A stretch of DNA of 64,000 nucleotides from a bacterium. Its GTDB lineage: Bacteria; Electryoneota; RPQS01. Made by a program: the position numbers and the translations under genes. Positions 1-64,000 of this stretch are shown piece after piece (position 1 is the first letter of the stretch; every line of letters begins with the position of its first letter). Location: contig JABWCQ010000009.1 of the NCBI GenBank assembly GCA_013360195.1, positions 1 to 64,000 of the forward strand, written 5' to 3'. Under the pieces are notes generated by a model. It saw nothing but the letters and a program-made list of their open reading frames with translations. It did not search any database and was not told the origin of the DNA.

Positions 1-76
1 TACTCGCTTCCGTTTGCGCCGAGACTTGCGCGGCAAGAATCCCCGTCAACATCAAGACCCAAAATGTGTTCTTCAT
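1..76 (-). CDS. N-terminus of an exported protein (runs off the left edge)
   Basis: Only the first 25 codons are in the window. They encode a classical signal peptide: Lys at position 2-3, a hydrophobic core (FWVLMLTGILAA) and a likely signal peptidase I site after AQVSA. The start is ATG at 74-76, preceded at a good distance by GAGGAG. A strong promoter lies about 60 bases upstream. The product therefore enters the periplasm or outer membrane. The mature domain is outside the window, so no function can be given. Confidence 0.7.
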   Translation of the reverse strand, partial: MKNTFWVLMLTGILAAQVSAQTEAS

Positions 77-133
77 GCTCTTGCTCCTCAAATTGTTACT
101 TCCGGCGTCGTGCGCGAAGGGTAACAACAATAT

Positions 134-161
134 AATATATGCCCCCTCGTCCGTTTGTCAA
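134..161 (-). promoter_or_regulatory. Sigma-70-like promoter for the leftmost gene
   Basis: Read on the minus strand there is TTGACA (156-161), a 16-base spacer and TATATT (134-139). The same hexamer pair recurs at 26965-26993 and 21141-21169, so it looks like the house promoter of this genome. It sits upstream of the signal-peptide gene starting at 76. Confidence 0.6.
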
Positions 162-284
162 GACCTATGTTACAAAGTCACAAAGATAGCTTTGCACAGC
201 ATTTAACTTCTTTATAAACAATTTTGTGCGCTGCTCTTGGTACGAAAATATTTTCGCAGTGACAGTCGGTGAAACTGGGAAGTT

Positions 285-1604
285 CTACATCAATCCGATG
301 ATTTTCACGGTCTCGTAGGCCCATACCCCCATGAACAATCCGATAGCGAGCAGGAGCATGAGCCTGCGCCATTGAGGAGCCTTGTCCCACGGCTGATTCT
401 CATAGTAGGCGGCGGCGCCAAGAATGACTGCGGGCATAAGCGGGAAGTGATAACGCGGCAGACCGTAACTGATAAATGCGGCAAGCGCGGCAAATGAGAG
501 TTGGAGAATAAAGAATCCTCTGGCAGGGAACTTTTGCACGAGATAGAATCCGCACAGGCCGAGGAGGACGAGAATCGCAAACGGTATGGCCATCAAGATT
601 AGCGCACCGAGCGGCTGCTCGCGCAGAGTCTCCGCCAATGATTCGGAGCCGCGTACGGGAGCGAAGTGCGCGAGCATCGCCATGTCTGTTGACCAAAGGT
701 AAGCAAACTTAGTTGCCCACATGCCAAAGGTGTCGCGCCAGTGTCCCTGCACGAACTCCTTGGCGGCGTGTGCGGCGGCAACGTCGCGCTGAGCTTCGGT
801 GCGTGCTTCCCGGGGAATGATTCCTTCAACTCGTTCGTCAAAGAGATAACCGCCGTTCATGTAGGGATTGTTGCCAATCAGGAGATTGATTCCGCCGTTA
901 GTGTTCAGCGAGAATCGTTCCATCACTATTTGGTTGCGAATCATCCACGGCAGCATGACGACAAGCGCACCGATTAAAACGAATGAGACGGCTTTGGCTC
1001 GAACGGCGAAAGACGTTTCATATCGAACCAGAAAGACATAGATGAAGACAGTTGCGAGCAGAATTGCACCGGCGGCGCGAGTCAAACACAACAATCCCAG
1101 GACTATGCCAAGAATCAACGCATCGCGCACAGCATAACCATTGTCATCAAGCCTGTCGTGCAACCAGATTGCCAAAACCCAGAAAAACACAAACAACGTT
1201 TCTGTCAACAGCAGCGAGCTGAAGACCGCTGCCGCCGGGTAAAGCATCCAAACCGTTAATACACCATACGCTGTGGTTTCCGTGAATCGTTTGGCAGCAA
1301 CAAGATAGAGAAAGACTCCCGTAATCAAACTCAGCAACAACTGAAGGTAAAATATCGGCTTGAAATCACCTCCGCTGACCGTCATTACTCCCGCGACGGT
1401 GTACGGCAACAACATGTCTCGATAAGCGGTTGGTTCTCCATCAAATGAAAACCCGTTACCCAACCAGATATTCTGCCCGATTTCGAGATACTCGGGTTCG
1501 TCGGGTGCGCGCAGGAGCGCACCTTCGGGGCGCAATTCCAGTACGAACAACCGAAAGCCCGCACCGATAATCAGCAGTGATAGAATGATAGAGAGTCGTT
1601 TCAT
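285..1604 (-). CDS. Membrane glycosyltransferase, GT39/ArnT-like family
   Basis: A 439-residue polytopic membrane protein with roughly ten hydrophobic segments. It opens with a membrane anchor (residues 3-20), then a periplasmic loop carrying the acidic motif APDEPEY near residue 35. In the dolichyl/polyprenyl-phosphate-mannose transferase superfamily an acidic pair in this first loop is catalytic or metal-binding. Family members move a sugar from a polyprenyl-phosphate carrier onto lipid A, protein or glycan on the periplasmic side of the inner membrane. A segment around residues 120-150 (LYPAAAVFSSLLLTETLF) is typical of the PMT_2 domain. The acceptor cannot be told. It stands alone, separated from the upstream regulator by a terminator. 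Confidence 0.8.
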   Translation of the reverse strand: MKRLSIILSLLIIGAGFRLFVLELRPEGALLRAPDEPEYLEIGQNIWLGNGFSFDGEPTAYRDMLLPYTVAGVMTVSGGDFKPIFYLQLLLSLITGVFLYLVAAKRFTETTAYGVLTVWMLYPAAAVFSSLLLTETLFVFFWVLAIWLHDRLDDNGYAVRDALILGIVLGLLCLTRAAGAILLATVFIYVFLVRYETSFAVRAKAVSFVLIGALVVMLPWMIRNQIVMERFSLNTNGGINLLIGNNPYMNGGYLFDERVEGIIPREARTEAQRDVAAAHAAKEFVQGHWRDTFGMWATKFAYLWSTDMAMLAHFAPVRGSESLAETLREQPLGALILMAIPFAILVLLGLCGFYLVQKFPARGFFILQLSFAALAAFISYGLPRYHFPLMPAVILGAAAYYENQPWDKAPQWRRLMLLLAIGLFMGVWAYETVKIIGLM

Positions 1605-1633
1605 CGCGTGCTCCGAGTGAAACTAAATGAGAA

Positions 1634-1657
1634 AACGGAGAGGCCATCCTCTCCGTT
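1634..1657 (-). terminator. Rho-independent terminator after the DtxR-like gene
   Basis: A perfect 10-bp stem, AACGGAGAGG paired with CCTCTCCGTT around the loop CCAT (given on the plus strand). On the minus strand it is followed by TTTCTCATTT. It lies between the regulator's stop (1684) and the glycosyltransferase start (1604). Confidence 0.7.
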
Positions 1658-1683
1658 CATTCTCGACAACCGAATTTGATTGA

Positions 1684-2229
1684 TTACGCCGGAACTTGCG
1701 CCGCTTCTTCCATGGTGGCGCGCAGATTCACAAGGCAATCGGGCGAGGCATACTGTCCGCCGGAGCAGTTGGTCACATGCTTCACGAAGGCGGCAAGGCG
1801 TTCCAGAGTGTTTTCTTCGAGGTGATGCTCCATGACTGAGGCTTCGCGTTCGGCAGCCTCGGCATTCACACCCAACACTTCAATGAGGAACTTGCGTGTC
1901 AAATCAAACCGATCACAAATCTGTCGTCCAATTCGTTCCCCGTCAGGCGTCAATTGGATCTTCCCGTAATTTTCCTGCATGGCTAACCCCAGATCACGTA
2001 GACAGTTCACAGCGTGGCGTGCAGTGGGGAGTCTGACGCCTTCTGTGCGAGCAAGATCCGTTAACCTGACACCATCCGTTCCGCGTGACAATTGGTAAAG
2101 TGTGCGCAAATAATTTTCGCGCGTCGGCGTCAATCCCTCGATATTGTTTTTCGAGAACTTGCCGTTGCTGTGTCCATGACCATTACCATTAAGTTGCGGT
2201 TTGCCATTCCCCAGGCCGTTGTGTTGCAT
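1684..2229 (-). CDS. DtxR/MntR-family metal-dependent transcriptional regulator
   Basis: A 181-residue protein. After an Asn/Gly/His-rich lead of about 25 residues comes a winged helix (about 33-95: TPTRENYLRTLYQLS, then LTDLARTEGVRLPTARHAV as the recognition region), followed by the helical dimerisation and metal-binding domain (about 96-160). That domain contains EREASVMEHHLEE, the pattern of acidic and His ligands seen in DtxR, IdeR and MntR. Family members repress iron- or manganese-uptake genes when loaded with Fe2+ or Mn2+. There is no SH3-like third domain, so it resembles MntR in length. The C-terminus adds a segment with two cysteines (CSGG...SPDC). It has its own promoter with an inverted repeat across the start site, which suggests autoregulation. 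No transporter gene is adjacent. Confidence 0.85.
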   Translation of the reverse strand: MQHNGLGNGKPQLNGNGHGHSNGKFSKNNIEGLTPTRENYLRTLYQLSRGTDGVRLTDLARTEGVRLPTARHAVNCLRDLGLAMQENYGKIQLTPDGERIGRQICDRFDLTRKFLIEVLGVNAEAAEREASVMEHHLEENTLERLAAFVKHVTNCSGGQYASPDCLVNLRATMEEAAQVPA

Positions 2230-2262
2230 TTGCTTTAGTGCGCTCAGATGTTAGTTAAACGT

Positions 2263-2317
2263 GTGGGTCAAAGTATAAGCATTTTTTCGCGGTGAGGCAA
2301 GTAAAGTTTTGACCCAC
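2263..2317 (-). promoter_or_regulatory. Promoter of the DtxR-like gene with flanking inverted repeat (candidate operator)
   Basis: On the minus strand a -35 TTGCCT (2295-2300), a 17-base spacer and a -10 TATACT (2272-2277) lie about 45 bases before the regulator's ATG. The promoter is bracketed by a perfect 10-bp inverted repeat: GTGGGTCAAA at 2263-2272 and TTTGACCCAC at 2308-2317. One half-site abuts the -10 box and the other lies just upstream of the -35. That spacing would suit repression by looping or two dimers. It does not look like the classical DtxR box, so the binding protein is uncertain. Confidence 0.5.
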
Positions 2318-2623
2318 TTCAAATAGTTCTTCCCCACAATACTCGACTTACGTATGTGTCGAGGAGCAAATCGTGCATACCTCGCCTCTCCAGCGGTTTC
2401 ATAAGTTGAGAGTTGTCAAATGAATCATTTGTTTCGGATGAAAAGGTCTTTTTTGAGCGTTGCGCAATGCTTGCAAGGAGGCAATAAAGTGCACACGGTC
2501 GAGAGGATGAATGCCTCGCATGACGGTGAAAAATGAGCGTTTTCCGTGACGAACACACCATTGGCGGGTCTATTCAACTGAATTCGCTAAAATGTTGACT
2601 TTTCGGAGATTGAGCTCAGGCAT
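2318..2623. other. Intergenic stretch with no recognised gene
   Basis: Between the inverted repeat upstream of the DtxR-like gene and the terminator at 2624 I see no convincing coding sequence, RNA gene or repeat. The longest open frame (80 codons, minus strand) has no ribosome site or recognisable sequence. Confidence 0.5.
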
Positions 2624-2659
2624 GAAATAGCCCGTCGCACAAGGGCAACGGGCTATTTC
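2624..2659 (-). terminator. Strong hairpin terminator after the PhnD-like gene
   Basis: A perfect 12-bp stem, GAAATAGCCCGT paired with ACGGGCTATTTC, around a 12-base loop. Its A- and T-rich flanks allow it to act in either direction. It lies just downstream of the stop of the binding-protein gene (2680). Confidence 0.75.
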
Positions 2660-2679
2660 GGACTATCGTTCCACGTGCG

Positions 2680-3531
2680 TCAGCGACATCGCGCTCCCGC
2701 GCTTTGCACAAATTCTTCAATCGTGCCGAAGCGGTCAATGGCATTCTCAAGCGCTCTGTAGCCCTTGATTCGGCCGACTTTCCATTGTTTCAGGCCTTCC
2801 ATGTCAAGCAGAGGCTTAAGTTCAGGATCGTCGTAGCGCATGTCCTGAAGCAACTCGCAGAATTTTCCAACCTCTTTGGTCGGGGCACCATCGAGAACCG
2901 TGAAATTACAGTGATCAAACTGCGGAGTTCGGACGAGGACACGCGTGTCTCCCTTGCCAAATGTGCCATCCTCTTCGAATAGCCGGTAGTTGGCCTCGAG
3001 GACACACGCCGCGTCCGCCATGCCGCTTTCCAATGCACGGGCTGCGTCACGCTCGCCGCCGATGTGGTCTCCATGCAATCCTACCAAAACGTCAAATTGC
3101 AGAACGGCAAAGTCTATCTCCGGTTCCAAACCTGATTCTGCCAGTACATTCAAAGGTATCAGCGTGGCTTGCGGAGAGTCTTTTGCACCGACTGCAATTC
3201 GATGGCCGCGTAAATCGGTGACAGTGTGTATCTCGGCGTCCTTCTTGACAACAATCACGGATGTCAAATCACAGTCCGTATCGCGCATCATTACCGCGAC
3301 AGCATGGCGGCCGGTTGCCTTGGCAATCTGTTCAGTCTGAATCCACGCCAACGGGGAGTTCCACGCGATATGAATCAGACCGTCAAAGTGCGCCTGCACC
3401 TGCCGTTCATAGTTGCTGAACAATACGTAGTCGAAGTCCAGGCCATTGCGGATAAAATATTCTTTGAAGCCGTTCCAAATCGTCACGACTTTCGGGTCAT
3501 AGGCCACCGCGCCCATCAACAAAGTGCTCAA
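2680..3531 (-). CDS. PhnD-like phosphate/phosphonate-type substrate-binding protein without signal peptide
   Basis: About 283 residues. The N-terminus (LLMGAVAYDPKVVTIWNGF), the segment HIAWNSPLAW and TDLRGHRIAVGAKDS near the middle match the periplasmic-binding-protein fold of the PhnD family used by phosphonate/phosphite ABC transporters. Unlike those it has no signal peptide and no permease or ATPase nearby. It directly follows an acyl-CoA dehydrogenase gene by 10 bases. I place the start at the TTG at 3529-3531: AAGGAG lies six bases ahead, and the frame further upstream only reads through the neighbouring gene. An ATG at 3514-3516 is the alternative. It may be a cytosolic sensor or enzyme. 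The function is unknown. Confidence 0.7.
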   Translation of the reverse strand: MSTLLMGAVAYDPKVVTIWNGFKEYFIRNGLDFDYVLFSNYERQVQAHFDGLIHIAWNSPLAWIQTEQIAKATGRHAVAVMMRDTDCDLTSVIVVKKDAEIHTVTDLRGHRIAVGAKDSPQATLIPLNVLAESGLEPEIDFAVLQFDVLVGLHGDHIGGERDAARALESGMADAACVLEANYRLFEEDGTFGKGDTRVLVRTPQFDHCNFTVLDGAPTKEVGKFCELLQDMRYDDPELKPLLDMEGLKQWKVGRIKGYRALENAIDRFGTIEEFVQSAGARCR

Positions 3532-3541
3532 TTCTCTCTCC

Positions 3542-4660
3542 TTAGAATAGCGGCAGACCTGTGACGGCCTTGCCGATAAAGTCATACAGGACATCCGTGG
3601 TCGGCGCCATGACACCTGCCGCGCGGGTGTCGCGAAAATAGCGTTCCACTCCAACGTCCTTGCGAAACGCAATGCCGCCGCAGACACGCATGGCGATATC
3701 GAGCACTTCCGTCGCGGTTTCTCCGGCTGCCGCTTTGCATTCAAGCACTCGCAGCATCGTGTCCGGACGATTGGACTCAATTGCGTTCAGCGTGTCGTCA
3801 AGCAAAGCGGCGGCCATGTCCGCCTTGATTTGCATGCGGGCAACGTAACTGCGAATGGTCGGCAACTCGGCCAGCGCAATTCCTGAATACTCATATTTCG
3901 TTCCGGCATGTTTCGAAACACGCGCAATGGCTCCTTCCATCAGACCTATCGAGCAGCTTGCATTCAGCACATTGAACAAGGGCAGCACAACGCCCATCAT
4001 GATGTCGAAGCCTTTGCCATCTTCACCGAGCATGGCGCTATGCGGAACATGCACGCCTTCGGCAATGGCCGGCGAGGAGTCGTTGCCGCGCAGACCGAGA
4101 CCGTTGAATGGGCCCTGCACTTTGAGTCCGTTTGCGTTGGCGGGTACAAGCCAAATCGTGCTTAACCCCTCTGCAGCAAGCGGCCTCGAAGACCACACAT
4201 AGGCAGTGGCTTTCGAGGCCGAGGTTATCCAACTCTTCTTGGCATTTAAGACGACGCCGCTGGAATTGGGCTCCGCCGTGCTGACGGGCGCCCAGAAATG
4301 GCTGCGCGAGCCGGCTTCGCTAAAGGCGAGCGTCGAGAGATGTTTTCCCGATGCAGCTGCCCTGCGAGTTTCTGTGTCGCCGTGCGCTTCGAGAACGGCG
4401 GCTCCGCAGAAGTGCATGCACACCACCATGCCGGTTGAGCCGCATTCCCGCGAAACACGGCGTACGATTGTGCTTGCCCCCCGCGGCCCCAACGCGAGGC
4501 CACCGACTTCTTTTGCGCTCACCGCACCGAGCAATCCCGCGTCGGCCAATGCGTTGACTGCCTCATGCGGGAACTTGCCATAGCTGTCCACTTCCGCCGC
4601 ATGTGCGGCAACCACCTCGCTCGCAATTCGTTCGAGCGCTTCCTTCCAATTCGTACTCAA
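3542..4660 (-). CDS. Acyl-CoA dehydrogenase family protein
   Basis: About 372 residues with the acyl-CoA dehydrogenase layout: an N-terminal helical domain (1-115, with GLLGAVSAKEVGGLALG), a middle beta domain (about 116-215, TLAFSEAGSRSHF then NAKKSWITSASKA), and a C-terminal helical domain ending in RVCGGIAFRKDVGVERYFRD. These flavoproteins oxidise acyl-CoA thioesters in the cytosol. The substrate cannot be told from sequence. The chosen start is the TTG at 4658-4660, preceded by GGAGG at five bases; the frame extends upstream but without a better site. It is followed within 10 bases by the PhnD-like gene, which also uses TTG, so the two are probably co-expressed. Confidence 0.85.
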   Translation of the reverse strand: MSTNWKEALERIASEVVAAHAAEVDSYGKFPHEAVNALADAGLLGAVSAKEVGGLALGPRGASTIVRRVSRECGSTGMVVCMHFCGAAVLEAHGDTETRRAAASGKHLSTLAFSEAGSRSHFWAPVSTAEPNSSGVVLNAKKSWITSASKATAYVWSSRPLAAEGLSTIWLVPANANGLKVQGPFNGLGLRGNDSSPAIAEGVHVPHSAMLGEDGKGFDIMMGVVLPLFNVLNASCSIGLMEGAIARVSKHAGTKYEYSGIALAELPTIRSYVARMQIKADMAAALLDDTLNAIESNRPDTMLRVLECKAAAGETATEVLDIAMRVCGGIAFRKDVGVERYFRDTRAAGVMAPTTDVLYDFIGKAVTGLPLF

Positions 4661-4787
4661 ACTTGCCTCCTTGTTGTGCGCAACGCTCCAGCGCACGAAC
4701 AAGTAAGCCTGCTCCTACACCGGTGCGCTGTGCGGTTGTGGTCCGGCTCCGCCGAACCTGTTACCGGTTCACCGATGATAGGTCATT

Positions 4788-5090
4788 CTATTCACCTTCG
4801 TATTCCGCGATTTGTGTTACACTTCCCACGGAGCTTTCAAAATATTGTTTCCGAACTTGTTGGTAGCGCGGGTCGGCAAAAAACTCTATGGAATGTTGCT
4901 TCGATGGAAACACAATCATGAACACGCGATTGATTTCCACATCGCAGCATTTTTTCAGCACTTCACTAACTTTGAAATCATAGTCGAATCTCCCGCCGTA
5001 CTCCTCCAAAAGCGGCATCATGTGCTTGCGATAAGTCGTATAGCCTTCCGAATCAGTTATCTGCATCGCCATGATGCGCCGGAACTCCAC
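4788..5090 (-). CDS. DUF1330-like small dimeric alpha-beta barrel protein
   Basis: A 100-residue protein. Its pattern (RRIMAMQITDSEGYTTYRK at the start, then GGRFDYDFKVSEVL and VFMIVFPSKQHSIEFFADP) matches the ferredoxin-like DUF1330 family, whose biochemical role is unknown. It starts at the GTG at 5088-5090, three bases after the stop of the O-methyltransferase; the start AAGGGA is inside that gene's last codons. The GTG is favoured over the inner ATG because the first beta strand begins before the ATG. Translational coupling with the methyltransferase is likely. Confidence 0.7.
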   Translation of the reverse strand: MEFRRIMAMQITDSEGYTTYRKHMMPLLEEYGGRFDYDFKVSEVLKKCCDVEINRVFMIVFPSKQHSIEFFADPRYQQVRKQYFESSVGSVTQIAEYEGE

Positions 5091-5093
5091 GCG

Positions 5094-5756
5094 CTATCCC
5101 TTCACTAACATAAACGACATACCGTCGTAGCCTTTTGAACCGACGGTCTGAATTGCGGTTACTGAGAGCCGCGGCTCGTTCTTGACATAGTCGTTCATCC
5201 GCCGCACTCCCTGTGTCATCGGAGAGTTGCTGTCATGATTGATGACGTCACCATCGCGAATCACATTGTCCACGATAATCAGCGTGCCCGGATGCGACAT
5301 TTCCAGCGCGTGTTTCACATAATGCGCGTTGTTTTCCTTGTCTGCATCAATGAAGATGAAATCAAAGACATGGCCTTCGCTTTTTAGTACCGGAAGAGTT
5401 TCCAGCGCCGCACCCAGACGCAATTCAATTTTGTCTGCCAACCCGGACTGCGTGAAGGCCTTGGTGGCGACGTTTGCGTGGACCTCGTCGATTTCCAATG
5501 TAATCAGCTTGCCGTCGTGCGGAAGCGCGCGCGCAAGCAGAATCGCACTGTAACCGCCGAGCGTGCCGATTTCCAGCACTTTTTTGGCCTTCATGGCGCT
5601 GGCGATAATTTGCAGCAGCTTGCCTTCGAGCGACGAGATTTGAATTGCGGGCAGACCGCGAGTCTCCTGCTCTCTTATCACCCAGTCAAGCACAGGGTCG
5701 TGCTCGATGAAGAGATTATTGAGATAGGTATCAACTGAATCCCACAGATGCTGCAT
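5094..5756 (-). CDS. Class I SAM-dependent O-methyltransferase (caffeoyl-CoA OMT-like family 3)
   Basis: A 220-residue protein of normal length for the bacterial family. The SAM-binding motif VLEIGTLGGYSAILLA lies near residues 60-75. The divalent-metal and catalytic region reads IFIDADKENNAHYV (about 135), followed by IVDNVIRDGDV (about 160). Members methylate catechol-type hydroxyls or small acceptors using Mg2+. The true acceptor is unknown. It is the first of a tight pair with the DUF1330-like gene and lies two bases after the end of the exported protein upstream. Confidence 0.88.
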   Translation of the reverse strand: MQHLWDSVDTYLNNLFIEHDPVLDWVIREQETRGLPAIQISSLEGKLLQIIASAMKAKKVLEIGTLGGYSAILLARALPHDGKLITLEIDEVHANVATKAFTQSGLADKIELRLGAALETLPVLKSEGHVFDFIFIDADKENNAHYVKHALEMSHPGTLIIVDNVIRDGDVINHDSNSPMTQGVRRMNDYVKNEPRLSVTAIQTVGSKGYDGMSFMLVKG

Positions 5757-5757
5757 A

Positions 5758-6312
5758 CTATTCCTTCACCCGCCCTAAGCGAAATTGATTGCGCTGAATC
5801 TCCAGACCTGCATTCTCATACAACACCTTCTTTGTCAGCACGACCGAGTCCTGTGACAGCAATCCGGGTGTGGACATGAACAGCACGTGCGTGAGCTGAG
5901 CATTCTTGTTGTCATCCTGTCCCGGCCCTTGAAAGACAATCGTCATTCCATTGGCAGTTGACTTTTTGTCATACAGCATCCACGCTCTGCCGTCCATCAT
6001 CACACGCTTGCCGCCATGTGAAGGCCCGAGTAATCCGGTGTCTTCAATCTCCTCGCCATTCGGCTCGACAAAGGTCGTTCTGGTGACGAATCCGCTGTCT
6101 GAGTCCGTCACGTCCATTCGCACTTCAAGCTGTACTCGTGATGAATCATCAGCGTAATCCAAATAGGTCAACGTTCCCGACCATTTGCCAATCAAGGGTG
6201 AAAAGTCCGATTGTGAGACGGTTTTGAACTCCGTTTGGGCAAGGGCGAGGGTGGTGTATATAAGCGTAAGAGTTACAGCAAACGATTTAAAGAATCGCAT
6301 GACATTATTCAA
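5758..6312 (-). CDS. Exported protein of about 184 residues, possibly DUF1579/lipocalin-like
   Basis: It has a clear signal peptide (MNNVMRFFKSF... cleaved after ALAQ, about residue 26). The mature part begins with FSPLIGKWSGTLTYLDYADD, a 'size of treatment' type strand pattern seen in beta-barrel DUF1579-like proteins. It continues with many short beta strands (VQLEVRMDVTD, FVTRTTFVEPNG, RVMMDGRAWMLYD). It would fold in the periplasm. I recognise no catalytic motif. It sits directly before the O-methyltransferase gene, with two bases between them. Confidence 0.65.
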   Translation of the reverse strand: MNNVMRFFKSFAVTLTLIYTTLALAQTEFKTVSQSDFSPLIGKWSGTLTYLDYADDSSRVQLEVRMDVTDSDSGFVTRTTFVEPNGEEIEDTGLLGPSHGGKRVMMDGRAWMLYDKKSTANGMTIVFQGPGQDDNKNAQLTHVLFMSTPGLLSQDSVVLTKKVLYENAGLEIQRNQFRLGRVKE

Positions 6313-6324
6313 GATGAATTTGCA

Positions 6325-6537
6325 TTAGACCAATAAACAAACGGGATCGGCAACTTCTTGACCTGAGTCTTCCAGACAAAGTTCAATCACTTCTCATATA
6401 TTTTCGCGAAGCTTGTCAAGTGTGGTAGCTTGTGTATGTGCGCCTGACGTACCAATCACAGAGCCAACGAACATTTTGCTTTCGGCGTCGTACTCGACTA
6501 TGGCAGAGAAGATCTTGTTTTGACCGTTTGTTGCCAT
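6325..6537 (-). pseudogene. HicB-like antitoxin gene interrupted by an in-frame TGA
   Basis: Reading from ATG at 6535-6537, with GGA upstream, gives a 70-residue frame that closely fits solitary HicB/UPF0150-type proteins: FSAIVEYDAESKMFVGSVIG, then SGAHTQATTLDKLRENI and, after the stop, EVIELCLEDSGQEVADP. Codon 48 is TGA (6394-6396), exactly where the family continues from LREN(I/L)xEVIELCLE. Intact relatives carry Arg, Lys or similar there, so a CGA-to-TGA change is the simplest origin. The stop removes the conserved second half. No HicA toxin gene is visible next to it. It follows the small exported protein by 20 bases. It could also be a sequencing error or a recoded gene. Confidence 0.65.
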
Positions 6538-6557
6538 AGTGAGAACATCCTTTTGGG

Positions 6558-6956
6558 CTATTTGGAGGCGCCGATAGGTGTATAAGAGATTTTCGTATTC
6601 TTTTTTGGGTAATTGCGCGGTAACTTCTTTGCCCGATAAGAGGGGAATTCCAGTTCTCCAACAGCCAGCTTCACTTCAATATGTGTCAGCGTGTCTGGCT
6701 TGATTTGAATCGGTATCGAGAGGCCGTGATAACCAATCGAAGAAATGCGGAGCGAGTCAGCTCCGGGGGTTAGACTGTCGAAGCGACAGGTACCTTCGCT
6801 ATCCCACATAGTAGTTCTTCCAATCGCATTTCCAACTAATTCAATATTAGCACCGGGTACAGGTGTGTTCTCCTTTTTATCCAGAACTTGCACTTCGACG
6901 GCGCCTAACTGCGCAAGGACTATCGCCGACGGTGCGAATATGAAGAGAAGTCTCAT
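6558..6956 (-). CDS. Exported carboxypeptidase-regulatory-like (CarboxypepD_reg) domain protein
   Basis: A 132-residue protein with a short signal peptide (FIFAPSAIVLAQ). One beta-sandwich regulatory-like domain follows (about 20-92: VEVQVLDKKENTPVPGANI, TCRFDSLTPGADSLRISSIGY). This is the fold found at the N-terminus of TonB-dependent receptors and in many FCB surface proteins. Here it stands alone with a basic tail (YRAKKLPRNYPKKNTK). Its ATG overlaps the TGA of the preceding gene, so the two are coupled. The role is unknown; such single domains are usually thought to be structural. Confidence 0.7.
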   Translation of the reverse strand: MRLLFIFAPSAIVLAQLGAVEVQVLDKKENTPVPGANIELVGNAIGRTTMWDSEGTCRFDSLTPGADSLRISSIGYHGLSIPIQIKPDTLTHIEVKLAVGELEFPSYRAKKLPRNYPKKNTKISYTPIGASK

Positions 6957-7249
6957 CGTAAATCACCTAATTCCACGGTTTCAACTACTTCGGTGATGCG
7001 ATGCCGTGCGCCTTCTATTAACTTACCTTCCACTTTGCGCCAAACATCGCCAAGCGCCGCGAGCAGGGCCTCCGCTTCATGTTTTTCGGCGAATTCCAAT
7101 TCAATGACTACGAAATTGGGGACTGATGCATCGCGCAGAATTCTGTATCTGCGGACACCCATTTTCTTGCGTCCGACAGGGTCGCTGTCAAAAACTCGTT
7201 TCCATCCTTCGAAACTGTGAACTGGGTGTTCGATTTGCAGGATGAACAT
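6953..7249 (-). CDS. Small monooxygenase-like dimeric alpha-beta barrel protein
   Basis: A 98-residue protein with the strand-helix pattern of ABM/ferredoxin-like barrels: FILQIEHPVHSFEGWKRVFDSDP, then RRYRILRDASVP, FVVIELEFAEKHEAEALLAAL. In databases such proteins are often called 'cyclase' without evidence. No catalytic residues can be assigned. The last codon overlaps the next gene's start as ATGA. Confidence 0.6.
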   Translation of the reverse strand: MFILQIEHPVHSFEGWKRVFDSDPVGRKKMGVRRYRILRDASVPNFVVIELEFAEKHEAEALLAALGDVWRKVEGKLIEGARHRITEVVETVELGDLR

Positions 7250-7303
7250 TTTGCTCCAACTATAGTGAGTTCGTACTGTGCCCAGTCTAAACCAACATCC
7301 TTC

Positions 7304-8563
7304 TCACGTCTTCAAATCTTTTTTTCGCGCGGCCGGGAAGAGAACGTTATTCAGAATCAAGCGATAGCCGGGAGAATTCTTGTGTAATGCCAGTTGAGTG
7401 GGCGGGTCGCCGACCTGATGGCGGTAGTCTTCGGGGTCATGGCCGCCATAGAAAGTCCAGAACCCTTCGCCGAATTTGCCGTGAATATATTTGATTTCGT
7501 CCGTGCCTTCGCGCTGAGCCAAGATGGTTACGCTTGGCTTGAGATATTCCTTGTGAAATGCCGTGGTTTGACCCAGAAAACCCTTCACGACATTCGTGTG
7601 GCACTGCGTGAGCATCGTCGGAATTGGATCAAACTTCGCCGAGAAATCAAATAACGTGAAATAATCTCCCTCGCCGCCCTGCGCGAGCATGCCCGAAGTC
7701 GGACTCACATCAATTGACGAGAATTCATACACCATCGGATCGGTGATGAGATTATAATTCTGAAACGCGAGCGCGTTGCCGTATTCCATCTTACTGGCAA
7801 AATTCGGGTCAATGCCGTCGCCATCGAACACGTTGGCACAGATGTCGGTCGACTGCGCAGCCAGAGCGATATCGTAGCTGTCCGTCGCGCTGCACATCGC
7901 GAACAAAAATCCGCCGCGGCCCATGTAGGCCTTCAGCGTACGCGCAACGGCGAGTTTCATTTCCGATACTTTGGTGAAGCCGAGTGCCTTGGCCGAGGCC
8001 TCCTCCTGTTGCACCTGCCGCTGATACCAATCGGCGTTGCGGTACATCGAGTAGAATTTGCCATATTGCCCCGTGAAATCTTCATGATGCAAGTGAACCC
8101 ACTCGTATTTCGAGAGCTTGCCTTCGAGGACATCCGCGTCATAAATAATCTCGTAGGGAATCTCGGCATAGGTAAGCGCGAGGTTCACCGCGTCGTCCCA
8201 CGGGCCTTCGCGCACTTCATCCGGAGCGTAAATGGCGACTTTGGTGGCCTTTTCCAGCAGCACGACTTCCATGTTATTGTTCTCGATTTCGAGATAGATG
8301 TCGCCCGCGCTGCCGGCATCCTCCGCCCGGACACCGCGCAGTCTGCATTCATTGGCGATTTCATCATACGTGTCCAGCATGAAACTGCCGCCGCGATAAT
8401 TCAAAAGCCACTCGACCTTGATTCCCTTCTCAAGCGCGTCATATGCGACACCATAGGCTTTCAAGTGGTCGGTCTGTGAAAGATCCATCGGAATCAGGAG
8501 TTTCTGCGCAAACGCGGGAAGTGCAATGAGAATGAGCGTGAGTAGGAATGAGAGTCTTTTCAT
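7304..8563 (-). CDS. Secreted conserved protein of the family mislabelled 'asparagine synthetase B'
   Basis: About 419 residues with a signal peptide (MKRLSFLLTLILIALPAFAQ). The mature start KLLIPMDLSQTDHLKAYG and the segments VEWLLNYRGGSF, WDDAVNLALTYAEIPY and WVHLHHEDFTGQYGKFY belong to a family widespread in Bacteroidota and relatives. I recall it as commonly annotated 'asparagine synthetase B', but it shows no glutaminase Cys2 and no ATP-pyrophosphatase SGGxDS motif, so that name is almost certainly wrong. Conserved His/Glu/Asp in LHHEDF and FLFAMCSATDSYD suggest an enzyme. The frame is open well upstream, but the signal peptide fixes the start at 8561-8563. Confidence 0.75.
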   Translation of the reverse strand: MKRLSFLLTLILIALPAFAQKLLIPMDLSQTDHLKAYGVAYDALEKGIKVEWLLNYRGGSFMLDTYDEIANECRLRGVRAEDAGSAGDIYLEIENNNMEVVLLEKATKVAIYAPDEVREGPWDDAVNLALTYAEIPYEIIYDADVLEGKLSKYEWVHLHHEDFTGQYGKFYSMYRNADWYQRQVQQEEASAKALGFTKVSEMKLAVARTLKAYMGRGGFLFAMCSATDSYDIALAAQSTDICANVFDGDGIDPNFASKMEYGNALAFQNYNLITDPMVYEFSSIDVSPTSGMLAQGGEGDYFTLFDFSAKFDPIPTMLTQCHTNVVKGFLGQTTAFHKEYLKPSVTILAQREGTDEIKYIHGKFGEGFWTFYGGHDPEDYRHQVGDPPTQLALHKNSPGYRLILNNVLFPAARKKDLKT

Positions 8564-8613
8564 CGAGAAGTCATGTGAAGGAGGCAAGCGCTGCGGATGC
8601 CGCCGCGGTAACT

Positions 8614-9120
8614 CTAAGAATTGTTGTCTGAAGTCTGCTGCCGTTCCTGACGCTTTTCGCGCGCATGAATCAGCTCGCGCGGGATGGTGAGCATCAAGAC
8701 ATGCAAAACGAGACCGGTGGTGACGGCTATGAAGAGCTGCCTGAACCCGATTTCCCACGTCATAACATAGTAGTAAAACGTGTAAAGCGAGAGCGGCAGA
8801 AGCACCATGATGCTTGTAAACGTGCCCGGCGAATAGCGGGCGGAGGAAATGGAGAGCGCGATATGAAACCACGCATTCACAAACAGAATGCCCATCGCGG
8901 GCATCGTGTACCACGTATGATCCAGCCCAAGAAAGCCAACCAGAGCGAACACCGGCCAGCCGACGAAGATATTCAGTATCAGCGCGAATTTCGGCGATAT
9001 CGGAGAGGTTTCGCTCCCGCTTCTGAATACTTCCTTGTTGAACCACGGCAGAAATCCGCCGGGAAAGACATACTCCTCAAACTGATGGAGCATCAGCGCC
9101 GGCAGCGCAGCCCAAAACAC
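8614..9120 (-). CDS. HXXEE-domain membrane protein
   Basis: About 168 residues with five hydrophobic segments. It carries the diagnostic HQFEEY motif near residue 12 (His-x-x-Glu-Glu) followed by VFPGGFLPWFN. A second cluster, NAWFHIALS, and VLMLTIPREL near the end fit the family, whose function is unknown though metal binding is suspected. The GTG at 9118-9120 is the best standard start, but conserved-looking residues (EILEWIYHHPQW) lie in frame just upstream with only a CTG available. The real protein may therefore be about 15 residues longer. Confidence 0.7.
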   Translation of the reverse strand: MFWAALPALMLHQFEEYVFPGGFLPWFNKEVFRSGSETSPISPKFALILNIFVGWPVFALVGFLGLDHTWYTMPAMGILFVNAWFHIALSISSARYSPGTFTSIMVLLPLSLYTFYYYVMTWEIGFRQLFIAVTTGLVLHVLMLTIPRELIHAREKRQERQQTSDNNS

Positions 9121-9190
9121 CCATTGCGGATGGTGGTAAATCCATTCAAGTATTTCGGCCAGATAAGGTTCTTTCTATGCTAAAGGTGCT

Positions 9191-11074
9191 TTAGGATACC
9201 TTGTTGGCAAGCACTCGCGCTTTGCGGCGGGCCTGCTCAAGGTAGAGTGAACGGGGATATTCGACAAGATACTCCTGCAGCAATTTCAGGGCTAAGTCTT
9301 CCTGCTGCAGGTCCTCCAGCGTGATGACCGCAATCAGATACTTTGCGCGCGGGAGATCAACGGATTCGGAATGGCTTTCGACGAATGTATTCAAAGCTGC
9401 GATGGCCTCATTCGGCTTGCCTGCTTCGCGCAGAGATTCAGCTTCCTTCAACCGACTCCATTCCGCCAAGCGTCCGTATTTCAAACCGGAGGCCGCCTCA
9501 CCGTATTTTTGCGCGGAGAGTTCGTAATTCTGCCGGAACTCCGCATAATCCGCGTCGGCAAATGCGCGCAATGCGCCATGGAAACCGCCGCCTGACAGCA
9601 GCGCTTGATACAGAATCGCATCGTTAAATGTTGTGTTCTGCGTGCTGCCCTTTAGTATTGAATCCAGTGCCGCTTCGGCAAGGGCAGTCGAGTCACGCCA
9701 AATATTTGCGCGGGCAATGCGCATAAGAACCTGTGCGGACTCATCGGTAATTTCACCGCGTTGAGTGAAAACCGAACGGCTCCATGCGTCAATCGCCGCA
9801 CCGTATTCACCCATGTACGCGTGTGCATCGCCAATTCGCATGCCCGCCTTCTGTTTTAGCGGCGGTTTGGTGCGCTGGAAAATTCCCGTGTATTCCGCCA
9901 AAGCTTCCTGCGGCCTGTTCTCGTGCTCAAGTAATATTTCCGCAATCCGGAATCGAGCCTCTTCTATCTCCGGTGATTTCGAGCGTCCGGCAATGAACCG
10001 TTCATAAGCAATCTTTGCCTCGCTGAAGTTGCCTTTCGCCTCAAGACATTGCGCAAGCCCCAGTTCAGCCCGCTCGACAAACTGGTCCGCAGGCTTCCAC
10101 GCCAAAACTTTCTCAAATCCGCGCTGCGCAAGTTCAATTTCGCCCTCGGCAATCAGCTGCTGCGCCGTGGACAATACGCTGACCCCTCCGGCATCAGATA
10201 GAGAATCCGCGGTAATCGTGGCTTCAAGCGCTTTCTCCAGATGCCCCGACTTCATCGTGTAGCCCGCGTACATTCTCCATATCGTCGGGTCCTTGCGGTC
10301 ACGTTTGATAGCCTGGTCAAGCGTGTGCATCACCGTCTGTTCGACTGTCGAATCATCCGGGAAACGGCTCAAATAGCTCTGCGCTATCTGCCACGCGGTC
10401 GGCGACGTCTTGGTGTAAAGAAGCAGCTCCTCCGTCGCACCTGCGTAGTTCATCTGCGCTTGAAGGCTTGACGCGAGTTCCAGCGCCATATAGGTCGGCA
10501 CTTTTTCATTTTTGCGGTACTCGCGAATCAGCTTCTCACTCTCCTCCCAGCGGCGGTTGCGGTGAAGCGCATTTATCAGCACGCGCAGCGCGTCCGGATT
10601 GTGAGGCTGTGTGGCAAGAGCTTCCCTCCACAAGTCCCAAGCCGCTTCTTCTTCATCGCGTGCAAGCTTCACCTCGCCCAAGGCAATCGTCAACTGAAAC
10701 GGACTCGACGGATCCATCCATTGAGAGGCAAGTCCGCGCAGCCTGCCTTTTTCAATCTGCTCTGCCAGAAATGCCTCGGCTTCGTCAAACCTGCGCAATT
10801 GAATAAAACAGTTCGGAATCGCCGCAATCGCCTGCGCTTCCAACGGAGAAACCTTCAAGACCTCTTGCCAGGCGACCAGCGCACCTTCGTAGTTCCCGCG
10901 CTGCTCTTCGCGGCGCGCGCGATCCATATGCACCTGCTCTGCGGTTCGCTGGACATTGGGCTTGCGCGGCTGCGGAGACTGACCCGAACCACCCGGTTGG
11001 ATGATTATCTGCTGTGCCTGAACCGAACCGAGCGCGAACAGCGACACCAGTACTATATATAGGAGAGAGGTCAT
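9191..11074 (-). CDS. Exported TPR-repeat protein (627 residues)
   Basis: A signal peptide (MTSLLYIVLVSLFALGSVQA) is followed by a Gly/Pro/Gln linker and then at least ten tetratricopeptide helices-pairs through the C-terminus (for example EEQRGNYEGALVAWQEVLK, DQAIKRDRKDPTIWRMYAGY, QPHNPDALRVLINALHRNR). It would act as a periplasmic protein-interaction scaffold, as in the BamD/YbgF-like or gliding/secretion-associated TPR proteins, but no specific subfamily is evident. Its ATG overlaps the TGA of the sorting-domain protein upstream, so it is translationally coupled to it. Confidence 0.8.
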   Translation of the reverse strand: MTSLLYIVLVSLFALGSVQAQQIIIQPGGSGQSPQPRKPNVQRTAEQVHMDRARREEQRGNYEGALVAWQEVLKVSPLEAQAIAAIPNCFIQLRRFDEAEAFLAEQIEKGRLRGLASQWMDPSSPFQLTIALGEVKLARDEEEAAWDLWREALATQPHNPDALRVLINALHRNRRWEESEKLIREYRKNEKVPTYMALELASSLQAQMNYAGATEELLLYTKTSPTAWQIAQSYLSRFPDDSTVEQTVMHTLDQAIKRDRKDPTIWRMYAGYTMKSGHLEKALEATITADSLSDAGGVSVLSTAQQLIAEGEIELAQRGFEKVLAWKPADQFVERAELGLAQCLEAKGNFSEAKIAYERFIAGRSKSPEIEEARFRIAEILLEHENRPQEALAEYTGIFQRTKPPLKQKAGMRIGDAHAYMGEYGAAIDAWSRSVFTQRGEITDESAQVLMRIARANIWRDSTALAEAALDSILKGSTQNTTFNDAILYQALLSGGGFHGALRAFADADYAEFRQNYELSAQKYGEAASGLKYGRLAEWSRLKEAESLREAGKPNEAIAALNTFVESHSESVDLPRAKYLIAVITLEDLQQEDLALKLLQEYLVEYPRSLYLEQARRKARVLANKVS

Positions 11075-12126
11075 TTGGTCAAGGTTAAGGGTATCACGCG
11101 TGATTGTCCGGATGATGTGAGTTTCAAAAAGTATCTGCCGCTTCCCACGTCACCGGCCGCCCAGCTCGTGCGATAGCTTCCTGCCTGATGAACCCCATCA
11201 GAGAGAGTTTCGACTTCACGGCCAAGTAAATCAAATATCGTCAACAGCGCGTTGCCCGGCACAGAAACCCGATATTCAATGGTCGAACTTGAATTGAAAG
11301 GATTCGGATAAGCTGTCAAGGCAAGCTGGTTCGGAAGTTCAGGTCTTTGGTCGTCCGCGTCGAGCAATTCACCTAACGGAAAAGCTGCAATCTGCGCACC
11401 GCCGCCGTATGAGCCGTCTGTCGTCACTTCGGTAAACGCATACACAAGCGAACCGCCAATCTCTTTCATAACAAGACCGTTCAACAGATGGTTGTCGGCA
11501 ACGTCTTGAATATGCAAATTCGAGTTGAATGTGCCGTCTCCCTCAAGTCCCATAAACCAGAACTGCATGAACTCGTCACTACGAATGAAGGCCGAAAGCA
11601 CAAACCGTTCGTCTTGTGTGCGCAGTATTCCCCAGCTTGTAACGTAGCTTTGCGGAGCAAGCGGACCGGGGTCCCACGGCGGAGTGTGGGTCACGGAGAT
11701 TCCATCATATGTGGACAACCACACGCGAAAGTCAATGATCGGAGGAGTCGGAGACACGGAGCCCGCAACAAATGTCAGGATGCCGTTCTCATAGTGAAAT
11801 GCGAAGCCGGATGGACTCTCACCTTGCTGCAGTTCGCTTTCGCGCAGCACGATGCTGTCGGCGAAGAAGCCTTGTGTGTCAAACAGATATAGCAGCGACC
11901 GCATCGTCCACCGTCCGCCGCTGAAGACACTGCTCTGCGACACCAAATGCGGCGCGCCGTTCACCTCGTATGAGAAGTACGTTTCGCCAAGGGCAAGCGT
12001 GTCGGAACCCGTCAACTCACCCGCTGCGCTGTAACGAAACACCTGCTGGCCAATGGAGAAATCGCGTGACGAAACAAAATATCCGTTCGCAAGTTTTAAG
12101 AACCTGGGAAAGAACGCGGGCATCAA
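11071..12126 (-). CDS. C-terminal part of a secreted propeller-like protein with PNPFN sorting domain
   Basis: Repeated beta-strand units (residues 1-260) lead to a C-terminal sorting domain: LTAYPNPFNSSSTIEYRVSV, LLTIFDLLGREVETL and SGRYFLKLTSSGQSRV. This is the hallmark of type IX-like or related outer-membrane secretion in the FCB group. The listed ATG (12124-12126) is only the first ATG after a stop. The frame is open back to a TGA at 12187-12189 and is continuous with the signal-peptide ORF 12187-12528. There is no ribosome site at the ATG and no signal peptide in this part, so it is not a plausible independent gene. It is either half of a recoded gene or of a recent pseudogene. Confidence 0.6.
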   Translation of the reverse strand: MMPAFFPRFLKLANGYFVSSRDFSIGQQVFRYSAAGELTGSDTLALGETYFSYEVNGAPHLVSQSSVFSGGRWTMRSLLYLFDTQGFFADSIVLRESELQQGESPSGFAFHYENGILTFVAGSVSPTPPIIDFRVWLSTYDGISVTHTPPWDPGPLAPQSYVTSWGILRTQDERFVLSAFIRSDEFMQFWFMGLEGDGTFNSNLHIQDVADNHLLNGLVMKEIGGSLVYAFTEVTTDGSYGGGAQIAAFPLGELLDADDQRPELPNQLALTAYPNPFNSSSTIEYRVSVPGNALLTIFDLLGREVETLSDGVHQAGSYRTSWAAGDVGSGRYFLKLTSSGQSRVIPLTLTK

Positions 12127-12135
12127 AGCCGTTTC

Positions 12136-12189
12136 CTCCAGCAGCGTCCCCTCCGGGGAGTAGAACTGGAGCTTCGTCTCGGCAAGTCA
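12136..12189 (-). promoter_or_regulatory. In-frame TGA with downstream bSECIS-like hairpin
   Basis: The TGA codon occupies 12187-12189 (minus). Thirty-two bases later comes an apical loop GGA (12152-12154) on a 5-bp stem TCCCC/GGGGA, with a lower 6-bp stem CTCCAG/CTGGAG (12166-12171 with 12136-12141). Published bacterial SECIS criteria ask for roughly 16-37 bases from UGA to the apical loop and a G among the first loop bases; both hold. In the paralogue encoded next door the aligned residue is Cys. No Sec machinery is visible here, so this remains a hypothesis. Confidence 0.4.
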
Positions 12190-12528
12190 TTCGTGATAGA
12201 TCATTTTCGCCCACGCGCCGCTGGACAGCGTTTGATACTCAACGCGCGGCGGACAGCTTACCAAGCCTGTGTCCTGAATGTCAAGTGTGTCGCGAGGACC
12301 TGTAAGTGTTCCGTTCAATTCGATATGCTGACCGTAGGCGCCAATCCAATCCACATTTGCACTCGCCCATGTGCAATAGAACCGGTTATCGTTCGTCAAT
12401 TGAATCGTCGGAAAGAAGAACCGCTCGTCCGTTTCCGGATCCATGCGCACCGGATCAAACTGAAGCTGCGCGCCTGCACTCAGACTCAGCACGCAAACCA
12501 GAATTAACACTCCAAGTTGTTTGACCAT
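12187..12528 (-). CDS. N-terminal part of the TGA-interrupted secreted protein
   Basis: It starts at ATG 12526-12528 with AAAGGA six bases ahead and encodes a signal peptide (MVKQLGVLILVCVLSLSAGA). About 93 residues of beta-propeller-like sequence follow: FFFPTIQLTNDNRFYCTW, DTGLVSCPPRVEY and AWAKMIYHE, then TGA. The same frame runs on as LAETKLQFYSPEG and ends in the PNPFN sorting domain. The whole frame (11071-12528) would be 485 residues. It is a paralogue of the lipoprotein immediately upstream (12540-13664): NDNRFYCTW against NDDRTLNCQW, and the same 21-residue gap from VSC/VQC to TGA/Cys. The stop is thus either recoded, mutated or a sequence error. Confidence 0.6.
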   Translation of the reverse strand: MVKQLGVLILVCVLSLSAGAQLQFDPVRMDPETDERFFFPTIQLTNDNRFYCTWASANVDWIGAYGQHIELNGTLTGPRDTLDIQDTGLVSCPPRVEYQTLSSGAWAKMIYHE

Positions 12529-12539
12529 CATTCGTCCTT

Positions 12540-13664
12540 TCACAGTTTAAATCCAATCCACTCGACCGAGTTGGCAACCGCACTCGTGTCGGCCGCGACG
12601 GTGCAGGCGACATGCACCGTGTTCCCCCACTTGACGGCGCAGAACTCCTGAATCGTTTCGCTGACGGGAGACTCGGCATTACCGCGCTTTGACCAATAAC
12701 CCTCGCTGTCCTGCGCAAGCACGACGACACTCATGCCCTCAACACTTTCCGACAGCGCCACAAGACAGGGAAACTCCTCTCCCGCGTCGATGGCGCGGCA
12801 GGCGACGACATTCAGTCCGCTGAAGGGCCGGAGTTTCGCCTGATGGGTGGAAAGCAGCCTGGTTCCATTCACAACGTGCGTTTCAAACATCGCGTCGTCC
12901 TTGCCCAGATTGTAGCCGCTCACGATGTAAATTTCACCGTCTTGAACGAAATAGTCCGTGCCGAAACTCTGCTTACCGGAAAATCCGCGATTCACCGTTC
13001 CGCTGTCAATCCAGCTGCATGCGCGTCCCAAATGGTAAATATGGAACGCGTCGTCCTCCCGTTTCACCAGCGTTGCGCCGTCACCCGCGGCAGCGGCGAA
13101 ATCCGGCACCGGTAAATCAAGCGTGTCACGGCTCAGTTCGCGGCCTGAATTGTCCAGCCAGATCGTTATCAGGCCGTACTCGGTAGAGCTGCCGTGCACT
13201 ATCAGGTAAACGGAATCAACTTTGAGGGGATAGGTTTGAATGGCGGGAGCGGCAAGCCACGCCGCTTCGCGCTTGCCCGTGCTGTCACGGAAAACCATGA
13301 AGCTCTCTTGAATACAACTGTGAGCAACGAAGGTGGCCGTGCTGTGACGTCTGTCCGTCCATCGCATCAACTCCGGTATGCATTGCACATACCTGCGCTG
13401 AATGAAGTCATAAGACAAAACGGTGTCAAATCGTCCGCGCGCCGGATTCCAATTCACTCCCGCGCCGCCGACGCTGTCACGATGAAACTCTATCCACTGA
13501 CAATTCAGCGTTCTGTCATCGTTGACAACGAACTTCGGTGAGAAAATCTGCTCCGAAAGTCCGCCGTCAAGCCGAGCGGTTTGCGGACCCGCCGTGCAGC
13601 CCGCTAACAGCGCAACAATGAGAATGCAAAGCGCATGCGTCAACGCATTGGGTCCAGCATTCAT
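12540..13664 (-). CDS. Lipoprotein paralogous to the TGA-interrupted secreted protein
   Basis: About 374 residues with a lipoprotein signal peptide (ILIVALLAGCTAG, Cys near residue 23). The mature part is made of repeated beta-rich units such as FSPKFVVNDDRTLNCQWIEF and LITIWLDNSGRELSRDTLDL, consistent with a beta-propeller. It lacks the PNPFN domain of its downstream paralogue. It is anchored in the membrane, whereas the neighbour should be secreted. The start is uncertain: ATG 13662-13664 follows the DUF4175 stop closely, while GTG 13677-13679 and TTG 13641-13643 are alternatives. The 5' end overlaps a dispersed GGGTCCAGC repeat. No function is known. Confidence 0.6.
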   Translation of the reverse strand: MNAGPNALTHALCILIVALLAGCTAGPQTARLDGGLSEQIFSPKFVVNDDRTLNCQWIEFHRDSVGGAGVNWNPARGRFDTVLSYDFIQRRYVQCIPELMRWTDRRHSTATFVAHSCIQESFMVFRDSTGKREAAWLAAPAIQTYPLKVDSVYLIVHGSSTEYGLITIWLDNSGRELSRDTLDLPVPDFAAAAGDGATLVKREDDAFHIYHLGRACSWIDSGTVNRGFSGKQSFGTDYFVQDGEIYIVSGYNLGKDDAMFETHVVNGTRLLSTHQAKLRPFSGLNVVACRAIDAGEEFPCLVALSESVEGMSVVVLAQDSEGYWSKRGNAESPVSETIQEFCAVKWGNTVHVACTVAADTSAVANSVEWIGFKL

Positions 13665-13672
13665 GCCGGTTA
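13645..13672. repeat. Dispersed GGGTCCAGC repeat, copy 1
   Basis: Plus-strand pattern GCAttGGGTCCAGC followed by aTTCAtgCcGGTTA. It matches copies at 41426-41452, 42875-42902 and, inverted, 54282-54306. Its final TTA is the stop codon (TAA, minus strand) of the DUF4175 gene, and it also covers the start of the lipoprotein gene. Confidence 0.6.
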
Positions 13673-16600
13673 TTGCCACTTTGAAAGAGCATCAAAGTAT
13701 TTGCGGATTAGCTCTTCGTAATCGGGAGTGTACTTCGCGTCAAGCGCCCGCAGCAAATCTTCACGCAGTTCATCCTGTCCCGGCTTTTTCGGCAACTCGC
13801 GTGGCGATGAACGCACCATGTCAATACCCGTGTTTGACTTTCGTTGCGGAGAAAACTCGCGTTCGCGGTTCGCGCGCTGGAAATCAAGCAGCTTCGATTC
13901 GATCTTGTTCTGCCGCTCAATCGTCTCCGGCGTAATCTTCTGCGCACGCAAATCCTTCGCGACTTCTTCCATCTCTTCCTTCAATCCGTCGAGACGGCCC
14001 GTCGTTTCACGTGAAGCCGCGGCCTCCTGAGCGAGTTCGCCCATGGACTTCGCCAGCGCCTCCTGCTCGGCGGCAAGCCGCTGCATCGCCGCCGCCTGAC
14101 CTTGCGACAACGTGCCCGGATTCTGCATCATGGACATCGTCTGCTGGTTGATCTGTCCCTGCTTCTGGCACATGCCGCCGGCCTTGTTGCACGTCGAGTT
14201 GCTGTTCGGTTTGTTGCACTGACTCTGGCACTGCTTGCATGCGTTGTTTTGCTGCTTCAGCGTTTCATTCAGCGAAGCGAGAGCTTGCTTCCTATAGTGT
14301 GTCGCCGAACGTGAATCCCGCTCTGCCGTCGCGTTGCAGGCCGATTGCATCTGATTGATCGTCTCCTCCATCGCCGCCATCAGCTTCGGAGTTACGCTCA
14401 TCGTTTTCTTCGCAAGCTCCGTCATGTCCTCCTGAACACGCTTCATCGCCTGCTTCAGATTCTCCTGCTCTTCGGCAAGCTCGCGCATCTGCGGACTGTT
14501 CGGATCCATATTCTGCGACTGCTGCCATAGCTGTTCCTGACGCATGGAGAGATCGAGCATCTTGTCGCGCTGCTTCTCCATCTCCATCATCGTTTCGAGG
14601 TCCTGATTCTGCTGCATCTGCTGACGCATGTCCTGCATCTTTTGCGCCATCTCGGACATCTTCTTCTGCTGCTTCTTCCCCTGCTTCTTCGCCGACTGGT
14701 TCTGACACATCTGCATCGACTGCGAGTTCTGCTCCATCTGCTCGGAAAGCTGCTCCTCCTCCATCTCCTTCTGAAGCTCCTGAGCCTGCTGTTGACCCTG
14801 AACCTGATCCTGCTTCATCTGCTCGGCAAGCTGCTTCATCTCCTGCTCAATCTTCTTCATTTCTTCGGCCAGCTTCTCCTGCTGCTTCGCGTTTTCCTGC
14901 GCGTTCTGAGGAGTGTTCTGGTCCATCTTCTCATTGAGCTGCTCCTGCTGCTTCGAAAGTTCGTCCAGACGGCGCGCAAGTTCGTCCAACTTCTTCTCGG
15001 CCTGCATCTGCTTCAGCATGTTCAGCGTCTGATCCAAAGCAAGCTGAAACTGCTCCTGCATCTTCTGCATGTTCTGAAGCGCTTCGCGCATCTCCTCAGG
15101 TGTCGGCTGCTGCATCGCCTCGGCCAGCTTGCGCATAGCTTCCCGCATTTCCGGCGTGATGACCTCTTCCACGAGTTCCTGTATCTGCGCCATCTTCTCC
15201 ATCACTTCGGGAGAATAGAGCGAACGAATCTGATTCTGCATCTGCTGCATCTCAATCGCTTGAGCAACCTGCTCAAGAACCTGATTCATCTGCTCCTGCT
15301 GTTCCATCAATTGATTGATTTCCTGCTTGCGCTCGTACGTCATCTCGGGATTCGACTTGAACTCCTCGACGGCCTTCTCCACTTCCTCGCGCAAATCCTG
15401 CGAATGCTCGAGCAGTTCTTCAAGCGTGATGGTTCGCTTTTCTTCCATCTGCTCCTGCTGTTCGAAAATTTCCGCCATCGACGGGAAGCGCAGCACCCGC
15501 ATTTCGCTCTTGGCACGCTTCGGCCCGCTGATGCGGTCGTTGTCCCAAACCTCCACGAAAAGAAGCACTTGATCCTCGGGCAGCAATTGCAGCGGCGTCA
15601 AGTCGAACATCGTCTCCACCACACAACGCCCCGGCTCAGTCACACGATAGTCGAGAGCCATGCGCTCAAAATTCTCCTCGGGAATATCCGTCATTTGCTC
15701 CCACGGCGACGGACGGAAATAGCGCAGCGTCATCTTCGAGAATCCATAATCATCCGCCGCGTCGGCCACAAGCGGTATCTTAATGTCCGCGGCTATCTCC
15801 ATGTCGTTTGCGGGCTCGACCAGCGAAATCACCGGAGCTTCATCCGGACGGGCGTTGATGCGATACGAAATCGCGTCGCGGCTCTCGCGTCCCTCGTTGT
15901 CCGTGAGCTTTATTTGATAGGTTCCGCTCTTCGACACGGTAAATTCGCCGTTCGCCTTGCTGCCGTCCAAATTCAGTGGAAGCCTCTCGCGCGGTGTCGT
16001 CAGGTTGTCGCCGCTGATATCAAAAAACTCTATCGTTGCGCTCGCCAATTGCTTCGTCGAAGAAATCGAAAGTCGTGCTGTGGTGCCCACAACCGCTGAA
16101 ATATCCCCGATATTCTCTTCCAATGTCAGCGGCTGCAATTCAGTGTAAGCGGGCGGAGTTAGCGTGACCGTCAAATACCGCACCGCCGGTAATTCCTGAA
16201 TCGTCACTGTGTGCTTTTCAGACTTGACATTGCCTGAGTAAGCCCAATAGTCAAACGTCGTCGCCAAACCCGACCACGTGACCGTAAACTCACCGTTCTC
16301 TCCTGCAACGGTCAGCGGTGTGTCCGCCGAGCGCCCTTTTTCTTGACGCGTGATAGTGACTTCTTGCGGAATTTCTCCTGTGGCTTTGACAACCACCTTC
16401 AGTGAATCTCCGCGCACAAGTTCCACGTCACCCGGTTCAATCGTCAACTGAAATGCCGCCGGAAGAGAAAAATCCTTGTTCGGATTCATCACGCGCTCGG
16501 CCGCCGACATCAGCGGACCGCCAAACACAATCAGAAGCGCCACCGCCGCAACTGAAGTGAACACTGCATAGCGCGCGTTCTTTTTCACATACGTTTTGTC

Positions 16601-17056
16601 CGGCAGCGTTGCCGGTTGAATCGGAATCAGCTCTTCGGCCACACCGCGCCCCGCCGCTAAGATCAACTCCGGAGAGACTCCGTCGCGCTCTGCAGTCTCA
16701 ACTTTGTCCAGAAGCTGCAAGGCGTTCAGCACGCGATCCCGGATTCCCGGAATTCTCTCCGCGTATTGTCCCGCAAGCTTCTGATCCGTCGGCGCGAATG
16801 CGGTGTATTTCAGAATCGGCCATACCACTCCGAGCCCCAGCGCCGCAACCGCCGACACCGTCCACAACCCCAGCAGCACCGCGCGCGCGCCGCCGCTGAA
16901 ATGTCCCAGCGATTCCAACACCAGCACGAGCAGCGTCACGCTGACCAATGCGGCCAACGCGAACAGCGCATGACTCTTCAATGTATTGACAAGAACAGCG
17001 CGCCGTAAGCCCGCCATCCAGTTGCGTATCGTCGAGAGTACTTCTCGTGCACCCAT
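13670..17056 (-). CDS. Giant DUF4175-type membrane protein with Met/Gln/Glu-rich coiled coil
   Basis: About 1128 residues. Two or three N-terminal membrane segments (about 25-90 and 155-175) are followed by a periplasmic part with beta-sandwich-like domains (about 190-500). A very long helical region rich in Met, Gln, Glu and Lys comes next (about 520-960; for example EQMEEKRTITLEELLEHS, ETMMEMEKQRDKMLDLSMR), then a basic C-terminal tail ending YIRKYFDALSKWQ-like. This is the DUF4175 family, usually encoded beside MoxR, DUF58 and von Willebrand (Bat) genes in FCB bacteria; none of those is here. The start ATG 17054-17056 has AAGGA upstream, and the frame beyond it lacks a better site. A function in envelope complex assembly is inferred only from family context. 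Confidence 0.75.
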   Translation of the reverse strand: MGAREVLSTIRNWMAGLRRAVLVNTLKSHALFALAALVSVTLLVLVLESLGHFSGGARAVLLGLWTVSAVAALGLGVVWPILKYTAFAPTDQKLAGQYAERIPGIRDRVLNALQLLDKVETAERDGVSPELILAAGRGVAEELIPIQPATLPDKTYVKKNARYAVFTSVAAVALLIVFGGPLMSAAERVMNPNKDFSLPAAFQLTIEPGDVELVRGDSLKVVVKATGEIPQEVTITRQEKGRSADTPLTVAGENGEFTVTWSGLATTFDYWAYSGNVKSEKHTVTIQELPAVRYLTVTLTPPAYTELQPLTLEENIGDISAVVGTTARLSISSTKQLASATIEFFDISGDNLTTPRERLPLNLDGSKANGEFTVSKSGTYQIKLTDNEGRESRDAISYRINARPDEAPVISLVEPANDMEIAADIKIPLVADAADDYGFSKMTLRYFRPSPWEQMTDIPEENFERMALDYRVTEPGRCVVETMFDLTPLQLLPEDQVLLFVEVWDNDRISGPKRAKSEMRVLRFPSMAEIFEQQEQMEEKRTITLEELLEHSQDLREEVEKAVEEFKSNPEMTYERKQEINQLMEQQEQMNQVLEQVAQAIEMQQMQNQIRSLYSPEVMEKMAQIQELVEEVITPEMREAMRKLAEAMQQPTPEEMREALQNMQKMQEQFQLALDQTLNMLKQMQAEKKLDELARRLDELSKQQEQLNEKMDQNTPQNAQENAKQQEKLAEEMKKIEQEMKQLAEQMKQDQVQGQQQAQELQKEMEEEQLSEQMEQNSQSMQMCQNQSAKKQGKKQQKKMSEMAQKMQDMRQQMQQNQDLETMMEMEKQRDKMLDLSMRQEQLWQQSQNMDPNSPQMRELAEEQENLKQAMKRVQEDMTELAKKTMSVTPKLMAAMEETINQMQSACNATAERDSRSATHYRKQALASLNETLKQQNNACKQCQSQCNKPNSNSTCNKAGGMCQKQGQINQQTMSMMQNPGTLSQGQAAAMQRLAAEQEALAKSMGELAQEAAASRETTGRLDGLKEEMEEVAKDLRAQKITPETIERQNKIESKLLDFQRANREREFSPQRKSNTGIDMVRSSPRELPKKPGQDELREDLLRALDAKYTPDYEELIRKYFDALSKWQ

Positions 17057-17166
17057 AGTCGTCTGTTCCTTCAGTCGTTTACCGCGAATATCACGGTCGT
17101 TCCATAGTTCGCGGCAGCAGGGCATGTCCTCGTAAGGATGTCTTCACCTGCTCCATGCGCGAGTAT

Positions 17167-17391
17167 TTAGAATCCGCGCAACCGCATTTTATTAATGATT
17201 CTCTGTCTCTGAATACTCAGCCGAATCACAGCCATTTTCAATCTGTCTCTGACCACAGACGGCGGCAATTCGCCCGTCTGCAAATACTGATAACTTTGTA
17301 TCGAGCGGGTGAAATACCAGCCCGCGAATTTCTCCACCGCGTGACGCACAGGCCTGCGCGTCCGTGTTGCTCGTGCTCGTAGTAGTGCCAA
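17167..17391 (-). CDS. Small basic protein, hypothetical
   Basis: A 74-residue frame starting at TTG 17389-17391, with AAGGAA nine bases upstream. It lies directly after the four-helix membrane protein and before the DUF4175 gene. The sequence is Arg-rich and helical (RDRLKMAVIRLSIQRQRIINK) with one possible amphipathic stretch (WYFTRSIQSYQYLQTGELPP). I do not recognise a family. The placement between co-directional genes and the ribosome site are the only support. It could be a spurious frame. Confidence 0.4.
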   Translation of the reverse strand: MALLRARATRTRRPVRHAVEKFAGWYFTRSIQSYQYLQTGELPPSVVRDRLKMAVIRLSIQRQRIINKMRLRGF

Positions 17392-17404
17392 TGCTTGTGT
17401 TTCC

Positions 17405-17749
17405 TTATCTCGCCAAAATTGCCTGCCACAGTAATACCAATCCCACCACCGCCGCCAGCGGATGTATCAAAGCGATTCCCGCAGGCACGGGAGCCTTCAT
17501 CCGCCGCAGCGCAAACAATCCTACTCCGCCTAAAAACGTAATCAGCAAAATCAAAAAGGCCAGCATCGGCGTGGGCTTCGCCGATTGCGTCGCCTGCAAT
17601 ATCATGAACAGCATGCCTAGTGTGGCCAGTCCGCCGTGCACCCACACCCACTTCATGCGCGCAGGCAGTTTGCGTATCAGTTGCCACAGCGGCTGAAATC
17701 CGATCGCCGCCGCCAACGTCAGGAACAGTCCCGACAAAAAGAGATACAT
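17405..17749 (-). CDS. Small four-helix integral membrane protein
   Basis: A 114-residue protein with four hydrophobic segments (about 3-20, 36-53, 61-80 and 90-111) and short loops (LIRKLPARMKWVWVHGG; LRRMKAPVPAG). The HGG and HP motifs in helices 2 and 4 resemble heme- or quinone-interacting small membrane proteins, but no family can be named. It starts at ATG 17747-17749, 64 bases after the DJ-1-family gene. Confidence 0.65.
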   Translation of the reverse strand: MYLFLSGLFLTLAAAIGFQPLWQLIRKLPARMKWVWVHGGLATLGMLFMILQATQSAKPTPMLAFLILLITFLGGVGLFALRRMKAPVPAGIALIHPLAAVVGLVLLWQAILAR

Positions 17750-17813
17750 CGTCGATCTCCCTAGTTACTTCATAATTTCCACCCGGCTTTCCGGATGGTC
17801 ATTGAGTCCTTCG

Positions 17814-18479
17814 TCAGCGCGCCAGTGCTTTCAAAATCTCCCGCGCCACTCCCGCGCTCGATGGCGGATTCTGTCCGGTGATGAGCTTTCCGTCCACCAC
17901 CACCTTCTCCTGAAAGTTCTCGGCCGTCTCCACCGTCGCGCCCTGCTCGCGCAGCTTGCTCTCCAGCATGAACGGCATATATCCGTCCAGCTGCACCGCC
18001 CGCTCTTCGCTGTCCGTAAATGCGGCCAGCTTCTTACCTTCTACGAGCGCTCTTCCGTCCGAAAGTTTCACATCCACAAAGGCCGCCGGACCGTGGCACA
18101 CCGCCGAGACCACCTCGCCGCGTTCGTACAGCTCTACAATGGCTTTCTGAACGTCCGCATTCCCCGGTAAATCAAACATCGTGCCATGACCGCCGGGGAA
18201 AAAGATGGCATCCACATTGTCCAACTGAACCTCTGCAAGCTTCTTCGTGGACTGCAAAAGTTCGATTTCACGGGCAAAATTCCGCTTTGTCTCATCGTTT
18301 AGACTGCGCGGATCCACCGGCACCACGCCGCCCTGCGGACTTGCCACAATCGTCTGTGCACCTGCGTCCGCGAAAATTTGATGCGGGACGGCAAACTCTT
18401 CCAGCCACACGCCCGTCGCATGCGAATCAAACTGTGCCGTATTCGTCAACACCATCAAAATGACAATCAGTGTATCCAT
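17814..18479 (-). CDS. DJ-1/PfpI superfamily protein (Hsp31-like, class I glutamine amidotransferase fold)
   Basis: A 221-residue protein. The nucleophile elbow is VVSAVCHGPAA with Cys at about residue 128; a conserved acidic residue lies in WLEEFA (about 27), and FFPGGHGTMFDLP marks the oxyanion region. This is the large Hsp31-like branch, whose members act as glyoxalase III, deglycase-like or chaperone proteins in the cytosol. The start codon overlaps the stop of the zinc-ribbon gene (TAATG), so translation is coupled. Confidence 0.88.
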   Translation of the reverse strand: MDTLIVILMVLTNTAQFDSHATGVWLEEFAVPHQIFADAGAQTIVASPQGGVVPVDPRSLNDETKRNFAREIELLQSTKKLAEVQLDNVDAIFFPGGHGTMFDLPGNADVQKAIVELYERGEVVSAVCHGPAAFVDVKLSDGRALVEGKKLAAFTDSEERAVQLDGYMPFMLESKLREQGATVETAENFQEKVVVDGKLITGQNPPSSAGVAREILKALAR

Positions 18480-18745
18480 TAATCGAAAAGCTCCGAAAGG
18501 AAACTCTTGCGTTTATACGGCTTCTGATAGTACGGCTGTTGCTGCACCACCACTTGCGGCTGTTGATACTGCTGCTGTTGCGGCGCGCGCGCGCGATCGT
18601 CATCGCGGTCGTCGGCTGCACGCTCGATAATTTTATCCAGTTCCCCTCTGTCCAGCCAGACGCCGCGGCACTTCGGGCAATAGTCAATCTCAATCCCCTG
18701 CCGCTCGCTCATCACCAAATCCACTTTGCAACTCGGACAATCCAC
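18479..18745 (-). CDS. TFIIB-type zinc-ribbon protein with Gln-rich tail
   Basis: An 88-residue protein opening with MDCPSCKVDLVM and YCPKCRGVWLDRGELDKII. The two CPxC pairs and the C/GVWLDxGEL signature define the bacterial zf-TFIIB family. A Gln/Tyr/Pro-rich linker (about 55-75) and a basic-acidic end (KRKSFLSELFD) follow. The family's role is not established. It precedes and overlaps the DJ-1-like gene. Confidence 0.85.
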   Translation of the reverse strand: MDCPSCKVDLVMSERQGIEIDYCPKCRGVWLDRGELDKIIERAADDRDDDRARAPQQQQYQQPQVVVQQQPYYQKPYKRKSFLSELFD

Positions 18746-18790
18746 GATCTGCCTCCGCCTTTCCTTTTTCCTCTTTCCAGTTTCCTATTT

Positions 18791-19507
18791 CTACTCCACT
18801 CCCCTTGTAAGGGCGTACACCAAAACATTCGTCCCCATATCCAGTGCCGCTTTACGTTTTTCCGGAGGATCGTTGTGAATCTCTTCAGCTTCCCACCCGT
18901 CGCATAAATCGCTCTCGTAATTGTAAAAGCACACCATCACACCGTTCACGAACAGCCCGAACCCTTGCGCGGATTTTTTATCGTGCTCGTGAATCTTCGG
19001 CAGGCCATTGGGAAAGCGGGTTGTTGCTGTATAGATCGGATGGCTGAACGGCAGTTCGTACCACTCCGCGTCCGGCAAGACTCTTTTCATTTCGCGGCGG
19101 AAGCTCGCGTCCATGCCGTAATCGTCGTTGGCAAACAAAAATCCGCCTGCATTAAAATAGGCGCGCAGGTTATTCACCTCGTTTTCCGAAAACGAGATAT
19201 TGCCGTGACCGTTGATGAAGGTAATCGGGTAGCTGAACAGCTCGACCGACGACGGCTCCACGGCCCGCGGTTCGGGGTCAAAATCCACATTCGCACCCGC
19301 TTCGGCATAACGCAACAGATTACTGAGCGCCCTTCCGCCGGAGTACCAATCCCCGCCTCCGTTATATTTCATCAGCCCCACTTTCTGGGCCGTATTTGTC
19401 CCTTGCGCGAACATTGGAGAGGACACCAACACCCCCGCCAACAGCGCGTACGTCACCTTTCCCCCGCAAATCCTCCGCAGGGTCTTTGTCAAACGTTGTG
19501 TTTTCAA
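18791..19507 (-). CDS. DUF4159 exported protein
   Basis: A 238-residue protein with a long signal peptide (cleavage near SSPMFAQ, about 35). A DUF4159 domain, related to the class I amidotransferase/ThuA-like flavodoxin fold, then covers residues 42-235: VGLMKYNGGGDWYSG, ITFINGHGNISFSENEV, FLFANDDYGMDASFRREM, then FSHPIYT. Family genes commonly accompany DUF4175, MoxR and Bat genes in envelope clusters. DUF4175 is 2.5 kb downstream here on the same strand. The nucleophile of true amidotransferases is absent, so a binding or structural role is likely. Confidence 0.82.
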   Translation of the reverse strand: MKTQRLTKTLRRICGGKVTYALLAGVLVSSPMFAQGTNTAQKVGLMKYNGGGDWYSGGRALSNLLRYAEAGANVDFDPEPRAVEPSSVELFSYPITFINGHGNISFSENEVNNLRAYFNAGGFLFANDDYGMDASFRREMKRVLPDAEWYELPFSHPIYTATTRFPNGLPKIHEHDKKSAQGFGLFVNGVMVCFYNYESDLCDGWEAEEIHNDPPEKRKAALDMGTNVLVYALTRGVE

Positions 19508-19606
19508 TATCTTAAAAATACTCTAAATTCTTTCTGGCTACGTCTTAAACTCAGATAAATCAACTATGGTTGCGGGGGGTTAGAGGGCAAACCTATTACA
19601 ACGTCT

Positions 19607-19631
19607 ACTAGGTCGAGCCTCCAGGCTCGAC
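19607..19631. repeat. REP hairpin, copy 1 (right after the transposase stop)
   Basis: ACTAG, then the stem GTCGAGCC, loop TCCA and stem GGCTCGAC. The CTAG-type lead and TCCA loop are shared with copies at 20127-20151 and 20193-20217, while stem bases differ in a paired manner. Confidence 0.8.
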
Positions 19632-19636
19632 ATCTT

Positions 19637-20092
19637 TCAGGTGACTCGGTCAACCATTTCTGGTTCCGGTTTCTGATAGAATTCCTGCCAACTTGACCAT
19701 TTGTAATCTTTAAGGTCTTCAACAAGCTTTGCTCTGATTGGATTCGCGTGCATGTAGTTGAGCTTCTCAATCAGCATCTCTTTGCGAGAAATCACGACAG
19801 TCCAATATCCCTTTTGCCAGTGGAACAATTGATCCCGTGATGTAAAGGTCTTGATTCGCCGCACCAAGCTCGATATCGTCATCCCATTAACTACTCGACA
19901 AACAAAATGCACATGATCAGGCATCACAACAAAACCATACAATTTGATCTCTTCTGTTTTTCGAAAATGTTGTAAGGCATCAATAAACCTCTGCGCATGC
20001 TCGTCATTTCGAAATATCGGTTCGCGCTCTTCAATTACTGAAGTTACAAAGAACGTTTGATCGGTCTGATGACGATTCTCCGGCTTGTCCAT
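19637..20092 (-). CDS. REP-associated tyrosine transposase (RAYT, Y1/HUH family)
   Basis: About 151 residues. It carries the HUH motif in GFVVMPDHVHFVC (His 60 and His 62) and the tyrosine helix LNYMHANPIRAKLV (Tyr near 113), ending with the typical YKWSSWQEF. These single-strand DNA transposases process REP hairpins. Three such hairpins flank this copy, one directly after its stop and two upstream. Base composition is clearly more A+T-rich than neighbouring genes, which supports horizontal origin. ATG 20090-20092 is taken as the start; the frame is open further but crosses a REP copy. The protein looks intact and could be active. Confidence 0.9.
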   Translation of the reverse strand: MDKPENRHQTDQTFFVTSVIEEREPIFRNDEHAQRFIDALQHFRKTEEIKLYGFVVMPDHVHFVCRVVNGMTISSLVRRIKTFTSRDQLFHWQKGYWTVVISRKEMLIEKLNYMHANPIRAKLVEDLKDYKWSSWQEFYQKPEPEMVDRVT

Positions 20093-20126
20093 TTCTTTGA
20101 AATGCTTTTCAATCTTATTTAAATTT

Positions 20127-20151
20127 ACTAGGTCGTGCCTCCAGGCACGAC
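20127..20151. repeat. REP hairpin, copy 2 (upstream of the transposase)
   Basis: ACTAG, the stem GTCGTGCC, loop TCCA and stem GGCACGAC. It has the same orientation as copy 1, with one compensatory A-T to T-A pair change in the stem. Confidence 0.8.
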
Positions 20152-20192
20152 ACTCTGCGAACCTTCCGCTGCAACATTCCATCTCTCCAGAA

Positions 20193-20217
20193 GTCCAGCC
20201 TGGAGGCTGGACCTAGT
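20193..20217. repeat. REP hairpin, copy 3 (inverted)
   Basis: The stem GTCCAGCC, loop TGGA and stem GGCTGGAC, followed by CTAGT. It is the reverse-orientation partner of copy 2, 41 bases away, so the two form a BIME-like pair. Read on the minus strand the loop is TCCA as in the others. Confidence 0.8.
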
Positions 20218-20276
20218 GGGCGGTGGAATTTGGCGCCTTCCAGCCCGAACGCTTCTTCACGTCGCCAAGCCGACGT

Positions 20277-21014
20277 TCAGAATGACGATCTTCTGGGGAA
20301 CAGATGTGGGTGCTTCTTGAAGCATGAAATACAACTTGGTTTGTTTAGAGTACTTTGATTTGGTGCTCCACAAATGTGGCACACTCGTTCTTTGTAATCA
20401 GGATTGTTAAACTCTTTCCAAATATTGAAGCAATCGTTACAGTAAGGGCGCTCAATGTTCATTGCCAATGGCCTGCTGCATCGAATACAGAAACCGCGAT
20501 CTGCTTTTGATGTAGCTGCTGGCTTTGTGGTCGCCTTCGGCGGCTCGGTTTTTTTCTCTTCCTTTGCGACTTTCTGTACAGAAAGGGCAATGTCTTGGCT
20601 TGATCTATAAATTCGGTCAACGGCCTCACGCATCTTCTCGTAAAGTTGTCTGTCGTCCTCCTTGTTAAAGGCCACACCCAACTCTTCGTTATTGATTTGG
20701 GAGTAGTCATACAAGTTCATTGACGTTACTATCGCCTGAAACTCATTGTAATAGCACTTCGCGTGGAGATTTGGACAAAAAGACGTTCTTACCCGAGATA
20801 ATTTGCTTAGCCATTCGATCTCTGTCGGTGACAGTTCATTTTTTCCATAAATCACAACCATCTCGACCTTCATTCGGTCTTTATCTTCGATTAGAGTTTG
20901 AAGTCGAGGACCAAGTTTCAAGTATGGACTGACAAGGACAACCCGTTCTTTTGCGTCATTAATAATGTGTTCGATTCGGGCATTGATTTCACTAGTAGTT
21001 AACAATTCCGCCAT
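20277..21014 (-). CDS. Phospholipase D-like protein with paired C-terminal zinc ribbons
   Basis: A 245-residue protein. The N-terminal half is a single PLD domain: VVLVSPYLKLG, then NLHAKCYYNEFQAIVTSMNL, where His84, Lys86, Ser98 and Asn100 form the HKD-type active site. One HKD per chain implies a homodimeric nuclease or phosphodiesterase. A Lys/Thr/Pro linker (155-180) leads to two CxxC...CxxC ribbons (CIRC/CNDC and CHIC/CISC), probably nucleic-acid binding. AGGAA lies five bases before ATG 21014. The gene is A+T-rich and sits next to the RAYT/REP element, suggesting acquired DNA. A defence or repair nuclease is a reasonable guess. Confidence 0.8.
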   Translation of the reverse strand: MAELLTTSEINARIEHIINDAKERVVLVSPYLKLGPRLQTLIEDKDRMKVEMVVIYGKNELSPTEIEWLSKLSRVRTSFCPNLHAKCYYNEFQAIVTSMNLYDYSQINNEELGVAFNKEDDRQLYEKMREAVDRIYRSSQDIALSVQKVAKEEKKTEPPKATTKPAATSKADRGFCIRCSRPLAMNIERPYCNDCFNIWKEFNNPDYKERVCHICGAPNQSTLNKPSCISCFKKHPHLFPRRSSF

Positions 21015-21115
21015 TGTTCTTCCTTAGGTTAATTTACGCCTCTCCAAATTTCCCCTCCCCCTCGTAACTTCAATGCCAAAACCCCGCAATCACATATTGA
21101 ACATGTGTTTATAAA

Positions 21116-21137
21116 TTTTTAGCTTTTTTGCTAAAAA
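21116..21137. terminator. Short A/T-rich inverted repeat upstream of the PLD gene
   Basis: TTTTTAGC, loop TTTTTT, GCTAAAAA. It could end transcripts arriving from the LysE gene on the minus strand. The stem is weak in G-C, so confidence is modest. Confidence 0.35.
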
Positions 21138-21140
21138 TGC

Positions 21141-21169
21141 TTGACAAAACGCCACTGGTGTCGTATATT
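21141..21169 (+). promoter_or_regulatory. Near-consensus promoter facing into the LysE gene (antisense)
   Basis: TTGACA (21141-21146), a 17-base spacer and TATATT (21164-21169) on the plus strand. It is the same form as the promoters at 134-161 and 26965-26993. Transcription would run antisense through the LysE-family gene and could reach the plus-strand methyltransferase at 22005. Confidence 0.5.
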
Positions 21170-21189
21170 AGGCTCGAAACTTACAGCGG

Positions 21190-21831
21190 TCACGGATTCC
21201 GTTCGGTTGCCAGCTTGACCCCGAAACCGACTAAGGCCAGCCCCGCAAGACCCGATACCGCGCGCCTCAACCCCCGCCGCGAAAACACGGTCTTCGCCTG
21301 TGCCGCCGCCGCCGAGACCGCCGATAGCCAGATGATTCCCATGACGACATACAATGTCGCCAGAAACAGCGACCGCCCCAGCACCGACTGCCCGGGTGAC
21401 ACGAACTGCGGCAAAACCGCGAGATAAAAAACCGCCACCTTCGGATTCAGAATATTGTTCATGAACCCCTGAATAAACCCGCTCCGTGCGAACTTGCGTT
21501 TCCCAGCCTCCGCACTTTCGCCAAGGTCCGCCTCTGTCTCGCCCCGAAATCCAGACCACAAACTCTGTATTCCCAGCCAGATAAGATACACCGCGCCCGC
21601 CCACTTCACCACCGTGAAGGCGCGCGAAGACTGCATCAATATCAATGACAGGCCAAGTGCCGAAGCCAGCGCGTGGACGTACGTCCCGACCGCAATTCCC
21701 CAGACGGTATGCAATCCCGTTGCCCGGCCACCGCTGATGGAGTTCTTCAGCACCAGCAGCGTGTCCGGCCCAGGCGTCACGATCAAAAGCGCGGCCAAAC
21801 CCGCGAATGTCCAGAATTGTGCATCAAACAT
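21190..21831 (-). CDS. LysE/RhtB-family amino-acid exporter
   Basis: About 213 residues with six hydrophobic segments. It has the family signature near the N-terminus (LLIVTPGPDTLLVLKNS, with the conserved TPGP) and GIAVGTYVHALASALGLSL next to it. LysE/RhtB proteins export basic or hydroxylated amino acids, or homoserine lactones, across the inner membrane. ATG 21829-21831 with GGGGAG upstream is preferred over the TTG 18 bases earlier. A strong plus-strand promoter beyond its 3' end points into it. Confidence 0.88.
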   Translation of the reverse strand: MFDAQFWTFAGLAALLIVTPGPDTLLVLKNSISGGRATGLHTVWGIAVGTYVHALASALGLSLILMQSSRAFTVVKWAGAVYLIWLGIQSLWSGFRGETEADLGESAEAGKRKFARSGFIQGFMNNILNPKVAVFYLAVLPQFVSPGQSVLGRSLFLATLYVVMGIIWLSAVSAAAAQAKTVFSRRGLRRAVSGLAGLALVGFGVKLATERNP

Positions 21832-22004
21832 GTAGACGGAACTCCCCAATTTAATCCCAGAATATACGGCTCATGCCCCAAATTCGCAACGCCCGAACTC
21901 CCGAATTGTCAATTAGTTGAGCCTCGTGCCCCGCACCGCTTGCTCCCGTCTTTCCATTTCCCTATCTTGGGTAACTTCAACAGCTTCCAAAACCCCAAGA
22001 GCAC

Positions 22005-22595
22005 ATGAGCAATTACGACGATAAGCACGTTCTCGACAGCCGCATCGGCGCCGACGAAAATCTCTACGACCCCGCGCTCAAACAACGCACGCAGCGGCTG
22101 CTCAAGCTGTTCATGAACTACGCCAAGAACTATCCGCTCCGCGAACGCTGGCTCGATGTCGGAAGCGGCGAAAGCTACATGCGCGACGTGCTCCGCGATG
22201 AAACCAAACTGAACATCGAAGTCTCGGAAGTGGACCTCGATATCGAACGCTACGAGTTTCCCGACAACACGTTTCACACGCTCACGCACTTCGAAGTGCT
22301 CGAACATCTCTTCAATCCGCTCTATCACGTGCTGGAAATGAAGAGAGTTATGGCCCCCGACGGAAATTTGTTCTTAGTCACTCCGAATGACTACAGCTTG
22401 ATCTACAAAGTCGAGCACATTCTCTCGCGCAAATACCGCCCGCACTTCCACCAATTCACCGAGCGCGACCTGCGCGACCTCTTTCACAGAGCCGGCATGC
22501 GCATCGTCCACCTCGAAAAATTCTACAAATCCCCCTCCGGCACCATCGCCCGCGTCAGTAAAAACGGCTTCTTCATGCACGTCCGCAAGGACTGA
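22005..22595 (+). CDS. Class I SAM-dependent methyltransferase
   Basis: A 196-residue protein and one of only two plus-strand genes. Motif I reads WLDVGSGESYMRD (about 50), the acidic end of strand 2 is EVDLDIE (about 78), and HFEVLEHLFNPLYHVLEMKR (about 95) is the Methyltransf_11/23 region. TPNDYS and HFHQFTERDLRDLFHRAGM fit methyltransferases acting on lipids or glycans. The substrate is unknown. It is convergent with the CoA-transferase gene, and the two are separated by a strong hairpin terminator. Confidence 0.82.
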   Translation: MSNYDDKHVLDSRIGADENLYDPALKQRTQRLLKLFMNYAKNYPLRERWLDVGSGESYMRDVLRDETKLNIEVSEVDLDIERYEFPDNTFHTLTHFEVLEHLFNPLYHVLEMKRVMAPDGNLFLVTPNDYSLIYKVEHILSRKYRPHFHQFTERDLRDLFHRAGMRIVHLEKFYKSPSGTIARVSKNGFFMHVRKD

Positions 22596-22655
22596 TAGCA
22601 CTACCGACGGCCTCCGGCCGTCCTTTAGCGAGGAAGCAATTTTCGACAACACTAA

Positions 22656-22681
22656 AGCGGGCTGGATTACTCCAGCCCGCT
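22656..22681. terminator. Bidirectional terminator between convergent genes
   Basis: A perfect 11-bp stem AGCGGGCTGGA/TCCAGCCCGCT with loop TTAC. It lies between the methyltransferase stop (22595) and the CoA-transferase stop (22716). Two smaller GACGGCC-type hairpins with shared flanks (ACTACCG) bracket it at about 22603-22622 and 22688-22708. Confidence 0.8.
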
Positions 22682-22715
22682 CTCATAAACTACCGTCGGC
22701 CTCTGGCCGTCTAAC

Positions 22716-24026
22716 CTAAATGAGTTTTCTTTGCGTCGCGGCGTACTTCAGTTCTTCGCGGAACTGCGGATGTGCGATGCGAATCAACGCGTGTGCGCGT
22801 TCCCGAATCGTCTTGCCGTGCAAATATGCCACACCAAACTCGGTGCAGACATAATGCACGTCCGCGCGATTGGTGACAACACCCGCGCCCGGTGACAACA
22901 CCGGAGTGATGCGCGAAATCGTTCCGTTCTTCGCCGTGGACTCCAGCGCGATAATCGGCTTGCCGCCGTTGCTTCTCGATGCGCCGCGCACAAAGTCAAC
23001 CTGTCCGCCGAAGCCGGAGAATATGGAGTGTCCGATGGAATCGGAGCACACCTGGCCGGTCAAATCAACTTGCAGCGCGCTGTTAATTGAGATCATCTTG
23101 TCGTTACGCGCAATCACGAACGGATCGTTCGTGTGGTCCACCGGACGGAATTCGACCAGCGGATTGCTGCGCACGAAGTCATAAAGAACCTTCGATCCGA
23201 GCACGAAGCTTGCTATCATCTTGTCCTTGTGCAGCGTCTTGGCCTTGCAGTTGATGACTCCTTTGTGAACCAACTCAACCGCGCCGTCACTGAACATTTC
23301 CGTGTGCATACCCAGGTCGCGCTTGTCGCCCAAACTCGCCAGCACCGCATCCGGAATCGCGCCGATTCCCAATTGCAAACAGGCTCCGTTTGGCACCAAC
23401 TCCGCGCAGAACAATCCGATCAGTTTCTCAGCATCGCTGGGAGTCTTGCGCGGCAGCTCCGGCAGAGGGTGGTCGTAGCGAATCAACGCGCGAAACTCGT
23501 TCTTGTGCAAGAAGTTCTCGCCATATACCCACGGCATCTGCTCATTTACCAGGCCGATGACGTTCTTGGCGTGCCGCGCCGCTTCCAGCGTGCAGGCGCA
23601 GTCAATTCCCAAACTGCAATGACCGTGTGTTCCGGGAGGAGTGACCTGCACCAGACATGTGTCAATTTTGAAATTGCCGCTTCGAATCAACGCGGGAATT
23701 TCGGACAAAAATATCGGTGTATAATCTCCGCGGCCTTCATTAACGGCCTGACGCACATTGCCGCCCGTAAACAGCGCGTTGGTGCGGAAACTCTTCTCCA
23801 TCCCCGGCGCGGCATATGGTGCCGCACCAAACGTCATCAAATGCGTGACTTCCACGCCTTCAAGTTCAGGTGCTCTTGCGGCCAAGGCTTCCACCAACAA
23901 CTCCGGTACCGCCAGACCTGAACCGACGAATACCCGGTCGTTCGAGGCCACACAGCGCAATGCATCTACAGCTTCAGCCAGTACTTCAGGTGGTGCAGGT
24001 GGCTGGCTTATAATTTGCGAACTCAT
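22716..24026 (-). CDS. Acetyl-CoA hydrolase/transferase family protein (4-hydroxybutyrate CoA-transferase-like)
   Basis: A 436-residue protein of normal length for the family. Signature segments are QVTPPGTHGHCSLGIDC (about 130), LQLGIGAIPDAVLASLGDKRDLGMHTEMFSDG (given in parts: the catalytic Glu lies in GMHTEMFSDG, about 243), and SGFGGQVDFVRGA. The enzyme moves CoA between acyl groups through a glutamyl-CoA intermediate. Relatives act on acetate, propionate or 4-hydroxybutyrate. The genome context does not fix the substrate. It lies divergent from the UspA gene. Confidence 0.88.
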   Translation of the reverse strand: MSSQIISQPPAPPEVLAEAVDALRCVASNDRVFVGSGLAVPELLVEALAARAPELEGVEVTHLMTFGAAPYAAPGMEKSFRTNALFTGGNVRQAVNEGRGDYTPIFLSEIPALIRSGNFKIDTCLVQVTPPGTHGHCSLGIDCACTLEAARHAKNVIGLVNEQMPWVYGENFLHKNEFRALIRYDHPLPELPRKTPSDAEKLIGLFCAELVPNGACLQLGIGAIPDAVLASLGDKRDLGMHTEMFSDGAVELVHKGVINCKAKTLHKDKMIASFVLGSKVLYDFVRSNPLVEFRPVDHTNDPFVIARNDKMISINSALQVDLTGQVCSDSIGHSIFSGFGGQVDFVRGASRSNGGKPIIALESTAKNGTISRITPVLSPGAGVVTNRADVHYVCTEFGVAYLHGKTIRERAHALIRIAHPQFREELKYAATQRKLI

Positions 24027-24201
24027 TCCTACTTATCCTTAGTGTTTTGTCGCCGCAGGAAACTGACAAACCGAGTCAGCTTACCACCACGGGAACTTAT
24101 TAGCTTGATTAGGATTGTAACCAATATAGGGGTTGCAACAACCACTCCAAAATACGCAATCGCTCGCAATTTTTCAACGGGAATTTTTACGGAGGTCCGC
24201 C

Positions 24202-24663
24202 ATGCTTAGCTTCCAAAAGATCCTTTGCCCGATTGACTTTTCCGACCCGTCCTACCGGGCTTTGGCAACCGCCGACGAACTCGCTCGCCGTTACAATGCG
24301 GAGCTGCATGTGCTGCATGTCGTTCCGCCTGTACCATTGGTTGAACTCCCGCCGGGCAGCGGTTCGGCGGCGTTTGATGTGAAACGCTACGAAACCGAAT
24401 TGCTCGACAGCTATCGCAAAACTCTCGACAATGCGCTGGGTGAATACGTCAAGCCGGGAATCACGCTCACGCGGCATCTTGAACTCGGAGATCCCGCTCA
24501 CGAAATCGTTGTGCTGGCCGAAAAAATTCATGCGGACGTGATTGTCATCGCCACTCACGGCAGAACCGGACTCAAACGATTTCTATTCGGCAGCGTCGCC
24601 GAAGCGGTCGTTAGACGATCTCCCTGTGCGGTGCTGACGATTCCGATGCATGAACACAAATAG
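24202..24663 (+). CDS. Universal stress protein, UspA family
   Basis: A 153-residue single Usp domain. It starts KILCPIDFSDPSYRALATA and ends with GRTGLKRFLFGSVAEAVVR, which carries the ATP-binding G-2X-G-9X-G(S) pattern, followed by SPCAVLTI. Such cytosolic proteins bind ATP and respond to starvation or stress. The start is ATG 24202 with GGAGG at 24191-24195; the frame is open upstream but only this site has a ribosome-binding sequence. It is followed by a good terminator. Confidence 0.92.
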   Translation: MLSFQKILCPIDFSDPSYRALATADELARRYNAELHVLHVVPPVPLVELPPGSGSAAFDVKRYETELLDSYRKTLDNALGEYVKPGITLTRHLELGDPAHEIVVLAEKIHADVIVIATHGRTGLKRFLFGSVAEAVVRRSPCAVLTIPMHEHK

Positions 24664-24689
24664 AATTGAACTGCAAAATTCGAAAATTT

Positions 24690-24718
24690 AAAAGCCGAGA
24701 CGATTTGTCTCGGCTTTT
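24690..24718. terminator. Rho-independent terminator after uspA
   Basis: Stem AAAAGCCGAGAC, loop GATTT, stem GTCTCGGCTTTT, giving T-runs on both strands. It serves the plus-strand UspA gene and the minus-strand beta-helix gene ending at 24741. Confidence 0.85.
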
Positions 24719-24740
24719 GCATTTGGTATATGTAAACTGC

Positions 24741-26348
24741 TTACTTCAAAAGCAAAAGCTTGGTTGCCGTGAATACATTATCCATTGAGCGCAGCTCTGC
24801 AAAATAGACTCCGCTGGCAATTCGTTCGGCGTTTACGTGAACATTTTGGCTTGATTCTATTCGGCCTGAATATAGCGTCGTCACTTCTCGCCCTGTTACA
24901 TCATAGAGAACGATATCGTAGTTTCCTGCACGCGCAACTTCGACACTCAATATTGTTGTGGCATTAAATGGATTGGGAAAGGCCGCAAGCGAGTAAGCTG
25001 AAGGCAATTGAACGCTTGGAGTCTCAATCGCCACTTCCGTGGAGTCAATACTGTCGGGATGTTGAGTCAGCCATGGTACGAACAACACACCATTCCCAAC
25101 CTCTGAGCCCTGCCCTTCCGGATTCACACTTGCATTGTACGGTCCCGTCGAGTCTCCCCACCAATTCTCGCGGGCGTCGAAATAGCTCCCCACCGTGCTC
25201 GCGGCAAGGCCTGGGGGCAAGAAGGAGTTGTTGTGAGAACGAATTGTGTCTTGTGATGGACCCTCTGCCCGAAAATCCGGCAGCGTTGCAGGATCAAGAT
25301 TCTCAAATTCATTGTCCCGAAGTAAAACCGTTGCGCTAAGCGCCTGGACGCCCGGAGTCAGCACTGTCGCACCATCTCCATCAATGAAAGTGTTGCCTTC
25401 AATGATTGCAAGACGCCCGAACGAACATTGCGAGCATTGGAGATTAATTGCGATGGTTCCGGAAGAAGGGCCAAAGGTATGATAATCTCGAAAAGTGTTT
25501 CCTCTAATTACAAGTGGATAATCCATACTTATAGGATGATCGAAACCAGCTTGAATCAGACTGTAAGCCTGATCAATGCCTTCAAAAACGCAATTCTCAA
25601 TTAACACATCGCCATTCGGATAAATATCAACAACAGAGAATGCGCCGACGTAAGGACCGAAGCGGCAATTTGAGACAATTGCGCCGGGCCCTCTGATGTT
25701 GAGCAGGTATCCGCCTTGCGGGTTATTCGCAAACACACAACTGTCAATTTCTGATCCTCCGTAGCATGTTACGACAGAGTACCCTTCACTTTCAAAGTAA
25801 CAATTTTCCGCTTTAAGCCTTCCGCTAAGAGATGTTAGCACGCAACTTCCAAAGCAACCAACGAAGCGGCAATTTTGAATTTCAATTCTTGATCCTCGCC
25901 AAAGAGGAGAGGATACTGAATCAAACCTGCATTGCTCGACGATTAAAAGTCGCGCTGCACTCTGAATCGCGCCTGACCTTGTCGGAATCTCGTACTGTCT
26001 AATTGCCGGGCGATTATAGAAAGCAATGTTCTTTACTACTGCTGTGTCGCCGAAAACGCGAAACACGGAAGGCGTATCAACTCCGAACACATTGGGATCA
26101 AATGTAGTCCGTGCCTCGGCAGTAGTATCGGCCCGGTGCCAGCCCATCAAGACAAAAGAATGTAGAGGGCTTTGAAGCAGCTCGTGATACGTTCCGGGAG
26201 CAACAGAGACAGTGTCCCAACGATTTGTGCTGTCAAGCGCGGCTTGTATCGTGGGATAGTCTGCTGGTACATGCAAGACTGTTCCAACCGCAATGTTTAG
26301 GGGCAGTAGTGCAATCACACAGCTAATGCATATTGTTATGAGAGTCAT
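24741..26348 (-). CDS. Secreted right-handed beta-helix protein with PNPFN sorting domain
   Basis: About 535 residues. After a signal peptide (CISCVIALLPLNIAVG), the mature chain opens HVPADYPTIQAALDSTNRWD, the typical entry to pectate-lyase-like parallel beta helices. Many short coil repeats follow (IENCVFEGID, VSNCRFGPYVG, IEGNTFIDGDG). The C-terminus is LAAFPNPFNATTILSVEV, DVTGREVTTLYSG and GVYFAEL, a sorting domain as in the other secreted protein here. It could bind or cleave polysaccharide; no catalytic residues are evident. Its ATG (26346-26348) overlaps the TGA of the Cys-rich gene, so the two are coupled. Confidence 0.82.
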   Translation of the reverse strand: MTLITICISCVIALLPLNIAVGTVLHVPADYPTIQAALDSTNRWDTVSVAPGTYHELLQSPLHSFVLMGWHRADTTAEARTTFDPNVFGVDTPSVFRVFGDTAVVKNIAFYNRPAIRQYEIPTRSGAIQSAARLLIVEQCRFDSVSSPLWRGSRIEIQNCRFVGCFGSCVLTSLSGRLKAENCYFESEGYSVVTCYGGSEIDSCVFANNPQGGYLLNIRGPGAIVSNCRFGPYVGAFSVVDIYPNGDVLIENCVFEGIDQAYSLIQAGFDHPISMDYPLVIRGNTFRDYHTFGPSSGTIAINLQCSQCSFGRLAIIEGNTFIDGDGATVLTPGVQALSATVLLRDNEFENLDPATLPDFRAEGPSQDTIRSHNNSFLPPGLAASTVGSYFDARENWWGDSTGPYNASVNPEGQGSEVGNGVLFVPWLTQHPDSIDSTEVAIETPSVQLPSAYSLAAFPNPFNATTILSVEVARAGNYDIVLYDVTGREVTTLYSGRIESSQNVHVNAERIASGVYFAELRSMDNVFTATKLLLLK

Positions 26349-26854
26349 GGCGTGCAGAGAACGGTGTTGTACGAAATGCAAGCGTAGGCGGTACAATTTG
26401 CAGAGCATGATTCACATGTCGTGCCTATCTGGCTACAGGGCAGCTTGCATGTATAGATAACATATGTACTTCCCGCTATCAAATTAACCGTCGGATACAC
26501 TGTGGCAACGCACCCTCCAAAGCCGCACGCATTTGTATGCCCGTTTGCGAGGAAAATCTCTGTGCCTCCTGTCAACTTGAAGATGTTTGCACAAGAATAA
26601 CATAGTGTGCAATTCGATCCACTTCCTGAACAACGAGTCTCCGTTCGAATAATATACGTTCCTGTACATGCTGGTGTGAATTCGCTTCGTGTGCAATTCG
26701 CCGTAAGGTTTGAGGCGCATTCTACATCCGAGCATGTATTGTCACTGAAGCACTGGCAATCCTGGCAAGCGAAAGACGGCATTACAGAAACTCCAAGAAA
26801 CAAAAAAACCGCAAGGATAACCATTGCGGATGAGGTGGAAGGTGCTTTACTCAT
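26345..26854 (-). CDS. Secreted cysteine-rich protein (20 Cys in about 140 mature residues)
   Basis: A 169-residue protein with a signal peptide (VILAVFLFLGVSVMPSFA). The mature region begins CQDCQCFSDNTCSDVEC and contains 20 cysteines, an even number. They fall in a loose two-part pattern split by a beta-rich segment (IFKLTGGTEIFLANGH). Disulfide-stabilised secretion is likely. I recognise no family. It starts at ATG 26852-26854 with GGAGG five bases ahead. The gene has a strong promoter, a repeat-bearing leader and a coupled downstream beta-helix gene, so the two products probably act together at the cell surface. Confidence 0.7.
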   Translation of the reverse strand: MSKAPSTSSAMVILAVFLFLGVSVMPSFACQDCQCFSDNTCSDVECASNLTANCTRSEFTPACTGTYIIRTETRCSGSGSNCTLCYSCANIFKLTGGTEIFLANGHTNACGFGGCVATVYPTVNLIAGSTYVIYTCKLPCSQIGTTCESCSANCTAYACISYNTVLCTP

Positions 26855-26907
26855 GCGTGCCTCCTGAACTGTGAAAAATTTTTCCGGCTCCCTAAGCCGT
26901 TTTCAAG

Positions 26908-26955
26908 GATGCACCAAGTTGCTGATGCACCAAGTTGCTGATGCACCGAGTTGCT
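26908..26955. repeat. Triple 16-bp tandem repeat in the leader of the Cys-rich gene
   Basis: Three consecutive units of GATGCACCAAGTTGCT (the third has G for A at position 9). Read on the minus strand they begin just downstream of the predicted transcription start, so they lie in the 5' untranslated leader. Each unit contains a small GCA...TGC dyad. Confidence 0.85.
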
Positions 26956-26964
26956 GATATATAG

Positions 26965-26993
26965 AATATATAGCGGAGAGTTTAGATTGTCAA
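26965..26993 (-). promoter_or_regulatory. Strong sigma-70-like promoter of the Cys-rich/beta-helix pair
   Basis: On the minus strand TTGACA (26988-26993), a 17-base spacer and TATATT (26965-26970). Start of transcription would be near 26957, leaving a leader of about 100 bases that holds the triple repeat, a CGGCT/AGCCG hairpin and the ribosome site. Confidence 0.7.
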
Positions 26994-27090
26994 GTGTTTT
27001 GGTCAGCGCGGAAAACGAGTTTTAAATCGCTGTTATTTAAGTTGTTCGTGATAGCTTTTGCGAGGGTTCGTGGGAGATTGGGCAAACGAA

Positions 27091-27110
27091 AGCCCCTCGA
27101 TTGAGGGGCT
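27091..27110 (-). terminator. Terminator of the foldase operon
   Basis: AGCCCCTC, loop GATT, GAGGGGCT; on the minus strand it is followed by TTCGTTT. It lies 30 bases beyond the stop of the SurA-like gene at 27143. Confidence 0.75.
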
Positions 27111-27142
27111 CCTTATATCAGACTTCATCGGCTCAGGTGCGC

Positions 27143-28414
27143 TCAGCTTTTGCGCTCGACGTAAGTTTCCTTGGCGAGCTTGTCAATCCACTTCTTGAAT
27201 TCTTCGTCCTGCTTCTTCGCCAGCGCCATCTGCTCAATGCGGCTGTAATCTTCATTCAATGTGATGGCACGCGAGAATACGCGGTCTGTCACTTTCACAA
27301 TGTGCACGCCGAAAATCGTGCGGAACGGATCGGAATACTCACCCTTTTGCTTGCCTTCTATCGGAGCTTTGAATTCGTCGGGCAACTCCGCCGGACTGAA
27401 CCAGCCCAGGTCGCCGCCATTGGCGGACGTCTTTGTGTCCGTCGAAAGATTAAGCGCAAGCTCGGCGAAGTCATCACCTCCGCGTAATCTCACCACCAGC
27501 GATTCCGCGTCCGCCATCGTCTGCGCTTCGTCCGCGGCTGCTGGCGTGACCTTGAACAAGATGTGGTCGCTGTTAATTTTTTCTCCCGTTCGCTCGTTCA
27601 GTCGAATCAGATGCACGCCGAATTGTGACACCGTCGGTGCGCTTAACTCGCCCGGCTCCAACTCGTAAGCTGCCGCTTCATATTCAGGAACCAAGTCACC
27701 GCGATTGGTCGTGCCAAGTTTGCCGCCGCGCGCCGCGGAGCCCGCGTCATCGGAAAAGCGTGACGCATATTCCTCAAAAGTCATCTGGCCGGATTCAATA
27801 ATTTGCTTGGCCGAGTCCGCGCGCGCAATCGCCGCCTCGACCGACGCTTCCGAAACGCGGTCCTGCAGCAATATGTGCGCAAGACGTATCGCATCCCGAA
27901 GCGGCGGCACGCTGTCTTTGATTGATTCCCAAAACTCGATAACCTCGCTGCGCGAGACTCTCACCGAAGCAAGATGCTGGCGGCGAATGCGCTCTATCAA
28001 CAGCGTCTCTTCAACCAGCGGACGGAACTGCCGCTTGATTTTGGGCAGCGGCATGCCGTAATAGGATTCGAGTTTGTCCTGACCTCCGACCTGTTCTATC
28101 AGATTGGCCATCCGGTTATCCAACTCGCGGTCAACTTCCTTTTGTGAAACGGAAATGGAATCATACCGCGCGCGCGTCAGCAATAGTTTCTGGGCAATCA
28201 AATCGTCGAGCACCTGCCCGCTGAGCACATTCAACTGTTCCGCGGATAGCGAATCGAGTGACCCGCTTGCGCCCATTGAGTATTGCATGTACTGCAATAT
28301 CTCGGACTCGAGGATTATCTCGTCATCCACCACCGCCACAACCCGGTCTATGGTCTCTTCTCCGGCTGCGAGCGCCGCCAACATGAGCAGTCCCGCTGCG
28401 ATCCATTTCATCAT
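27143..28414 (-). CDS. SurA-like periplasmic peptidyl-prolyl isomerase
   Basis: A 423-residue protein with a signal peptide, a SurA N-terminal chaperone domain (about 20-165: IDRVVAVVDDEIILESEIL) and two parvulin domains. The first is near 178-275 (IRLAHILLQD, DDAGSAARGGKLG, QFGVHLIRL) and the second near 282-385 (NSDHILFKV, ANGGDLGWFSPAELP, FGVHIVKV). This matches SurA order and length. It would shepherd outer-membrane and secreted proteins through the periplasm. It is the last gene of a three-gene foldase operon and overlaps the gene before it by ATGA. Confidence 0.9.
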   Translation of the reverse strand: MMKWIAAGLLMLAALAAGEETIDRVVAVVDDEIILESEILQYMQYSMGASGSLDSLSAEQLNVLSGQVLDDLIAQKLLLTRARYDSISVSQKEVDRELDNRMANLIEQVGGQDKLESYYGMPLPKIKRQFRPLVEETLLIERIRRQHLASVRVSRSEVIEFWESIKDSVPPLRDAIRLAHILLQDRVSEASVEAAIARADSAKQIIESGQMTFEEYASRFSDDAGSAARGGKLGTTNRGDLVPEYEAAAYELEPGELSAPTVSQFGVHLIRLNERTGEKINSDHILFKVTPAAADEAQTMADAESLVVRLRGGDDFAELALNLSTDTKTSANGGDLGWFSPAELPDEFKAPIEGKQKGEYSDPFRTIFGVHIVKVTDRVFSRAITLNEDYSRIEQMALAKKQDEEFKKWIDKLAKETYVERKS

Positions 28415-29196
28415 TTCGCTTCACCCATATTCATTGGCTGGTAACGGCTGCGCAATTCGCTTTCCCACCGTTCCTGTCTTCTTTGACTCTGTTCGGTAAG
28501 CAGGCGTTCCCGGATTTCTCCGCGCACGGCTTCGAGACTTAACTGCGCGCCCTGCGGATAGACTTCATGCAGTCGTATCAGCCTGTAGCCTTCACCAAAT
28601 GGCAGCACCGGAGTCAAACCGCCCGCTTGAATCGCACGGACGGCGGCAAGCTGCGGAGGCTCCAAATCCGTTCCGTCCGCGAGCCACTTGCCTTCCCAAA
28701 TCACAAATCCCGATTTCAAACGCGACGTATCGGCTCGTTCAAGCGCGCGCCGGAAGGCCTTTAGCGAGTCTTCCGCTTCGCAATAGAAACTCTCTATCAG
28801 GTAGCTGTCAGAGGGACGCTTGAATTCGGATTGATACTCACTGTAGTATTGGGATATCAGCGAATCGGTAATCTCCGGGACCGGCTGACGCGCAAGCAAT
28901 ACGGCACGATAGTATTGGGCGATCAACTCGCGCTCCTTGCGGGCAAGTACAGGGTCCTTGCGCAAGTTCGACTTCTCAATCTCCTGCTCGAGCATGGCAA
29001 GCTCAAGCCACTCGTTAAGAAGATAGGTGCGCTCGTCCGCCGCCATGCTGTCAAAGGCTACGCCGGTCATCGTGCGAAACTCTTCGCGAGTCAGTGTCCG
29101 ATTGCCTGCCTTCGCGATCACGTCCGCCTCGCCGCTCTTGCCGCATCCGCAGAACAGAGGTGCAAGCGAGACAATCAGAAGTATCCTATTGATCAC
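28411..29196 (-). CDS. SurA_N-like lipoprotein, probable foldase or chaperone
   Basis: A 261-residue lipoprotein (lipobox SLAPLFCGC, Cys near 17). It starts DVIAKAGNRTLTREEFRTM and carries a helical SurA-N-like domain to about residue 130. The C-terminal half (YLIESFYCEAEDSLKAFRR, LPFGEGYRLIRLHEVYPQG) resembles a degenerate parvulin domain without the usual His/Cys active-site residues. It probably acts as a membrane-anchored chaperone with its neighbours. The start overlaps the end of the preceding foldase gene by 11 bases. Confidence 0.7.
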   Translation of the reverse strand: MINRILLIVSLAPLFCGCGKSGEADVIAKAGNRTLTREEFRTMTGVAFDSMAADERTYLLNEWLELAMLEQEIEKSNLRKDPVLARKERELIAQYYRAVLLARQPVPEITDSLISQYYSEYQSEFKRPSDSYLIESFYCEAEDSLKAFRRALERADTSRLKSGFVIWEGKWLADGTDLEPPQLAAVRAIQAGGLTPVLPFGEGYRLIRLHEVYPQGAQLSLEAVRGEIRERLLTEQSQRRQERWESELRSRYQPMNMGEAK

Positions 29197-30925
29197 GTGC
29201 TGCGCGGTCCTGTCGTTCAGGCGGAAGCGGCCAAAGTGTTGAAAGCTTCTCTTCGTTTATCTTTAGCGGATAACGGGACAACAGCATCTTCTCAAGCTCT
29301 TCGGTCAGCTGCTTCGTGCGCACAACACGGTTTTCCCGGCGCGCGTCGCCCTTGGCTTCTTCCCACGTCTTCGTGCGTGACGGATAAGTCTCCAGAAGCT
29401 GCAAGACGGAGTAGTTCTTGCCGACCTTCACAACTTCCGAGATGTCGCCTTTCTTTTGAAGCTGGAACGCGCTCTTGCCAATCATGCCGAAGCGCTTCTC
29501 TTCAAATGGACCGATGCGGCCGCTGTCGCGCTTGGTGGATTCCTTTTCGTTGAATTGCCACGCAAGCTTCTGGAAATCCTCACCCTTCAGCGCGCGTTCG
29601 CGCACTTTGGCCGCTTTCGCGCTGTCTTCCTTGATGAAAATTTCGCGAATCGTACGCGTTTCCGGCTGGATAAACTCCTGCAGGTGCTGCTCGTAGTAGG
29701 CCCGGTCGGCGTCTTCATTGCCGTCGAGCTTCTCCGTTATTTCCACTTTCTCAACCAGTCGCATGATGGCCGTCTTCTTCTGCTGTACAATGCTCGGGTC
29801 TTCCATCGCCTTCTTCAGATAGCCCTCCTTGACCGCCTTGTCTTCGAGGAATTGCGGTTCACAAATGGCGTGCGCGAGATCTTTCACGGACTGCGGATTC
29901 TTCCAGTCTACGCGATACGCATTCGCGCCCACTTTCTGAATCATATCGTCGATCGTGATGTTGCCAAGCTTATGCGTCCCCGCAATTTGCGCTTTCTCTT
30001 CGGCGGTGAACATCGGGCCGAGTTCTTTGTTGAGCGTCATCTGCGGATCGAGCATTTTGGCCACGAATTTGTCGAGCACGGCCTGGTCGAGTTTCAAACC
30101 GTATTCGTCATGCAGCGCTGTCACATACTCGCGCGCTTTTTCGCCAAGCTTCTGTCCCTCAACTTCGCGCATGCGCGTGGCGATGTCATTCTTGGATTCT
30201 TCGTAAGGCTTGCGGCCTTCGATGGCGCGGGTTGAATCCACCCATATCAGGTGCCAACCGAAGGGAGATTCCACCGGACCGGCGACGGTCTTCGGTTTTG
30301 CGTCCCATGCCGCGCGCTGAAACTCATCCACCATTCTACCCCACGGGAACCAGCCGAGATCGCCAGAATCGGCCGCGGTTGTCGCGTCTTCGCTCAGAAG
30401 TTTCGCGGCGGTTTTGAAATCCAGTCCTTTGTCAATTGCCGTCTTGATGGAGTCAATGCGGCTTTTCAAGCGCGCCTTGTCGGCGGCCGTCGTGTCACTT
30501 GAATTCTTCTTGACGAGAATGTGGCGCGCCATGATTTCCTTGCTGCCTTTATCATAGAAGTCGCGCATCATCGATTCGGTTATCACCGAGTTGATGATTT
30601 TGTCTTCATAAAGCAGGTCCAAAGCCTTGCGTTTCGCCGAGGCTTCGACGTTCTGCGCGATTTCGGGATTCTCGTCATACTTGCGCGCCAATCCTTCAAG
30701 ATACTTGGCTTCTTCTATCGCCAAGTCATGCGCGATTTTCTTGCGCTCGTCCAAACTGCGCTGCTTGATGTTCTCCTCCGAGCGGAACTGCAGCATCATG
30801 GCGTTGCGATACTCTTCTTCCGTGATGGTCTCCTTGCCGATTTTGGCGACATAGGGGCCATCCTTTGTGCAGCCGGCGATGATAGTCAGCATCAGCAGGC
30901 TCCACAGTATTACGATTCGTTGCAT
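29186..30925 (-). CDS. Large parvulin-domain lipoprotein foldase
   Basis: About 579 residues. A lipoprotein signal (LLMLTIIAGCTKDG) is followed by a SurA-N-like domain (about 25-135) and a well-conserved parvulin domain (about 138-240: ARHILVKKNSSDTT, DSGDLGWFPWGRMVDEF, SPFGWHLIWVDS). A long linker helix region follows, then a second parvulin-like unit near 430-520 (RTIREIFIKED, RDSGRIGPFEEKRFG). It is predicted to act at the periplasmic face on exported proteins. ATG 30923-30925 is chosen because it begins the signal; the open frame reaches back into the acetyltransferase gene. Confidence 0.8.
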   Translation of the reverse strand: MQRIVILWSLLMLTIIAGCTKDGPYVAKIGKETITEEEYRNAMMLQFRSEENIKQRSLDERKKIAHDLAIEEAKYLEGLARKYDENPEIAQNVEASAKRKALDLLYEDKIINSVITESMMRDFYDKGSKEIMARHILVKKNSSDTTAADKARLKSRIDSIKTAIDKGLDFKTAAKLLSEDATTAADSGDLGWFPWGRMVDEFQRAAWDAKPKTVAGPVESPFGWHLIWVDSTRAIEGRKPYEESKNDIATRMREVEGQKLGEKAREYVTALHDEYGLKLDQAVLDKFVAKMLDPQMTLNKELGPMFTAEEKAQIAGTHKLGNITIDDMIQKVGANAYRVDWKNPQSVKDLAHAICEPQFLEDKAVKEGYLKKAMEDPSIVQQKKTAIMRLVEKVEITEKLDGNEDADRAYYEQHLQEFIQPETRTIREIFIKEDSAKAAKVRERALKGEDFQKLAWQFNEKESTKRDSGRIGPFEEKRFGMIGKSAFQLQKKGDISEVVKVGKNYSVLQLLETYPSRTKTWEEAKGDARRENRVVRTKQLTEELEKMLLSRYPLKINEEKLSTLWPLPPERQDRAARDQ

Positions 30926-30938
30926 TCTTTCGGTCCGT

Positions 30939-31376
30939 CTATTTTGATTTAAGATCTTTGACAAAGTGGTAACTGGTAATGTTCATCCCGTGTTTCAAGT
31001 AGAACCGGTGGGCATCCCAACGGCCCGAATGGGTTCCGCTATCGAGATGAACTGCCGCCAAGCCTCGTTCGCGGGCTTGCTGCTCGATATATTTGAACAA
31101 ATGGTCAGCATAACCACGCCCCCGCGCCGATTCCGCCGTGACCAAGTCATCAATATACAAAACTTTTGACCAATGTAACATCTCGGTAGGACGGTAGCCT
31201 GCCGCCGCCACGGCACGGCCGCTCTCCTCTATATATATAAGGATGTAGCCGTGCTCGCGCGCTTGCCGTTCGACCTGCTCGATGAACCGCTGCTCCGTGA
31301 GATGGGGGCGAAGTTCCCTGATAACTGGATAGACGTGGCGAAATTGGTCGGGAGTTTTCGCGGTATGGATGGTCAT
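30939..31376 (-). CDS. GNAT-family N-acetyltransferase
   Basis: About 145 residues of one GNAT domain. The acetyl-CoA loop reads VTAESARGRGYADHLF (Arg/Gln-x-x-Gly-x-Gly type, about 88), preceded by the beta-4 strand VLYIDDL, and ends with GTHSGRWDAHRFYLKHGM, typical of the C-terminal helix and strand. The acceptor is unknown. GAGGA lies eight bases ahead of ATG 31374-31376. It sits four bases after the stop of the helical protein gene. Confidence 0.85.
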   Translation of the reverse strand: MTIHTAKTPDQFRHVYPVIRELRPHLTEQRFIEQVERQAREHGYILIYIEESGRAVAAAGYRPTEMLHWSKVLYIDDLVTAESARGRGYADHLFKYIEQQARERGLAAVHLDSGTHSGRWDAHRFYLKHGMNITSYHFVKDLKSK

Positions 31377-31380
31377 GGAG

Positions 31381-32568
31381 TTATTCCTCTGAAAGGTCAA
31401 AGCCGAGAAGCATGGCTTTTTCGCGATACTGTGCCGCTCGTTCTGTCTCTCCGGAAAGAGTGTAGATTGTGCTCAGTAAGGCATACGCATTCCCTAGGTC
31501 GCTTATCGCCACACGTGACAATTGTTGGAGATAAGTTAAGCAGAGCTGTCCTGCCTGCTCAGCCTCCATCAACTCTGACTCTTCGCCCCCATTAACATAA
31601 TCTTCAAGCTTGAACTCGCATTGAATCCCCCAAACGCGGCCAAGAAATCTATATAAACGCTCGGAATCCTCTTCATCGCATTCGGTTCCCTCTTGAAGGA
31701 TTCGCTTGGCTTCATCTAATTCGCCGAGAACGACCGGAATACTTCGTGCCAGCCTAATGTTAAGCAACGACAGGCACAGTAAGATGCGCGCGTCAAACTC
31801 AATAATGGAATTCGGGCGAAGATCGGGAACAACTGCAAGGATTTCTTCCGCAAGCTTCTTGACTTTAATCCAATTCCCCATGTGCGAATATTCCCGGGAA
31901 CAGACTAACTTGGCGCGCAACACACCTTCTATGAAGTTTTCTCTTTCATAGTGCTCAATTATCGCCTGGCAGACTCCAATGGCTTCTTCGGATCTCTTGC
32001 CGTCAATGTATTCCTTGACAAGCTCCCAAAGCGGCTCCAAACTGATGTCCGCCACGCCTGTCCAAAGATTCAACTGGTTGCTTGATCGAATCGTCAATGC
32101 GACTGCCTTCAACAGAACATCCTGTCGCTGTTCGCTGTCCCCCGCCATCAACCAGTAGTCAGCGGCGTCAATGTAGCCTTTCTGCCAGACCGACGAGTTA
32201 TTTCCCGGCGCACGCGCCACCATTGCCGATACGCGTTCAAGAATCATCGCCGAAATATCTGGATAGTGAACGGCGACTTCCTCGGCACACTTATAAAGAA
32301 ACCAGAAGCTGAAGCGTCCGTCGCTGTCATTTTTCAATACGCGGTCAACGGCCTGCAGAATCTCCTTCTTCTCAAAATACTCAGGGAAGAGGTCGTGTTC
32401 ATCGGGAAGCCGTCTGATAATTTGACGCAAACTGAATGTGCGCTTGCGTTTCAACTTCTTCATTCGTTTCACGCCATCAACAGGCGGCAAGGACTCCGGT
32501 TCAAAGAGCCCCTCCCGAGTTGGAAATTCGTGCAGACTTGCTTCCCCTTTTCGTTTCTTTCTTGACAT
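31381..32568 (-). CDS. Cytosolic helical-repeat protein, hypothetical
   Basis: A 395-residue protein without a signal peptide. The first 45 residues are basic (MSRKKRKGE, KRMKKLKRKRTFSLRQ), suggesting nucleic-acid or membrane contact. The rest is a helical array with TPR-like spacing (EEAIGVCQAIIEHYERENF, LGNAYALLSTIYTLSGETERAA). I do not recognise a family. Its start overlaps the last base of the secreted protein gene upstream. Confidence 0.6.
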   Translation of the reverse strand: MSRKKRKGEASLHEFPTREGLFEPESLPPVDGVKRMKKLKRKRTFSLRQIIRRLPDEHDLFPEYFEKKEILQAVDRVLKNDSDGRFSFWFLYKCAEEVAVHYPDISAMILERVSAMVARAPGNNSSVWQKGYIDAADYWLMAGDSEQRQDVLLKAVALTIRSSNQLNLWTGVADISLEPLWELVKEYIDGKRSEEAIGVCQAIIEHYERENFIEGVLRAKLVCSREYSHMGNWIKVKKLAEEILAVVPDLRPNSIIEFDARILLCLSLLNIRLARSIPVVLGELDEAKRILQEGTECDEEDSERLYRFLGRVWGIQCEFKLEDYVNGGEESELMEAEQAGQLCLTYLQQLSRVAISDLGNAYALLSTIYTLSGETERAAQYREKAMLLGFDLSEE

Positions 32569-34415
32569 CAGTCTTTTAACACCCTCTTTATCATAACCAC
32601 TGATACACGTCCCGTGCCGCGCTCTGTCGGTACAAATGTGTATGATGTCATGTCAGTTGTGCCAATGTAGTAATAGTTCTGATAATCCGGCAGATACTCC
32701 CGCACCTCGTACAGCGAATCGTAATAGGCGCCGCTCCAGCTCAAGCGTAACGAGTCACCGTCGTAGAACATCGTCAAATTGTCTATCGTGCTGTCAATAA
32801 TGCCCCACTCCGGTGACATGGCCGAGATGTGCCCTAAAATATCACGCGAGCGAATCGCAAACCGGTAACGCTCGAGCGGCTCCGTCAGGCTGAACACGCG
32901 CTGAAATCGTGTCGTTTGATCTCCCAGCGATGTATAAGATGGATTCGTGCGCGTCCGAACGGGACTTGTTTCGGTAATCGTTGTCGTGTCGAAGAACAGC
33001 TCGTAAGTGTCGAAGTGCTGGTCATAGGCCGGCTGATTCCAGCGAACCTCCGCTGTCGTCGGATTAATGCGCAGCACCGCCGTAATGCGTACCGTCGCGG
33101 GAGCAGTCGTGTCAGGAAGCTCGTGCCACGTCAGCGCTGTATCAATCGCCGCAACGAGCGGTGCGTAATACTCGCGCAGGACGCGAAAATTCGAAAGCCT
33201 GGCGGGTGGCGAGCCGGGCAGCCAGCGCAGAAAATCCGTCGGCGTCCACAATGCGTCGGGATATTCATCGAGCTCGATGTGCACAAAATTCTCCGTGTGG
33301 CGGAACGGGTCGTGCTCTTCGTGGCAGTAGTTGCCCTGCTGATTCGAAGGCGCTCCGAGATAGTCCGTGATATTGCGAATCGGCAGCGTATCAACGCTGA
33401 AATAGTTGTACGGAGGCAGGCTCCACAGCGAAACATACTCGTCCACACGCGTGGCAATTGTCGTGTCGCCGTCTATTTGCGTTACAGGAAAGCGCGGCAA
33501 TGCATGAATGAAGTCACGGTGCCGTCCCACGTCACGAATCGGCAAGTTGGGGTAGTGGTCGTCAAAAAAGCACGACATCTGCAAGTCACCCAACGCGGCG
33601 TGCTCGTTATGGTCGTAGGAGTGAATTTGAAAGACTATGAACGAACTCACCGGCGGCGCATCCCACGCGTCCACCAAGGCTTCGTGCAGCATCTGAAACG
33701 GCTGGCGGCCGTTGCGCGATGGATCGGAGACCGAACGCTCGTTCGTGTAGGTTGAAAAGGTCGTATCCCACATTACCTCGCGACCTGCTCCGGCAATCAT
33801 CATCACGGCGAACTCTCCGCGCACGAAGAGGTCCGCGGCCACCGGCGGAGCCATATAGTCATCTTCAGGGTGCGGCACTTCCACGACCGCGAACGGATGA
33901 CGCGGCGTCGGATTGAAAATGAAAACGCCCCATGCCTTGCCAAATCCGCCGATGACGTCATTTTCCGGCAGCGTGTCGCCGTTGGCGTCCACATAGCTCG
34001 AATCGAGCCGCTCGCGAATAATGTAATACTCCTGCCGTCTGTCCCATTCATAGAGCCGCACGAGTTCATAATTCCACTCGGTATCATAGAGTGCGAGCAT
34101 TGAGTCAGCGCTGCTCCACTCCCGCGCAACCGCGTAGTCAAACATCCGCCGCCAGCGCGCGAGTGTGCTGTCGCCGTCTGCGTTCGCGGGAATATAGGTG
34201 AACCCGCCGAATCCGTTGGTCACCGGGTCCAGATTCGGCGGACCATAGTCGTTGTAATCCGGCCTCACCACTCGCTCCGAGACGTGCGACAGCCAGTTAT
34301 CGTACGCACAGGTCGAGCATGTGTCGAACAAGAACCCGTGCAGCGAGCCGTGTTCCACAACCATCGCGCACGCCGCCAACGGCGCAAGGAGCAGTATGGC
34401 GAGCCCTTTCAGCAC
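32568..34415 (-). CDS. Secreted protein of unknown function, tandem paralogue A
   Basis: A 615-residue protein with a signal peptide ending in a Cys-containing stretch (LLLAPLAACAMVV). A CxxC pair follows (FDTCSTCAYDNWLSHV), then NDYGPPNLDPVTNGFGGF and an invariant core shared with its neighbour: SYVDANGDTLPENDVIGGF, VPHPEDDYMAPPV and AGAGREVMWDTTFS, then SVSDPSRNGRQPF. The HPEDD...AGAGRE pattern resembles a metal-site hydrolase but I cannot name a family. After about residue 440 an FN3-like beta sandwich (PATVRITAVLRINPTTAEVRW) and a beta tail follow. There is no PNPFN motif. Retained at the surface or periplasm. Confidence 0.65.
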   Translation of the reverse strand: MLKGLAILLLAPLAACAMVVEHGSLHGFLFDTCSTCAYDNWLSHVSERVVRPDYNDYGPPNLDPVTNGFGGFTYIPANADGDSTLARWRRMFDYAVAREWSSADSMLALYDTEWNYELVRLYEWDRRQEYYIIRERLDSSYVDANGDTLPENDVIGGFGKAWGVFIFNPTPRHPFAVVEVPHPEDDYMAPPVAADLFVRGEFAVMMIAGAGREVMWDTTFSTYTNERSVSDPSRNGRQPFQMLHEALVDAWDAPPVSSFIVFQIHSYDHNEHAALGDLQMSCFFDDHYPNLPIRDVGRHRDFIHALPRFPVTQIDGDTTIATRVDEYVSLWSLPPYNYFSVDTLPIRNITDYLGAPSNQQGNYCHEEHDPFRHTENFVHIELDEYPDALWTPTDFLRWLPGSPPARLSNFRVLREYYAPLVAAIDTALTWHELPDTTAPATVRITAVLRINPTTAEVRWNQPAYDQHFDTYELFFDTTTITETSPVRTRTNPSYTSLGDQTTRFQRVFSLTEPLERYRFAIRSRDILGHISAMSPEWGIIDSTIDNLTMFYDGDSLRLSWSGAYYDSLYEVREYLPDYQNYYYIGTTDMTSYTFVPTERGTGRVSVVMIKRVLKD

Positions 34416-34440
34416 TGTTTCACCGATAGTTTCTCTGAGT

Positions 34441-36285
34441 TCAGCGCCTGATGAGACGCTTCACCGTGTAGCGATGAATGACGGGATTGTCGGATAATTC
34501 CACCAGATAAGTGTTGTCACTCGTTGTGCCGATGATAGTGTAGTCGACATTGTCAATCAGATACTCCCAAACTTGGAACAGCGAGTCATTGGTTTGCAGA
34601 CTCCAGTTCAATCTAAGCGAGTCTCCCTCAACCAGAATCGTCAGGTCGTCAATCTGACCGTCCGTAATTCCGATGGCTGAAGACAATGGTGACTCCCAGC
34701 CAAGCAAATCCTTGGCACGCAGCGCAAACTGATAGCGCCAAACCGGTGCGGGAAAGTCCTCAATCTGTATGCCGCGAGTCAATTGGTCACCGAGCGCGCT
34801 GTAACCCGTCGTTGTGCGTGAGATGTGCGGCGAGGAAAGCGTCACTTCAACCGTATCAAAGAAAATCTGATACGTGTCAAAGTGTGTGTCATATGCCGGC
34901 CTGTCCCAACGCAGATACACGCAGCTTCCGCCGACGTCGGTCGCTTGAATCGGAGCGCACGAATCCGGGGCAAGTGTGTCCTCTTCCGTTTTCCATGTCA
35001 AGGCCGAATCCATTGCTTCGATGAACGGTTGATAAAATTCAAGCACGTTGGCGTATCGCCCCCAATTCGTCGGCGGAGTGCCCGGTATCCAGCGCTGCCA
35101 ATCCAGCGGCATCCACAATCCGTCAGGGTATTCGTCCAACTCGATGTGAATGAAATTCTCCGTGTGCCTTTGCACATGATGGCCGACGTGCGCATAAACG
35201 GCTTCGACATTATCCGGAGCGCCCCACAAGTCGCCGACGGAACGAATCGTCAGCACCGTATCATCCTTCTGATACGTGTATTGCGGCGAACACGCCAAAC
35301 CGATATAGTTATTGATTGCCACGCGAATGCTCGAATCCGCGGTTATTCCCGTTATGGGAAAGGTCTCAAAAGCGTGATACAAATCTTTGCGCCGCTGCAG
35401 GTCGCGCAAAGGGACATTCGGTGTCAAGTCATCGAGATAGCACGACACTTGAATATCCGGCAGCGAAAGATGCGTGGCATGGTCGTAAGAGTGGAGCTGA
35501 ATAATGACAAAGGGATTGATGGGCGGCTCGCTCCACTCGTCCGTCGCGACTCGTGAAAGCTCTGCAAACGGAGTTCTGCCGTTGCGTGACGGGTCGGAGA
35601 TTGAACGCGCGTTATTGTATGACGACTGCGTGCTGTCCCACATGACCTCGCGGCCGGCTCCCGCAATCATCAGTATTCCCATCTCAAGCTGTTGAAACAT
35701 CTGAATGCCGACCGGTATGGACACGAAGTCATCTTCCGGATGCGGCATCTGCATCACGACCTTCTGGTGGCGCGCGTTGTCATTAAATACAAACACACCC
35801 CAGCCCTTGCGAAATCCGCCGATGACGTCATTCTCCGGCAACGTGTCTCCGTTGGCGTCCACATAACTCAAGTCCAGCCGCTCGCGCATGATATAGTAGA
35901 TTCGCGCCGACGGCTCATCATAAAACTCGACCAGCTCGTAGTTCCACAAACTGTCATAACGCGATACCAGAGAATCGGCGACGTTCCATTCGCCGCGAAT
36001 AGCGCTCGTGAAAACCTGCCGCCAGCGCGCTAACGTCGAGTCTCCGCCGGCGTTCGCCGGAATGTATTCGAATCCGCCAAAACGGTTCGTCTGCGGATCA
36101 AGGTGCGGCGGGCCGTAATCGTTGAATCCGGGACGCACCACACGCTCGGCGACGTGCGATTGCCAATTGTCGTACGCGCACGTCAGGCACGTGTCCATCA
36201 GAAATCCCGTGAGCGTTCCGCTCTCCTGAACTATCGCTTGCGATGTCAAGGGCATGTATAAAAGCAAAAGTACCCAACGATGCAT
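34441..36285 (-). CDS. Secreted protein of unknown function, tandem paralogue B
   Basis: A 614-residue protein, colinear with paralogue A throughout: signal peptide, CxxC (MDTCLTCAYDNWQSHV), NDYGPPHLDPQTNRFGGF, the core SYVDANGDTLPENDVIGGF, MPHPEDDFVSIPV, AGAGREVMWDSTQS and SISDPSRNGRTPF, HTENFIHIELDEYPDGLW, then the FN3-like sandwich. Equal length and adjacency show a gene duplication. The copies have diverged outside the core, so they probably have separate substrates or partners. It is the first gene of the pair and follows mfd after 15 bases. Confidence 0.65.
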   Translation of the reverse strand: MHRWVLLLLYMPLTSQAIVQESGTLTGFLMDTCLTCAYDNWQSHVAERVVRPGFNDYGPPHLDPQTNRFGGFEYIPANAGGDSTLARWRQVFTSAIRGEWNVADSLVSRYDSLWNYELVEFYDEPSARIYYIMRERLDLSYVDANGDTLPENDVIGGFRKGWGVFVFNDNARHQKVVMQMPHPEDDFVSIPVGIQMFQQLEMGILMIAGAGREVMWDSTQSSYNNARSISDPSRNGRTPFAELSRVATDEWSEPPINPFVIIQLHSYDHATHLSLPDIQVSCYLDDLTPNVPLRDLQRRKDLYHAFETFPITGITADSSIRVAINNYIGLACSPQYTYQKDDTVLTIRSVGDLWGAPDNVEAVYAHVGHHVQRHTENFIHIELDEYPDGLWMPLDWQRWIPGTPPTNWGRYANVLEFYQPFIEAMDSALTWKTEEDTLAPDSCAPIQATDVGGSCVYLRWDRPAYDTHFDTYQIFFDTVEVTLSSPHISRTTTGYSALGDQLTRGIQIEDFPAPVWRYQFALRAKDLLGWESPLSSAIGITDGQIDDLTILVEGDSLRLNWSLQTNDSLFQVWEYLIDNVDYTIIGTTSDNTYLVELSDNPVIHRYTVKRLIRR

Positions 36286-36300
36286 TACTATATTCTCCGG

Positions 36301-39300
36301 TCATAAATAAGAGGCCGTCAATTCACCGGCGACGGCGGCTAAGTATTCTTCGGCGTAAGCTAATTTGTCTTCCCAGTTCCCGAACCTCTTCAAACTCAAT
36401 TTCACGACGACATTCTTCGTCACGTCAAACTCAATCGGAAAATCACCGCTCCGCGATACCAGCGAAAGCATCTTGTCGCGCCCTGCGTGGTCGCTCGAAT
36501 AACCAAGTTCGAGCTGATGCTCCAGCACGTTCACTTCGTCGGCGCCAAGTTTTTCCGCGAGGATTCTAATCCGAACCATATCAAACAGATTGCGCGCCGC
36601 GTCCGGCAGCTTGCCAAAGCGGTCTTCGACCTCGTGCATCAGCTCTTCCACTTTACCAAGTTCCTTCGCACGCGAAAGTTCGCGGTAGATGTTCAGCCGC
36701 AGGCCGCTCTCGGACAAATATGATTCGGGCAGGAACGCGTCCGCGTCAATCTTGAGTTTCACTTCGCGCTTTTCCTCAATCTCCTGCGGCCTGTCAATCT
36801 GCACCTCGCGCACAGCCTCCTCTATCAACTGCTGATACATCTCAAAGCCGATGGAGTTGATATATCCCGACTGCTCGCGTCCCAAGAGATTTCCGGCGCC
36901 GCGAATCTCCAGGTCGCGCATCGCCACTTGAAAGCCCGCGCCAAGTGAGGAGAAATTCGTTAAGGCCGACAAACGACTGCGCGCTATCTTCGACATTTCA
37001 AAGTGCGGCGGCACGAGTAAATACGCATACGCTTTGCGCGAGCTGCGGCCAATTCTTCCGCGAAGCTGATGCAGTTGCGCCACGCCCAGCCTGTCTGCAC
37101 GGTTGATAATCATCGTGTTGACATTCGGCATGTCGAGTCCCGATTCGATTATCATCGTCGAAATCAGCACATCGAGATTCTGCTCTGAGAAATCGAGCAT
37201 CACCTGTTCGAGTTCGTGTTCGTTCATCTGGCCGTGCGCGACTCCGATGCGAATCTTCGGCAGCAGGCGATGCAGCATTTCCGCCACCTGCTTAATGCTT
37301 TGTATGCGGTTGTGCACCAGAAACACCTGACCGCCGCGAGCTAGTTCGTGCTGCACGGCCTCCTTGATGATTTTTTCCGAGAACGGAACGACGTCCGTCT
37401 CAATCGGCTGCCGTCCCGGCGGAGGTGTTGTAATCTGGGACAAATCGCGCGCGCCCATCAAGGCCATGTGCAGCGTGCGCGGAATCGGTGTGGCGCTCAT
37501 AGCCAGAACGTCCACGTTCGCGCGCAGCGTGCGTATCTTCTCCTTCTGCACAACACCGAAACGGTGCTCTTCATCTATAATCAATAAGCCGAGCTCATCG
37601 AACTGCACGTCCTTCGAGAGTAGCCTGTGCGTGCCGATAATCACGTCCACTTCACCGGCCGCGAGTTTCTTGAGCGTTTCCTTTTGTTCGCGTGGGGATT
37701 GAAAACGCGAAATCACCTTTACGTCCACCGGCCAATTCTTGAAGCGCTCGCGAAATGTGCGGAAATGCTGTTGCGCGAGAATCGTTGTCGGCACAAGCAC
37801 GGCCACCTGTTTTCCGTCGGTCACCGCTTTGAACGCGGCGCGCATCGCAACTTCCGTTTTGCCGTAACCCACATCTCCGCAAATCAATCTATCCATCGGC
37901 TGCGGACTTTCCATGTCGCGCTTCACCGCTTCGCTCGCCGTCAACTGGTCGGGAGTATCTTCATAAGGAAAACTCGCTTCCATCTCGCGCTGCCATGGCG
38001 TGTCGCTGGAAAATATGATTCCCCGTTCCGCGCGGCGTTTCGCATAAAGCTTGATTAAGTCTTCCGCAATCGAAACCAGTGACTCTTTTGTCTTGCGTTT
38101 GATCTCGCGCCACTCTTTTCCTCCGATTTTTGAGAGCGGTGGCTGGAAGCCGTCCTTTGCCGAATATTTTTGTACCTGCGCGAGATTTTCAAGCTTCACG
38201 AACAGATTGATGCCGTCGCGATATTCAATCTTCAATACTTCGCGCTGCACTCCGCCGACTGCAATTTTGGTCAAACCGCTGTAGCGGCCAATACCGTGCT
38301 CGACATGCACTACAAAATCGCCGACACGCAGCGCGTCAATATCATGCAACGGAACGGCATTCTTGAATTTCATGAACTGCCGCGTGCGCCGCTTGCGCCC
38401 GAAAATGTCGTGGTCCACGAGCACCACAAGGCTCGCCGCTTCCAGCATGAAGCCGTGGCGCAATCCGCCTTCGCGCGCGCTGAAAGCATGCTCCGGTACG
38501 CCGCGCTCCGTCAACACCTGACCGAGTCTGTCCGCCGCAAGCTGGTTGTCACAGAGCAAAATCGTTTCGAGTCCGCGTCCCGAGTATTCCTTCACGCGCT
38601 CGGCAAGCAACGGCAGGTTTGACGCGAAGCGCTCTTGCGGAGCACCCCCGAAATCGAGAGCATGCGACGTCGGATGCGGCGCGCTGTGCAAGAAAACCTG
38701 CGAGAGTTTTTGTGCCGCACTGTAAATCAGCTCGGGCTCCATCCATTTCCCCGGCTCGCGCAGTGCTCGCACCTGCTCGGAAATGGACACGGGAATCTCT
38801 TCGTCTTCCTCGTAAACGATGTCGTGCAACTCTTCGCGCAGATGCTCTTCGTCCTCATCGTCGTCATCATCGGAATTCTGCGACTTCAAATCGCGCAGAC
38901 GCAGCACGGGTTTGGCGGTGCGCTCTTCGAAGCGTTCCTTGACCGCATGATAGGCCGGCCTGCCCTCACTCCAAACGATGATCGTGCTTTCGGGAAGATA
39001 CTGCAGCAGATGCGAGTTCCCCACACCCGGAGTTTCGGCAGCCATCACTGTCACTTCATCAATCTTGCCCGTCGAGCGCTGCGTTTGCGGATCGAAGCTG
39101 CGCAAATCGTCAATATCGTCCCCGAAGTATTCGACACGCACGGCATGTGAACCGCCGAACGGATAGATATCGAGCACCGCGCCGCGCACGGCATATTGAC
39201 CGACGCCTTCCACCATCACTTCGCGCGTATAGCCGGACTCATGTAGAAACTGAATCAGCGAATCGCGCGGCAGCACTTCACCCTTCGCGAGCGTGTAGGT

Positions 39301-39705
39301 GTTGCGCGAAACTTCATTCAAGTCCGGAAGCGGATCGAGCAAGGCGGACGCGGGCGCGACGACCAACGGTTGCTGTTTGCGCGTCAACGTCATCATTGCT
39401 TCGGCACGTTCGGAAAGCTCAATCGGATTCAGTTCGCGGTGATAATCCGGCAATCCCGGAAAGAGACTTGTGACATTTTCACCGAGCAGAATCGTCAGAT
39501 CATCCGCAAACTCTTCGGCGTCTTCCAATGTTTCAGCAACCAGCAGCAGCGGCCGTTTGGAATGTTCAAACAGATAACTTGCAATCAGCACCGGCAGCGC
39601 GCCCGGAACATTTTTCACGAGCACGCCATGCCGCGCATCCGAAAGCGCGGCCAATGTCTCTGCAAATCCGTTATAAGAGTATATTCGTTTCTTTAAGGGG
39701 TCCAT
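36301..39705 (-). CDS. mfd: Transcription-repair coupling factor Mfd
   Basis: A 1134-residue protein, full length for Mfd. It has UvrB-like N-terminal domains (about 1-330, containing LPVLIASYLFEHSKRPLLLV), an acidic linker (DDDDDEDEEHLREEL), the RNA-polymerase-interacting domain (about 430-520: RVGDFVVHVEHGIGRYSGL) and the SF2 translocase. The translocase has Walker A GDVGYGKTEVAMRA, DEEHRFGV, SATPIPRTLHMAL, QLRGRIGRSSRKAYAYL and the TRG motif region, followed by the C-terminal D7 domain. It removes RNA polymerase stalled at DNA lesions and recruits UvrA. The start ATG 39703-39705 is standard. Confidence 0.97.
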   Translation of the reverse strand: MDPLKKRIYSYNGFAETLAALSDARHGVLVKNVPGALPVLIASYLFEHSKRPLLLVAETLEDAEEFADDLTILLGENVTSLFPGLPDYHRELNPIELSERAEAMMTLTRKQQPLVVAPASALLDPLPDLNEVSRNTYTLAKGEVLPRDSLIQFLHESGYTREVMVEGVGQYAVRGAVLDIYPFGGSHAVRVEYFGDDIDDLRSFDPQTQRSTGKIDEVTVMAAETPGVGNSHLLQYLPESTIIVWSEGRPAYHAVKERFEERTAKPVLRLRDLKSQNSDDDDDEDEEHLREELHDIVYEEDEEIPVSISEQVRALREPGKWMEPELIYSAAQKLSQVFLHSAPHPTSHALDFGGAPQERFASNLPLLAERVKEYSGRGLETILLCDNQLAADRLGQVLTERGVPEHAFSAREGGLRHGFMLEAASLVVLVDHDIFGRKRRTRQFMKFKNAVPLHDIDALRVGDFVVHVEHGIGRYSGLTKIAVGGVQREVLKIEYRDGINLFVKLENLAQVQKYSAKDGFQPPLSKIGGKEWREIKRKTKESLVSIAEDLIKLYAKRRAERGIIFSSDTPWQREMEASFPYEDTPDQLTASEAVKRDMESPQPMDRLICGDVGYGKTEVAMRAAFKAVTDGKQVAVLVPTTILAQQHFRTFRERFKNWPVDVKVISRFQSPREQKETLKKLAAGEVDVIIGTHRLLSKDVQFDELGLLIIDEEHRFGVVQKEKIRTLRANVDVLAMSATPIPRTLHMALMGARDLSQITTPPPGRQPIETDVVPFSEKIIKEAVQHELARGGQVFLVHNRIQSIKQVAEMLHRLLPKIRIGVAHGQMNEHELEQVMLDFSEQNLDVLISTMIIESGLDMPNVNTMIINRADRLGVAQLHQLRGRIGRSSRKAYAYLLVPPHFEMSKIARSRLSALTNFSSLGAGFQVAMRDLEIRGAGNLLGREQSGYINSIGFEMYQQLIEEAVREVQIDRPQEIEEKREVKLKIDADAFLPESYLSESGLRLNIYRELSRAKELGKVEELMHEVEDRFGKLPDAARNLFDMVRIRILAEKLGADEVNVLEHQLELGYSSDHAGRDKMLSLVSRSGDFPIEFDVTKNVVVKLSLKRFGNWEDKLAYAEEYLAAVAGELTASYL

Positions 39706-39715
39706 CGAAAGTCTG

Positions 39716-40108
39716 TCATTTGTCTATTCCCACCACCTCCACCTTAATCCTATCCGGGTCCTCGAAAAACACGGCGTAGGATTCCAGGCCCCCGGCGTGG
39801 GGGTGGCGGTCTGCATATAATATAATGATGCCGCGCTCACGGAGCTTGGCCGTCAGGTCATCAACGTGTGATTTTGAGCGTGCATGAAAGGCCAGGTGGT
39901 TCAGCCCCGTCCGGCAGCGATTATAGCCCGCAACTAAATGTTTTTCTTCTGTTTGTACAAAGACAATGTATGTCTGACCGAAGCGAAAACTCACCCCCTT
40001 GGGCCACTCTTGATAGACCTCGTAACCCAGTTCGTCGCACAACAGCCACTGCCAAAACCCGCGCGAGCGGGCGAGGTCAGAGACATTGATCTCGACATGG
40101 TGCAGCAT
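39716..40108 (-). CDS. VOC/glyoxalase-family metalloprotein
   Basis: A 130-residue protein made of two beta-alpha-beta-beta-beta modules. The metal-ligand pattern is visible: His in LHHVEINVSDL (about 4), His in GLNHLAFHARS (about 72) and Glu in AVFFEDPDRIKVEVV (about 116-124). The family includes glyoxalase I, fosfomycin-resistance and extradiol dioxygenase-like enzymes. The segment AGGLESYAVFFEDPDRIK is common in lactoylglutathione-lyase-like proteins. The reaction is not determined. It abuts the DUF2179 gene with no gap. Confidence 0.85.
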   Translation of the reverse strand: MLHHVEINVSDLARSRGFWQWLLCDELGYEVYQEWPKGVSFRFGQTYIVFVQTEEKHLVAGYNRCRTGLNHLAFHARSKSHVDDLTAKLRERGIIILYADRHPHAGGLESYAVFFEDPDRIKVEVVGIDK

Positions 40109-40732
40109 CTATTTCTTTCGGAGCGGGTGTTTGACCCAACTGCTGACGTCTTCGAGCATCTTTTCTCCCCACACGACACTCGGATCTCGCTGTTTCAGCC
40201 CGACCTGCTTCACATCTTCCACTGTGAAGAAAGCTTCCTTGTCAATCTCATGTATCCTCCGCAGCAGCTTCGGAACATTCTTTCGCTTCTCCGCCACAAA
40301 CAGAATATCCATCTCCCCCGATTTTGTCCGTCCGTCCATCTCCACAACGGGATAATTCATCTCCCACAACTGGTCGGCCAGATTCTTCTCGCGCCGCGAA
40401 ATGATTCGCACAACCTGATGTCCGAAGGCCAGCCGCGATTCAATCCACATGCCGACAAAGCTGCCGGCCGCAAAGCCTGCCGAATACACAACACCCAAAT
40501 ACCAATCATCAAGATTGCGAATCACCTGCGCGACGACGTTAATCCAAATCAGAACTTCGAGAAAACCGAAAATTGTCGCCAAGACTTTGAAGCCGCGAAA
40601 GATGGAAATCGTCCGCAGCGTCCCGAGGCTTTGATCCACGATGCGCGCGAAGAAAATCCCCAGCGCGAGCAGCCACACCTGCCCCTGTCCGACGCGCGTT
40701 ATCCAATCCACCAAGTCCGTGAAGAAGTTCAT
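40109..40732 (-). CDS. DUF2179/DUF5698 (UPF0316) membrane protein
   Basis: A 207-residue protein with three N-terminal membrane helices (about 15-100) carrying ARIVDQSLGTLRTISIFRG, a conserved UPF0316 signature, then a soluble DUF2179 domain (about 105-175: GHQVVRIISRREKNLADQL, VAEKRKNVPKLLRRIHEID, FFTVEDVKQV). The family occurs with cyclic-di-AMP or transport functions in Firmicutes, but its role is unknown. The start overlaps the stop of the next gene by ATGA. Confidence 0.85.
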   Translation of the reverse strand: MNFFTDLVDWITRVGQGQVWLLALGIFFARIVDQSLGTLRTISIFRGFKVLATIFGFLEVLIWINVVAQVIRNLDDWYLGVVYSAGFAAGSFVGMWIESRLAFGHQVVRIISRREKNLADQLWEMNYPVVEMDGRTKSGEMDILFVAEKRKNVPKLLRRIHEIDKEAFFTVEDVKQVGLKQRDPSVVWGEKMLEDVSSWVKHPLRKK

Positions 40733-41208
40733 TTTCCTTTCCCCTGCTGCTGCATCAGCCAGTCCATACGCTCCTGTCCTTCCTTCAGATGACGGCCATA
40801 GAGCGTGCGCAATTTCGCTTCCGCTTTGCCCATGATTCCACTTGGTTCAAACCGCGACCAATAGCGCTCCTTCATCCAATAGGTGAGCGGCTGTTCTTTT
40901 TGCGGCTCAAATGCGATGAGAAGCACAAAGGGCTTTGTGTAGTCCGTCATCTCCTGTTGCAAGGTCTGCCAGATTGCCATGCTCCAGACTTGCTCCGGCG
41001 GCAAAAATCGCAAATCCAAAATTATCCCGTCCGTACGCATGAGACTATCCATGGCAAGTCCAAACTCCTTGCGAAAGTCAACCGTGTCTCCGGCGGCAAT
41101 AGTCGCGAAATCTCCGCCCCATTCCGTGACAACAAGCCGCTGTGCCTGCGCCGGGTTTGTCCACAGCCATACACACATTATCCACAGAAATATCGTCCGT
41201 GTTTTCAT
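40729..41208 (-). CDS. Exported protein of about 159 residues, unknown
   Basis: A signal peptide (FLWIMCVWLWTNPAQAQ) is followed by strands and helices that look like an alpha/beta domain (RLVVTEWGGDFATIAAGD, GIILDLRFLPPEQVW, FVLLIAFEPQKEQPL). A basic C-terminal tail (MDWLMQQQGKGK) is present. I do not recognise a family. ATG 41206-41208 starts the signal peptide. The N-terminal coding region overlaps a cluster of DnaA-box-like sequences. Confidence 0.6.
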   Translation of the reverse strand: MKTRTIFLWIMCVWLWTNPAQAQRLVVTEWGGDFATIAAGDTVDFRKEFGLAMDSLMRTDGIILDLRFLPPEQVWSMAIWQTLQQEMTDYTKPFVLLIAFEPQKEQPLTYWMKERYWSRFEPSGIMGKAEAKLRTLYGRHLKEGQERMDWLMQQQGKGK

Positions 41209-41372
41209 CGTTTCGCTCGCGTTTCCTCTTGTGGCTCTAAATTTCGGCTCAATGAACATACATTGAACTCAAATTCGACCTGTTTTTCTCTCAGCAAGAC
41301 CTGTTTCGCCGTTCGTGAACACTTTCCACAAATCCACAACGGTTATTCACATTCGGAGATTTGTGTGGATGT
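41157..41372. other. Cluster of DnaA-box-like sequences (possible replication origin)
   Basis: Plus-strand 9-mers: TTGTCCACA (41157), TTATCCACA (41178, perfect), CTTTCCACA (41322), AAATCCACA (41330), TTATTCACA (41343, fits TTATNCACA) and, inverted, TGTGGATGT (41364). A T-rich tract follows at 41371-41390. There is no dnaA gene, and genes on both sides read the same way, so the origin assignment is weak. Confidence 0.35.
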
Positions 41373-41420
41373 TTGTTAAGCATTTTTTTTGGACTACGCT
41401 GGCTATTTTGAATTTAAGCG

Positions 41421-42047
41421 CTAGCGCAATGGGTCCAGCGTCAACGCTGGCCAAGCATTCTCCCAAGTCGTAAACAAATGCGTGGATATCCTCGCTTTGT
41501 GAGCGGCGGTGATATTTTTTTGCAAATCGTCTATGAATAGAATTTGCTCGGCGGGCAGCGCGGTTTCTTTGACAATTGCCTCAAAAACACCGGGATCGGA
41601 TTTCAACTTCCCGCGCTCATACGAGGTCAGGACTTGATCCACGTCGAGTGCCCAGGAAAAATTGCGCGACACCCACTGAATGTGCAGCGGATCGGTATCG
41701 GACAGCACCCACACACGGCCCATCAGTTTCAGCTGCTCGAGCGCGTCGCGTGCGCCGGGAAATTCGTCAAAGATGTCGCACCAAATGTCGCGCAGCTTCG
41801 CCGAGCTCGCTTCGGTCTTCGGCCACTTCAAGAAATCACGCAGCTCCTCGATAAACTCGGCAGGCGTACACCGCCCCCGCTCAAACCGCGATTTGAACTC
41901 CCCATGTATGCAGTGCTCGCGAATATCGTCTCGCGAAGGTGCGTCGTCACGCAGTGACCCCCGCTCCGCCGCACGCGCCACAAACCTCTCAAAATCAAGT
42001 TTCAAGAGGACGTTGCCGAGGTCTACCAAGAATAGCTGTGTCGTCAT
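41421..42047 (-). CDS. HAD-superfamily hydrolase, YihX-like
   Basis: About 208 residues. Motif I is FLVDLGNVLLKLDF; as in YihX-type enzymes the second Asp of DxD is replaced (DLGN). Motif II is WVLSDTDPLHIQW, motif III RGKLKSDPGVF (Lys) and motif IV LFIDDLQKN. Relatives are cytosolic sugar- or nucleotide-phosphatases, such as alpha-D-glucose-1-phosphatase. ATG 42045-42047 is the start. Its last codons (LTLDPLR) are written by a dispersed GGGTCCAGC repeat. Confidence 0.85.
   Translation of the reverse strand: MTTQLFLVDLGNVLLKLDFERFVARAAERGSLRDDAPSRDDIREHCIHGEFKSRFERGRCTPAEFIEELRDFLKWPKTEASSAKLRDIWCDIFDEFPGARDALEQLKLMGRVWVLSDTDPLHIQWVSRNFSWALDVDQVLTSYERGKLKSDPGVFEAIVKETALPAEQILFIDDLQKNITAAHKARISTHLFTTWENAWPALTLDPLR
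41426..41452. repeat. Dispersed GGGTCCAGC repeat, copy 2
   Basis: GCAatGGGTCCAGC then gTCAAcgCtGGCCA. It lies within the final codons of the HAD hydrolase gene. It matches copies at 13645, 42875 and 54282 in its core and spacing. Confidence 0.6.
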
Positions 42048-42078
42048 CTGTTCCGAAATTCTGTCGTCCTCTCGTCCA

Positions 42079-42798
42079 TTACCTGTCAATGGCTCTCCCC
42101 ATTTCCCAGCGCAAGTTCATATTAAAACTCACTTCCGGCCCGCTAGCGAGGTACTTGAAATCGTTTGATCGCGAAGACGTTGCGAGAAACGGGAGGCCGC
42201 TGAATCCGCATGAACCCGACTCGAACAAAGCCTCAAGAAACAGGTACTTTGACAAACTGATGCGCGGACCAAATTCAGCGAACACACTTGCTTTGAGTCC
42301 ACCTAACTCATATTCATCATTGTAGTCAGTCGTGGTCTCGCGGCTGTGGTCTTCGTGGACGATGGTCGAAGTCTGCCGTTCTCGCTGGTGGCCATTACCC
42401 GCGCCGAGCAGAACTCCGCCGCCGAGCAAAATTGTAACAGTCTGCGACTGCGATATGAAACGGCGATAGCCGCACACGAGCGCGCGGTCCCATTGCCACC
42501 GCATCATCGAGACGGTTTGATAGCCCGCCTCGTTCTTTGTGACGTGCAACATGTGAACACGGCGGGAATCAAACATGCGAAATTGGCCGTACCATTCTGA
42601 TTTCTTACCAGTGCCGCCGAAAGTTATCTGCCAACGATTCCCGATCATCGCAATGTCGTTGTCCGTGAATACTCCGTCGTGAACGGTCATGGAGTATTTC
42701 GTGTAAAACAGATTCGGCCCGCCACCTATGGTCATGAACGAATATGCGTGAGCGGACAAGACCGGAGTCAATATAAGTATGAATATGAAGCGGTGCAT
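42079..42798 (-). CDS. Exported beta-barrel-like protein, hypothetical
   Basis: A 239-residue protein with a signal peptide (MHRFIFILILTPVLSAHA). Alternating-residue beta strands follow (FMTIGGGPNLFYTKYSMTV, RWQITFGGTGKK, VTILLGGGVLLGAGNG, LFLEALFESGSC), ending in a strand that closes with Arg, as small outer-membrane barrels do (VSFNMNLRWEMGRAIDR). It is probably an outer-membrane barrel. No family is recognised. Its 3' end overlaps the upstream region of the HAD gene. Confidence 0.6.
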   Translation of the reverse strand: MHRFIFILILTPVLSAHAYSFMTIGGGPNLFYTKYSMTVHDGVFTDNDIAMIGNRWQITFGGTGKKSEWYGQFRMFDSRRVHMLHVTKNEAGYQTVSMMRWQWDRALVCGYRRFISQSQTVTILLGGGVLLGAGNGHQRERQTSTIVHEDHSRETTTDYNDEYELGGLKASVFAEFGPRISLSKYLFLEALFESGSCGFSGLPFLATSSRSNDFKYLASGPEVSFNMNLRWEMGRAIDR

Positions 42799-42874
42799 GA
42801 GTTGCCGTCCTTAGTTGCTGTTTCCGCTCTGTTTGTTATCGAACCCACCGATAGATGATGCTATTGCATCAGCG

Positions 42875-42902
42875 GCACCGGGTCCAGCGTTCACTCTGGT
42901 TA
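42875..42902. repeat. Dispersed GGGTCCAGC repeat, copy 3
   Basis: GCAccGGGTCCAGC then gTTCActCtGGTTA. Its last three bases (TTA) are the TAA stop of the adjoining SRPBCC gene, as copy 1 does for the DUF4175 gene. Confidence 0.6.
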
Positions 42903-43376
42903 CTTCTTGGTTCTGAGCTTCTTCTTCCACAACACAAACGCCTTCAGCGTCATCAGAAATTCCGTCCAGCCCTGACAGTTGTCAAAGGCATACGCCAGCC
43001 CGCTCTGGTTCCAACCTGTCTCGGTGATTTTCACCGTCACAATTCTGTTCTTCTCCGTAAACTCAAACCGCACATGCGAGAGTTTTCCCTTTGACCCCCA
43101 CAGCGGCCAGTGAAACTCCACAAACTTCTCCTTCGCATACGCCACCGGATAAAGCGGCATTTCCCCATGTCCCTTCCAATACCAGAAGCACGGCTCGAAT
43201 TTCTCGTTGAAGCTGCCGCGCACCCGGTCCACAAAGTGCGCCTGCAGATGTCGCGCATGTGTCGCCGCTTCCCAGACCTTCTTCAGCGGCGCGCGATAGG
43301 TTTGCGACACCGTAAAGGAAATCTTCCCATTTGCCAGCGTGTAGTTGATGTCTTTCTTGACCGCCTTCTTGGCCAT
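42900..43376 (-). CDS. SRPBCC/AHSA1-like domain protein A
   Basis: A 158-residue START-like domain: ANGKISFTVSQTYRAPLKKVWEAATHA (in parts, the N-terminal strand and helix), WYWKGHGEMPLYP, HVRFEFTEKNRIVTVKITETGW and a C-terminal helix with NCQGWTEFLMTLKAFVLW. Such domains bind hydrophobic ligands or assist Hsp90. It is a distant paralogue of the protein encoded at 44040-44525, with which it brackets a DUF2231 gene. Lys-rich ends (MAKKAVKKD, KKLRTKK) suggest a soluble protein. Confidence 0.8.
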   Translation of the reverse strand: MAKKAVKKDINYTLANGKISFTVSQTYRAPLKKVWEAATHARHLQAHFVDRVRGSFNEKFEPCFWYWKGHGEMPLYPVAYAKEKFVEFHWPLWGSKGKLSHVRFEFTEKNRIVTVKITETGWNQSGLAYAFDNCQGWTEFLMTLKAFVLWKKKLRTKK

Positions 43377-43453
43377 ATTTCTTCTCCCTGTTGTTGTTTT
43401 ACGCCGAGCCGGGTTAAGGGCCGCCGCAACCCGGCCGGAATCACCTTCTTTAA

Positions 43454-43963
43454 CTAATCTTCGTCTTTATCCCGGTCGCCGCCCTTGTCATCATAGCTCT
43501 GTATCACCGCGCCGCCGCGCACTTCCGGATGATTAATTTTTCCGCCCGCTTCGCCTACATTCATGAGCACCAGCACAATGATGGCCGACACTGCCACCGC
43601 CCCCCATGATGCCCACACCGGCAGCAGCGTGTGCTTTCGTGTGAACCACCACAGCGCGAGAATCAAGATTCCAAACGGAAGAATAATATTCCGCGCGGTC
43701 TCGGCAATCTCTTCATGCGGATGAATGTACTGCTCCGTGTCCGGCAGCTGCTCGACAATATCTTCCGCCTCCTCGCCGAACTGAAACACCACCACGGTCG
43801 AGAAGGCCGCCGCGACAATAAACCCCAGCGCGACTCGCTGCCAACGGCCGTCCTTCCATAGCGTTGCCAGAAACATCAAAAGGGCCGCCACCATAAACAG
43901 GATGGCTGGAAAATGTGCCAGCACAATGTGCCAATGCGCGGCATTTACAGGTATCGGAATCAT
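43454..43963 (-). CDS. DUF2231-like four-helix membrane protein
   Basis: A 169-residue protein with four hydrophobic helices (about 12-34, 42-60, 92-110 and 115-135). The N-terminus HWHIVLAHFPAILF carries the conserved HxxxxHFP motif of DUF2231, and IHPHEEIAETARN adds more His residues, consistent with metal or heme contact. It ends in an Asp/Lys-rich tail (DDKGGDRDKDED). Such proteins appear with cytochrome and carbon-starvation genes, but no function is proven. Confidence 0.75.
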   Translation of the reverse strand: MIPIPVNAAHWHIVLAHFPAILFMVAALLMFLATLWKDGRWQRVALGFIVAAAFSTVVVFQFGEEAEDIVEQLPDTEQYIHPHEEIAETARNIILPFGILILALWWFTRKHTLLPVWASWGAVAVSAIIVLVLMNVGEAGGKINHPEVRGGAVIQSYDDKGGDRDKDED

Positions 43964-44039
43964 GGGGTACCTTTCAAAATTGAAAATTCAAAATAGAAAA
44001 TAGAAAAGCGAAGATTCTGACTTTGCTATTTTCAATTTG

Positions 44040-44525
44040 CTATTTGCTATTTTTCCGCTCCCTCATCACATCCACCCCGAATTTCAGATACGCCTTCAGA
44101 TAGGTATGAAATTCCGTCCAGCCTTCACACATCGTGAACGCCGCTTTCAGGTCCTTCTGTTTGTAACCGTAATCATGGATGCGGAAGATGGTTTCCTTCG
44201 GCCCCTTCTTGACGAACTCGAAGGCCAGCCGCGTCATATATTTCGGACCGTAGGCCTCACCAATGAACTCAATCCGCTCGTATTCCTTATATAATGTCGG
44301 ATACATGTCCATGGTTTCGTCACCGTACTCTTTCCAGCACCACTTCACCACCTCGAGGTCCGGGCCCCACTTGCCGATTTGCTTGTCTATGAAATACTTC
44401 TTGACGTGCTTTTCTTCCGTCACCGCTTCCCATACTTTCTTAAGCGGCTGCTTGATTATGTGCGATGTCGTGTATCCCAATTTACCTTTGGATACCGGGA
44501 GCGGGAGTTTGTGTTTAGTTGGCAT
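44040..44525 (-). CDS. SRPBCC/AHSA1-like domain protein B
   Basis: A 161-residue START-like domain: YTTSHIIKQPLKKVWEAVTEE, VVKWCWKEYGDETMDMYP, MTRLAFEFVKKGPKETIFRIHDYG and CEGWTEFHTYLKAYLKFG. The layout and the GWTEF helix match protein A at 42900. The two genes flank the DUF2231 membrane protein. Ligand unknown. Confidence 0.8.
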   Translation of the reverse strand: MPTKHKLPLPVSKGKLGYTTSHIIKQPLKKVWEAVTEEKHVKKYFIDKQIGKWGPDLEVVKWCWKEYGDETMDMYPTLYKEYERIEFIGEAYGPKYMTRLAFEFVKKGPKETIFRIHDYGYKQKDLKAAFTMCEGWTEFHTYLKAYLKFGVDVMRERKNSK

Positions 44526-44560
44526 GGGGGTGGGCCTTATTGTGTTTTAGGTTGGTTCGT

Positions 44561-44587
44561 GTAGGGGCGGATGGCAATCCGCCCGCG
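44561..44587. repeat. GGGCGGA hairpin, copy 1 (next to the RAYT remnant)
   Basis: GTAGG then stem GGGCGGAT, loop GGCA, stem ATCCGCCC, then GCG. It is the inverse of the copy at 54906-54934, with compensatory stem changes. It lies 32 bases from the transposase remnant. Confidence 0.65.
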
Positions 44588-44618
44588 CCAGGCAGGATCG
44601 TGAATCTCTGTGTTCTGA

Positions 44619-44885
44619 CTAATCAGTCCGATCCGGATTCTCTTTGTCTTTTCCCCAGTTTATCGGATTCTCAACGATGTACTTTCGGGCCAATCCCAAT
44701 TCGTGATCATTGCGAATGATACGATCGAAGAAACTGCGCTGCCACAATTTCTCTTCATTTGTCATTAACCCCTGTTCGCGCGTAATTTTTGTTACGGCGA
44801 TTTTGAATGATCGTATAATCGCTGCCAGCGACCCCGCTTTGGGTCGTTGTATTCCGGAATCAGGTGTCGTTCCAGAAGCGGGCAC
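44619..44885 (-). pseudogene. 3' remnant of a REP-associated tyrosine transposase
   Basis: An 88-codon frame holding only the C-terminal part of a RAYT: SLAAIIRSFKIAVTKITRE, LWQRSFFDRIIRNDHELG and LARKYIVENPINWGKDKENP. The HUH half is missing, and the frame begins 11 bases after the stop of the type III restriction gene. It therefore looks as if the restriction-modification genes replaced the 5' half, or the element was broken by deletion. A GGGCGGA hairpin lies just downstream. It differs in subfamily from the intact RAYT at 19637. Confidence 0.75.
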
Positions 44886-44895
44886 AACATGTTGA

Positions 44896-47355
44896 TTAAT
44901 TGATGCGCGTTTGTCCGCTGCTATCCGTGCTTGTCAGTCCTTGCTTGATGGCGTGCACAATTGTGTTTTCAAGGCTCGTGGGGCCACCAGGCATCACAAA
45001 AACACATTTCCCGTTTGAGTGATTCGCCCACGCTTCTCCCATTAGTCGCTTTTCTTTTGAATCATCGTTCGTCCAGTCAACTTCTCCCTTGTACTCGACT
45101 ACGAGGTATCTCCCATCGATGAGCCGCGCGACAAAATCTGGATAGAAGTAGTCCGTGGACGTCGGCAGCCTGAATCCCTCCTTGACGGGGTTCCGCAACC
45201 ATACTTCCACTTCCGGAAGCCTATCCAATATTGACGCGCACTGCGCTTCTTCCCAATTTAGGTTTCCAACCCAAGAGTAGAAGTGTTTGTTGAAATGCAT
45301 GGGGCCATCGTACTTGTCCCAACTGCGATACGGCTCGTCTGGATCAAATACGCATGGTATCTCGTCTGAAGTTACCACCCGCGAACCTTCTCCTAAACTG
45401 AGCAGGCCTTGCAGGTTCCGGAGTTTCAGGCTCTTTAGTTCCTTGTTCAATTTCTCAATCAGCGCCTCGCGCAACTGGTGCCTGTCCAAAATCAATTCCT
45501 GTTCCGTGAGACCTCTCTCGCCTTTGAGATGATTCATCACCCGAAGAACCCATCTGCGCAACTCGCTCGGCGGGAATCGATCATTTCGGGTTTGTTTGAC
45601 AAGCCAAGTCAATAAGTCTGCCTCGCTCATGCGTGTTTCGCCAAGCCGGTCTAGCTGCAATTGAATTCCGCTGACTCGCTGGTATTTCAGCTTGCCTGTC
45701 CCGCTGAAATCTATCTTGCCCTCGTCCATCGTCGGACGCTTGTGGCGGTACTCTGACTCGCTTAACTTGAAATCAAAATCTTCAAGACTCCAATCTGTGT
45801 CCAACATCTGCGTCTCGTCAATCAGTTCGAACAAACCGCTTGTTGTCTCTTCGCAAAGTTGGGGAATTCGCAAGGGCGCGTATGTTGTCTTCCGCTCTGT
45901 CTCCTTGCGTTCGTCAAATAAAGGCAAGTCTTCTTGGGAGCCTCCGTCTTTGATAAAGTCCTTGGCTTGCCATTTATCATACCCTATCTGAACAAGCCCA
46001 TCCACGATTCGCTGCGCGACCTCTTCAAAACTCCCTCCCACCGAATACGCATAAGCATGGTTCAAATCTTCTATCGGCTTCCGCTTCGCCCCTGGCATCC
46101 GCATGATTCGCCCTAATATCTGCTCTACCGCCGTCGCCGTACGGGCCGGAGCCACGGTGCACATGACGTACGCCCACGGACAATCCCATCCCTCCCTCAA
46201 CTTCTGTTGCGTAATCACGCATTTGATCGAGGACTGGCGGCTCAGTATGTCCCGGTTCGCTAGCTCATCGTCTTTACCCGTTGCGATTGGGCATTCCTCT
46301 TTTGATTCAAACTTCTCGTTTTCGATTAGCCATTGCTGAAGGACGCTTGGCGTAAGCCTACTCTCAGTTTGGCTTGCCGACTCCGCTTGAATCAACAAAA
46401 TCGGACGTATAAACTCACCGCTTGCTTCTGCATGCGCCGCGCACAACTTCTCAAGCCTTTGTCTTTCGTCCAAGGCGTGACTGAGGGCTATCCGCCAATC
46501 CTGCAATGTCCGCACGATGATCGGCATCTTGATCATCTCTTCCGCCCGCAGCGCATGCGCGTTCACAGAATAGAGCACATTGCTCCGCCCCCGCCCTTGC
46601 GCGTCGCCTTGATGCGGCGTGGCCGTCAGCTCAAGAATGCAAGACGGCGCAAACTTGTTTAGCGTCTCAAACGAAAGCTCAGTCCTGACATTGTGTGCCT
46701 CGTCCACGATGACAATGGGCCGTTTCTTGCGCAGAAGATTGGCGAAACTCTTTGGAAAGCTCCCGTCTTCCCTTATGTGTATCGGCGTAAAACTCCCAAA
46801 CTCGCTCTCTGGAAAATGCTCCAATAGTGAACCGTTGTCTTCATAGACTTTGCGCAATTCGTCGTCCGCGACGCGCGAGGATTGAATCGTCGTCACAACG
46901 ATCGTTGCCCCCGCTTCGATCGTCCCCCGCGAAACCGTCATGCCCTCTTTACCGCTAAGGACATAAAATGTCTCAAACTGCTCGCTTAGCGCCGCATAAT
47001 ACGGATGATTCCTGTTCTGGAGCGCCAATATCGTCTGATCCCGTATCGTCTTGTTCGGTGTCAGCCACAAGACGAGCGGACGAGCGGTATGCAGGTACTC
47101 ATGCGCAATGACCCCGGCGGCGTGGCAACCCACTATCGTCTTTCCGCCACCAGTCGGGATGCGCACACAAAAATAGGGAATGTGCCGCAAATCTTCGTAT
47201 TCCTCAAGGTCGAGGTAGGACGATGTTCGGATATTTCGGCGCGTCCGTACAACTTCATAGGCCGCCTTGGCGTCGTCAAGCTTGGAGCATTCCCGCATGT
47301 AGTCGCGGATGACGTCCAACACTTCTTGCTGATAATTGCGGAGTTCAAACCTCAT
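44896..47355 (-). CDS. Type III restriction endonuclease-like subunit (Res)
   Basis: An 819-residue SF2 helicase-nuclease. Walker A is IPTGGGKTIVGCHAA (about 67), DEAH box VIVDEAHN (about 215), motif III LELTATPH (about 243) and motif VI QILGRIMRMPG (about 422). The C-terminal nuclease core reads YPDFVARLIDGRY and LVVEYKGE (about 735-757), a PD-(D/E)xK site. With the Mod gene before it, whose stop overlaps this start by ATGA, it makes a type III-like restriction-modification pair cutting unmethylated foreign DNA by ATP-driven movement. It is somewhat shorter than EcoP1I Res, as in many such systems. Confidence 0.9.
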   Translation of the reverse strand: MRFELRNYQQEVLDVIRDYMRECSKLDDAKAAYEVVRTRRNIRTSSYLDLEEYEDLRHIPYFCVRIPTGGGKTIVGCHAAGVIAHEYLHTARPLVLWLTPNKTIRDQTILALQNRNHPYYAALSEQFETFYVLSGKEGMTVSRGTIEAGATIVVTTIQSSRVADDELRKVYEDNGSLLEHFPESEFGSFTPIHIREDGSFPKSFANLLRKKRPIVIVDEAHNVRTELSFETLNKFAPSCILELTATPHQGDAQGRGRSNVLYSVNAHALRAEEMIKMPIIVRTLQDWRIALSHALDERQRLEKLCAAHAEASGEFIRPILLIQAESASQTESRLTPSVLQQWLIENEKFESKEECPIATGKDDELANRDILSRQSSIKCVITQQKLREGWDCPWAYVMCTVAPARTATAVEQILGRIMRMPGAKRKPIEDLNHAYAYSVGGSFEEVAQRIVDGLVQIGYDKWQAKDFIKDGGSQEDLPLFDERKETERKTTYAPLRIPQLCEETTSGLFELIDETQMLDTDWSLEDFDFKLSESEYRHKRPTMDEGKIDFSGTGKLKYQRVSGIQLQLDRLGETRMSEADLLTWLVKQTRNDRFPPSELRRWVLRVMNHLKGERGLTEQELILDRHQLREALIEKLNKELKSLKLRNLQGLLSLGEGSRVVTSDEIPCVFDPDEPYRSWDKYDGPMHFNKHFYSWVGNLNWEEAQCASILDRLPEVEVWLRNPVKEGFRLPTSTDYFYPDFVARLIDGRYLVVEYKGEVDWTNDDSKEKRLMGEAWANHSNGKCVFVMPGGPTSLENTIVHAIKQGLTSTDSSGQTRIN

Positions 47356-49004
47356 CTAACCACCACCTTGCCCGGAATTTGTCGAAACTGCGTCTGCATT
47401 TCGTCTAACCTCTTTTTGCCCAACCTGCACCCCGTCCCGTAAATCACCTTCGGCCCCTCATGCTCCGGCAATTCCGCCAACACGGCGCGGGTCAAAACGT
47501 TTCCCCCTTGCGCAGTCTTGTCTCCCAGAATCCCGTTATATAATAGGTAGTACGCCGTCCCGTGATGAACCCCCAACAGCGGCGACCGCCCGTTGTTCTG
47601 CTTCGGAAGCGGCTCACCCGTTTCAGTCAAATAGATGTGCCGCGCCAAATCACTGAACTTCACCTCTTTCCGAATCTCACCATCCGCGTCAAATAACGTC
47701 TCGCCCAATGTGCAATACCGAAAACCACCGCCCAACCCCTCCACCTGCTGACCCTTCTGATTCTTGTATCCAAGCGCCACACGCTTGACTCGTTCCGCCG
47801 TAATGTTCTCGCAGATATTCTGATCCATCTCCACAAGTATGAACTTCCGGTTTCCACCGTCCTCTTTGTTCAATTGCATCACTGCATGCGCCGTTGTGCC
47901 TGAGCCCGCAAAAGAATCAAGAACGATGCTGTCCTTTGAGTAGTTTGTTGCAGCTCTGATGAGGTGTTTTACTAGATTCTTTGGTTTCGAGTAGGCAAAA
48001 AGCCGATCAGTATGAAAAATCTCCCGCAGCTCTTCAAAAGCGTCATCATTTGTTGCAGACATAGTACGTCCATCAATAAACGAACTAAGGCCTTTATGAT
48101 GCCCTTCGGCAAATTTTCTAAAAACTCGAGGTTGAAAATTCTCTGTGTTAATGACGCACACGCCGCCTCGAGAGAGTTCTTCGTCTAACATTTCTTGCCC
48201 CCAAACAAATGGTCCTTCAAGTCTAAATTCATCAACTATTACGCCGTCTTGGACTAGGATCTCGTCCAGCAGCTTCATTGCCGTAGTACCCGTTCCTTTA
48301 ACGCCAACTTTATGGGCTCCGTTTTCAAGTTTGGTTTGAACTGTTTTGGCGGGGAACTTTATGACTTTTGTTCGATTTCCTCTTTTAAGTATTGGCTGTG
48401 ATTCTTCTTCGTTTGGTGCTCCTCCATATAGCGCCGCTTTCTTGCCTTTTCGATACACTACAACGTACTCTGTAACACTTACGAGTTCTTTTGACAGAAA
48501 ACTTCCTTTTCTTTTCTTGTACCACGAAAGTATGCCGACCTGCCTTGAACGACCAAAAACGATGTCCAGAATCTGAATCAAGTTATCCAATTCGTGATCA
48601 TCAATAGATACGAAGATTTGCCCGTCCTCGCTCAACATCTTGTATAAAGTGCTTATTCTTGGCAGCATCATGCAGAGCCACTTGTCATGTCTTGATAGGT
48701 CCTCTGCCTCCGCCCCCACCACTTTCCCGAGCCATTCCTTGATTTCAGGACTATTCACATTGTCATTGTATATCCAACCCTCCGCGCCTGTATTGTATGG
48801 GGGATCAATGTAGATACAATCAACTTTCCCCGCATAGTACGGCAGCAGTGCTTTGAGTGCAACAAGATTGTCCCCCTGCACAATCAGATTCCCGCTCCCC
48901 GGATCTCCGACTGACAACGAGTTGTCGCACTTCAAGAGATGAAACGGCACCTCTTCGTGATGCTTCTCAACAGCCTTCTTTCCAATCCAATCAAGTGTCG
49001 GCAT
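47352..49004 (-). CDS. Type III DNA methyltransferase (Mod), adenine-specific
   Basis: A 550-residue beta-class (D12-type order) methyltransferase. The catalytic DPPYNTGAEGWIYND (about 67) precedes the SAM-binding region IVLDSFAGSGTTAHAVM (about 365). Between them lies a variable target-recognition stretch (about 180-330). It methylates adenine in a short asymmetric site and is the modification and recognition subunit for Res. The start codon region follows murQ by 11 bases, but murQ is not part of the system. Confidence 0.92.
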   Translation of the reverse strand: MPTLDWIGKKAVEKHHEEVPFHLLKCDNSLSVGDPGSGNLIVQGDNLVALKALLPYYAGKVDCIYIDPPYNTGAEGWIYNDNVNSPEIKEWLGKVVGAEAEDLSRHDKWLCMMLPRISTLYKMLSEDGQIFVSIDDHELDNLIQILDIVFGRSRQVGILSWYKKRKGSFLSKELVSVTEYVVVYRKGKKAALYGGAPNEEESQPILKRGNRTKVIKFPAKTVQTKLENGAHKVGVKGTGTTAMKLLDEILVQDGVIVDEFRLEGPFVWGQEMLDEELSRGGVCVINTENFQPRVFRKFAEGHHKGLSSFIDGRTMSATNDDAFEELREIFHTDRLFAYSKPKNLVKHLIRAATNYSKDSIVLDSFAGSGTTAHAVMQLNKEDGGNRKFILVEMDQNICENITAERVKRVALGYKNQKGQQVEGLGGGFRYCTLGETLFDADGEIRKEVKFSDLARHIYLTETGEPLPKQNNGRSPLLGVHHGTAYYLLYNGILGDKTAQGGNVLTRAVLAELPEHEGPKVIYGTGCRLGKKRLDEMQTQFRQIPGKVVVR

Positions 49005-49015
49005 GTTCTGCTTTT

Positions 49016-49993
49016 CTATTTGCTATTTTCTATTTCCAATTTTCCCAACTTCCCCCCATTCTCCTCCAACAACTCTCGCGCATGCTCCGCAGTCACGCCA
49101 CGGAAGTGCATCACCAACGCGGTCTTGAGTTCACCGTGAGCTTCGGTCAAAAGTTCGTCGGCCCACTCGTAATCACAACCGGTGATTTCCATCAGAATCC
49201 GCCGCGCGCGCGCCTGCAGCTTCTGACTCCCCATCCGCAAATCCACCATCAGATTCCCGTAACACTTCCCCATCCGCACCCACGCCGCCGTCGTAATCAT
49301 GTTCAGCGCGAGCTTCGTCGCCGTCCCCGCCTTCAGCCGCGTCGAGCCCGTCAAGACTTCCGGCCCGACAGGCAGCTCGATAATGACATCCGGTCTCTGA
49401 TTCCCCCTCGCTTCAGCGGGGGGGGTAGGGGGGGTCTCTGCCTCCTTGTATCCCATACTCTCGGCATCAAAATGGTTACATATGAGGAGCGCGGTGTAGC
49501 AGCCGTGTTTCTTGGCGTATGATAAACCACCCAACACATAGGGCGTCCTTCTCGAAGCCGTAATCCCCACCACCACGTCCTCATGCCCCAGACAACAGAG
49601 CTCGAAATCTTGAATCGCGCCATCCGGATTATCCTCTGCCCCCTCGGCAGCCTTCCTGAGTGACTCATACCCCCCGGCAATGAACCCCTGCACCAATGTC
49701 GGATCCGTTCCAAAGGTCGGGGGGCACTCCGATGCATCGAGCACCCCTAACCTCCCCGATGTCCCCGCACCTATATAGAGGAGACGGCCGCCAGCTTGAA
49801 ACGCCTGCACCACACGCTCCACCAAAATCTCGATCTGCGGAATGGCCGCCGCCACAATCTCTGGCACCTTGCGATCTTCGCGATTCATCGCTTCCAGAAT
49901 CTCACGCGTTGTCATGGAGTCGAGATTCATCGTGTCCGGGTTGCGTGCTTCGGTCGAGAGTCCGGCCAGCTCTTTGAATACGGTTTCTTTCAC
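49016..49993 (-). CDS. murQ: N-acetylmuramic acid 6-phosphate etherase
   Basis: A 325-residue SIS-domain enzyme with RLLYIGAGTSGRLGVLDASE, PPTFG, and TGSTRLKAGTATKLALNM, the MurQ signatures. It opens the lactyl ether of MurNAc-6-phosphate to GlcNAc-6-phosphate in cell-wall recycling. At residues 186-198 it carries an extra Pro-rich loop (TPPTPPAEARGNQ) not found in relatives. That loop is encoded by a C-rich palindromic repeat inserted in frame. It starts at GTG 49991-49993, overlapping the rsmG stop by GTGA. Length is about 20 residues above normal because of the insert. Confidence 0.92.
   Translation of the reverse strand: MKETVFKELAGLSTEARNPDTMNLDSMTTREILEAMNREDRKVPEIVAAAIPQIEILVERVVQAFQAGGRLLYIGAGTSGRLGVLDASECPPTFGTDPTLVQGFIAGGYESLRKAAEGAEDNPDGAIQDFELCCLGHEDVVVGITASRRTPYVLGGLSYAKKHGCYTALLICNHFDAESMGYKEAETPPTPPAEARGNQRPDVIIELPVGPEVLTGSTRLKAGTATKLALNMITTAAWVRMGKCYGNLMVDLRMGSQKLQARARRILMEITGCDYEWADELLTEAHGELKTALVMHFRGVTAEHARELLEENGGKLGKLEIENSK
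49401..49437. repeat. C-rich palindromic element inside murQ (copy A)
   Basis: On the plus strand CCCCCTCGCTTCAGCGGGGG with a further GGGTAGGGGGGG; on the minus strand it reads ACCCCCCCTACCCCCCCC, a short spacer and GGGGG. It matches the intergenic copy at 53762-53794 and the mnmE copy at 63401-63437, and encodes TPPTPPAEARGN in frame. Confidence 0.7.
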
Positions 49994-50556
49994 GATTCAA
50001 GTTGAAGTTTAATCAGCCGACCGCCGTCAGCTAAGTTGAGTTCCGAGAGTAATTTACAGCCCAATTCCTCCGGCCAGGCTTCCTGTCTCCATTCGCGCTG
50101 CTTCCAGAACAACATAAATCCACTGTGCTTCAGAAGCGGCCGGGACCATTTCACCAATTGCGGCAGCTCCGTTACTGCCCGGGCCGTCACACAGTCGAAT
50201 TCTCCGCCGGGAGAGTGGACAAGTTCTTCGACCCGCGAACAAATCACCGTAACCCGTTGAGAGAGCTCTGTTTCACGTGAAACACGGCTCAAAAATGCTG
50301 CTTTTCTTGAATTTGACTCCACTAAAGTATATGTCAAATGAGGAGTTAGTAGTGCCAGCGGAATAGCTGGAAACCCACCGCCGCTCCCAATGTCGAGTAC
50401 AGCTCCGCTTTCCGGGAGCAGCTCAAGCCCCGCCAAGGACGGAGCTAAGTGTCTTTCCCGAAGACGGGACCGGTCGGCATGCGATACTAGAGGGATGCCG
50501 GCTTCGGCGATGCGCTTCAGATAATGTTCGAGTTGCTGTTCCTGTTCGGTGGTCAA
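49990..50556 (-). CDS. rsmG: 16S rRNA (guanine527-N7)-methyltransferase RsmG
   Basis: A 188-residue protein with the RsmG SAM motif VLDIGSGGGFPAIPLALL (about 52), preceded by LRERHLAPSLAGLELLP, and FDCVTARAVTELPQLVKWS (about 112). It methylates G527 of 16S rRNA. As in many bacteria it follows mnmG. A perfect parS site lies inside it at codons 91-96, and another sits in the gap before it. It overlaps murQ by GTGA. Confidence 0.93.
   Translation of the reverse strand: MTTEQEQQLEHYLKRIAEAGIPLVSHADRSRLRERHLAPSLAGLELLPESGAVLDIGSGGGFPAIPLALLTPHLTYTLVESNSRKAAFLSRVSRETELSQRVTVICSRVEELVHSPGGEFDCVTARAVTELPQLVKWSRPLLKHSGFMLFWKQREWRQEAWPEELGCKLLSELNLADGGRLIKLQLES
50269..50284. other. parS site 1 (inside rsmG)
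   Basis: TGTTTCACGTGAAACA, an exact match to the canonical ParB-binding parS of Bacillus and most chromosomes. Sixteen exact bases are very unlikely by chance, and a second exact copy lies 439 bases away. Confidence 0.93.
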
Positions 50557-50707
50557 AGGAAACCGCTATTCACAGCTTGTTCACATTTCCGGCAGCGGCT
50601 GGAGTTCAGACTCCCTGTTTCTTGGAGTATGAAAATATACGATTTAATCTGGACTATTGCGACCTATCCTGAGCATTTTCACAAAGTTATCCACCGCCAA
50701 ATGTGGA

Positions 50708-50723
50708 TGTTTCACGTGAAACA
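50708..50723. other. parS site 2 (between mnmG and rsmG)
   Basis: TGTTTCACGTGAAACA again, in the 182-base gap between the rsmG start and mnmG stop. The gap also holds TTATCCACC (50687) and TGTGGATGT (50702), which are near DnaA boxes. parA and parB themselves are not adjacent. Confidence 0.93.
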
Positions 50724-50738
50724 CTCCAAAACAAGAGC

Positions 50739-52607
50739 TTACACATGCCCCAGCTTTTTCATGTGTATGAGCAATGCAGATGTATCCGACGGGCGCACCC
50801 CGGAGATGCGTCCCGCTTGCCCTAAGGTCTTGGGTTTGAAGTAGCTTATCTTCTCGCGAGCTTCGTGAGACATGGAATGTACGGCCCAGAGGTCCATATT
50901 CTCAGGCAGCCGGACCTCTTCCCATCGTCGCACCTGATCAGCCCGGAGCCGCTCTCTTTGGATGTAACCTTCATATTTTACATCCATTTCCACGGCAGCT
51001 AGCAGATCCTCGTCGAGTTCATCTACTTTCCCCGATAGCTGAGGGCTGTCTTTCAGCATCGCAGACAGGTCGGCTTCCGGACGCTTCAGGATGGCGGCGA
51101 AGCGACTGCCTTTGAGCTTAGGATCCGAGAGCAGCCCGGATTCTGCCAGCTCCTCAAGCCGGGTATCGTGCAGGAGGGACGTTATCTGATTAAGCTTTTG
51201 TTTTTTTGCTAAATATGAGTCATACTGCTCGTCGTTTACCAACCCAAGTTCGCGGCCGATTTCAGTCAAACGCAGGTCGGCATTGTCCTGGCGCAAGATC
51301 AGGCGGTGCTCGGCGCGGGAAGTGAACATGCGGTACGGCTCATCCGGTGTCTTGGTGATGAGGTCATCTATTAGGACACCGATGTAGGCCTGATCGCGAC
51401 CAAGCGTCAAACAATTACCGCCGTTTAGTTTCTGAGCAGCGTTTATTCCAGCTATCAGTCCCTGTGCGGCCGCTTCTTCATAGCCGGTCGTGCCGTTGAT
51501 TTGCCCGGCGAAGAAAAGTCCGTCTATCACCTTGGTTTCCAAGGAGTAATGGAGTTGATGAGCGGGGAAGAAGTCATATTCGACCGCGTAACCGGGGCGC
51601 ATCATCTCGGTCTGCTCCAGCCCGGGCACGGTTCTAAGTGCTTCAAATTGAATATCTTCCGGCAAACTCGAACTGAAGCCATTCATGTAGACTTCAAAGG
51701 TGTCCCAGCCCTCTGGCTCTAGGAAGATCTGATGGCGATCCTTATCAGAGAAGCGCACGATCTTGTCTTCAATGGAAGGGCAGTAGCGTGGGCCACGGCC
51801 TGTAATTCGGCCAGAGAATAGCGGGGAGCGATGCAGACCATCGCGCAGGATGTCGTGAGTTTTTGTATTTGTGTAAGTTAAGTGGCAGGCAAGTTGATTA
51901 AAGACGGCTTTGGGCGAGCGCACGGAGAACGGGACGATGCGACCGTCGCCGGGCTGGTGCTCGCAACGGGCGTAGTCAATCGTGCGGCCGTCGAGGCGCG
52001 GGGGGGTGCCTGTCTTCAGCCGGCCTACCTCAAAGCCCTGTTTCATCAGCATTTCCGAGAGTCCGAGCGAAGGGGCTTCGCCTATCCGCCCGCCCGGGAG
52101 CTGCCAATCCCCCATGTGCAGTAACCCATTCAGAAAGGTCCCGGCGCAAAGCACGGCGGCGCGGCATTCTATACGCTGTCCACTGTGGGCGATGCAGGCC
52201 GAAAGTCGCCCGCCTGTTGTCTCGAAGTCTATGATTGTATTTTGTTTGAGATCAAGATTTCGCTGTGATTCAAGCGTTTTGCGGGCTTCGCGAGCATAGA
52301 GAACTCTATCGCACTGCGCACGCGGCGACCAAACGGCCGGGCCCTTCGAGCGATTGAGCATCCGAAACTGCACCGTTGCCAGATCGGCGAGCCTGCCCAT
52401 TTCGCCACCGAGCGCATCTATCTCCTTGACTAATTGGCCTTTAGCAAGTCCGCCGATGGCCGGATTGCAGGACATTTGGCCAATCGTCTGGAGATTCTGC
52501 GTCACGAGACAAGTGCGAAAGCCCATCCGGGAAGTGGCCAGAGCGGCCTCAATCCCGGCATGTCCGCCGCCGATCACGACGACATCATAAATATGTGTAA
52601 TAGCCAT
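50739..52607 (-). CDS. mnmG: tRNA uridine 5-carboxymethylaminomethyl modification enzyme MnmG (GidA)
   Basis: A 622-residue protein, full length. FAD-binding start VVIGGGHAGIEAALATSRMG, then QMSCNPAIGGLAKGQLVKEIDALGG (in parts), TGTFLNGLLHMGD-like region, RLKTGTPPRLDGRTID and the C-terminal MnmE-interacting domain. With MnmE, encoded 10 kb away at 62178, it adds the cmnm5 group to U34 of several tRNAs. ATG 52605-52607 starts it. A predicted small RNA lies divergently upstream. Confidence 0.96.
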   Translation of the reverse strand: MAITHIYDVVVIGGGHAGIEAALATSRMGFRTCLVTQNLQTIGQMSCNPAIGGLAKGQLVKEIDALGGEMGRLADLATVQFRMLNRSKGPAVWSPRAQCDRVLYAREARKTLESQRNLDLKQNTIIDFETTGGRLSACIAHSGQRIECRAAVLCAGTFLNGLLHMGDWQLPGGRIGEAPSLGLSEMLMKQGFEVGRLKTGTPPRLDGRTIDYARCEHQPGDGRIVPFSVRSPKAVFNQLACHLTYTNTKTHDILRDGLHRSPLFSGRITGRGPRYCPSIEDKIVRFSDKDRHQIFLEPEGWDTFEVYMNGFSSSLPEDIQFEALRTVPGLEQTEMMRPGYAVEYDFFPAHQLHYSLETKVIDGLFFAGQINGTTGYEEAAAQGLIAGINAAQKLNGGNCLTLGRDQAYIGVLIDDLITKTPDEPYRMFTSRAEHRLILRQDNADLRLTEIGRELGLVNDEQYDSYLAKKQKLNQITSLLHDTRLEELAESGLLSDPKLKGSRFAAILKRPEADLSAMLKDSPQLSGKVDELDEDLLAAVEMDVKYEGYIQRERLRADQVRRWEEVRLPENMDLWAVHSMSHEAREKISYFKPKTLGQAGRISGVRPSDTSALLIHMKKLGHV

Positions 52608-52760
52608 CCGTTTCTCTTGCTAAGTCGAGTACAATGAGTTGTTTGAGTTGAATTTGCCACTTGTTTGGCGGATTTTCTTTGCTTTGCAGTGTTTTGCTAA
52701 GTTGAGTGCAGAGAGTGATTTAACAGGGTGTTGACGATCTCGGCAATCTTTATCAGCAAT

Positions 52761-52789
52761 TTGCTTTTCTCTTGACCTGTTCGTATATT
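52761..52789 (+). promoter_or_regulatory. Promoter of the candidate small RNA
   Basis: TTGCTT (52761-52766), a 17-base spacer, TATATT (52784-52789) on the plus strand. Transcription would start near 52796 and meet the hairpin terminator about 60 bases on. Confidence 0.45.
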
Positions 52790-52795
52790 CAACCA

Positions 52796-52855
52796 ATCCA
52801 GTTCATCTGGAGGTGGAAGGCGAGAGCCTTTGGAGCCCCGAAAGGGGCTTTTTTT
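52796..52855 (+). ncRNA. Candidate structured small RNA with three hairpins
   Basis: Within about 60 bases there are three hairpins: CCAG-TTCAT-CTGG (52798-52810), AAGGC-GAGA-GCCTT (52817-52830) and AGCCCC-GAAA-GGGGCT (52834-52849) followed by seven T. The last two have GNRA tetraloops. The T-run is on the plus strand, so the DUF3800 gene on the minus strand cannot own it. A promoter lies just upstream. GGAGGTG between hairpins 1 and 2 could pair with the anti-Shine-Dalgarno of 16S rRNA. A short peptide starting at GTG 52813 is an alternative reading, but it runs into the DUF3800 gene. Confidence 0.45.
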
Positions 52856-53651
52856 ATGGAAGTATTTTCGCGCCCCAACCTAATGTTTTGCCAGAAGCGT
52901 TTCGAAGATATTTCTTGGATTCAAGAATATCTGCTATCTTGGCTCCGAAGGCATTACTTACAGTGGTATTGCTTTTACTACTTTTGGTCAATGTGTTCTT
53001 GAATGAAGGGTGAGCAAGGAGATCTGCGAGTTGAAGTCCAGCGATATTATTGTCCTTTTTCTTCACCTTCAGTTGTGAGCTACTCAAAGTACGCTGAATC
53101 TTGTCAGCTCCCACGTAGTCTGTCCCTGTATTGAACAGCAAGTTGAAAGACTTCTTCAACCGCATATCCTCTTTCCCACCTCGCGACTCAGCCATCACAT
53201 CTCCTTGTTGGCCGCGGCGATCAAGCCATAAGACATATCTCTCTGCTAACACAGCAAGACAGTAGTGATATGGATCAAAACGCCACGTCCGGTATCTTTC
53301 AACGTGTTCTACCTTATCTATAACTACTGTTGCGACTTGATAATCCGCTGTCAACAAGAAGTCTAACAATGTCGCATTAAACTTTTCGCGCAATTCGTCA
53401 TTGCGTAATGACTCAAAAGGTCGAACTCCGTTCACAAGCTCTTTTCGATGCAAAACAATTGGAGAATCGGGATGGTGGTGATTCCCAAAGAATTGTTGTT
53501 TCAGAGATTCGAGCTGTGGATGAACAAACTCGCTCACGTGATCAAGGTCAATGATCACACCGGTCAAGCTAAGATATCGATGGCGCTCATCATCAAGCGA
53601 ATGCAGTCCTGGGTCACCGACCTCATCTATATACATCCGGTATTTGCTCAT
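52854..53651 (-). CDS. DUF3800 family protein
   Basis: A 265-residue protein. It opens KYRMYIDEVGDPGLHSL and ends with a QLADLLAHPSFKNTL-type helix, the two ends of the RNase H-like DUF3800 fold (conserved Asp/Glu in YIDE and Asp in QLAD). The family is scattered and often found near mobile or defence genes; its activity is unproven. The stop TAA overlaps the T-run of the candidate small RNA terminator. Confidence 0.85.
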   Translation of the reverse strand: MSKYRMYIDEVGDPGLHSLDDERHRYLSLTGVIIDLDHVSEFVHPQLESLKQQFFGNHHHPDSPIVLHRKELVNGVRPFESLRNDELREKFNATLLDFLLTADYQVATVVIDKVEHVERYRTWRFDPYHYCLAVLAERYVLWLDRRGQQGDVMAESRGGKEDMRLKKSFNLLFNTGTDYVGADKIQRTLSSSQLKVKKKDNNIAGLQLADLLAHPSFKNTLTKSSKSNTTVSNAFGAKIADILESKKYLRNASGKTLGWGAKILP

Positions 53652-53761
53652 ATGAAATGAGTTCGCAATTCCCTATTTGTTTGACGAGATCCTTTACTTC
53701 GCCGAGCCTTCGTTCAGGATGACAACACGTTTGGGCGATTGTATTTCGCTTGGGTGCTTGA

Positions 53762-53794
53762 CCCCCCTTAGTCCCCCCATAGGAATGGGGGGAA
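53762..53794. repeat. C-rich palindromic element, intergenic (copy B)
   Basis: CCCCCC TTAG TCCCCCC, spacer ATAGGAAT, GGGGGG AAA. It is the intergenic form of the element found inside murQ (49401) and mnmE (63401). Just before it, 53696-53727 resembles a TTCGCC..AGCC..CGTTCAG.ATGAC sequence also seen at 20258-20287. Confidence 0.7.
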
Positions 53795-53803
53795 ATCAAA
53801 AAC

Positions 53804-54178
53804 TCATTTTCTTGTATTTGCTCTCTTTGTCGGAGAGCTTTTCTTTTTTGCGGCGGCGCGGTTGGCTGCTTCGACGGCGAGCATGCCTAATTCGCGAAGC
53901 GCGTCGTCATCTTCCAAATCCTCAGAAGACAAGGAGTAATAATGCATACGCATCTCGGGTTTGTCGTCGAACGGTGCGAATTGTTCCATCTTCCGCGACT
54001 CAAAGCGGGCGCGGTTCTGTTCATCCCCCTTCAGATAGACCGTCTCTCCATCTGTGAGTGCGAACATGCGGCCATTCAAATAGAAGCCCGCGCCGCCGAA
54101 CATCCTCTTTACATTGATTTTGCCAAGTAACGAGAGGCGATCGGTGTAGTAGTCGAGGATGTCTTGGTTGAGGGACAT
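53804..54178 (-). CDS. TfoX/Sxy N-terminal domain protein
   Basis: A 124-residue protein. The TfoX N-terminal fold is clear: VKRMFGGAGFYLNGRMFALTDGETVYLK and FAPF with YYSLSSEDLEDDDALRELGMLAVEAA. In Haemophilus the longer Sxy activates competence genes; these short stand-alone forms are not proven regulators. A Lys/Ala-rich tail (NRAAAKKKSSPTKRANTRK) could bind nucleic acid. Confidence 0.88.
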   Translation of the reverse strand: MSLNQDILDYYTDRLSLLGKINVKRMFGGAGFYLNGRMFALTDGETVYLKGDEQNRARFESRKMEQFAPFDDKPEMRMHYYSLSSEDLEDDDALRELGMLAVEAANRAAAKKKSSPTKRANTRK

Positions 54179-54267
54179 GAGCGGAAAGTCAGAAGTATGA
54201 AGTCAGAAATCAGAAATGATTCCGGCGGGGAATCGCTTCGCTTAATCCCCGCTCGGCGAAATCGAAT

Positions 54268-54283
54268 TGCTCCACGTGAAACA
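54268..54283. other. Degenerate parS-like site
   Basis: TGCTCCACGTGAAACA, 14 of 16 matches to parS and still with the central CACGTG. It lies between genes, 3.5 kb from the perfect sites. ParB often tolerates such changes. Confidence 0.5.
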
Positions 54284-54306
54284 CCGGCGTGGACGCTGGA
54301 CCCTGC
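54282..54306. repeat. Dispersed GGGTCCAGC repeat, copy 4 (inverted)
   Basis: Read on the minus strand: GCAGGGTCCAGC then GTCCACGCCGGTG. It matches copies 1-3 apart from a 2-base gap after GCA, and overlaps the degenerate parS by two bases. Confidence 0.5.
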
Positions 54307-54337
54307 GACGCTGGCGCGAACGCAATAAAGTATCGGA

Positions 54338-54826
54338 TCAATGCACGTGCCGAACGCCGCGCTTCGCAAACCAGTAGTTGATCGGCAGCGCAGCAATGAA
54401 ACCCGCGACAAGCGCGAGCAGCATGCCGATCCAGAAGATGCCATCGGTCAAGTGCGCTTCCATCACGCCCGGTGTGTAGAATTCCGTCAATACCATCGCG
54501 GCTTCCATCACCAGAATACTCAAACCCTCGACAATCAAGACTTTCTTCGCCGCTTCCCCCAAGCTCATCCCTTGCTTCATCCACGGCACAATGCCCAAGG
54601 CAAAGCCGCCGATGAATCCCATAATCACCGCAAGCACAAAGGATGGGATATTTCCCAAATGCAGCGCGGTTGAGATAATCATGCCCAATACTTCACCGAG
54701 ACCGCAGCCAAGCAGACAATGAAGCGTAGCGCTAATTGCGAATGGCCAGACATTTTCGCTCGTCTGTTCTTTTGCCTCCGCAGCGTGCGCGTGGCCGTGA
54801 TGATGCTGATGATGTTCGTGATCCAA
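54338..54826 (-). CDS. DUF4396 membrane protein with His-rich N-terminus
   Basis: A 162-residue protein. The first 15 residues are mostly His (MDHEHHQHHHGHAHA), a likely metal-binding tail. Four membrane helices follow in the DUF4396 pattern: FAISATLHCLLGCGLGEVLGM, ALGIVPWMKQG, SILVMEAAMV and IAALPINYWFAKRG. The TLHC..GCGxGE motif holds His, Cys and Glu that could bind a metal. It lies 69 bases after cstA. Function unknown; metal transport or sensing is a reasonable guess. Confidence 0.8.
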   Translation of the reverse strand: MDHEHHQHHHGHAHAAEAKEQTSENVWPFAISATLHCLLGCGLGEVLGMIISTALHLGNIPSFVLAVIMGFIGGFALGIVPWMKQGMSLGEAAKKVLIVEGLSILVMEAAMVLTEFYTPGVMEAHLTDGIFWIGMLLALVAGFIAALPINYWFAKRGVRHVH

Positions 54827-54861
54827 TTTGCTTCTCCCTGTAGAAATGGATTATTAATCGC

Positions 54862-54881
54862 GGGCACAGCATGCTGTGCCC
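54862..54881. repeat. Perfect 20-bp palindrome with REP-like flanks
   Basis: GGGCACAGCATGCTGTGCCC, preceded by AATCGC. The same ATCGCGGGC lead opens the GGGCGGA hairpin 43 bases away at 54906, so both appear to be variants of one hairpin family. Confidence 0.6.
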
Positions 54882-54895
54882 TTGCGACGCCGCAC

Positions 54896-56647
54896 TCATC
54901 CTGCTATCGCGGGCGGAACGCCTTCCGCCCCTACACCTGAATCTTCCCGATTGGTTAGCACCTTGACCGCTTCCCATAGCAGCATTACTGCGAGCACAAT
55001 TAACAAGAGCGCGACCCACGGCACGAAATTGCTCGGCAGCGCGAAGCCCGCTGCGCTGACAAATCCTCGAGAAACATATTGTAACAGGGCCCAGCCGCTC
55101 ATGATGTACATGATGAGGGTGGGGATTCCCGCAATGGGCCAAACCCATTTTGCTTTGTAGGTGCGATGGAGCCAAACCGTTATCCCCAACAAACCAATCG
55201 CGGCGAGCAATTGATTGCTGGCTCCAAACAACGGCCAGAAGACGCGCCAACTCGGAATCACATTGCCGTTCGCATCCACGGCGGTCTGCATGACGAAGAA
55301 GAGCGGAATGAAGGCCGTTAACGCGGTCGCTGCATATCTCCCGAAGGTGTTTTGCCAGCCGAACAGCTCCTGCAGAATGTAACGACCGAGCCGCGTGCAC
55401 ACATCGAGCGTGTCATAGACGAAGGTCGTGAAGGCCATCAATCCGAACAGGACTCCGAAGCTCGCCGGAATGCCGAAGACTTCCATGAAACGGCCGAGTC
55501 CGAGCGCATAGATAAAATTGGGCTTGCCGCCGAGTCCGCTGACGGCTTCTTTCGAGAGAATCATTACACACGCAAGGGAGACCACGGCCACCATCGCTTC
55601 GAGCAGCATCGAGCCGTAGCCGACCTTCTTCGCATCCAGTTCGTTCTGCAACTGTTTCGAGCTGGTGCCCGAGGCAATAATCGAGTGAAACCCCGAACAC
55701 GCGCCGCACGCGACCGTTATGAACAGAACCGGAAACAACGTGGCGACACCTGCGCCCTGCGGAATACTCCAGCCGATGAAGGCTGGATATTCAATATCGC
55801 TTCCGCTGAAGAGCACGCCGGCGGCTCCGGCAATCAACGCCGCGAAGAGAAAGAACCCGCCCAAGTGTCCCCGCGGCTGAAGCAAAATCCACATCGGCAC
55901 AATCGCGGCGATGAAACAATATATAAGGAGAGCGACGACCCAGACTTTTTGCGCAGCTAGGTCGGAGATTCCGAACCAGCCGGCGATGTCAAGGGGAAGA
56001 TATTGGCCGAACCAGATGGCCGCGCCGACCATCGGCAGAAAGATGAGCGTCGTCGCAAGCAGCGAGAGTTTCGTCCAACGCAAGATGAACGCCATGGCAA
56101 TCGGCAGCGCGAGATAGAGCACGCTTGACGTGGCGATGCCCGCACCCCGCACGGTCTGACCGTTTTCGAGGGTGATGTTGCCAACAAAACTCGCGGCCAC
56201 GATGTCGGTGAACGCGACAATGATATAGATGAGCGCAATCCAAACGAACGAAAGAAAGAGCAGATAGCTGCGGCGCGTCATGTGCTCGCGGACAACCTCG
56301 GCGATGGAGCGGGCTTTGTGCCGAATCGAGGCGACGAGCGAACCGAAATCATGAATGCCGCCGATAAAAATCGCGCCGAGCAAAATCCATAATAATGTGG
56401 GCAGCCAGCCGAACATCATGCCCGCGACAATCGGACCAACGATTGGACCTGCGGCGGCGATGGCCGAGAAGTGCTGGCTCATCAGGAAGCGCCAGTCAAT
56501 CGGATCGTAGTCCACGCCGTCATTCAACTCGACTGCCGGTGTTTTCTTGTTTCCATCCAACCTCAACAGACGCGCGAGCAGATTGCCGTAGGTTTTGTAG
56601 GCAATCACAAGGAGCAGCGCGCTGGATAGGACGATGGTGAGGAGCAA
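54896..56647 (-). CDS. cstA: Carbon starvation protein A family transporter
   Basis: A 583-residue protein with about 16 membrane helices. Family landmarks are FSAIAAAGPIVGPIVAG, GAIFIGGIHDFGSL, SIAEVVREH and CSGFHSIIASGTSSKQL. CstA proteins are peptide or pyruvate transporters induced by carbon starvation and move substrate across the inner membrane. The last residues (GVGAEGVPPAIAG) and stop codon are written by a GGGCGGA hairpin repeat, so the native C-terminus was probably altered by insertion. It is followed by the DUF4396 gene. Confidence 0.92.
   Translation of the reverse strand: MLLTIVLSSALLLVIAYKTYGNLLARLLRLDGNKKTPAVELNDGVDYDPIDWRFLMSQHFSAIAAAGPIVGPIVAGMMFGWLPTLLWILLGAIFIGGIHDFGSLVASIRHKARSIAEVVREHMTRRSYLLFLSFVWIALIYIIVAFTDIVAASFVGNITLENGQTVRGAGIATSSVLYLALPIAMAFILRWTKLSLLATTLIFLPMVGAAIWFGQYLPLDIAGWFGISDLAAQKVWVVALLIYCFIAAIVPMWILLQPRGHLGGFFLFAALIAGAAGVLFSGSDIEYPAFIGWSIPQGAGVATLFPVLFITVACGACSGFHSIIASGTSSKQLQNELDAKKVGYGSMLLEAMVAVVSLACVMILSKEAVSGLGGKPNFIYALGLGRFMEVFGIPASFGVLFGLMAFTTFVYDTLDVCTRLGRYILQELFGWQNTFGRYAATALTAFIPLFFVMQTAVDANGNVIPSWRVFWPLFGASNQLLAAIGLLGITVWLHRTYKAKWVWPIAGIPTLIMYIMSGWALLQYVSRGFVSAAGFALPSNFVPWVALLLIVLAVMLLWEAVKVLTNREDSGVGAEGVPPAIAG
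54906..54934. repeat. GGGCGGA hairpin, copy 2 (at the end of cstA)
   Basis: ATCGC then stem GGGCGGAA, loop CGCC, stem TTCCGCCC, then CTAC. It is the reverse-orientation copy of 44561-44587 with a compensated stem pair. It encodes the last residues of CstA. Confidence 0.65.
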
Positions 56648-56664
56648 AATGGAAAATGGAAATA

Positions 56665-57636
56665 CTATGCGACTTTGATTACAACTTTGCCTCTTGCGTG
56701 TCCGGTTTCGAGATAGCGAATGGCGTCGGGGACTTCGGAGAGCGGATACGTCTTTTCAACGACCGGGCGGACTTTGCCAGATTCGATGAGCTCTTTGACG
56801 GCACTGAGTCTGCCCTTATCAGGTTTCGAGGCCACCATCGTCATCTTCCTGCCGCTGAACATGGAATGGAGCGGCGCCAGAAACATCGCATCGAGAAGCA
56901 GTCTGTTGCCACCGCCGGCCATGGCATAAATTCCGTTTGGTGCAAGCGACCGTTTGAAGTCGCTGATGGGATAGTAGCCGTTGACGCAGAAGATGGCGTC
57001 GTATTGTTTGCCGCTCTTGGTGAAATTCTCTTTGGTGTAGTCAATGACGTAATCTGCACCGAGCGAGCGCGACTGTTCGAGGTTGCGCGTGCTGCAGACG
57101 GCGGTGACTTCAGCTCCCAACGCTTTGGCGATTTGCACGGCGAACGTTCCGACTCCGCCGGCGGCGCCGTTGACCAAGACTTTTTGTCCCGGCTGAACTT
57201 TGGCAACATCGCGCAAACCATAATAGGCAGTCACGGACGCCAAGGGAACAGCGGCGGCCTCTTCAAAGCTGAGATTCTTCGGCTTGGCGACAAGATATTT
57301 TTCGCGCGCGCACTTGTACTCGGCAAATCCGCCCAAGTTTTCATCGAACACGTCGCCGAAGACTTCATCGCCGACTTTGAACTCCCGCACGTTCCTGCCG
57401 ATCGCTTCAACAGTGCCTGCGACGTCGCCGCCGAGAATATTGATTTTAGGTTTTGTGAAGCCCATCATGAACCGCACCAAGAACGGGTCGGCGCGCAAGA
57501 GATGCCAATCGGCGGCATTCACCGAAGACGCGTGAACCTTGATTAAGACTTCGTCGTCCTTCGGCGTCGGCGTGGGGACGTCTTCATATTTCAGAACGTC
57601 GGGGGAGCCGTATTGAGAGAAGGTGATGGCTTTCAT
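56665..57636 (-). CDS. Zinc-independent MDR-family NAD(P)-dependent oxidoreductase (quinone oxidoreductase-like)
   Basis: A 323-residue medium-chain dehydrogenase/reductase. The N-terminal GroES-like part begins MKAITFSQYGSPDVLKYEDVP (in parts). The nucleotide site is VLVNGAAGGVGTFAVQIAKALGAEV (about 148), and it has DYTKENFTKSGKQYD downstream. The Cys and His zinc ligands of alcohol dehydrogenases are missing, so it belongs with NADPH:quinone reductases. Cytosolic; the substrate is unknown. Confidence 0.9.
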   Translation of the reverse strand: MKAITFSQYGSPDVLKYEDVPTPTPKDDEVLIKVHASSVNAADWHLLRADPFLVRFMMGFTKPKINILGGDVAGTVEAIGRNVREFKVGDEVFGDVFDENLGGFAEYKCAREKYLVAKPKNLSFEEAAAVPLASVTAYYGLRDVAKVQPGQKVLVNGAAGGVGTFAVQIAKALGAEVTAVCSTRNLEQSRSLGADYVIDYTKENFTKSGKQYDAIFCVNGYYPISDFKRSLAPNGIYAMAGGGNRLLLDAMFLAPLHSMFSGRKMTMVASKPDKGRLSAVKELIESGKVRPVVEKTYPLSEVPDAIRYLETGHARGKVVIKVA

Positions 57637-57658
57637 AGAACATTAAATAAAAAACGAA

Positions 57659-58111
57659 TTAGAGTTTCTTCATGTAACTGATTTGGCGATCAACTTCTTT
57701 GAAGCCGAGCTTCTTGTGCGCTTCGTGACTGATATTGTTTTCGAGCAGCGCATCGCTGGCAAGTTCGAGCAATCCGTGCTCGCGTGCCCATTGCTCCGCG
57801 GTGCTCATCAACGCGGTGCCGATGCCCTGCCGCTGATAGTCCGGCTCGACATACCATCCTTCTATATAAAGGATGCGGTCGGACTCGCAGCCGTCGGCGC
57901 GATTGCACTGCTGTACTTCGAGAAAGGCGATGATGCGGCCGTCGTCGTTTTCCGCGAGCCAGACAATATAGCGCGGATTCAGCCACAGCCGTCCCACTTC
58001 TTCGCGATCCGGGGGCGGGTCCGGCCAAAGTTTGCAACGCAGTTCGTGCCAGACGAGCAGATCGAGCTTATTCAGGAGACGGATGTTCAATTTGGGGGTG
58101 TTTGTCGCCAT
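57659..58111 (-). CDS. Aminoglycoside 6'-N-acetyltransferase-like GNAT protein
   Basis: About 150 residues. The arrangement WHELRCKLWPD near the start, IAFLEVQQ, DRILYIEGWYVEPDYQRQGIGTAL (acetyl-CoA loop RQGIG, in parts), EQWAREHGLLELASDALLEN and SHEAHKKLGFKEV closely follows AAC(6')-I enzymes, which acetylate the 6'-amino group of aminoglycosides. A chromosomal copy in an environmental bacterium may have another natural substrate. ATG 58109-58111 is chosen; the frame is open 23 codons further without a ribosome site. Confidence 0.8.
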   Translation of the reverse strand: MATNTPKLNIRLLNKLDLLVWHELRCKLWPDPPPDREEVGRLWLNPRYIVWLAENDDGRIIAFLEVQQCNRADGCESDRILYIEGWYVEPDYQRQGIGTALMSTAEQWAREHGLLELASDALLENNISHEAHKKLGFKEVDRQISYMKKL

Positions 58112-58142
58112 TGCGGGTCTTGAAATCCACAACGGCGATACT

Positions 58143-58607
58143 CTATATTTGTTTTGTTCTGACCGCCTGAATATAATCAATCCACGGTGGCTCGAAGCCC
58201 ATGGCGCGGAGTTCGGCGTTGATCTGTCCGCGATGATGGGGAGCGTGAAGGACGAGATGTGTCAGGATCTCGCGCACGGAGTTTGTGAACTCGTTGCCTT
58301 GTGAATTGGTGTAGGTCACCTTGCGATCGAGATCGTCGTCGGACATGCCGGTGAAGAATTTTTCCCAGCGGCGAGCGAGTTCCTGCTGCTGCTCCAGACA
58401 TTCATAGAGTTTCCAATCCGGCCACACAAGATGATTGCGCGGATCGTTCGTCATGCGGTCGATCCAGAGATGCTCGGCGGCAAGATTGTGCGCAAGCCAC
58501 GTCACGGCACGCGGCGGAGCGTCCACATGCGAAAGCATCTCTTCAATAATCTGCGAGTTTGCCCAGCGTGTGTAGTGCAGCAAGTGCTTGAGATCGGCAA
58601 GAGTCAT
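58143..58607 (-). CDS. DinB-family protein
   Basis: About 154 residues of a four-helix DinB fold. The metal-binding His triad is visible: HYTRWAN (about 12), NLAAEHLWIDRM (about 47) and LVLHAPHHRGQINAELRAMG (about 126-130). DinB proteins bind a divalent metal and include thiol S-transferases and damage-induced proteins. ATG 58605-58607 is taken over an upstream open frame. Confidence 0.88.
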   Translation of the reverse strand: MTLADLKHLLHYTRWANSQIIEEMLSHVDAPPRAVTWLAHNLAAEHLWIDRMTNDPRNHLVWPDWKLYECLEQQQELARRWEKFFTGMSDDDLDRKVTYTNSQGNEFTNSVREILTHLVLHAPHHRGQINAELRAMGFEPPWIDYIQAVRTKQI

Positions 58608-58631
58608 GGTCGCACCAAAATGGAATCGAGC

Positions 58632-58674
58632 GTCGTCATCCTGTCTGCCGCGCAGGAAAGTCCAGGATGACGAC
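58632..58674. repeat. 12-bp inverted repeat between the DinB and cytochrome genes
   Basis: GTCGTCATCCTG and CAGGATGACGAC enclose a 19-base loop that also contains a CCTG/CAGG dyad. It could fold as a strong transcript hairpin. No T-run follows, so a REP-like repeat is more likely than a terminator. Confidence 0.6.
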
Positions 58675-58688
58675 ACTCTTTAGAATGC

Positions 58689-59615
58689 TTAGTGTTTTGC
58701 GAGAATGGTATGCCAATCCATGCTGGCATCCTGCTGCTCGGGCAGCGCGCTCAAGTAAGTCCATAAGGCCGCGACGTCGACGCTGTCGGCAAGTTTGGTG
58801 AGACTTGTCGGCATGGCGAGCGTGTCCACCAGCGTGCCATCCGCACGAATTCCAGTCTTCATCAGATTCGCGAATGACTCGTAATTGTAGTGCTTCAAGT
58901 GCTTCGTCAGATTCGCCGCCGGCGGCCAATTGGGGTCGCCTTCGAACACCGGGCCGCCGCTGTAGTTCGGACCGTGGCAGCCGATGCAGGCGATTTCCGC
59001 GATATACTTTCCATACTCAGCGGTGACGGCAATTTCGGGACGCTTCGGACTCTTGAAGCTGTGGTCGGTCACGGCGGCCTCGTTGACCAGTCCCCCCTTC
59101 ACCAACACCATTTTACCAATCGGGCCGAGCGCAAAAGGTTTGCGTTCGACGTCAACTTTCGGAGCAACTTTCAAATACGCATAAATAGCAGCAAGGTCTT
59201 CATCGGATATGCGATTCAGGTGAAAGCTCGGCATAATCAACATGCCGGTCTTATCGCGTTTAATTCCATGTCGTACGGCTAAATCAAGATCTTGAATGGA
59301 ATAGTCCGCCGGCAATCCGCCTTTGCCGAAGGTGATATTGGGGGCACTGAAAAAGGCGAACGGCCCCATGTCCAACTCGTGTCCGCTCAAGTCGGGCATG
59401 TGGCAGCCTGCGCACGTCCCGACCGATGAAACCAGATAGCGTCCGCGTTCAATCGTTGCGCTGTCGCTCGGCACATAGATATTTTTGCCTTTGACATCCG
59501 CGTACGATTTGCTCATGATACTTCCGGCCTGCATGAAGATATAGCCGCCGTACATGACGACGATCAATATCAATATACCGGCCGCGATTCCGATCCACTT
59601 CAAAACGTTTTTCAT
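58689..59615 (-). CDS. Membrane-anchored diheme c-type cytochrome
   Basis: A 308-residue protein. One N-terminal membrane helix (about 7-28) anchors two cytochrome c domains, with heme motifs CAGCH (68-72) and CIGCH (210-214) and probable Met ligands in LIMPSFH (about 128) and LAMPTSL (about 278). It carries electrons on the periplasmic side; partners are not adjacent. The order resembles gluconate- or alcohol-dehydrogenase cytochrome subunits but with two hemes. DinB-like genes flank it. Confidence 0.9.
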   Translation of the reverse strand: MKNVLKWIGIAAGILILIVVMYGGYIFMQAGSIMSKSYADVKGKNIYVPSDSATIERGRYLVSSVGTCAGCHMPDLSGHELDMGPFAFFSAPNITFGKGGLPADYSIQDLDLAVRHGIKRDKTGMLIMPSFHLNRISDEDLAAIYAYLKVAPKVDVERKPFALGPIGKMVLVKGGLVNEAAVTDHSFKSPKRPEIAVTAEYGKYIAEIACIGCHGPNYSGGPVFEGDPNWPPAANLTKHLKHYNYESFANLMKTGIRADGTLVDTLAMPTSLTKLADSVDVAALWTYLSALPEQQDASMDWHTILAKH

Positions 59616-59650
59616 CGTTTGTGTTCTCCCTCAGTTCTGTGAAAAGGTGC

Positions 59651-60136
59651 TTACTCCAAATAGTCGGGCGCTTGCTCCGACAACAATTCCTCCAATTGGA
59701 ACGAGTGGCGTAATGGATGCATGACCGCGTGTTCGAGCATGGACTCAATTGCCATATCCACTCCCCAGCGCGACTTGTGCACCGCGTTGAACGCTTCTTC
59801 CGGAACGTTCGCGAGCGGCGTGCGCCACTTCTCGAGCAGATATTCCAGATATTCGTCGCACTGCTCTTCTACATCTTCGACTGCGGGCGCCGCGTTAATG
59901 TCCGGATCAGGTAATCCAAGCTTTTCGCACATCCATGTCATGTACCCGCGTCCCGCGCGAAGCACATGCACCAACAGATGGTCGAGGCTCTGGTAGTCCG
60001 GGTCTTCGGTTTCCGGCAGTTTGATCTCCGCAGACTTGGCAGCCCACCACAGGTCGAGAAAATCCTGCATGAACTGCTCGTGCATGAGCACACAGGCTCG
60101 CGCACCGCGGTAGGTATATTCACTTAATTCGGCCAT
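59651..60136 (-). CDS. DinB-like four-helix protein
   Basis: A 161-residue helical protein with His residues placed as in DinB: HEQFMQDFLDLWW (about 19), DHLLVHVLRAGRGY (about 52-56) and LEHAVMHPLRHSFQ (about 134-144). It lacks close similarity to the DinB protein at 58143. It lies 35 bases before the cytochrome gene and is probably co-transcribed with it. Function unknown. Confidence 0.7.
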   Translation of the reverse strand: MAELSEYTYRGARACVLMHEQFMQDFLDLWWAAKSAEIKLPETEDPDYQSLDHLLVHVLRAGRGYMTWMCEKLGLPDPDINAAPAVEDVEEQCDEYLEYLLEKWRTPLANVPEEAFNAVHKSRWGVDMAIESMLEHAVMHPLRHSFQLEELLSEQAPDYLE

Positions 60137-60347
60137 GGTGCCTCCCGAAAGGGTCAGATTCCACCAATTTAGTCAAGCTTATAATATACTAAAGTTGAGT
60201 CTAAAAATGCGAGGCTGTTATTGAATTACGACCTGTTTTCTTTCTTGTCAGTTAAGTGCTTCTATTTGCACACTTAATACGGAGTGAGTTGTTTTGTCTT
60301 CTACAAACACAATATAAACAATTATTTATCTTTTGCGAAATGAATAA

Positions 60348-60394
60348 ACCCCGGATCTCGCCGGGGTCAACAATACGAAAATCCTCAGGATTTT
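60348..60394 (-). terminator. Terminator pair after the HAD phosphatase
   Basis: Stem ACCCCGG, loop ATCTCG, stem CCGGGGT (60348-60367); on the minus strand it is followed by TTATTCATTT. A second AAAATCC-TCA-GGATTTT hairpin lies at 60378-60394 next to the stop codon. The gap 60137-60347 otherwise shows nothing I can name. Confidence 0.7.
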
Positions 60395-61098
60395 CAGTCA
60401 ATCAGACCGGGCAACTCGCTCATTTCTTCGATGATGCGATGCACGCCAAGGTTGCGCAACCGCTCCCTGGAGGCATCGGTCTGGTGACGGGCACCCGTGA
60501 AACCCCAAACGGTCATGCCCGCAGAAAGCGCCGCCGTCGCGCCAACCACGGAGTCCTCGATTACGAGACATTGCGCAGGAAGGACATTGTTTTGCTCGGC
60601 GGCGTGCAGATAGACATCCGGGGCGGGCTTTGGGCGAGCGACCATGGAGACAGAGAAGATGTTATAACCACTGTGCGCTTTCGGAACAAACGGAGCGCCC
60701 GATGCGGGTGCCGCCGCGTGCATTTCGAAGTGATGCAGCAAGCCGACATGCTCCAACATCATTACGATTTCGTGCGGACTTGAACTCGATGCAATTGCTT
60801 TGGGCCAATGCTTGAGCCGGGCAAGCGTTTCGGCAACTCCATCAATCGCCTCGAGCTCTTCGTGGAACGCGCGCTCGACGCGAAGTTTCATCACATCACG
60901 AAACCCGGATGGCAAGTCCTTCAAGCTTTCGAGATATTCAGGAGAGCGCGTAGACAACCCCACGTAGCGGCGGATGTATTCTTCAATAGTGATGTGCTGA
61001 CCGAACTCCGCGCGTGTTTCCACTTCGATGCGCGCGACCAACCACTCGCTGTCCACAAGTACGCCGTCGCAATCAAAGATCAGAAAATCCGGTTTCAC
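60394..61098 (-). CDS. HAD-superfamily phosphatase/phosphoglucomutase-like (PGMB type)
   Basis: A 234-residue protein. Motif I FLIFDCDGVLVDSEWL, motif II AIASSSSPHEIV, motif III (Lys) ARPKPAPDVYLHAAEQ, motif IV CLVIEDSVVGATAALSAGMTVWGF. The cap region carries DSE and GLSTRSPEYL, which fit beta-phosphoglucomutase or sugar-phosphate phosphatases. The start ATG overlaps the stop of queF by ATGA, so the two are coupled. Confidence 0.9.
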   Translation of the reverse strand: MKPDFLIFDCDGVLVDSEWLVARIEVETRAEFGQHITIEEYIRRYVGLSTRSPEYLESLKDLPSGFRDVMKLRVERAFHEELEAIDGVAETLARLKHWPKAIASSSSPHEIVMMLEHVGLLHHFEMHAAAPASGAPFVPKAHSGYNIFSVSMVARPKPAPDVYLHAAEQNNVLPAQCLVIEDSVVGATAALSAGMTVWGFTGARHQTDASRERLRNLGVHRIIEEMSELPGLID

Positions 61099-61496
61099 TT
61101 CCTTCGCGTGTTTGAGTAGGCTGCCGAAATTGCGATGCCGCCGCGCGTGTTGAAATGGGCGATGACTTCAACATGAAGCGGTTTGACAAACCTCATAAAA
61201 TCTTCGCCGATGTCCACCGCAAGATGTTCGTGGAAAACGCCGACATTGCGGAAGGTTTCGAGATAGAGTTTCAGCGACTTGGATTCGACGACGTATTTGT
61301 CGGGAGTATAGATGATTTCGATGTGTGCGAAGTCGGGCTGACCGGTGACCGGACAGAGGCAGGTGAACTCGGTGCAGTTGAGCGTGACCTCCATCTTCCC
61401 CGGCGAATGATTTGGAAAGACTTCGAGTTTGCGCGAGGCTTTGGCTTTCCTGCCGAGCGACTTCAGTAACTTTGTGTCGGATTTTTGTGTGGGCAC
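61095..61496 (-). CDS. queF: NADPH-dependent 7-cyano-7-deazaguanine reductase QueF
   Basis: About 133 residues of a type I QueF. The substrate-binding Glu and active Cys lie in EFTCLCPVTGQPDFAHIEI (in parts), and ESKSLKLYLETFRNVG is the second signature, with HEH next to it. It reduces preQ0 to preQ1 in queuosine biosynthesis in the cytosol. The GTG at 61494-61496 starts where family similarity begins; a longer frame to TTG 61539-61541 is possible. No other que genes are in view. Confidence 0.9.
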   Translation of the reverse strand: MPTQKSDTKLLKSLGRKAKASRKLEVFPNHSPGKMEVTLNCTEFTCLCPVTGQPDFAHIEIIYTPDKYVVESKSLKLYLETFRNVGVFHEHLAVDIGEDFMRFVKPLHVEVIAHFNTRGGIAISAAYSNTRRK

Positions 61497-61588
61497 GGGG
61501 GCGGTAAATTCGAAATTGAAGAGAACGCAGAAACGCGCCAAGCAGCGGAGCGCCCTGCTTTTGTTGCCAACTGATTATTTCAGCGTCC

Positions 61589-62164
61589 TTATTCCTGACT
61601 CTGACTGAAATACGAGGCCGGTGCGGCAGGCTCGCTGATCAGCTTCTTCAGATTGCTCAGCGCTTCTTCGGCTTCGTAGGGTTCGAGCTCCTGAAAAGCT
61701 GCGGGCAGTGAATTAAAGAGCAGCAAGCGCTTCTTGGTGACGATGCCAAGCTGTTTGGCGCCCGTGCGCGTGCTTGTGTACAGATACACGTGTTTCGGCC
61801 AGATGTTCAGATAGGCGCCGATGCGGGTCGCGGTATCATACGCATACACATCGTTCAATCCGGGGATTGGCAGAATCGCGCGCTCGACTCCTTCAAGCAG
61901 CGCATCAAAAGTCTTGCAAGCCTCGAGAGAATCCTTCAAGCCAACGAGTTTTTCCTCGGCTATCTTCAGCGAATCAATGGAACCTTTGCGGTGGTGTTTG
62001 CCGGGCTTGCCGTCAGACTTTGTTGCGCAAGCGGCGGCGCGAATCGCGGCCTCAAGCGAAGGCTGGCCGACATAGAATGCGAATTCGGCCTTCGACTTCG
62101 GGCGGCTCTCGGCAACATAATTCCTCACGACAGATTCCAGCACGGCGTCACTTAATACAGACAT
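61589..62164 (-). CDS. Conserved hypothetical protein, possibly DNA- or RNA-binding
   Basis: A 191-residue protein. The central segment ILPIPGLNDVYAYDTATRIGAYLNIWPKHVYLYTSTRTGAKQLG (read in short parts) has a helix-hairpin-like 'PGLNDVYAYDTATRIG' pattern I have seen in uncharacterised families from diverse bacteria. The rest is helical with a basic loop (GKPGKHHRKGS). It lies between mnmE and queF, and its stop is 92 bases before the queF start. Not a Jag or RnpA protein, which are the usual mnmE neighbours. Confidence 0.6.
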   Translation of the reverse strand: MSVLSDAVLESVVRNYVAESRPKSKAEFAFYVGQPSLEAAIRAAACATKSDGKPGKHHRKGSIDSLKIAEEKLVGLKDSLEACKTFDALLEGVERAILPIPGLNDVYAYDTATRIGAYLNIWPKHVYLYTSTRTGAKQLGIVTKKRLLLFNSLPAAFQELEPYEAEEALSNLKKLISEPAAPASYFSQSQE

Positions 62165-62177
62165 TTCTACCTACTTT

Positions 62178-63548
62178 CTATTTACCAATACAAAACTTCG
62201 AAAAGATTCTGTCCAGCACCTCTTCGCCGATGGATTCGCCGGTGATTTCACCAAGCGCGTTGGCGGCGTCGCGGAGATCGGCGGCCATCAATGTGGATTC
62301 GCTGAAAAGAGATTGTGCACGAACGAGGGCCTCGTTTGCCCGCCGAAGGGCATCGTGATGGCGCTGCTCGGTGATGATCAGGTCACCTGCGGTTTCAAGC
62401 TCTTCGGTGAACACGCGGGTCAGTTCTGTGAGCAACTCTTCCACTCCGCCGCCTGACAGCGCCGAAATGTGAAACACGCCGCTGTGTGTTGCAAAGGGGA
62501 CGGCATACTCCGCGCGACTGAGGTCACTCTTATTATACACGATTAACGGAGTTTTGTTCGCGATTTCGGCCAGCATTTCCGGTCCGGGCAGGTCTCCGGT
62601 CTGACTATCAATAAGGAGAAGGATGAGATCGGCGCGACTCAGCGCTTTTCGCGTGCGTTCGATACCAATACTTTCGATTTCGTGCTCCGTGTCGCGCAAA
62701 CCGGCAGTGTCCTGAAAGATGACTTCATGGCCGGAAAGCTCAAGATGGGCCTCGATAACATCCCGGGTCGTGCCGGGATGGGGTGAGACAATGGCGCGCT
62801 CGTCGCCAACAATCCGGTTCAGAAGAGTGGACTTTCCGGCATTCGGCGCTCCTACAATCGCCACGCGAAGTCCTTCGCGTTCGATTCGACCTCGGGCAAA
62901 CGACGAGATTAGATGTTTGATTTTTTGCTGAAGCTCTAACAAATCGGTCTTTCGGGACTCCAAAGACTGGAAACTTACGTCTTCCTCGCTGAAATCCAGC
63001 TCAAGTTCTAACAATGCCAATAAATCCAATATCTTCGCGCGCATCTCCCGGACATGCTCCGAGAGCTTTCCGGACAACTGCGACAGTGCGGTGCGAGCAG
63101 AAGCCTCAGAACGAGCATGAATCAGGCCTGCCACGGCCTCGGCCTGGGCTAAGTCGAGCTTGCCATTCAGAAATGCGCGCTCAGTAAACTCTCCGGGGCG
63201 TGCCATGCGCACGTCCTGTGACAATATCAATTTTAATATGCGCTTAGATACAACATTCCCGCCATGACAGGAAATCTCAATGACATCTTCTCCTGTATAG
63301 GAATGCGGGGACTTAAAAAAGCTGATTAACACTTCGTCAATCAGCTCATTGTTATTATTGTATATGTATGCGTGCTTAACCGTATTTGGAGCTGTTTCCA
63401 GCCCCCCCATATTCCCCCCGTGAACGGAGGGAGACCCGAGGAGCCTTGCAACTTCCCACGACTTTGGTCCGGAAACTCGGATGACGGCGATGCCGCCAAT
63501 TCCCGGTGGAGTGGCAATGGCGGCAATGGTGTCGGCGGGTGGGGTCAC
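62178..63548 (-). CDS. mnmE: tRNA modification GTPase MnmE (TrmE)
   Basis: A 456-residue protein. It has the folate-binding N-terminal domain (start DTIAAIATPPGIGGIAVIRVSG), helical domain and inserted G domain with GAPNAGKST, DTAGLRDTEHEIESIGIERT, NKSD, and the C-terminal CIGK with its essential Cys. With MnmG it modifies U34 of tRNA. Residues 38-49 (SPSVHGGNMGGL) are an extra loop written by a C-rich palindromic element inserted in frame; relatives lack it. The loop interrupts the N-terminal domain without breaking the frame. Confidence 0.95.
   Translation of the reverse strand: MTPPADTIAAIATPPGIGGIAVIRVSGPKSWEVARLLGSPSVHGGNMGGLETAPNTVKHAYIYNNNNELIDEVLISFFKSPHSYTGEDVIEISCHGGNVVSKRILKLILSQDVRMARPGEFTERAFLNGKLDLAQAEAVAGLIHARSEASARTALSQLSGKLSEHVREMRAKILDLLALLELELDFSEEDVSFQSLESRKTDLLELQQKIKHLISSFARGRIEREGLRVAIVGAPNAGKSTLLNRIVGDERAIVSPHPGTTRDVIEAHLELSGHEVIFQDTAGLRDTEHEIESIGIERTRKALSRADLILLLIDSQTGDLPGPEMLAEIANKTPLIVYNKSDLSRAEYAVPFATHSGVFHISALSGGGVEELLTELTRVFTEELETAGDLIITEQRHHDALRRANEALVRAQSLFSESTLMAADLRDAANALGEITGESIGEEVLDRIFSKFCIGK
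63401..63437. repeat. C-rich palindromic element inside mnmE (copy C)
   Basis: CCCCCCC ATAT TCCCCCC, spacer GTGAACGG, AGGGAGA on the plus strand. It has the same arrangement and nearly the same length as the intergenic copy B at 53762. It encodes SPSVHGGNMGG in the mnmE frame. Confidence 0.7.
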
Positions 63549-63556
63549 GGGCGAAC

Positions 63557-64000
63557 TCAGAGCTTCCTGAAGTACATGCGCATCCGATCGGCCATTGCCG
63601 TTCGACGTGCGTCAAGAAAGTCGGAGTAATGTTCCGAGCTCATCTCGGTGATTCCATCAGGGATGCAATGAGCACGCAGATTCTCTTTCAATTCGTCAAG
63701 ATCGTTGATGGCGCCATATGCCGATTGCCCCCGCGAGCAGGCTTCAAACAATGTAGAGAAATACTTGCTTGGTGCGAGATCTCCAATCGCAATATTTATC
63801 TCGCTCTGCGTGACTGCGTAGTTTGCAATCTGATTATAGATACCTTTTGATGCGCCCTCTTTCTTGAGGTAGTTCTTTGGAAAGATGTGGTGGTGGTCCC
63901 CACGATTAAGAATCAAATCCTGTACCGTGATGTCGCGCGACAGGAACCCTTTGTCGTTTAGCTTTACCTGTGCTGCGCGAAAAACGCGGAAAGCGGGCGA
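63557..64000 (-). CDS. C-terminal part of a DUF262/DUF1524 (GmrSD-type) restriction-like protein
   Basis: The frame is open from 63557 to the window edge (147 codons). It begins there with SPAFRVFRAAQVKLNDKGFL and reaches the HNH-like motif GDHHHIFPKNYLKK (His-His-x-x-Pro-x-Asn). It then continues YNQIANYAVTQSEINIAIGD, which is the usual ending of GmrSD-like, DUF262-plus-DUF1524 proteins. These are modification-dependent or phage-defence nucleases that use NTP. The N-terminal DUF262 half lies outside. The stop is 8 bases before the mnmE start. Confidence 0.85.
   Translation of the reverse strand, partial: SPAFRVFRAAQVKLNDKGFLSRDITVQDLILNRGDHHHIFPKNYLKKEGASKGIYNQIANYAVTQSEINIAIGDLAPSKYFSTLFEACSRGQSAYGAINDLDELKENLRAHCIPDGITEMSSEHYSDFLDARRTAMADRMRMYFRKL

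Follow-up and report, generated by a model that had tools for sequence, protein, structure and literature searches.

In an uncultured bacterium of RPQS01, a class name within Ca. Electryoneota (PMC10439189), a single TGA codon interrupts an otherwise open reading frame, and the locus thereby raises the question of whether this codon is a stop or is read as selenocysteine (Sec) and, in the latter case, what kind of protein would carry the residue. The locus lies within a stretch of 64,000 nucleotides that we refer to as the window. Translation of the minus-strand frame 12528-11074 yielded 485 codons interrupted only by the TGA at 12187-12189, as an earlier, preliminary description of this DNA had claimed. 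That description presented the two halves as separate open reading frames; they do share one frame, but the start given for the second (TTG at 12126) is merely mechanical, as the frame is open from 12186 with no new start codon. The gene, its parts and its neighbours are laid out as follows.

11071-12528, minus strand: predicted selenoprotein gene, 485 codons from ATG at 12528, with an internal TGA taken as Sec and a terminal TGA at 11071-11073; six full-length homologues are built alike
12466-12528, minus strand: putative signal peptide, residues 1 to ~21, a hydrophobic N-terminus ending AGAQ and modelled as a helix over residues 2-18, assigned by eye
11377-12459, minus strand: predicted seven-bladed beta-propeller, residues 24-384
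12253-12255, minus strand: codon for Cys92, the putative resolving partner of Sec114
12187-12189, minus strand: TGA codon 114, predicted Sec114
12136-12171, minus strand: bSECIS-like hairpin with lower stem, internal loops, upper stem and apical loop, which folds in all homologues
11098-11310, minus strand: type A C-terminal sorting domain of the type IX secretion system (T9SS), residues 407-477 (TIGR04183, E = 7.7e-9; PF18962, E = 4.4e-6)
9191-11074, minus strand: TPR-repeat protein (Pfam TPR), the conserved downstream neighbour, which begins inside the last bases of the selenoprotein gene
12540-13679, minus strand: Cys-containing paralogue, a predicted lipoprotein with no sorting tail
13670-17125, minus strand: DUF4175 protein (PF13779, E = 2.9e-15), the conserved upstream neighbour, the same in other syntenic genomes

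Conservation of the TGA codon and its RNA context

Searching the genomes of relatives with the read-through protein, we recovered five full-length homologues, each of which contains exactly one internal stop, always TGA. Extending the search across the phylum with a profile brought in a seventh member (G012), which belongs to a different family within the order and again has a single internal TGA. Identity of the six other homologues to the window protein ranges from 60 down to 16%, the lowest value being that of the G012 protein. Despite this divergence, the TGA falls in one alignment column in 7/7 full-length homologues, with TAA, TAG or a sense codon in 0/7; just 21 of the ~390 residues in the domain are invariant, this one among them. 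At their ends the genes carry TGA, TAA and TAG among their stops, and a plain internal stop would thus be expected to vary too. In a codon alignment, protein constraint is equal upstream and downstream of the TGA: between the two closest genes dN is 0.29 before it and 0.34 after it, with a pS of about 0.7. As synonymous divergence is near saturation (pS about 0.66-0.83), the similar dN after the codon indicates that the downstream part is under purifying selection as protein.

The paralogues provide a second view of this position. The preliminary description had aligned the TGA with a cysteine of the neighbouring lipoprotein, and we obtained the same pairing: 21 residues separate Cys92 from the TGA, just as 21 separate two cysteines of the 12540-13679 protein (the second in HSCIQES), and profile-profile comparison of the Sec and Cys families (hhalign) aligned them over their full length with Cys opposite the TGA (99.4% probability, E = 6e-22). 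Relatives of the 12540-13679 protein occur in G001 and G006, so that Cys is found at the TGA position in 3/3 paralogues from three genomes; across both families the codon is TGA in every homologue and Cys in the paralogues, never another sense codon. When the seven Sec proteins are compared with the three Cys proteins, only a W, Cys92, an A, Cys/Sec114, an F and two G are invariant, and the spacing between Cys92 and position 114 is fixed throughout. In an unrooted tree the three Cys paralogues share one long, fully supported branch, a topology that sets no direction for the change between Sec and Cys.

Just past the TGA lies the hairpin with a GGA apical loop that the preliminary description had pointed out. 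Its lower stem pairs 12166-12171 with 12136-12141 (CTCCAG/CTGGAG), its upper stem pairs 12155-12158 with 12148-12151 (CCCC/GGGG), and the GGA loop (12152-12154) sits 32 nt after the TGA. Published criteria for bacterial SECIS elements call for a loop of 3-9 nt, a stem of 4-16 bp, a G in the first two loop positions, a distance of 16-37 nt from the UGA and an MFE <= -7.5 (PMC13188914), and the element lies within all of these limits with its GGA loop, CCCC/GGGG stem, 32-nt spacing and folding energies of -14.7 to -20 kcal/mol. A permissive version of these rules is satisfied by 182/400 random TGAs in the window, though a mere 2.3% of random TGAs fold at least as stably as the window hairpin. 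By itself, the hairpin is weak evidence for Sec decoding.

Its conservation is more informative. The 66 nt from the TGA onward align without gaps in the seven sequences, the stretch TCCCCGGAGGG is identical across all seven, and the SPEG codons (TCC CCG GAG GGG) differ among the genes at one third base only. At other invariant residues whose codons are four- or six-fold degenerate, between two and five codons are in use. Shifting the partner by one to three columns lowers the share of paired pair cells in the alignment from 95.7% to 36-61%. As its outer pair the hairpin has C-G, G-C or A-U, and the seventh hairpin, as drawn, loses one upper-stem pair. Because the element is nearly invariant, covariation is thin, with a single pair changing on both sides and shuffles equalling the observed score in 30/500 cases. 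Retention of both TGA and hairpin in 7/7 genes at near-saturated synonymous divergence is far beyond chance. A covariance model of the element, run on 11 family genomes, scored solely at the selenoprotein gene, in six carrier genomes, and revealed no other gene with the same element (next matches, E > 0.2).

The preliminary description had proposed looking for selA, selB, selD and tRNA-Sec, and all four are present: in the window's own genome (G000) SelA, SelB, SelD and tRNA-Sec are all above curated cut-offs, the tRNA has the anticodon UCA, and SelD itself has an in-frame TGA at the known Sec position (RCAG-U-ASK). SelA is above cut-off in 34/39 phylum genomes and is thus far commoner than the gene studied here.

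We weighed two readings in which the TGA is not a Sec codon. That it is an ordinary stop, produced by nonsense mutation or base error in what is now a pseudogene, would fit with the use of TGA as a normal terminator both at other sites in the window and at the 3' end of the gene itself; the occurrence of TGA at one codon across two families, in seven genomes each assembled on its own, together with the purifying selection that persists downstream, led us to reject nonsense mutation, base error and pseudogene, and we regard this reading as extremely improbable. A conserved, genuine stop would instead give a 113-residue product, with the downstream part translated separately or reached by readthrough with a standard amino acid. 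Hairpins past a stop can promote readthrough, and the second part does hold a complete sorting domain. Such a stop would, however, sit inside a blade of the modelled propeller; like the terminal stops of these genes, it should have wandered between TGA, TAA and TAG; and it leaves aside the Cys of the paralogues and the full Sec machinery of the genome. Conserved stop and plain readthrough were both rejected against the homologues and the pattern of selection, and this second reading is likewise very improbable, if slightly less so. From the sequence comparisons, the UGA at codon 114 is almost certainly read as selenocysteine (probability roughly 0.96). The proposal of a secreted selenoprotein made in the preliminary description thus draws support from the conserved TGA, the RNA element and the Sec machinery.

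A combined-profile search of 386 genomes gave as convincing matches the seven Sec genes, the three Cys paralogues and one remnant (G011), placing the Sec gene in 7/386 genomes, all from one order and two families. In five of the seven (G000, G001, G006, G003 and G010) the TPR gene lies just downstream and the DUF4175 gene upstream, with or without an intervening gene; at the same place in G007 and G008 there is no trace of the selenoprotein gene. Several near-complete genomes in the family lack the gene, which indicates that it is dispensable. The neighbourhood (DUF4175, TPR, DUF4159) holds no hint of a substrate. Separately, the search returned a weak partial match in another phylum (G324, E = 1e-4), which looks like a chance propeller match.

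Predicted fold, export and a putative Cys-Sec pair

Propeller models were built with AlphaFold2 from 7-10 input sequences. With seven sequences the selenoprotein was modelled with a mean pLDDT of 87.9 and a pTM of 0.84, and its predicted strands can be read as seven four-stranded groups, with an N-terminal strand apparently closing the last blade. The model of the 12540-13679 paralogue (pLDDT 87.6, pTM 0.83) shows the same predicted propeller. Foldseek against the PDB matched generic propellers only (best E = 2.6e-8) and gave no functional lead, and a profile search of PDB sequences found no match to any PDB chain.

In the model, the TGA falls within blade 2, where Cys92 precedes strand 94-100 and Sec114 follows strand 106-112. 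Since 92 + 114 equals 100 + 106, the two residues would face each other if the beta-hairpin formed by these strands is regular. In propellers, such loops border the channel at the top face. We infer from the strand positions that Cys92 and Sec114 may be in cross-strand contact within top-face loops; the modelled chain of the paralogue shows an identical layout, with Cys94 and Cys116 around strands 97-102 and 108-114.

With regard to export, the TIGR04183 sorting domain scores 35.4 bits against a cut-off of 23, and SprA, the part of the T9SS translocon that was searched, is over cut-off in the same genome (G000:C5). Taken with the signal peptide and the propeller model, it is highly likely that the protein is an exported propeller selenoprotein.

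We propose that SelB with Sec-tRNA-Sec would bind the hairpin just past the UGA and insert selenocysteine as residue 114, and that the signal peptide and T9SS tail would direct export of the finished protein to the cell surface or outside. In the resulting seven-bladed propeller, Cys92, in the loop that leads into the first strand of blade 2, would face Sec114, in the loop that follows the second strand, on the top face. In a selenenylsulfide cycle, Sec114 would most likely make the redox attack and Cys92 would resolve the bond, with chemistry of a thiol/disulfide- or peroxide-type oxidoreductase. A redox pair is suggested because an invariant Cys and Sec occur at fixed spacing on one beta-hairpin, with a Cys-Cys pair in the paralogue; judged from sequence and model, we give about even odds to Cys92 and Sec114 cycling through a selenenylsulfide.

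Two other roles for the pair merit consideration. Sec114 and Cys92 might bind a soft metal or metalloid (e.g. Hg, Cu or As) or selenium at the cell surface, with no redox catalysis. Ligand binding is frequent at the top faces of propellers. Several bacterial selenoprotein families are moreover thought to bind metals via Sec (PMC13188914), but the protein has no conserved cluster of His, Met or Cys, with only the W, A, F and two G invariant besides the pair itself, and metal-resistance genes are absent among the immediate neighbours scanned; we consider metal binding fairly unlikely. A purely structural Cys-Sec bond, cross-linking and stabilising the propeller, would suit an exported protein whose paralogues carry a Cys-Cys pair at the same place. 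Sec is costly, however, and a plain disulfide would suffice for such a purpose; the change from Sec to Cys is also an easy one, yet 7/7 copies retain both TGA and SECIS, and a solely structural role appears doubtful. Returning to the redox pair, the wider proposal that these proteins are selenoenzymes of a new class, propellers exported by the T9SS and exposed at the surface, with a cross-strand Cys-Sec pair at the mouth of the channel as their active site, is in our estimation evenly balanced.

Relation to known selenoproteins and T9SS cargo

In its decoding, the gene resembles selenoproteins decoded through SelB and a bSECIS, such as FdhA and SelD, which share an in-frame UGA, a G in an apical loop at 16-37 nt, SelA/SelB/SelD/tRNA-Sec and Cys paralogues. 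It differs in its predicted all-beta propeller, as opposed to the common thioredoxin-like fold, and in having no CxxU or UxxC motif; the nearest invariant Cys lies 22 residues before Sec and, in the model, on the neighbouring strand. What appears new is the protein family, the predicted fold and the export; the decoding route is standard.

With T9SS type A cargo (TIGR04183/PF18962) the protein shares a signal peptide, a sorting domain over cut-off and SprA in the genome. In contrast, judging by catalogue names, T9SS cargo is not described among prokaryotic selenoprotein families: the 119 prokaryotic families in a 2026 catalogue include, by name, neither a propeller nor a T9SS cargo (PMC13188914), and our literature search found no papers joining selenoproteins with T9SS. 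Extracytoplasmic selenoproteins have been catalogued, including a TonB receptor of the FCYXU type, the MtrB/PioB-family barrel GSU2204, DUF1573 and UshA-like proteins (PMC13188914). The present protein is similarly predicted to lie outside the cytoplasm, but those families are unrelated to it and it has no NCBIfam match of that kind; over the Sec-holding domain there is no Pfam or NCBIfam family match, and only the sorting tail is matched. In predicted overall fold it is like Dyadobacter Dfer_1899 (PDB 5hx0, function not known) and the EPTP propeller of LGI1 (5y2z), with Foldseek E-values to propellers of this type of about 1e-7 to 1e-8 and TM-scores of about 0.5, whereas sequence identity is only about 10%.

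Annotation pipelines would break genes of this kind at the UGA and list two unrelated pieces. Homology-based selenoprotein finders that need known families or many Cys homologues would also tend to miss the propeller family, because the search turned up no Cys relatives closer than distant paralogues. The family is an uncatalogued one, in which fold, site and location are all unusual, and encoded Sec is not known from prokaryotic proteins of this fold; if the reading is true, it would give an uncultured lineage extracellular redox chemistry based on selenium. The gene would also offer a clean test case for Sec incorporation into an exported T9SS cargo, and it raises the question of what role an extracellular Cys-Sec propeller may play.

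Flanking genes in the window

Two genes in the vicinity of the selenoprotein gene extend its neighbourhood on either side:

18791-19507, DUF4159 protein, upstream of the selenoprotein gene
7304-8479, conserved exported protein of unknown family (sequence KLLIPMDLSQTDHLKAYG...), downstream of the TPR gene

The DUF4159 gene lies close to the DUF4175 gene (13670-17125), both being upstream of the selenoprotein gene, and both families are poorly characterised. The start of the mechanically called ORF for the exported protein (7304-9046) is over-extended, and the protein itself corresponds to 7304-8479. This protein matched no Pfam family; counterpart ORFs are present at loci L063 and L065, and in relatives, too, it is encoded downstream of the TPR gene.

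Gain or loss of the selenoprotein gene

In two related genomes without the selenoprotein gene, G008 (locus L074) and G007 (L075), the syntenic place reads DUF4175 - PAP2-like phosphatase - TPR. G010 carries both the selenoprotein gene and the same PAP2-like gene, and G007 and G008 versus G010 represent a clean gain or loss. In G011, sister genome of G012, only a remnant encoding the signal peptide and about 70 residues persists (L057, G011:C4:16029-16238). The two genes flanking it, one for an aminotransferase and the other D-3-phosphoglycerate dehydrogenase-like, are the same; the selenoprotein gene was likely lost in G011.

Selenocysteine machinery

Elsewhere in the phylum, genomes G016, G017, G021, G022, G025, G028, G031 and G034 each encode two full-length SelA genes.

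The selenophosphate synthetase gene (L049, G000:C4:129453-130367) of G000, the genome containing the window, has an in-frame TGA at L049:1531-1533 (context RCAG-TGA-ASK). This enzyme is itself a selenoprotein, and the genome therefore contains at least two selenoprotein genes.
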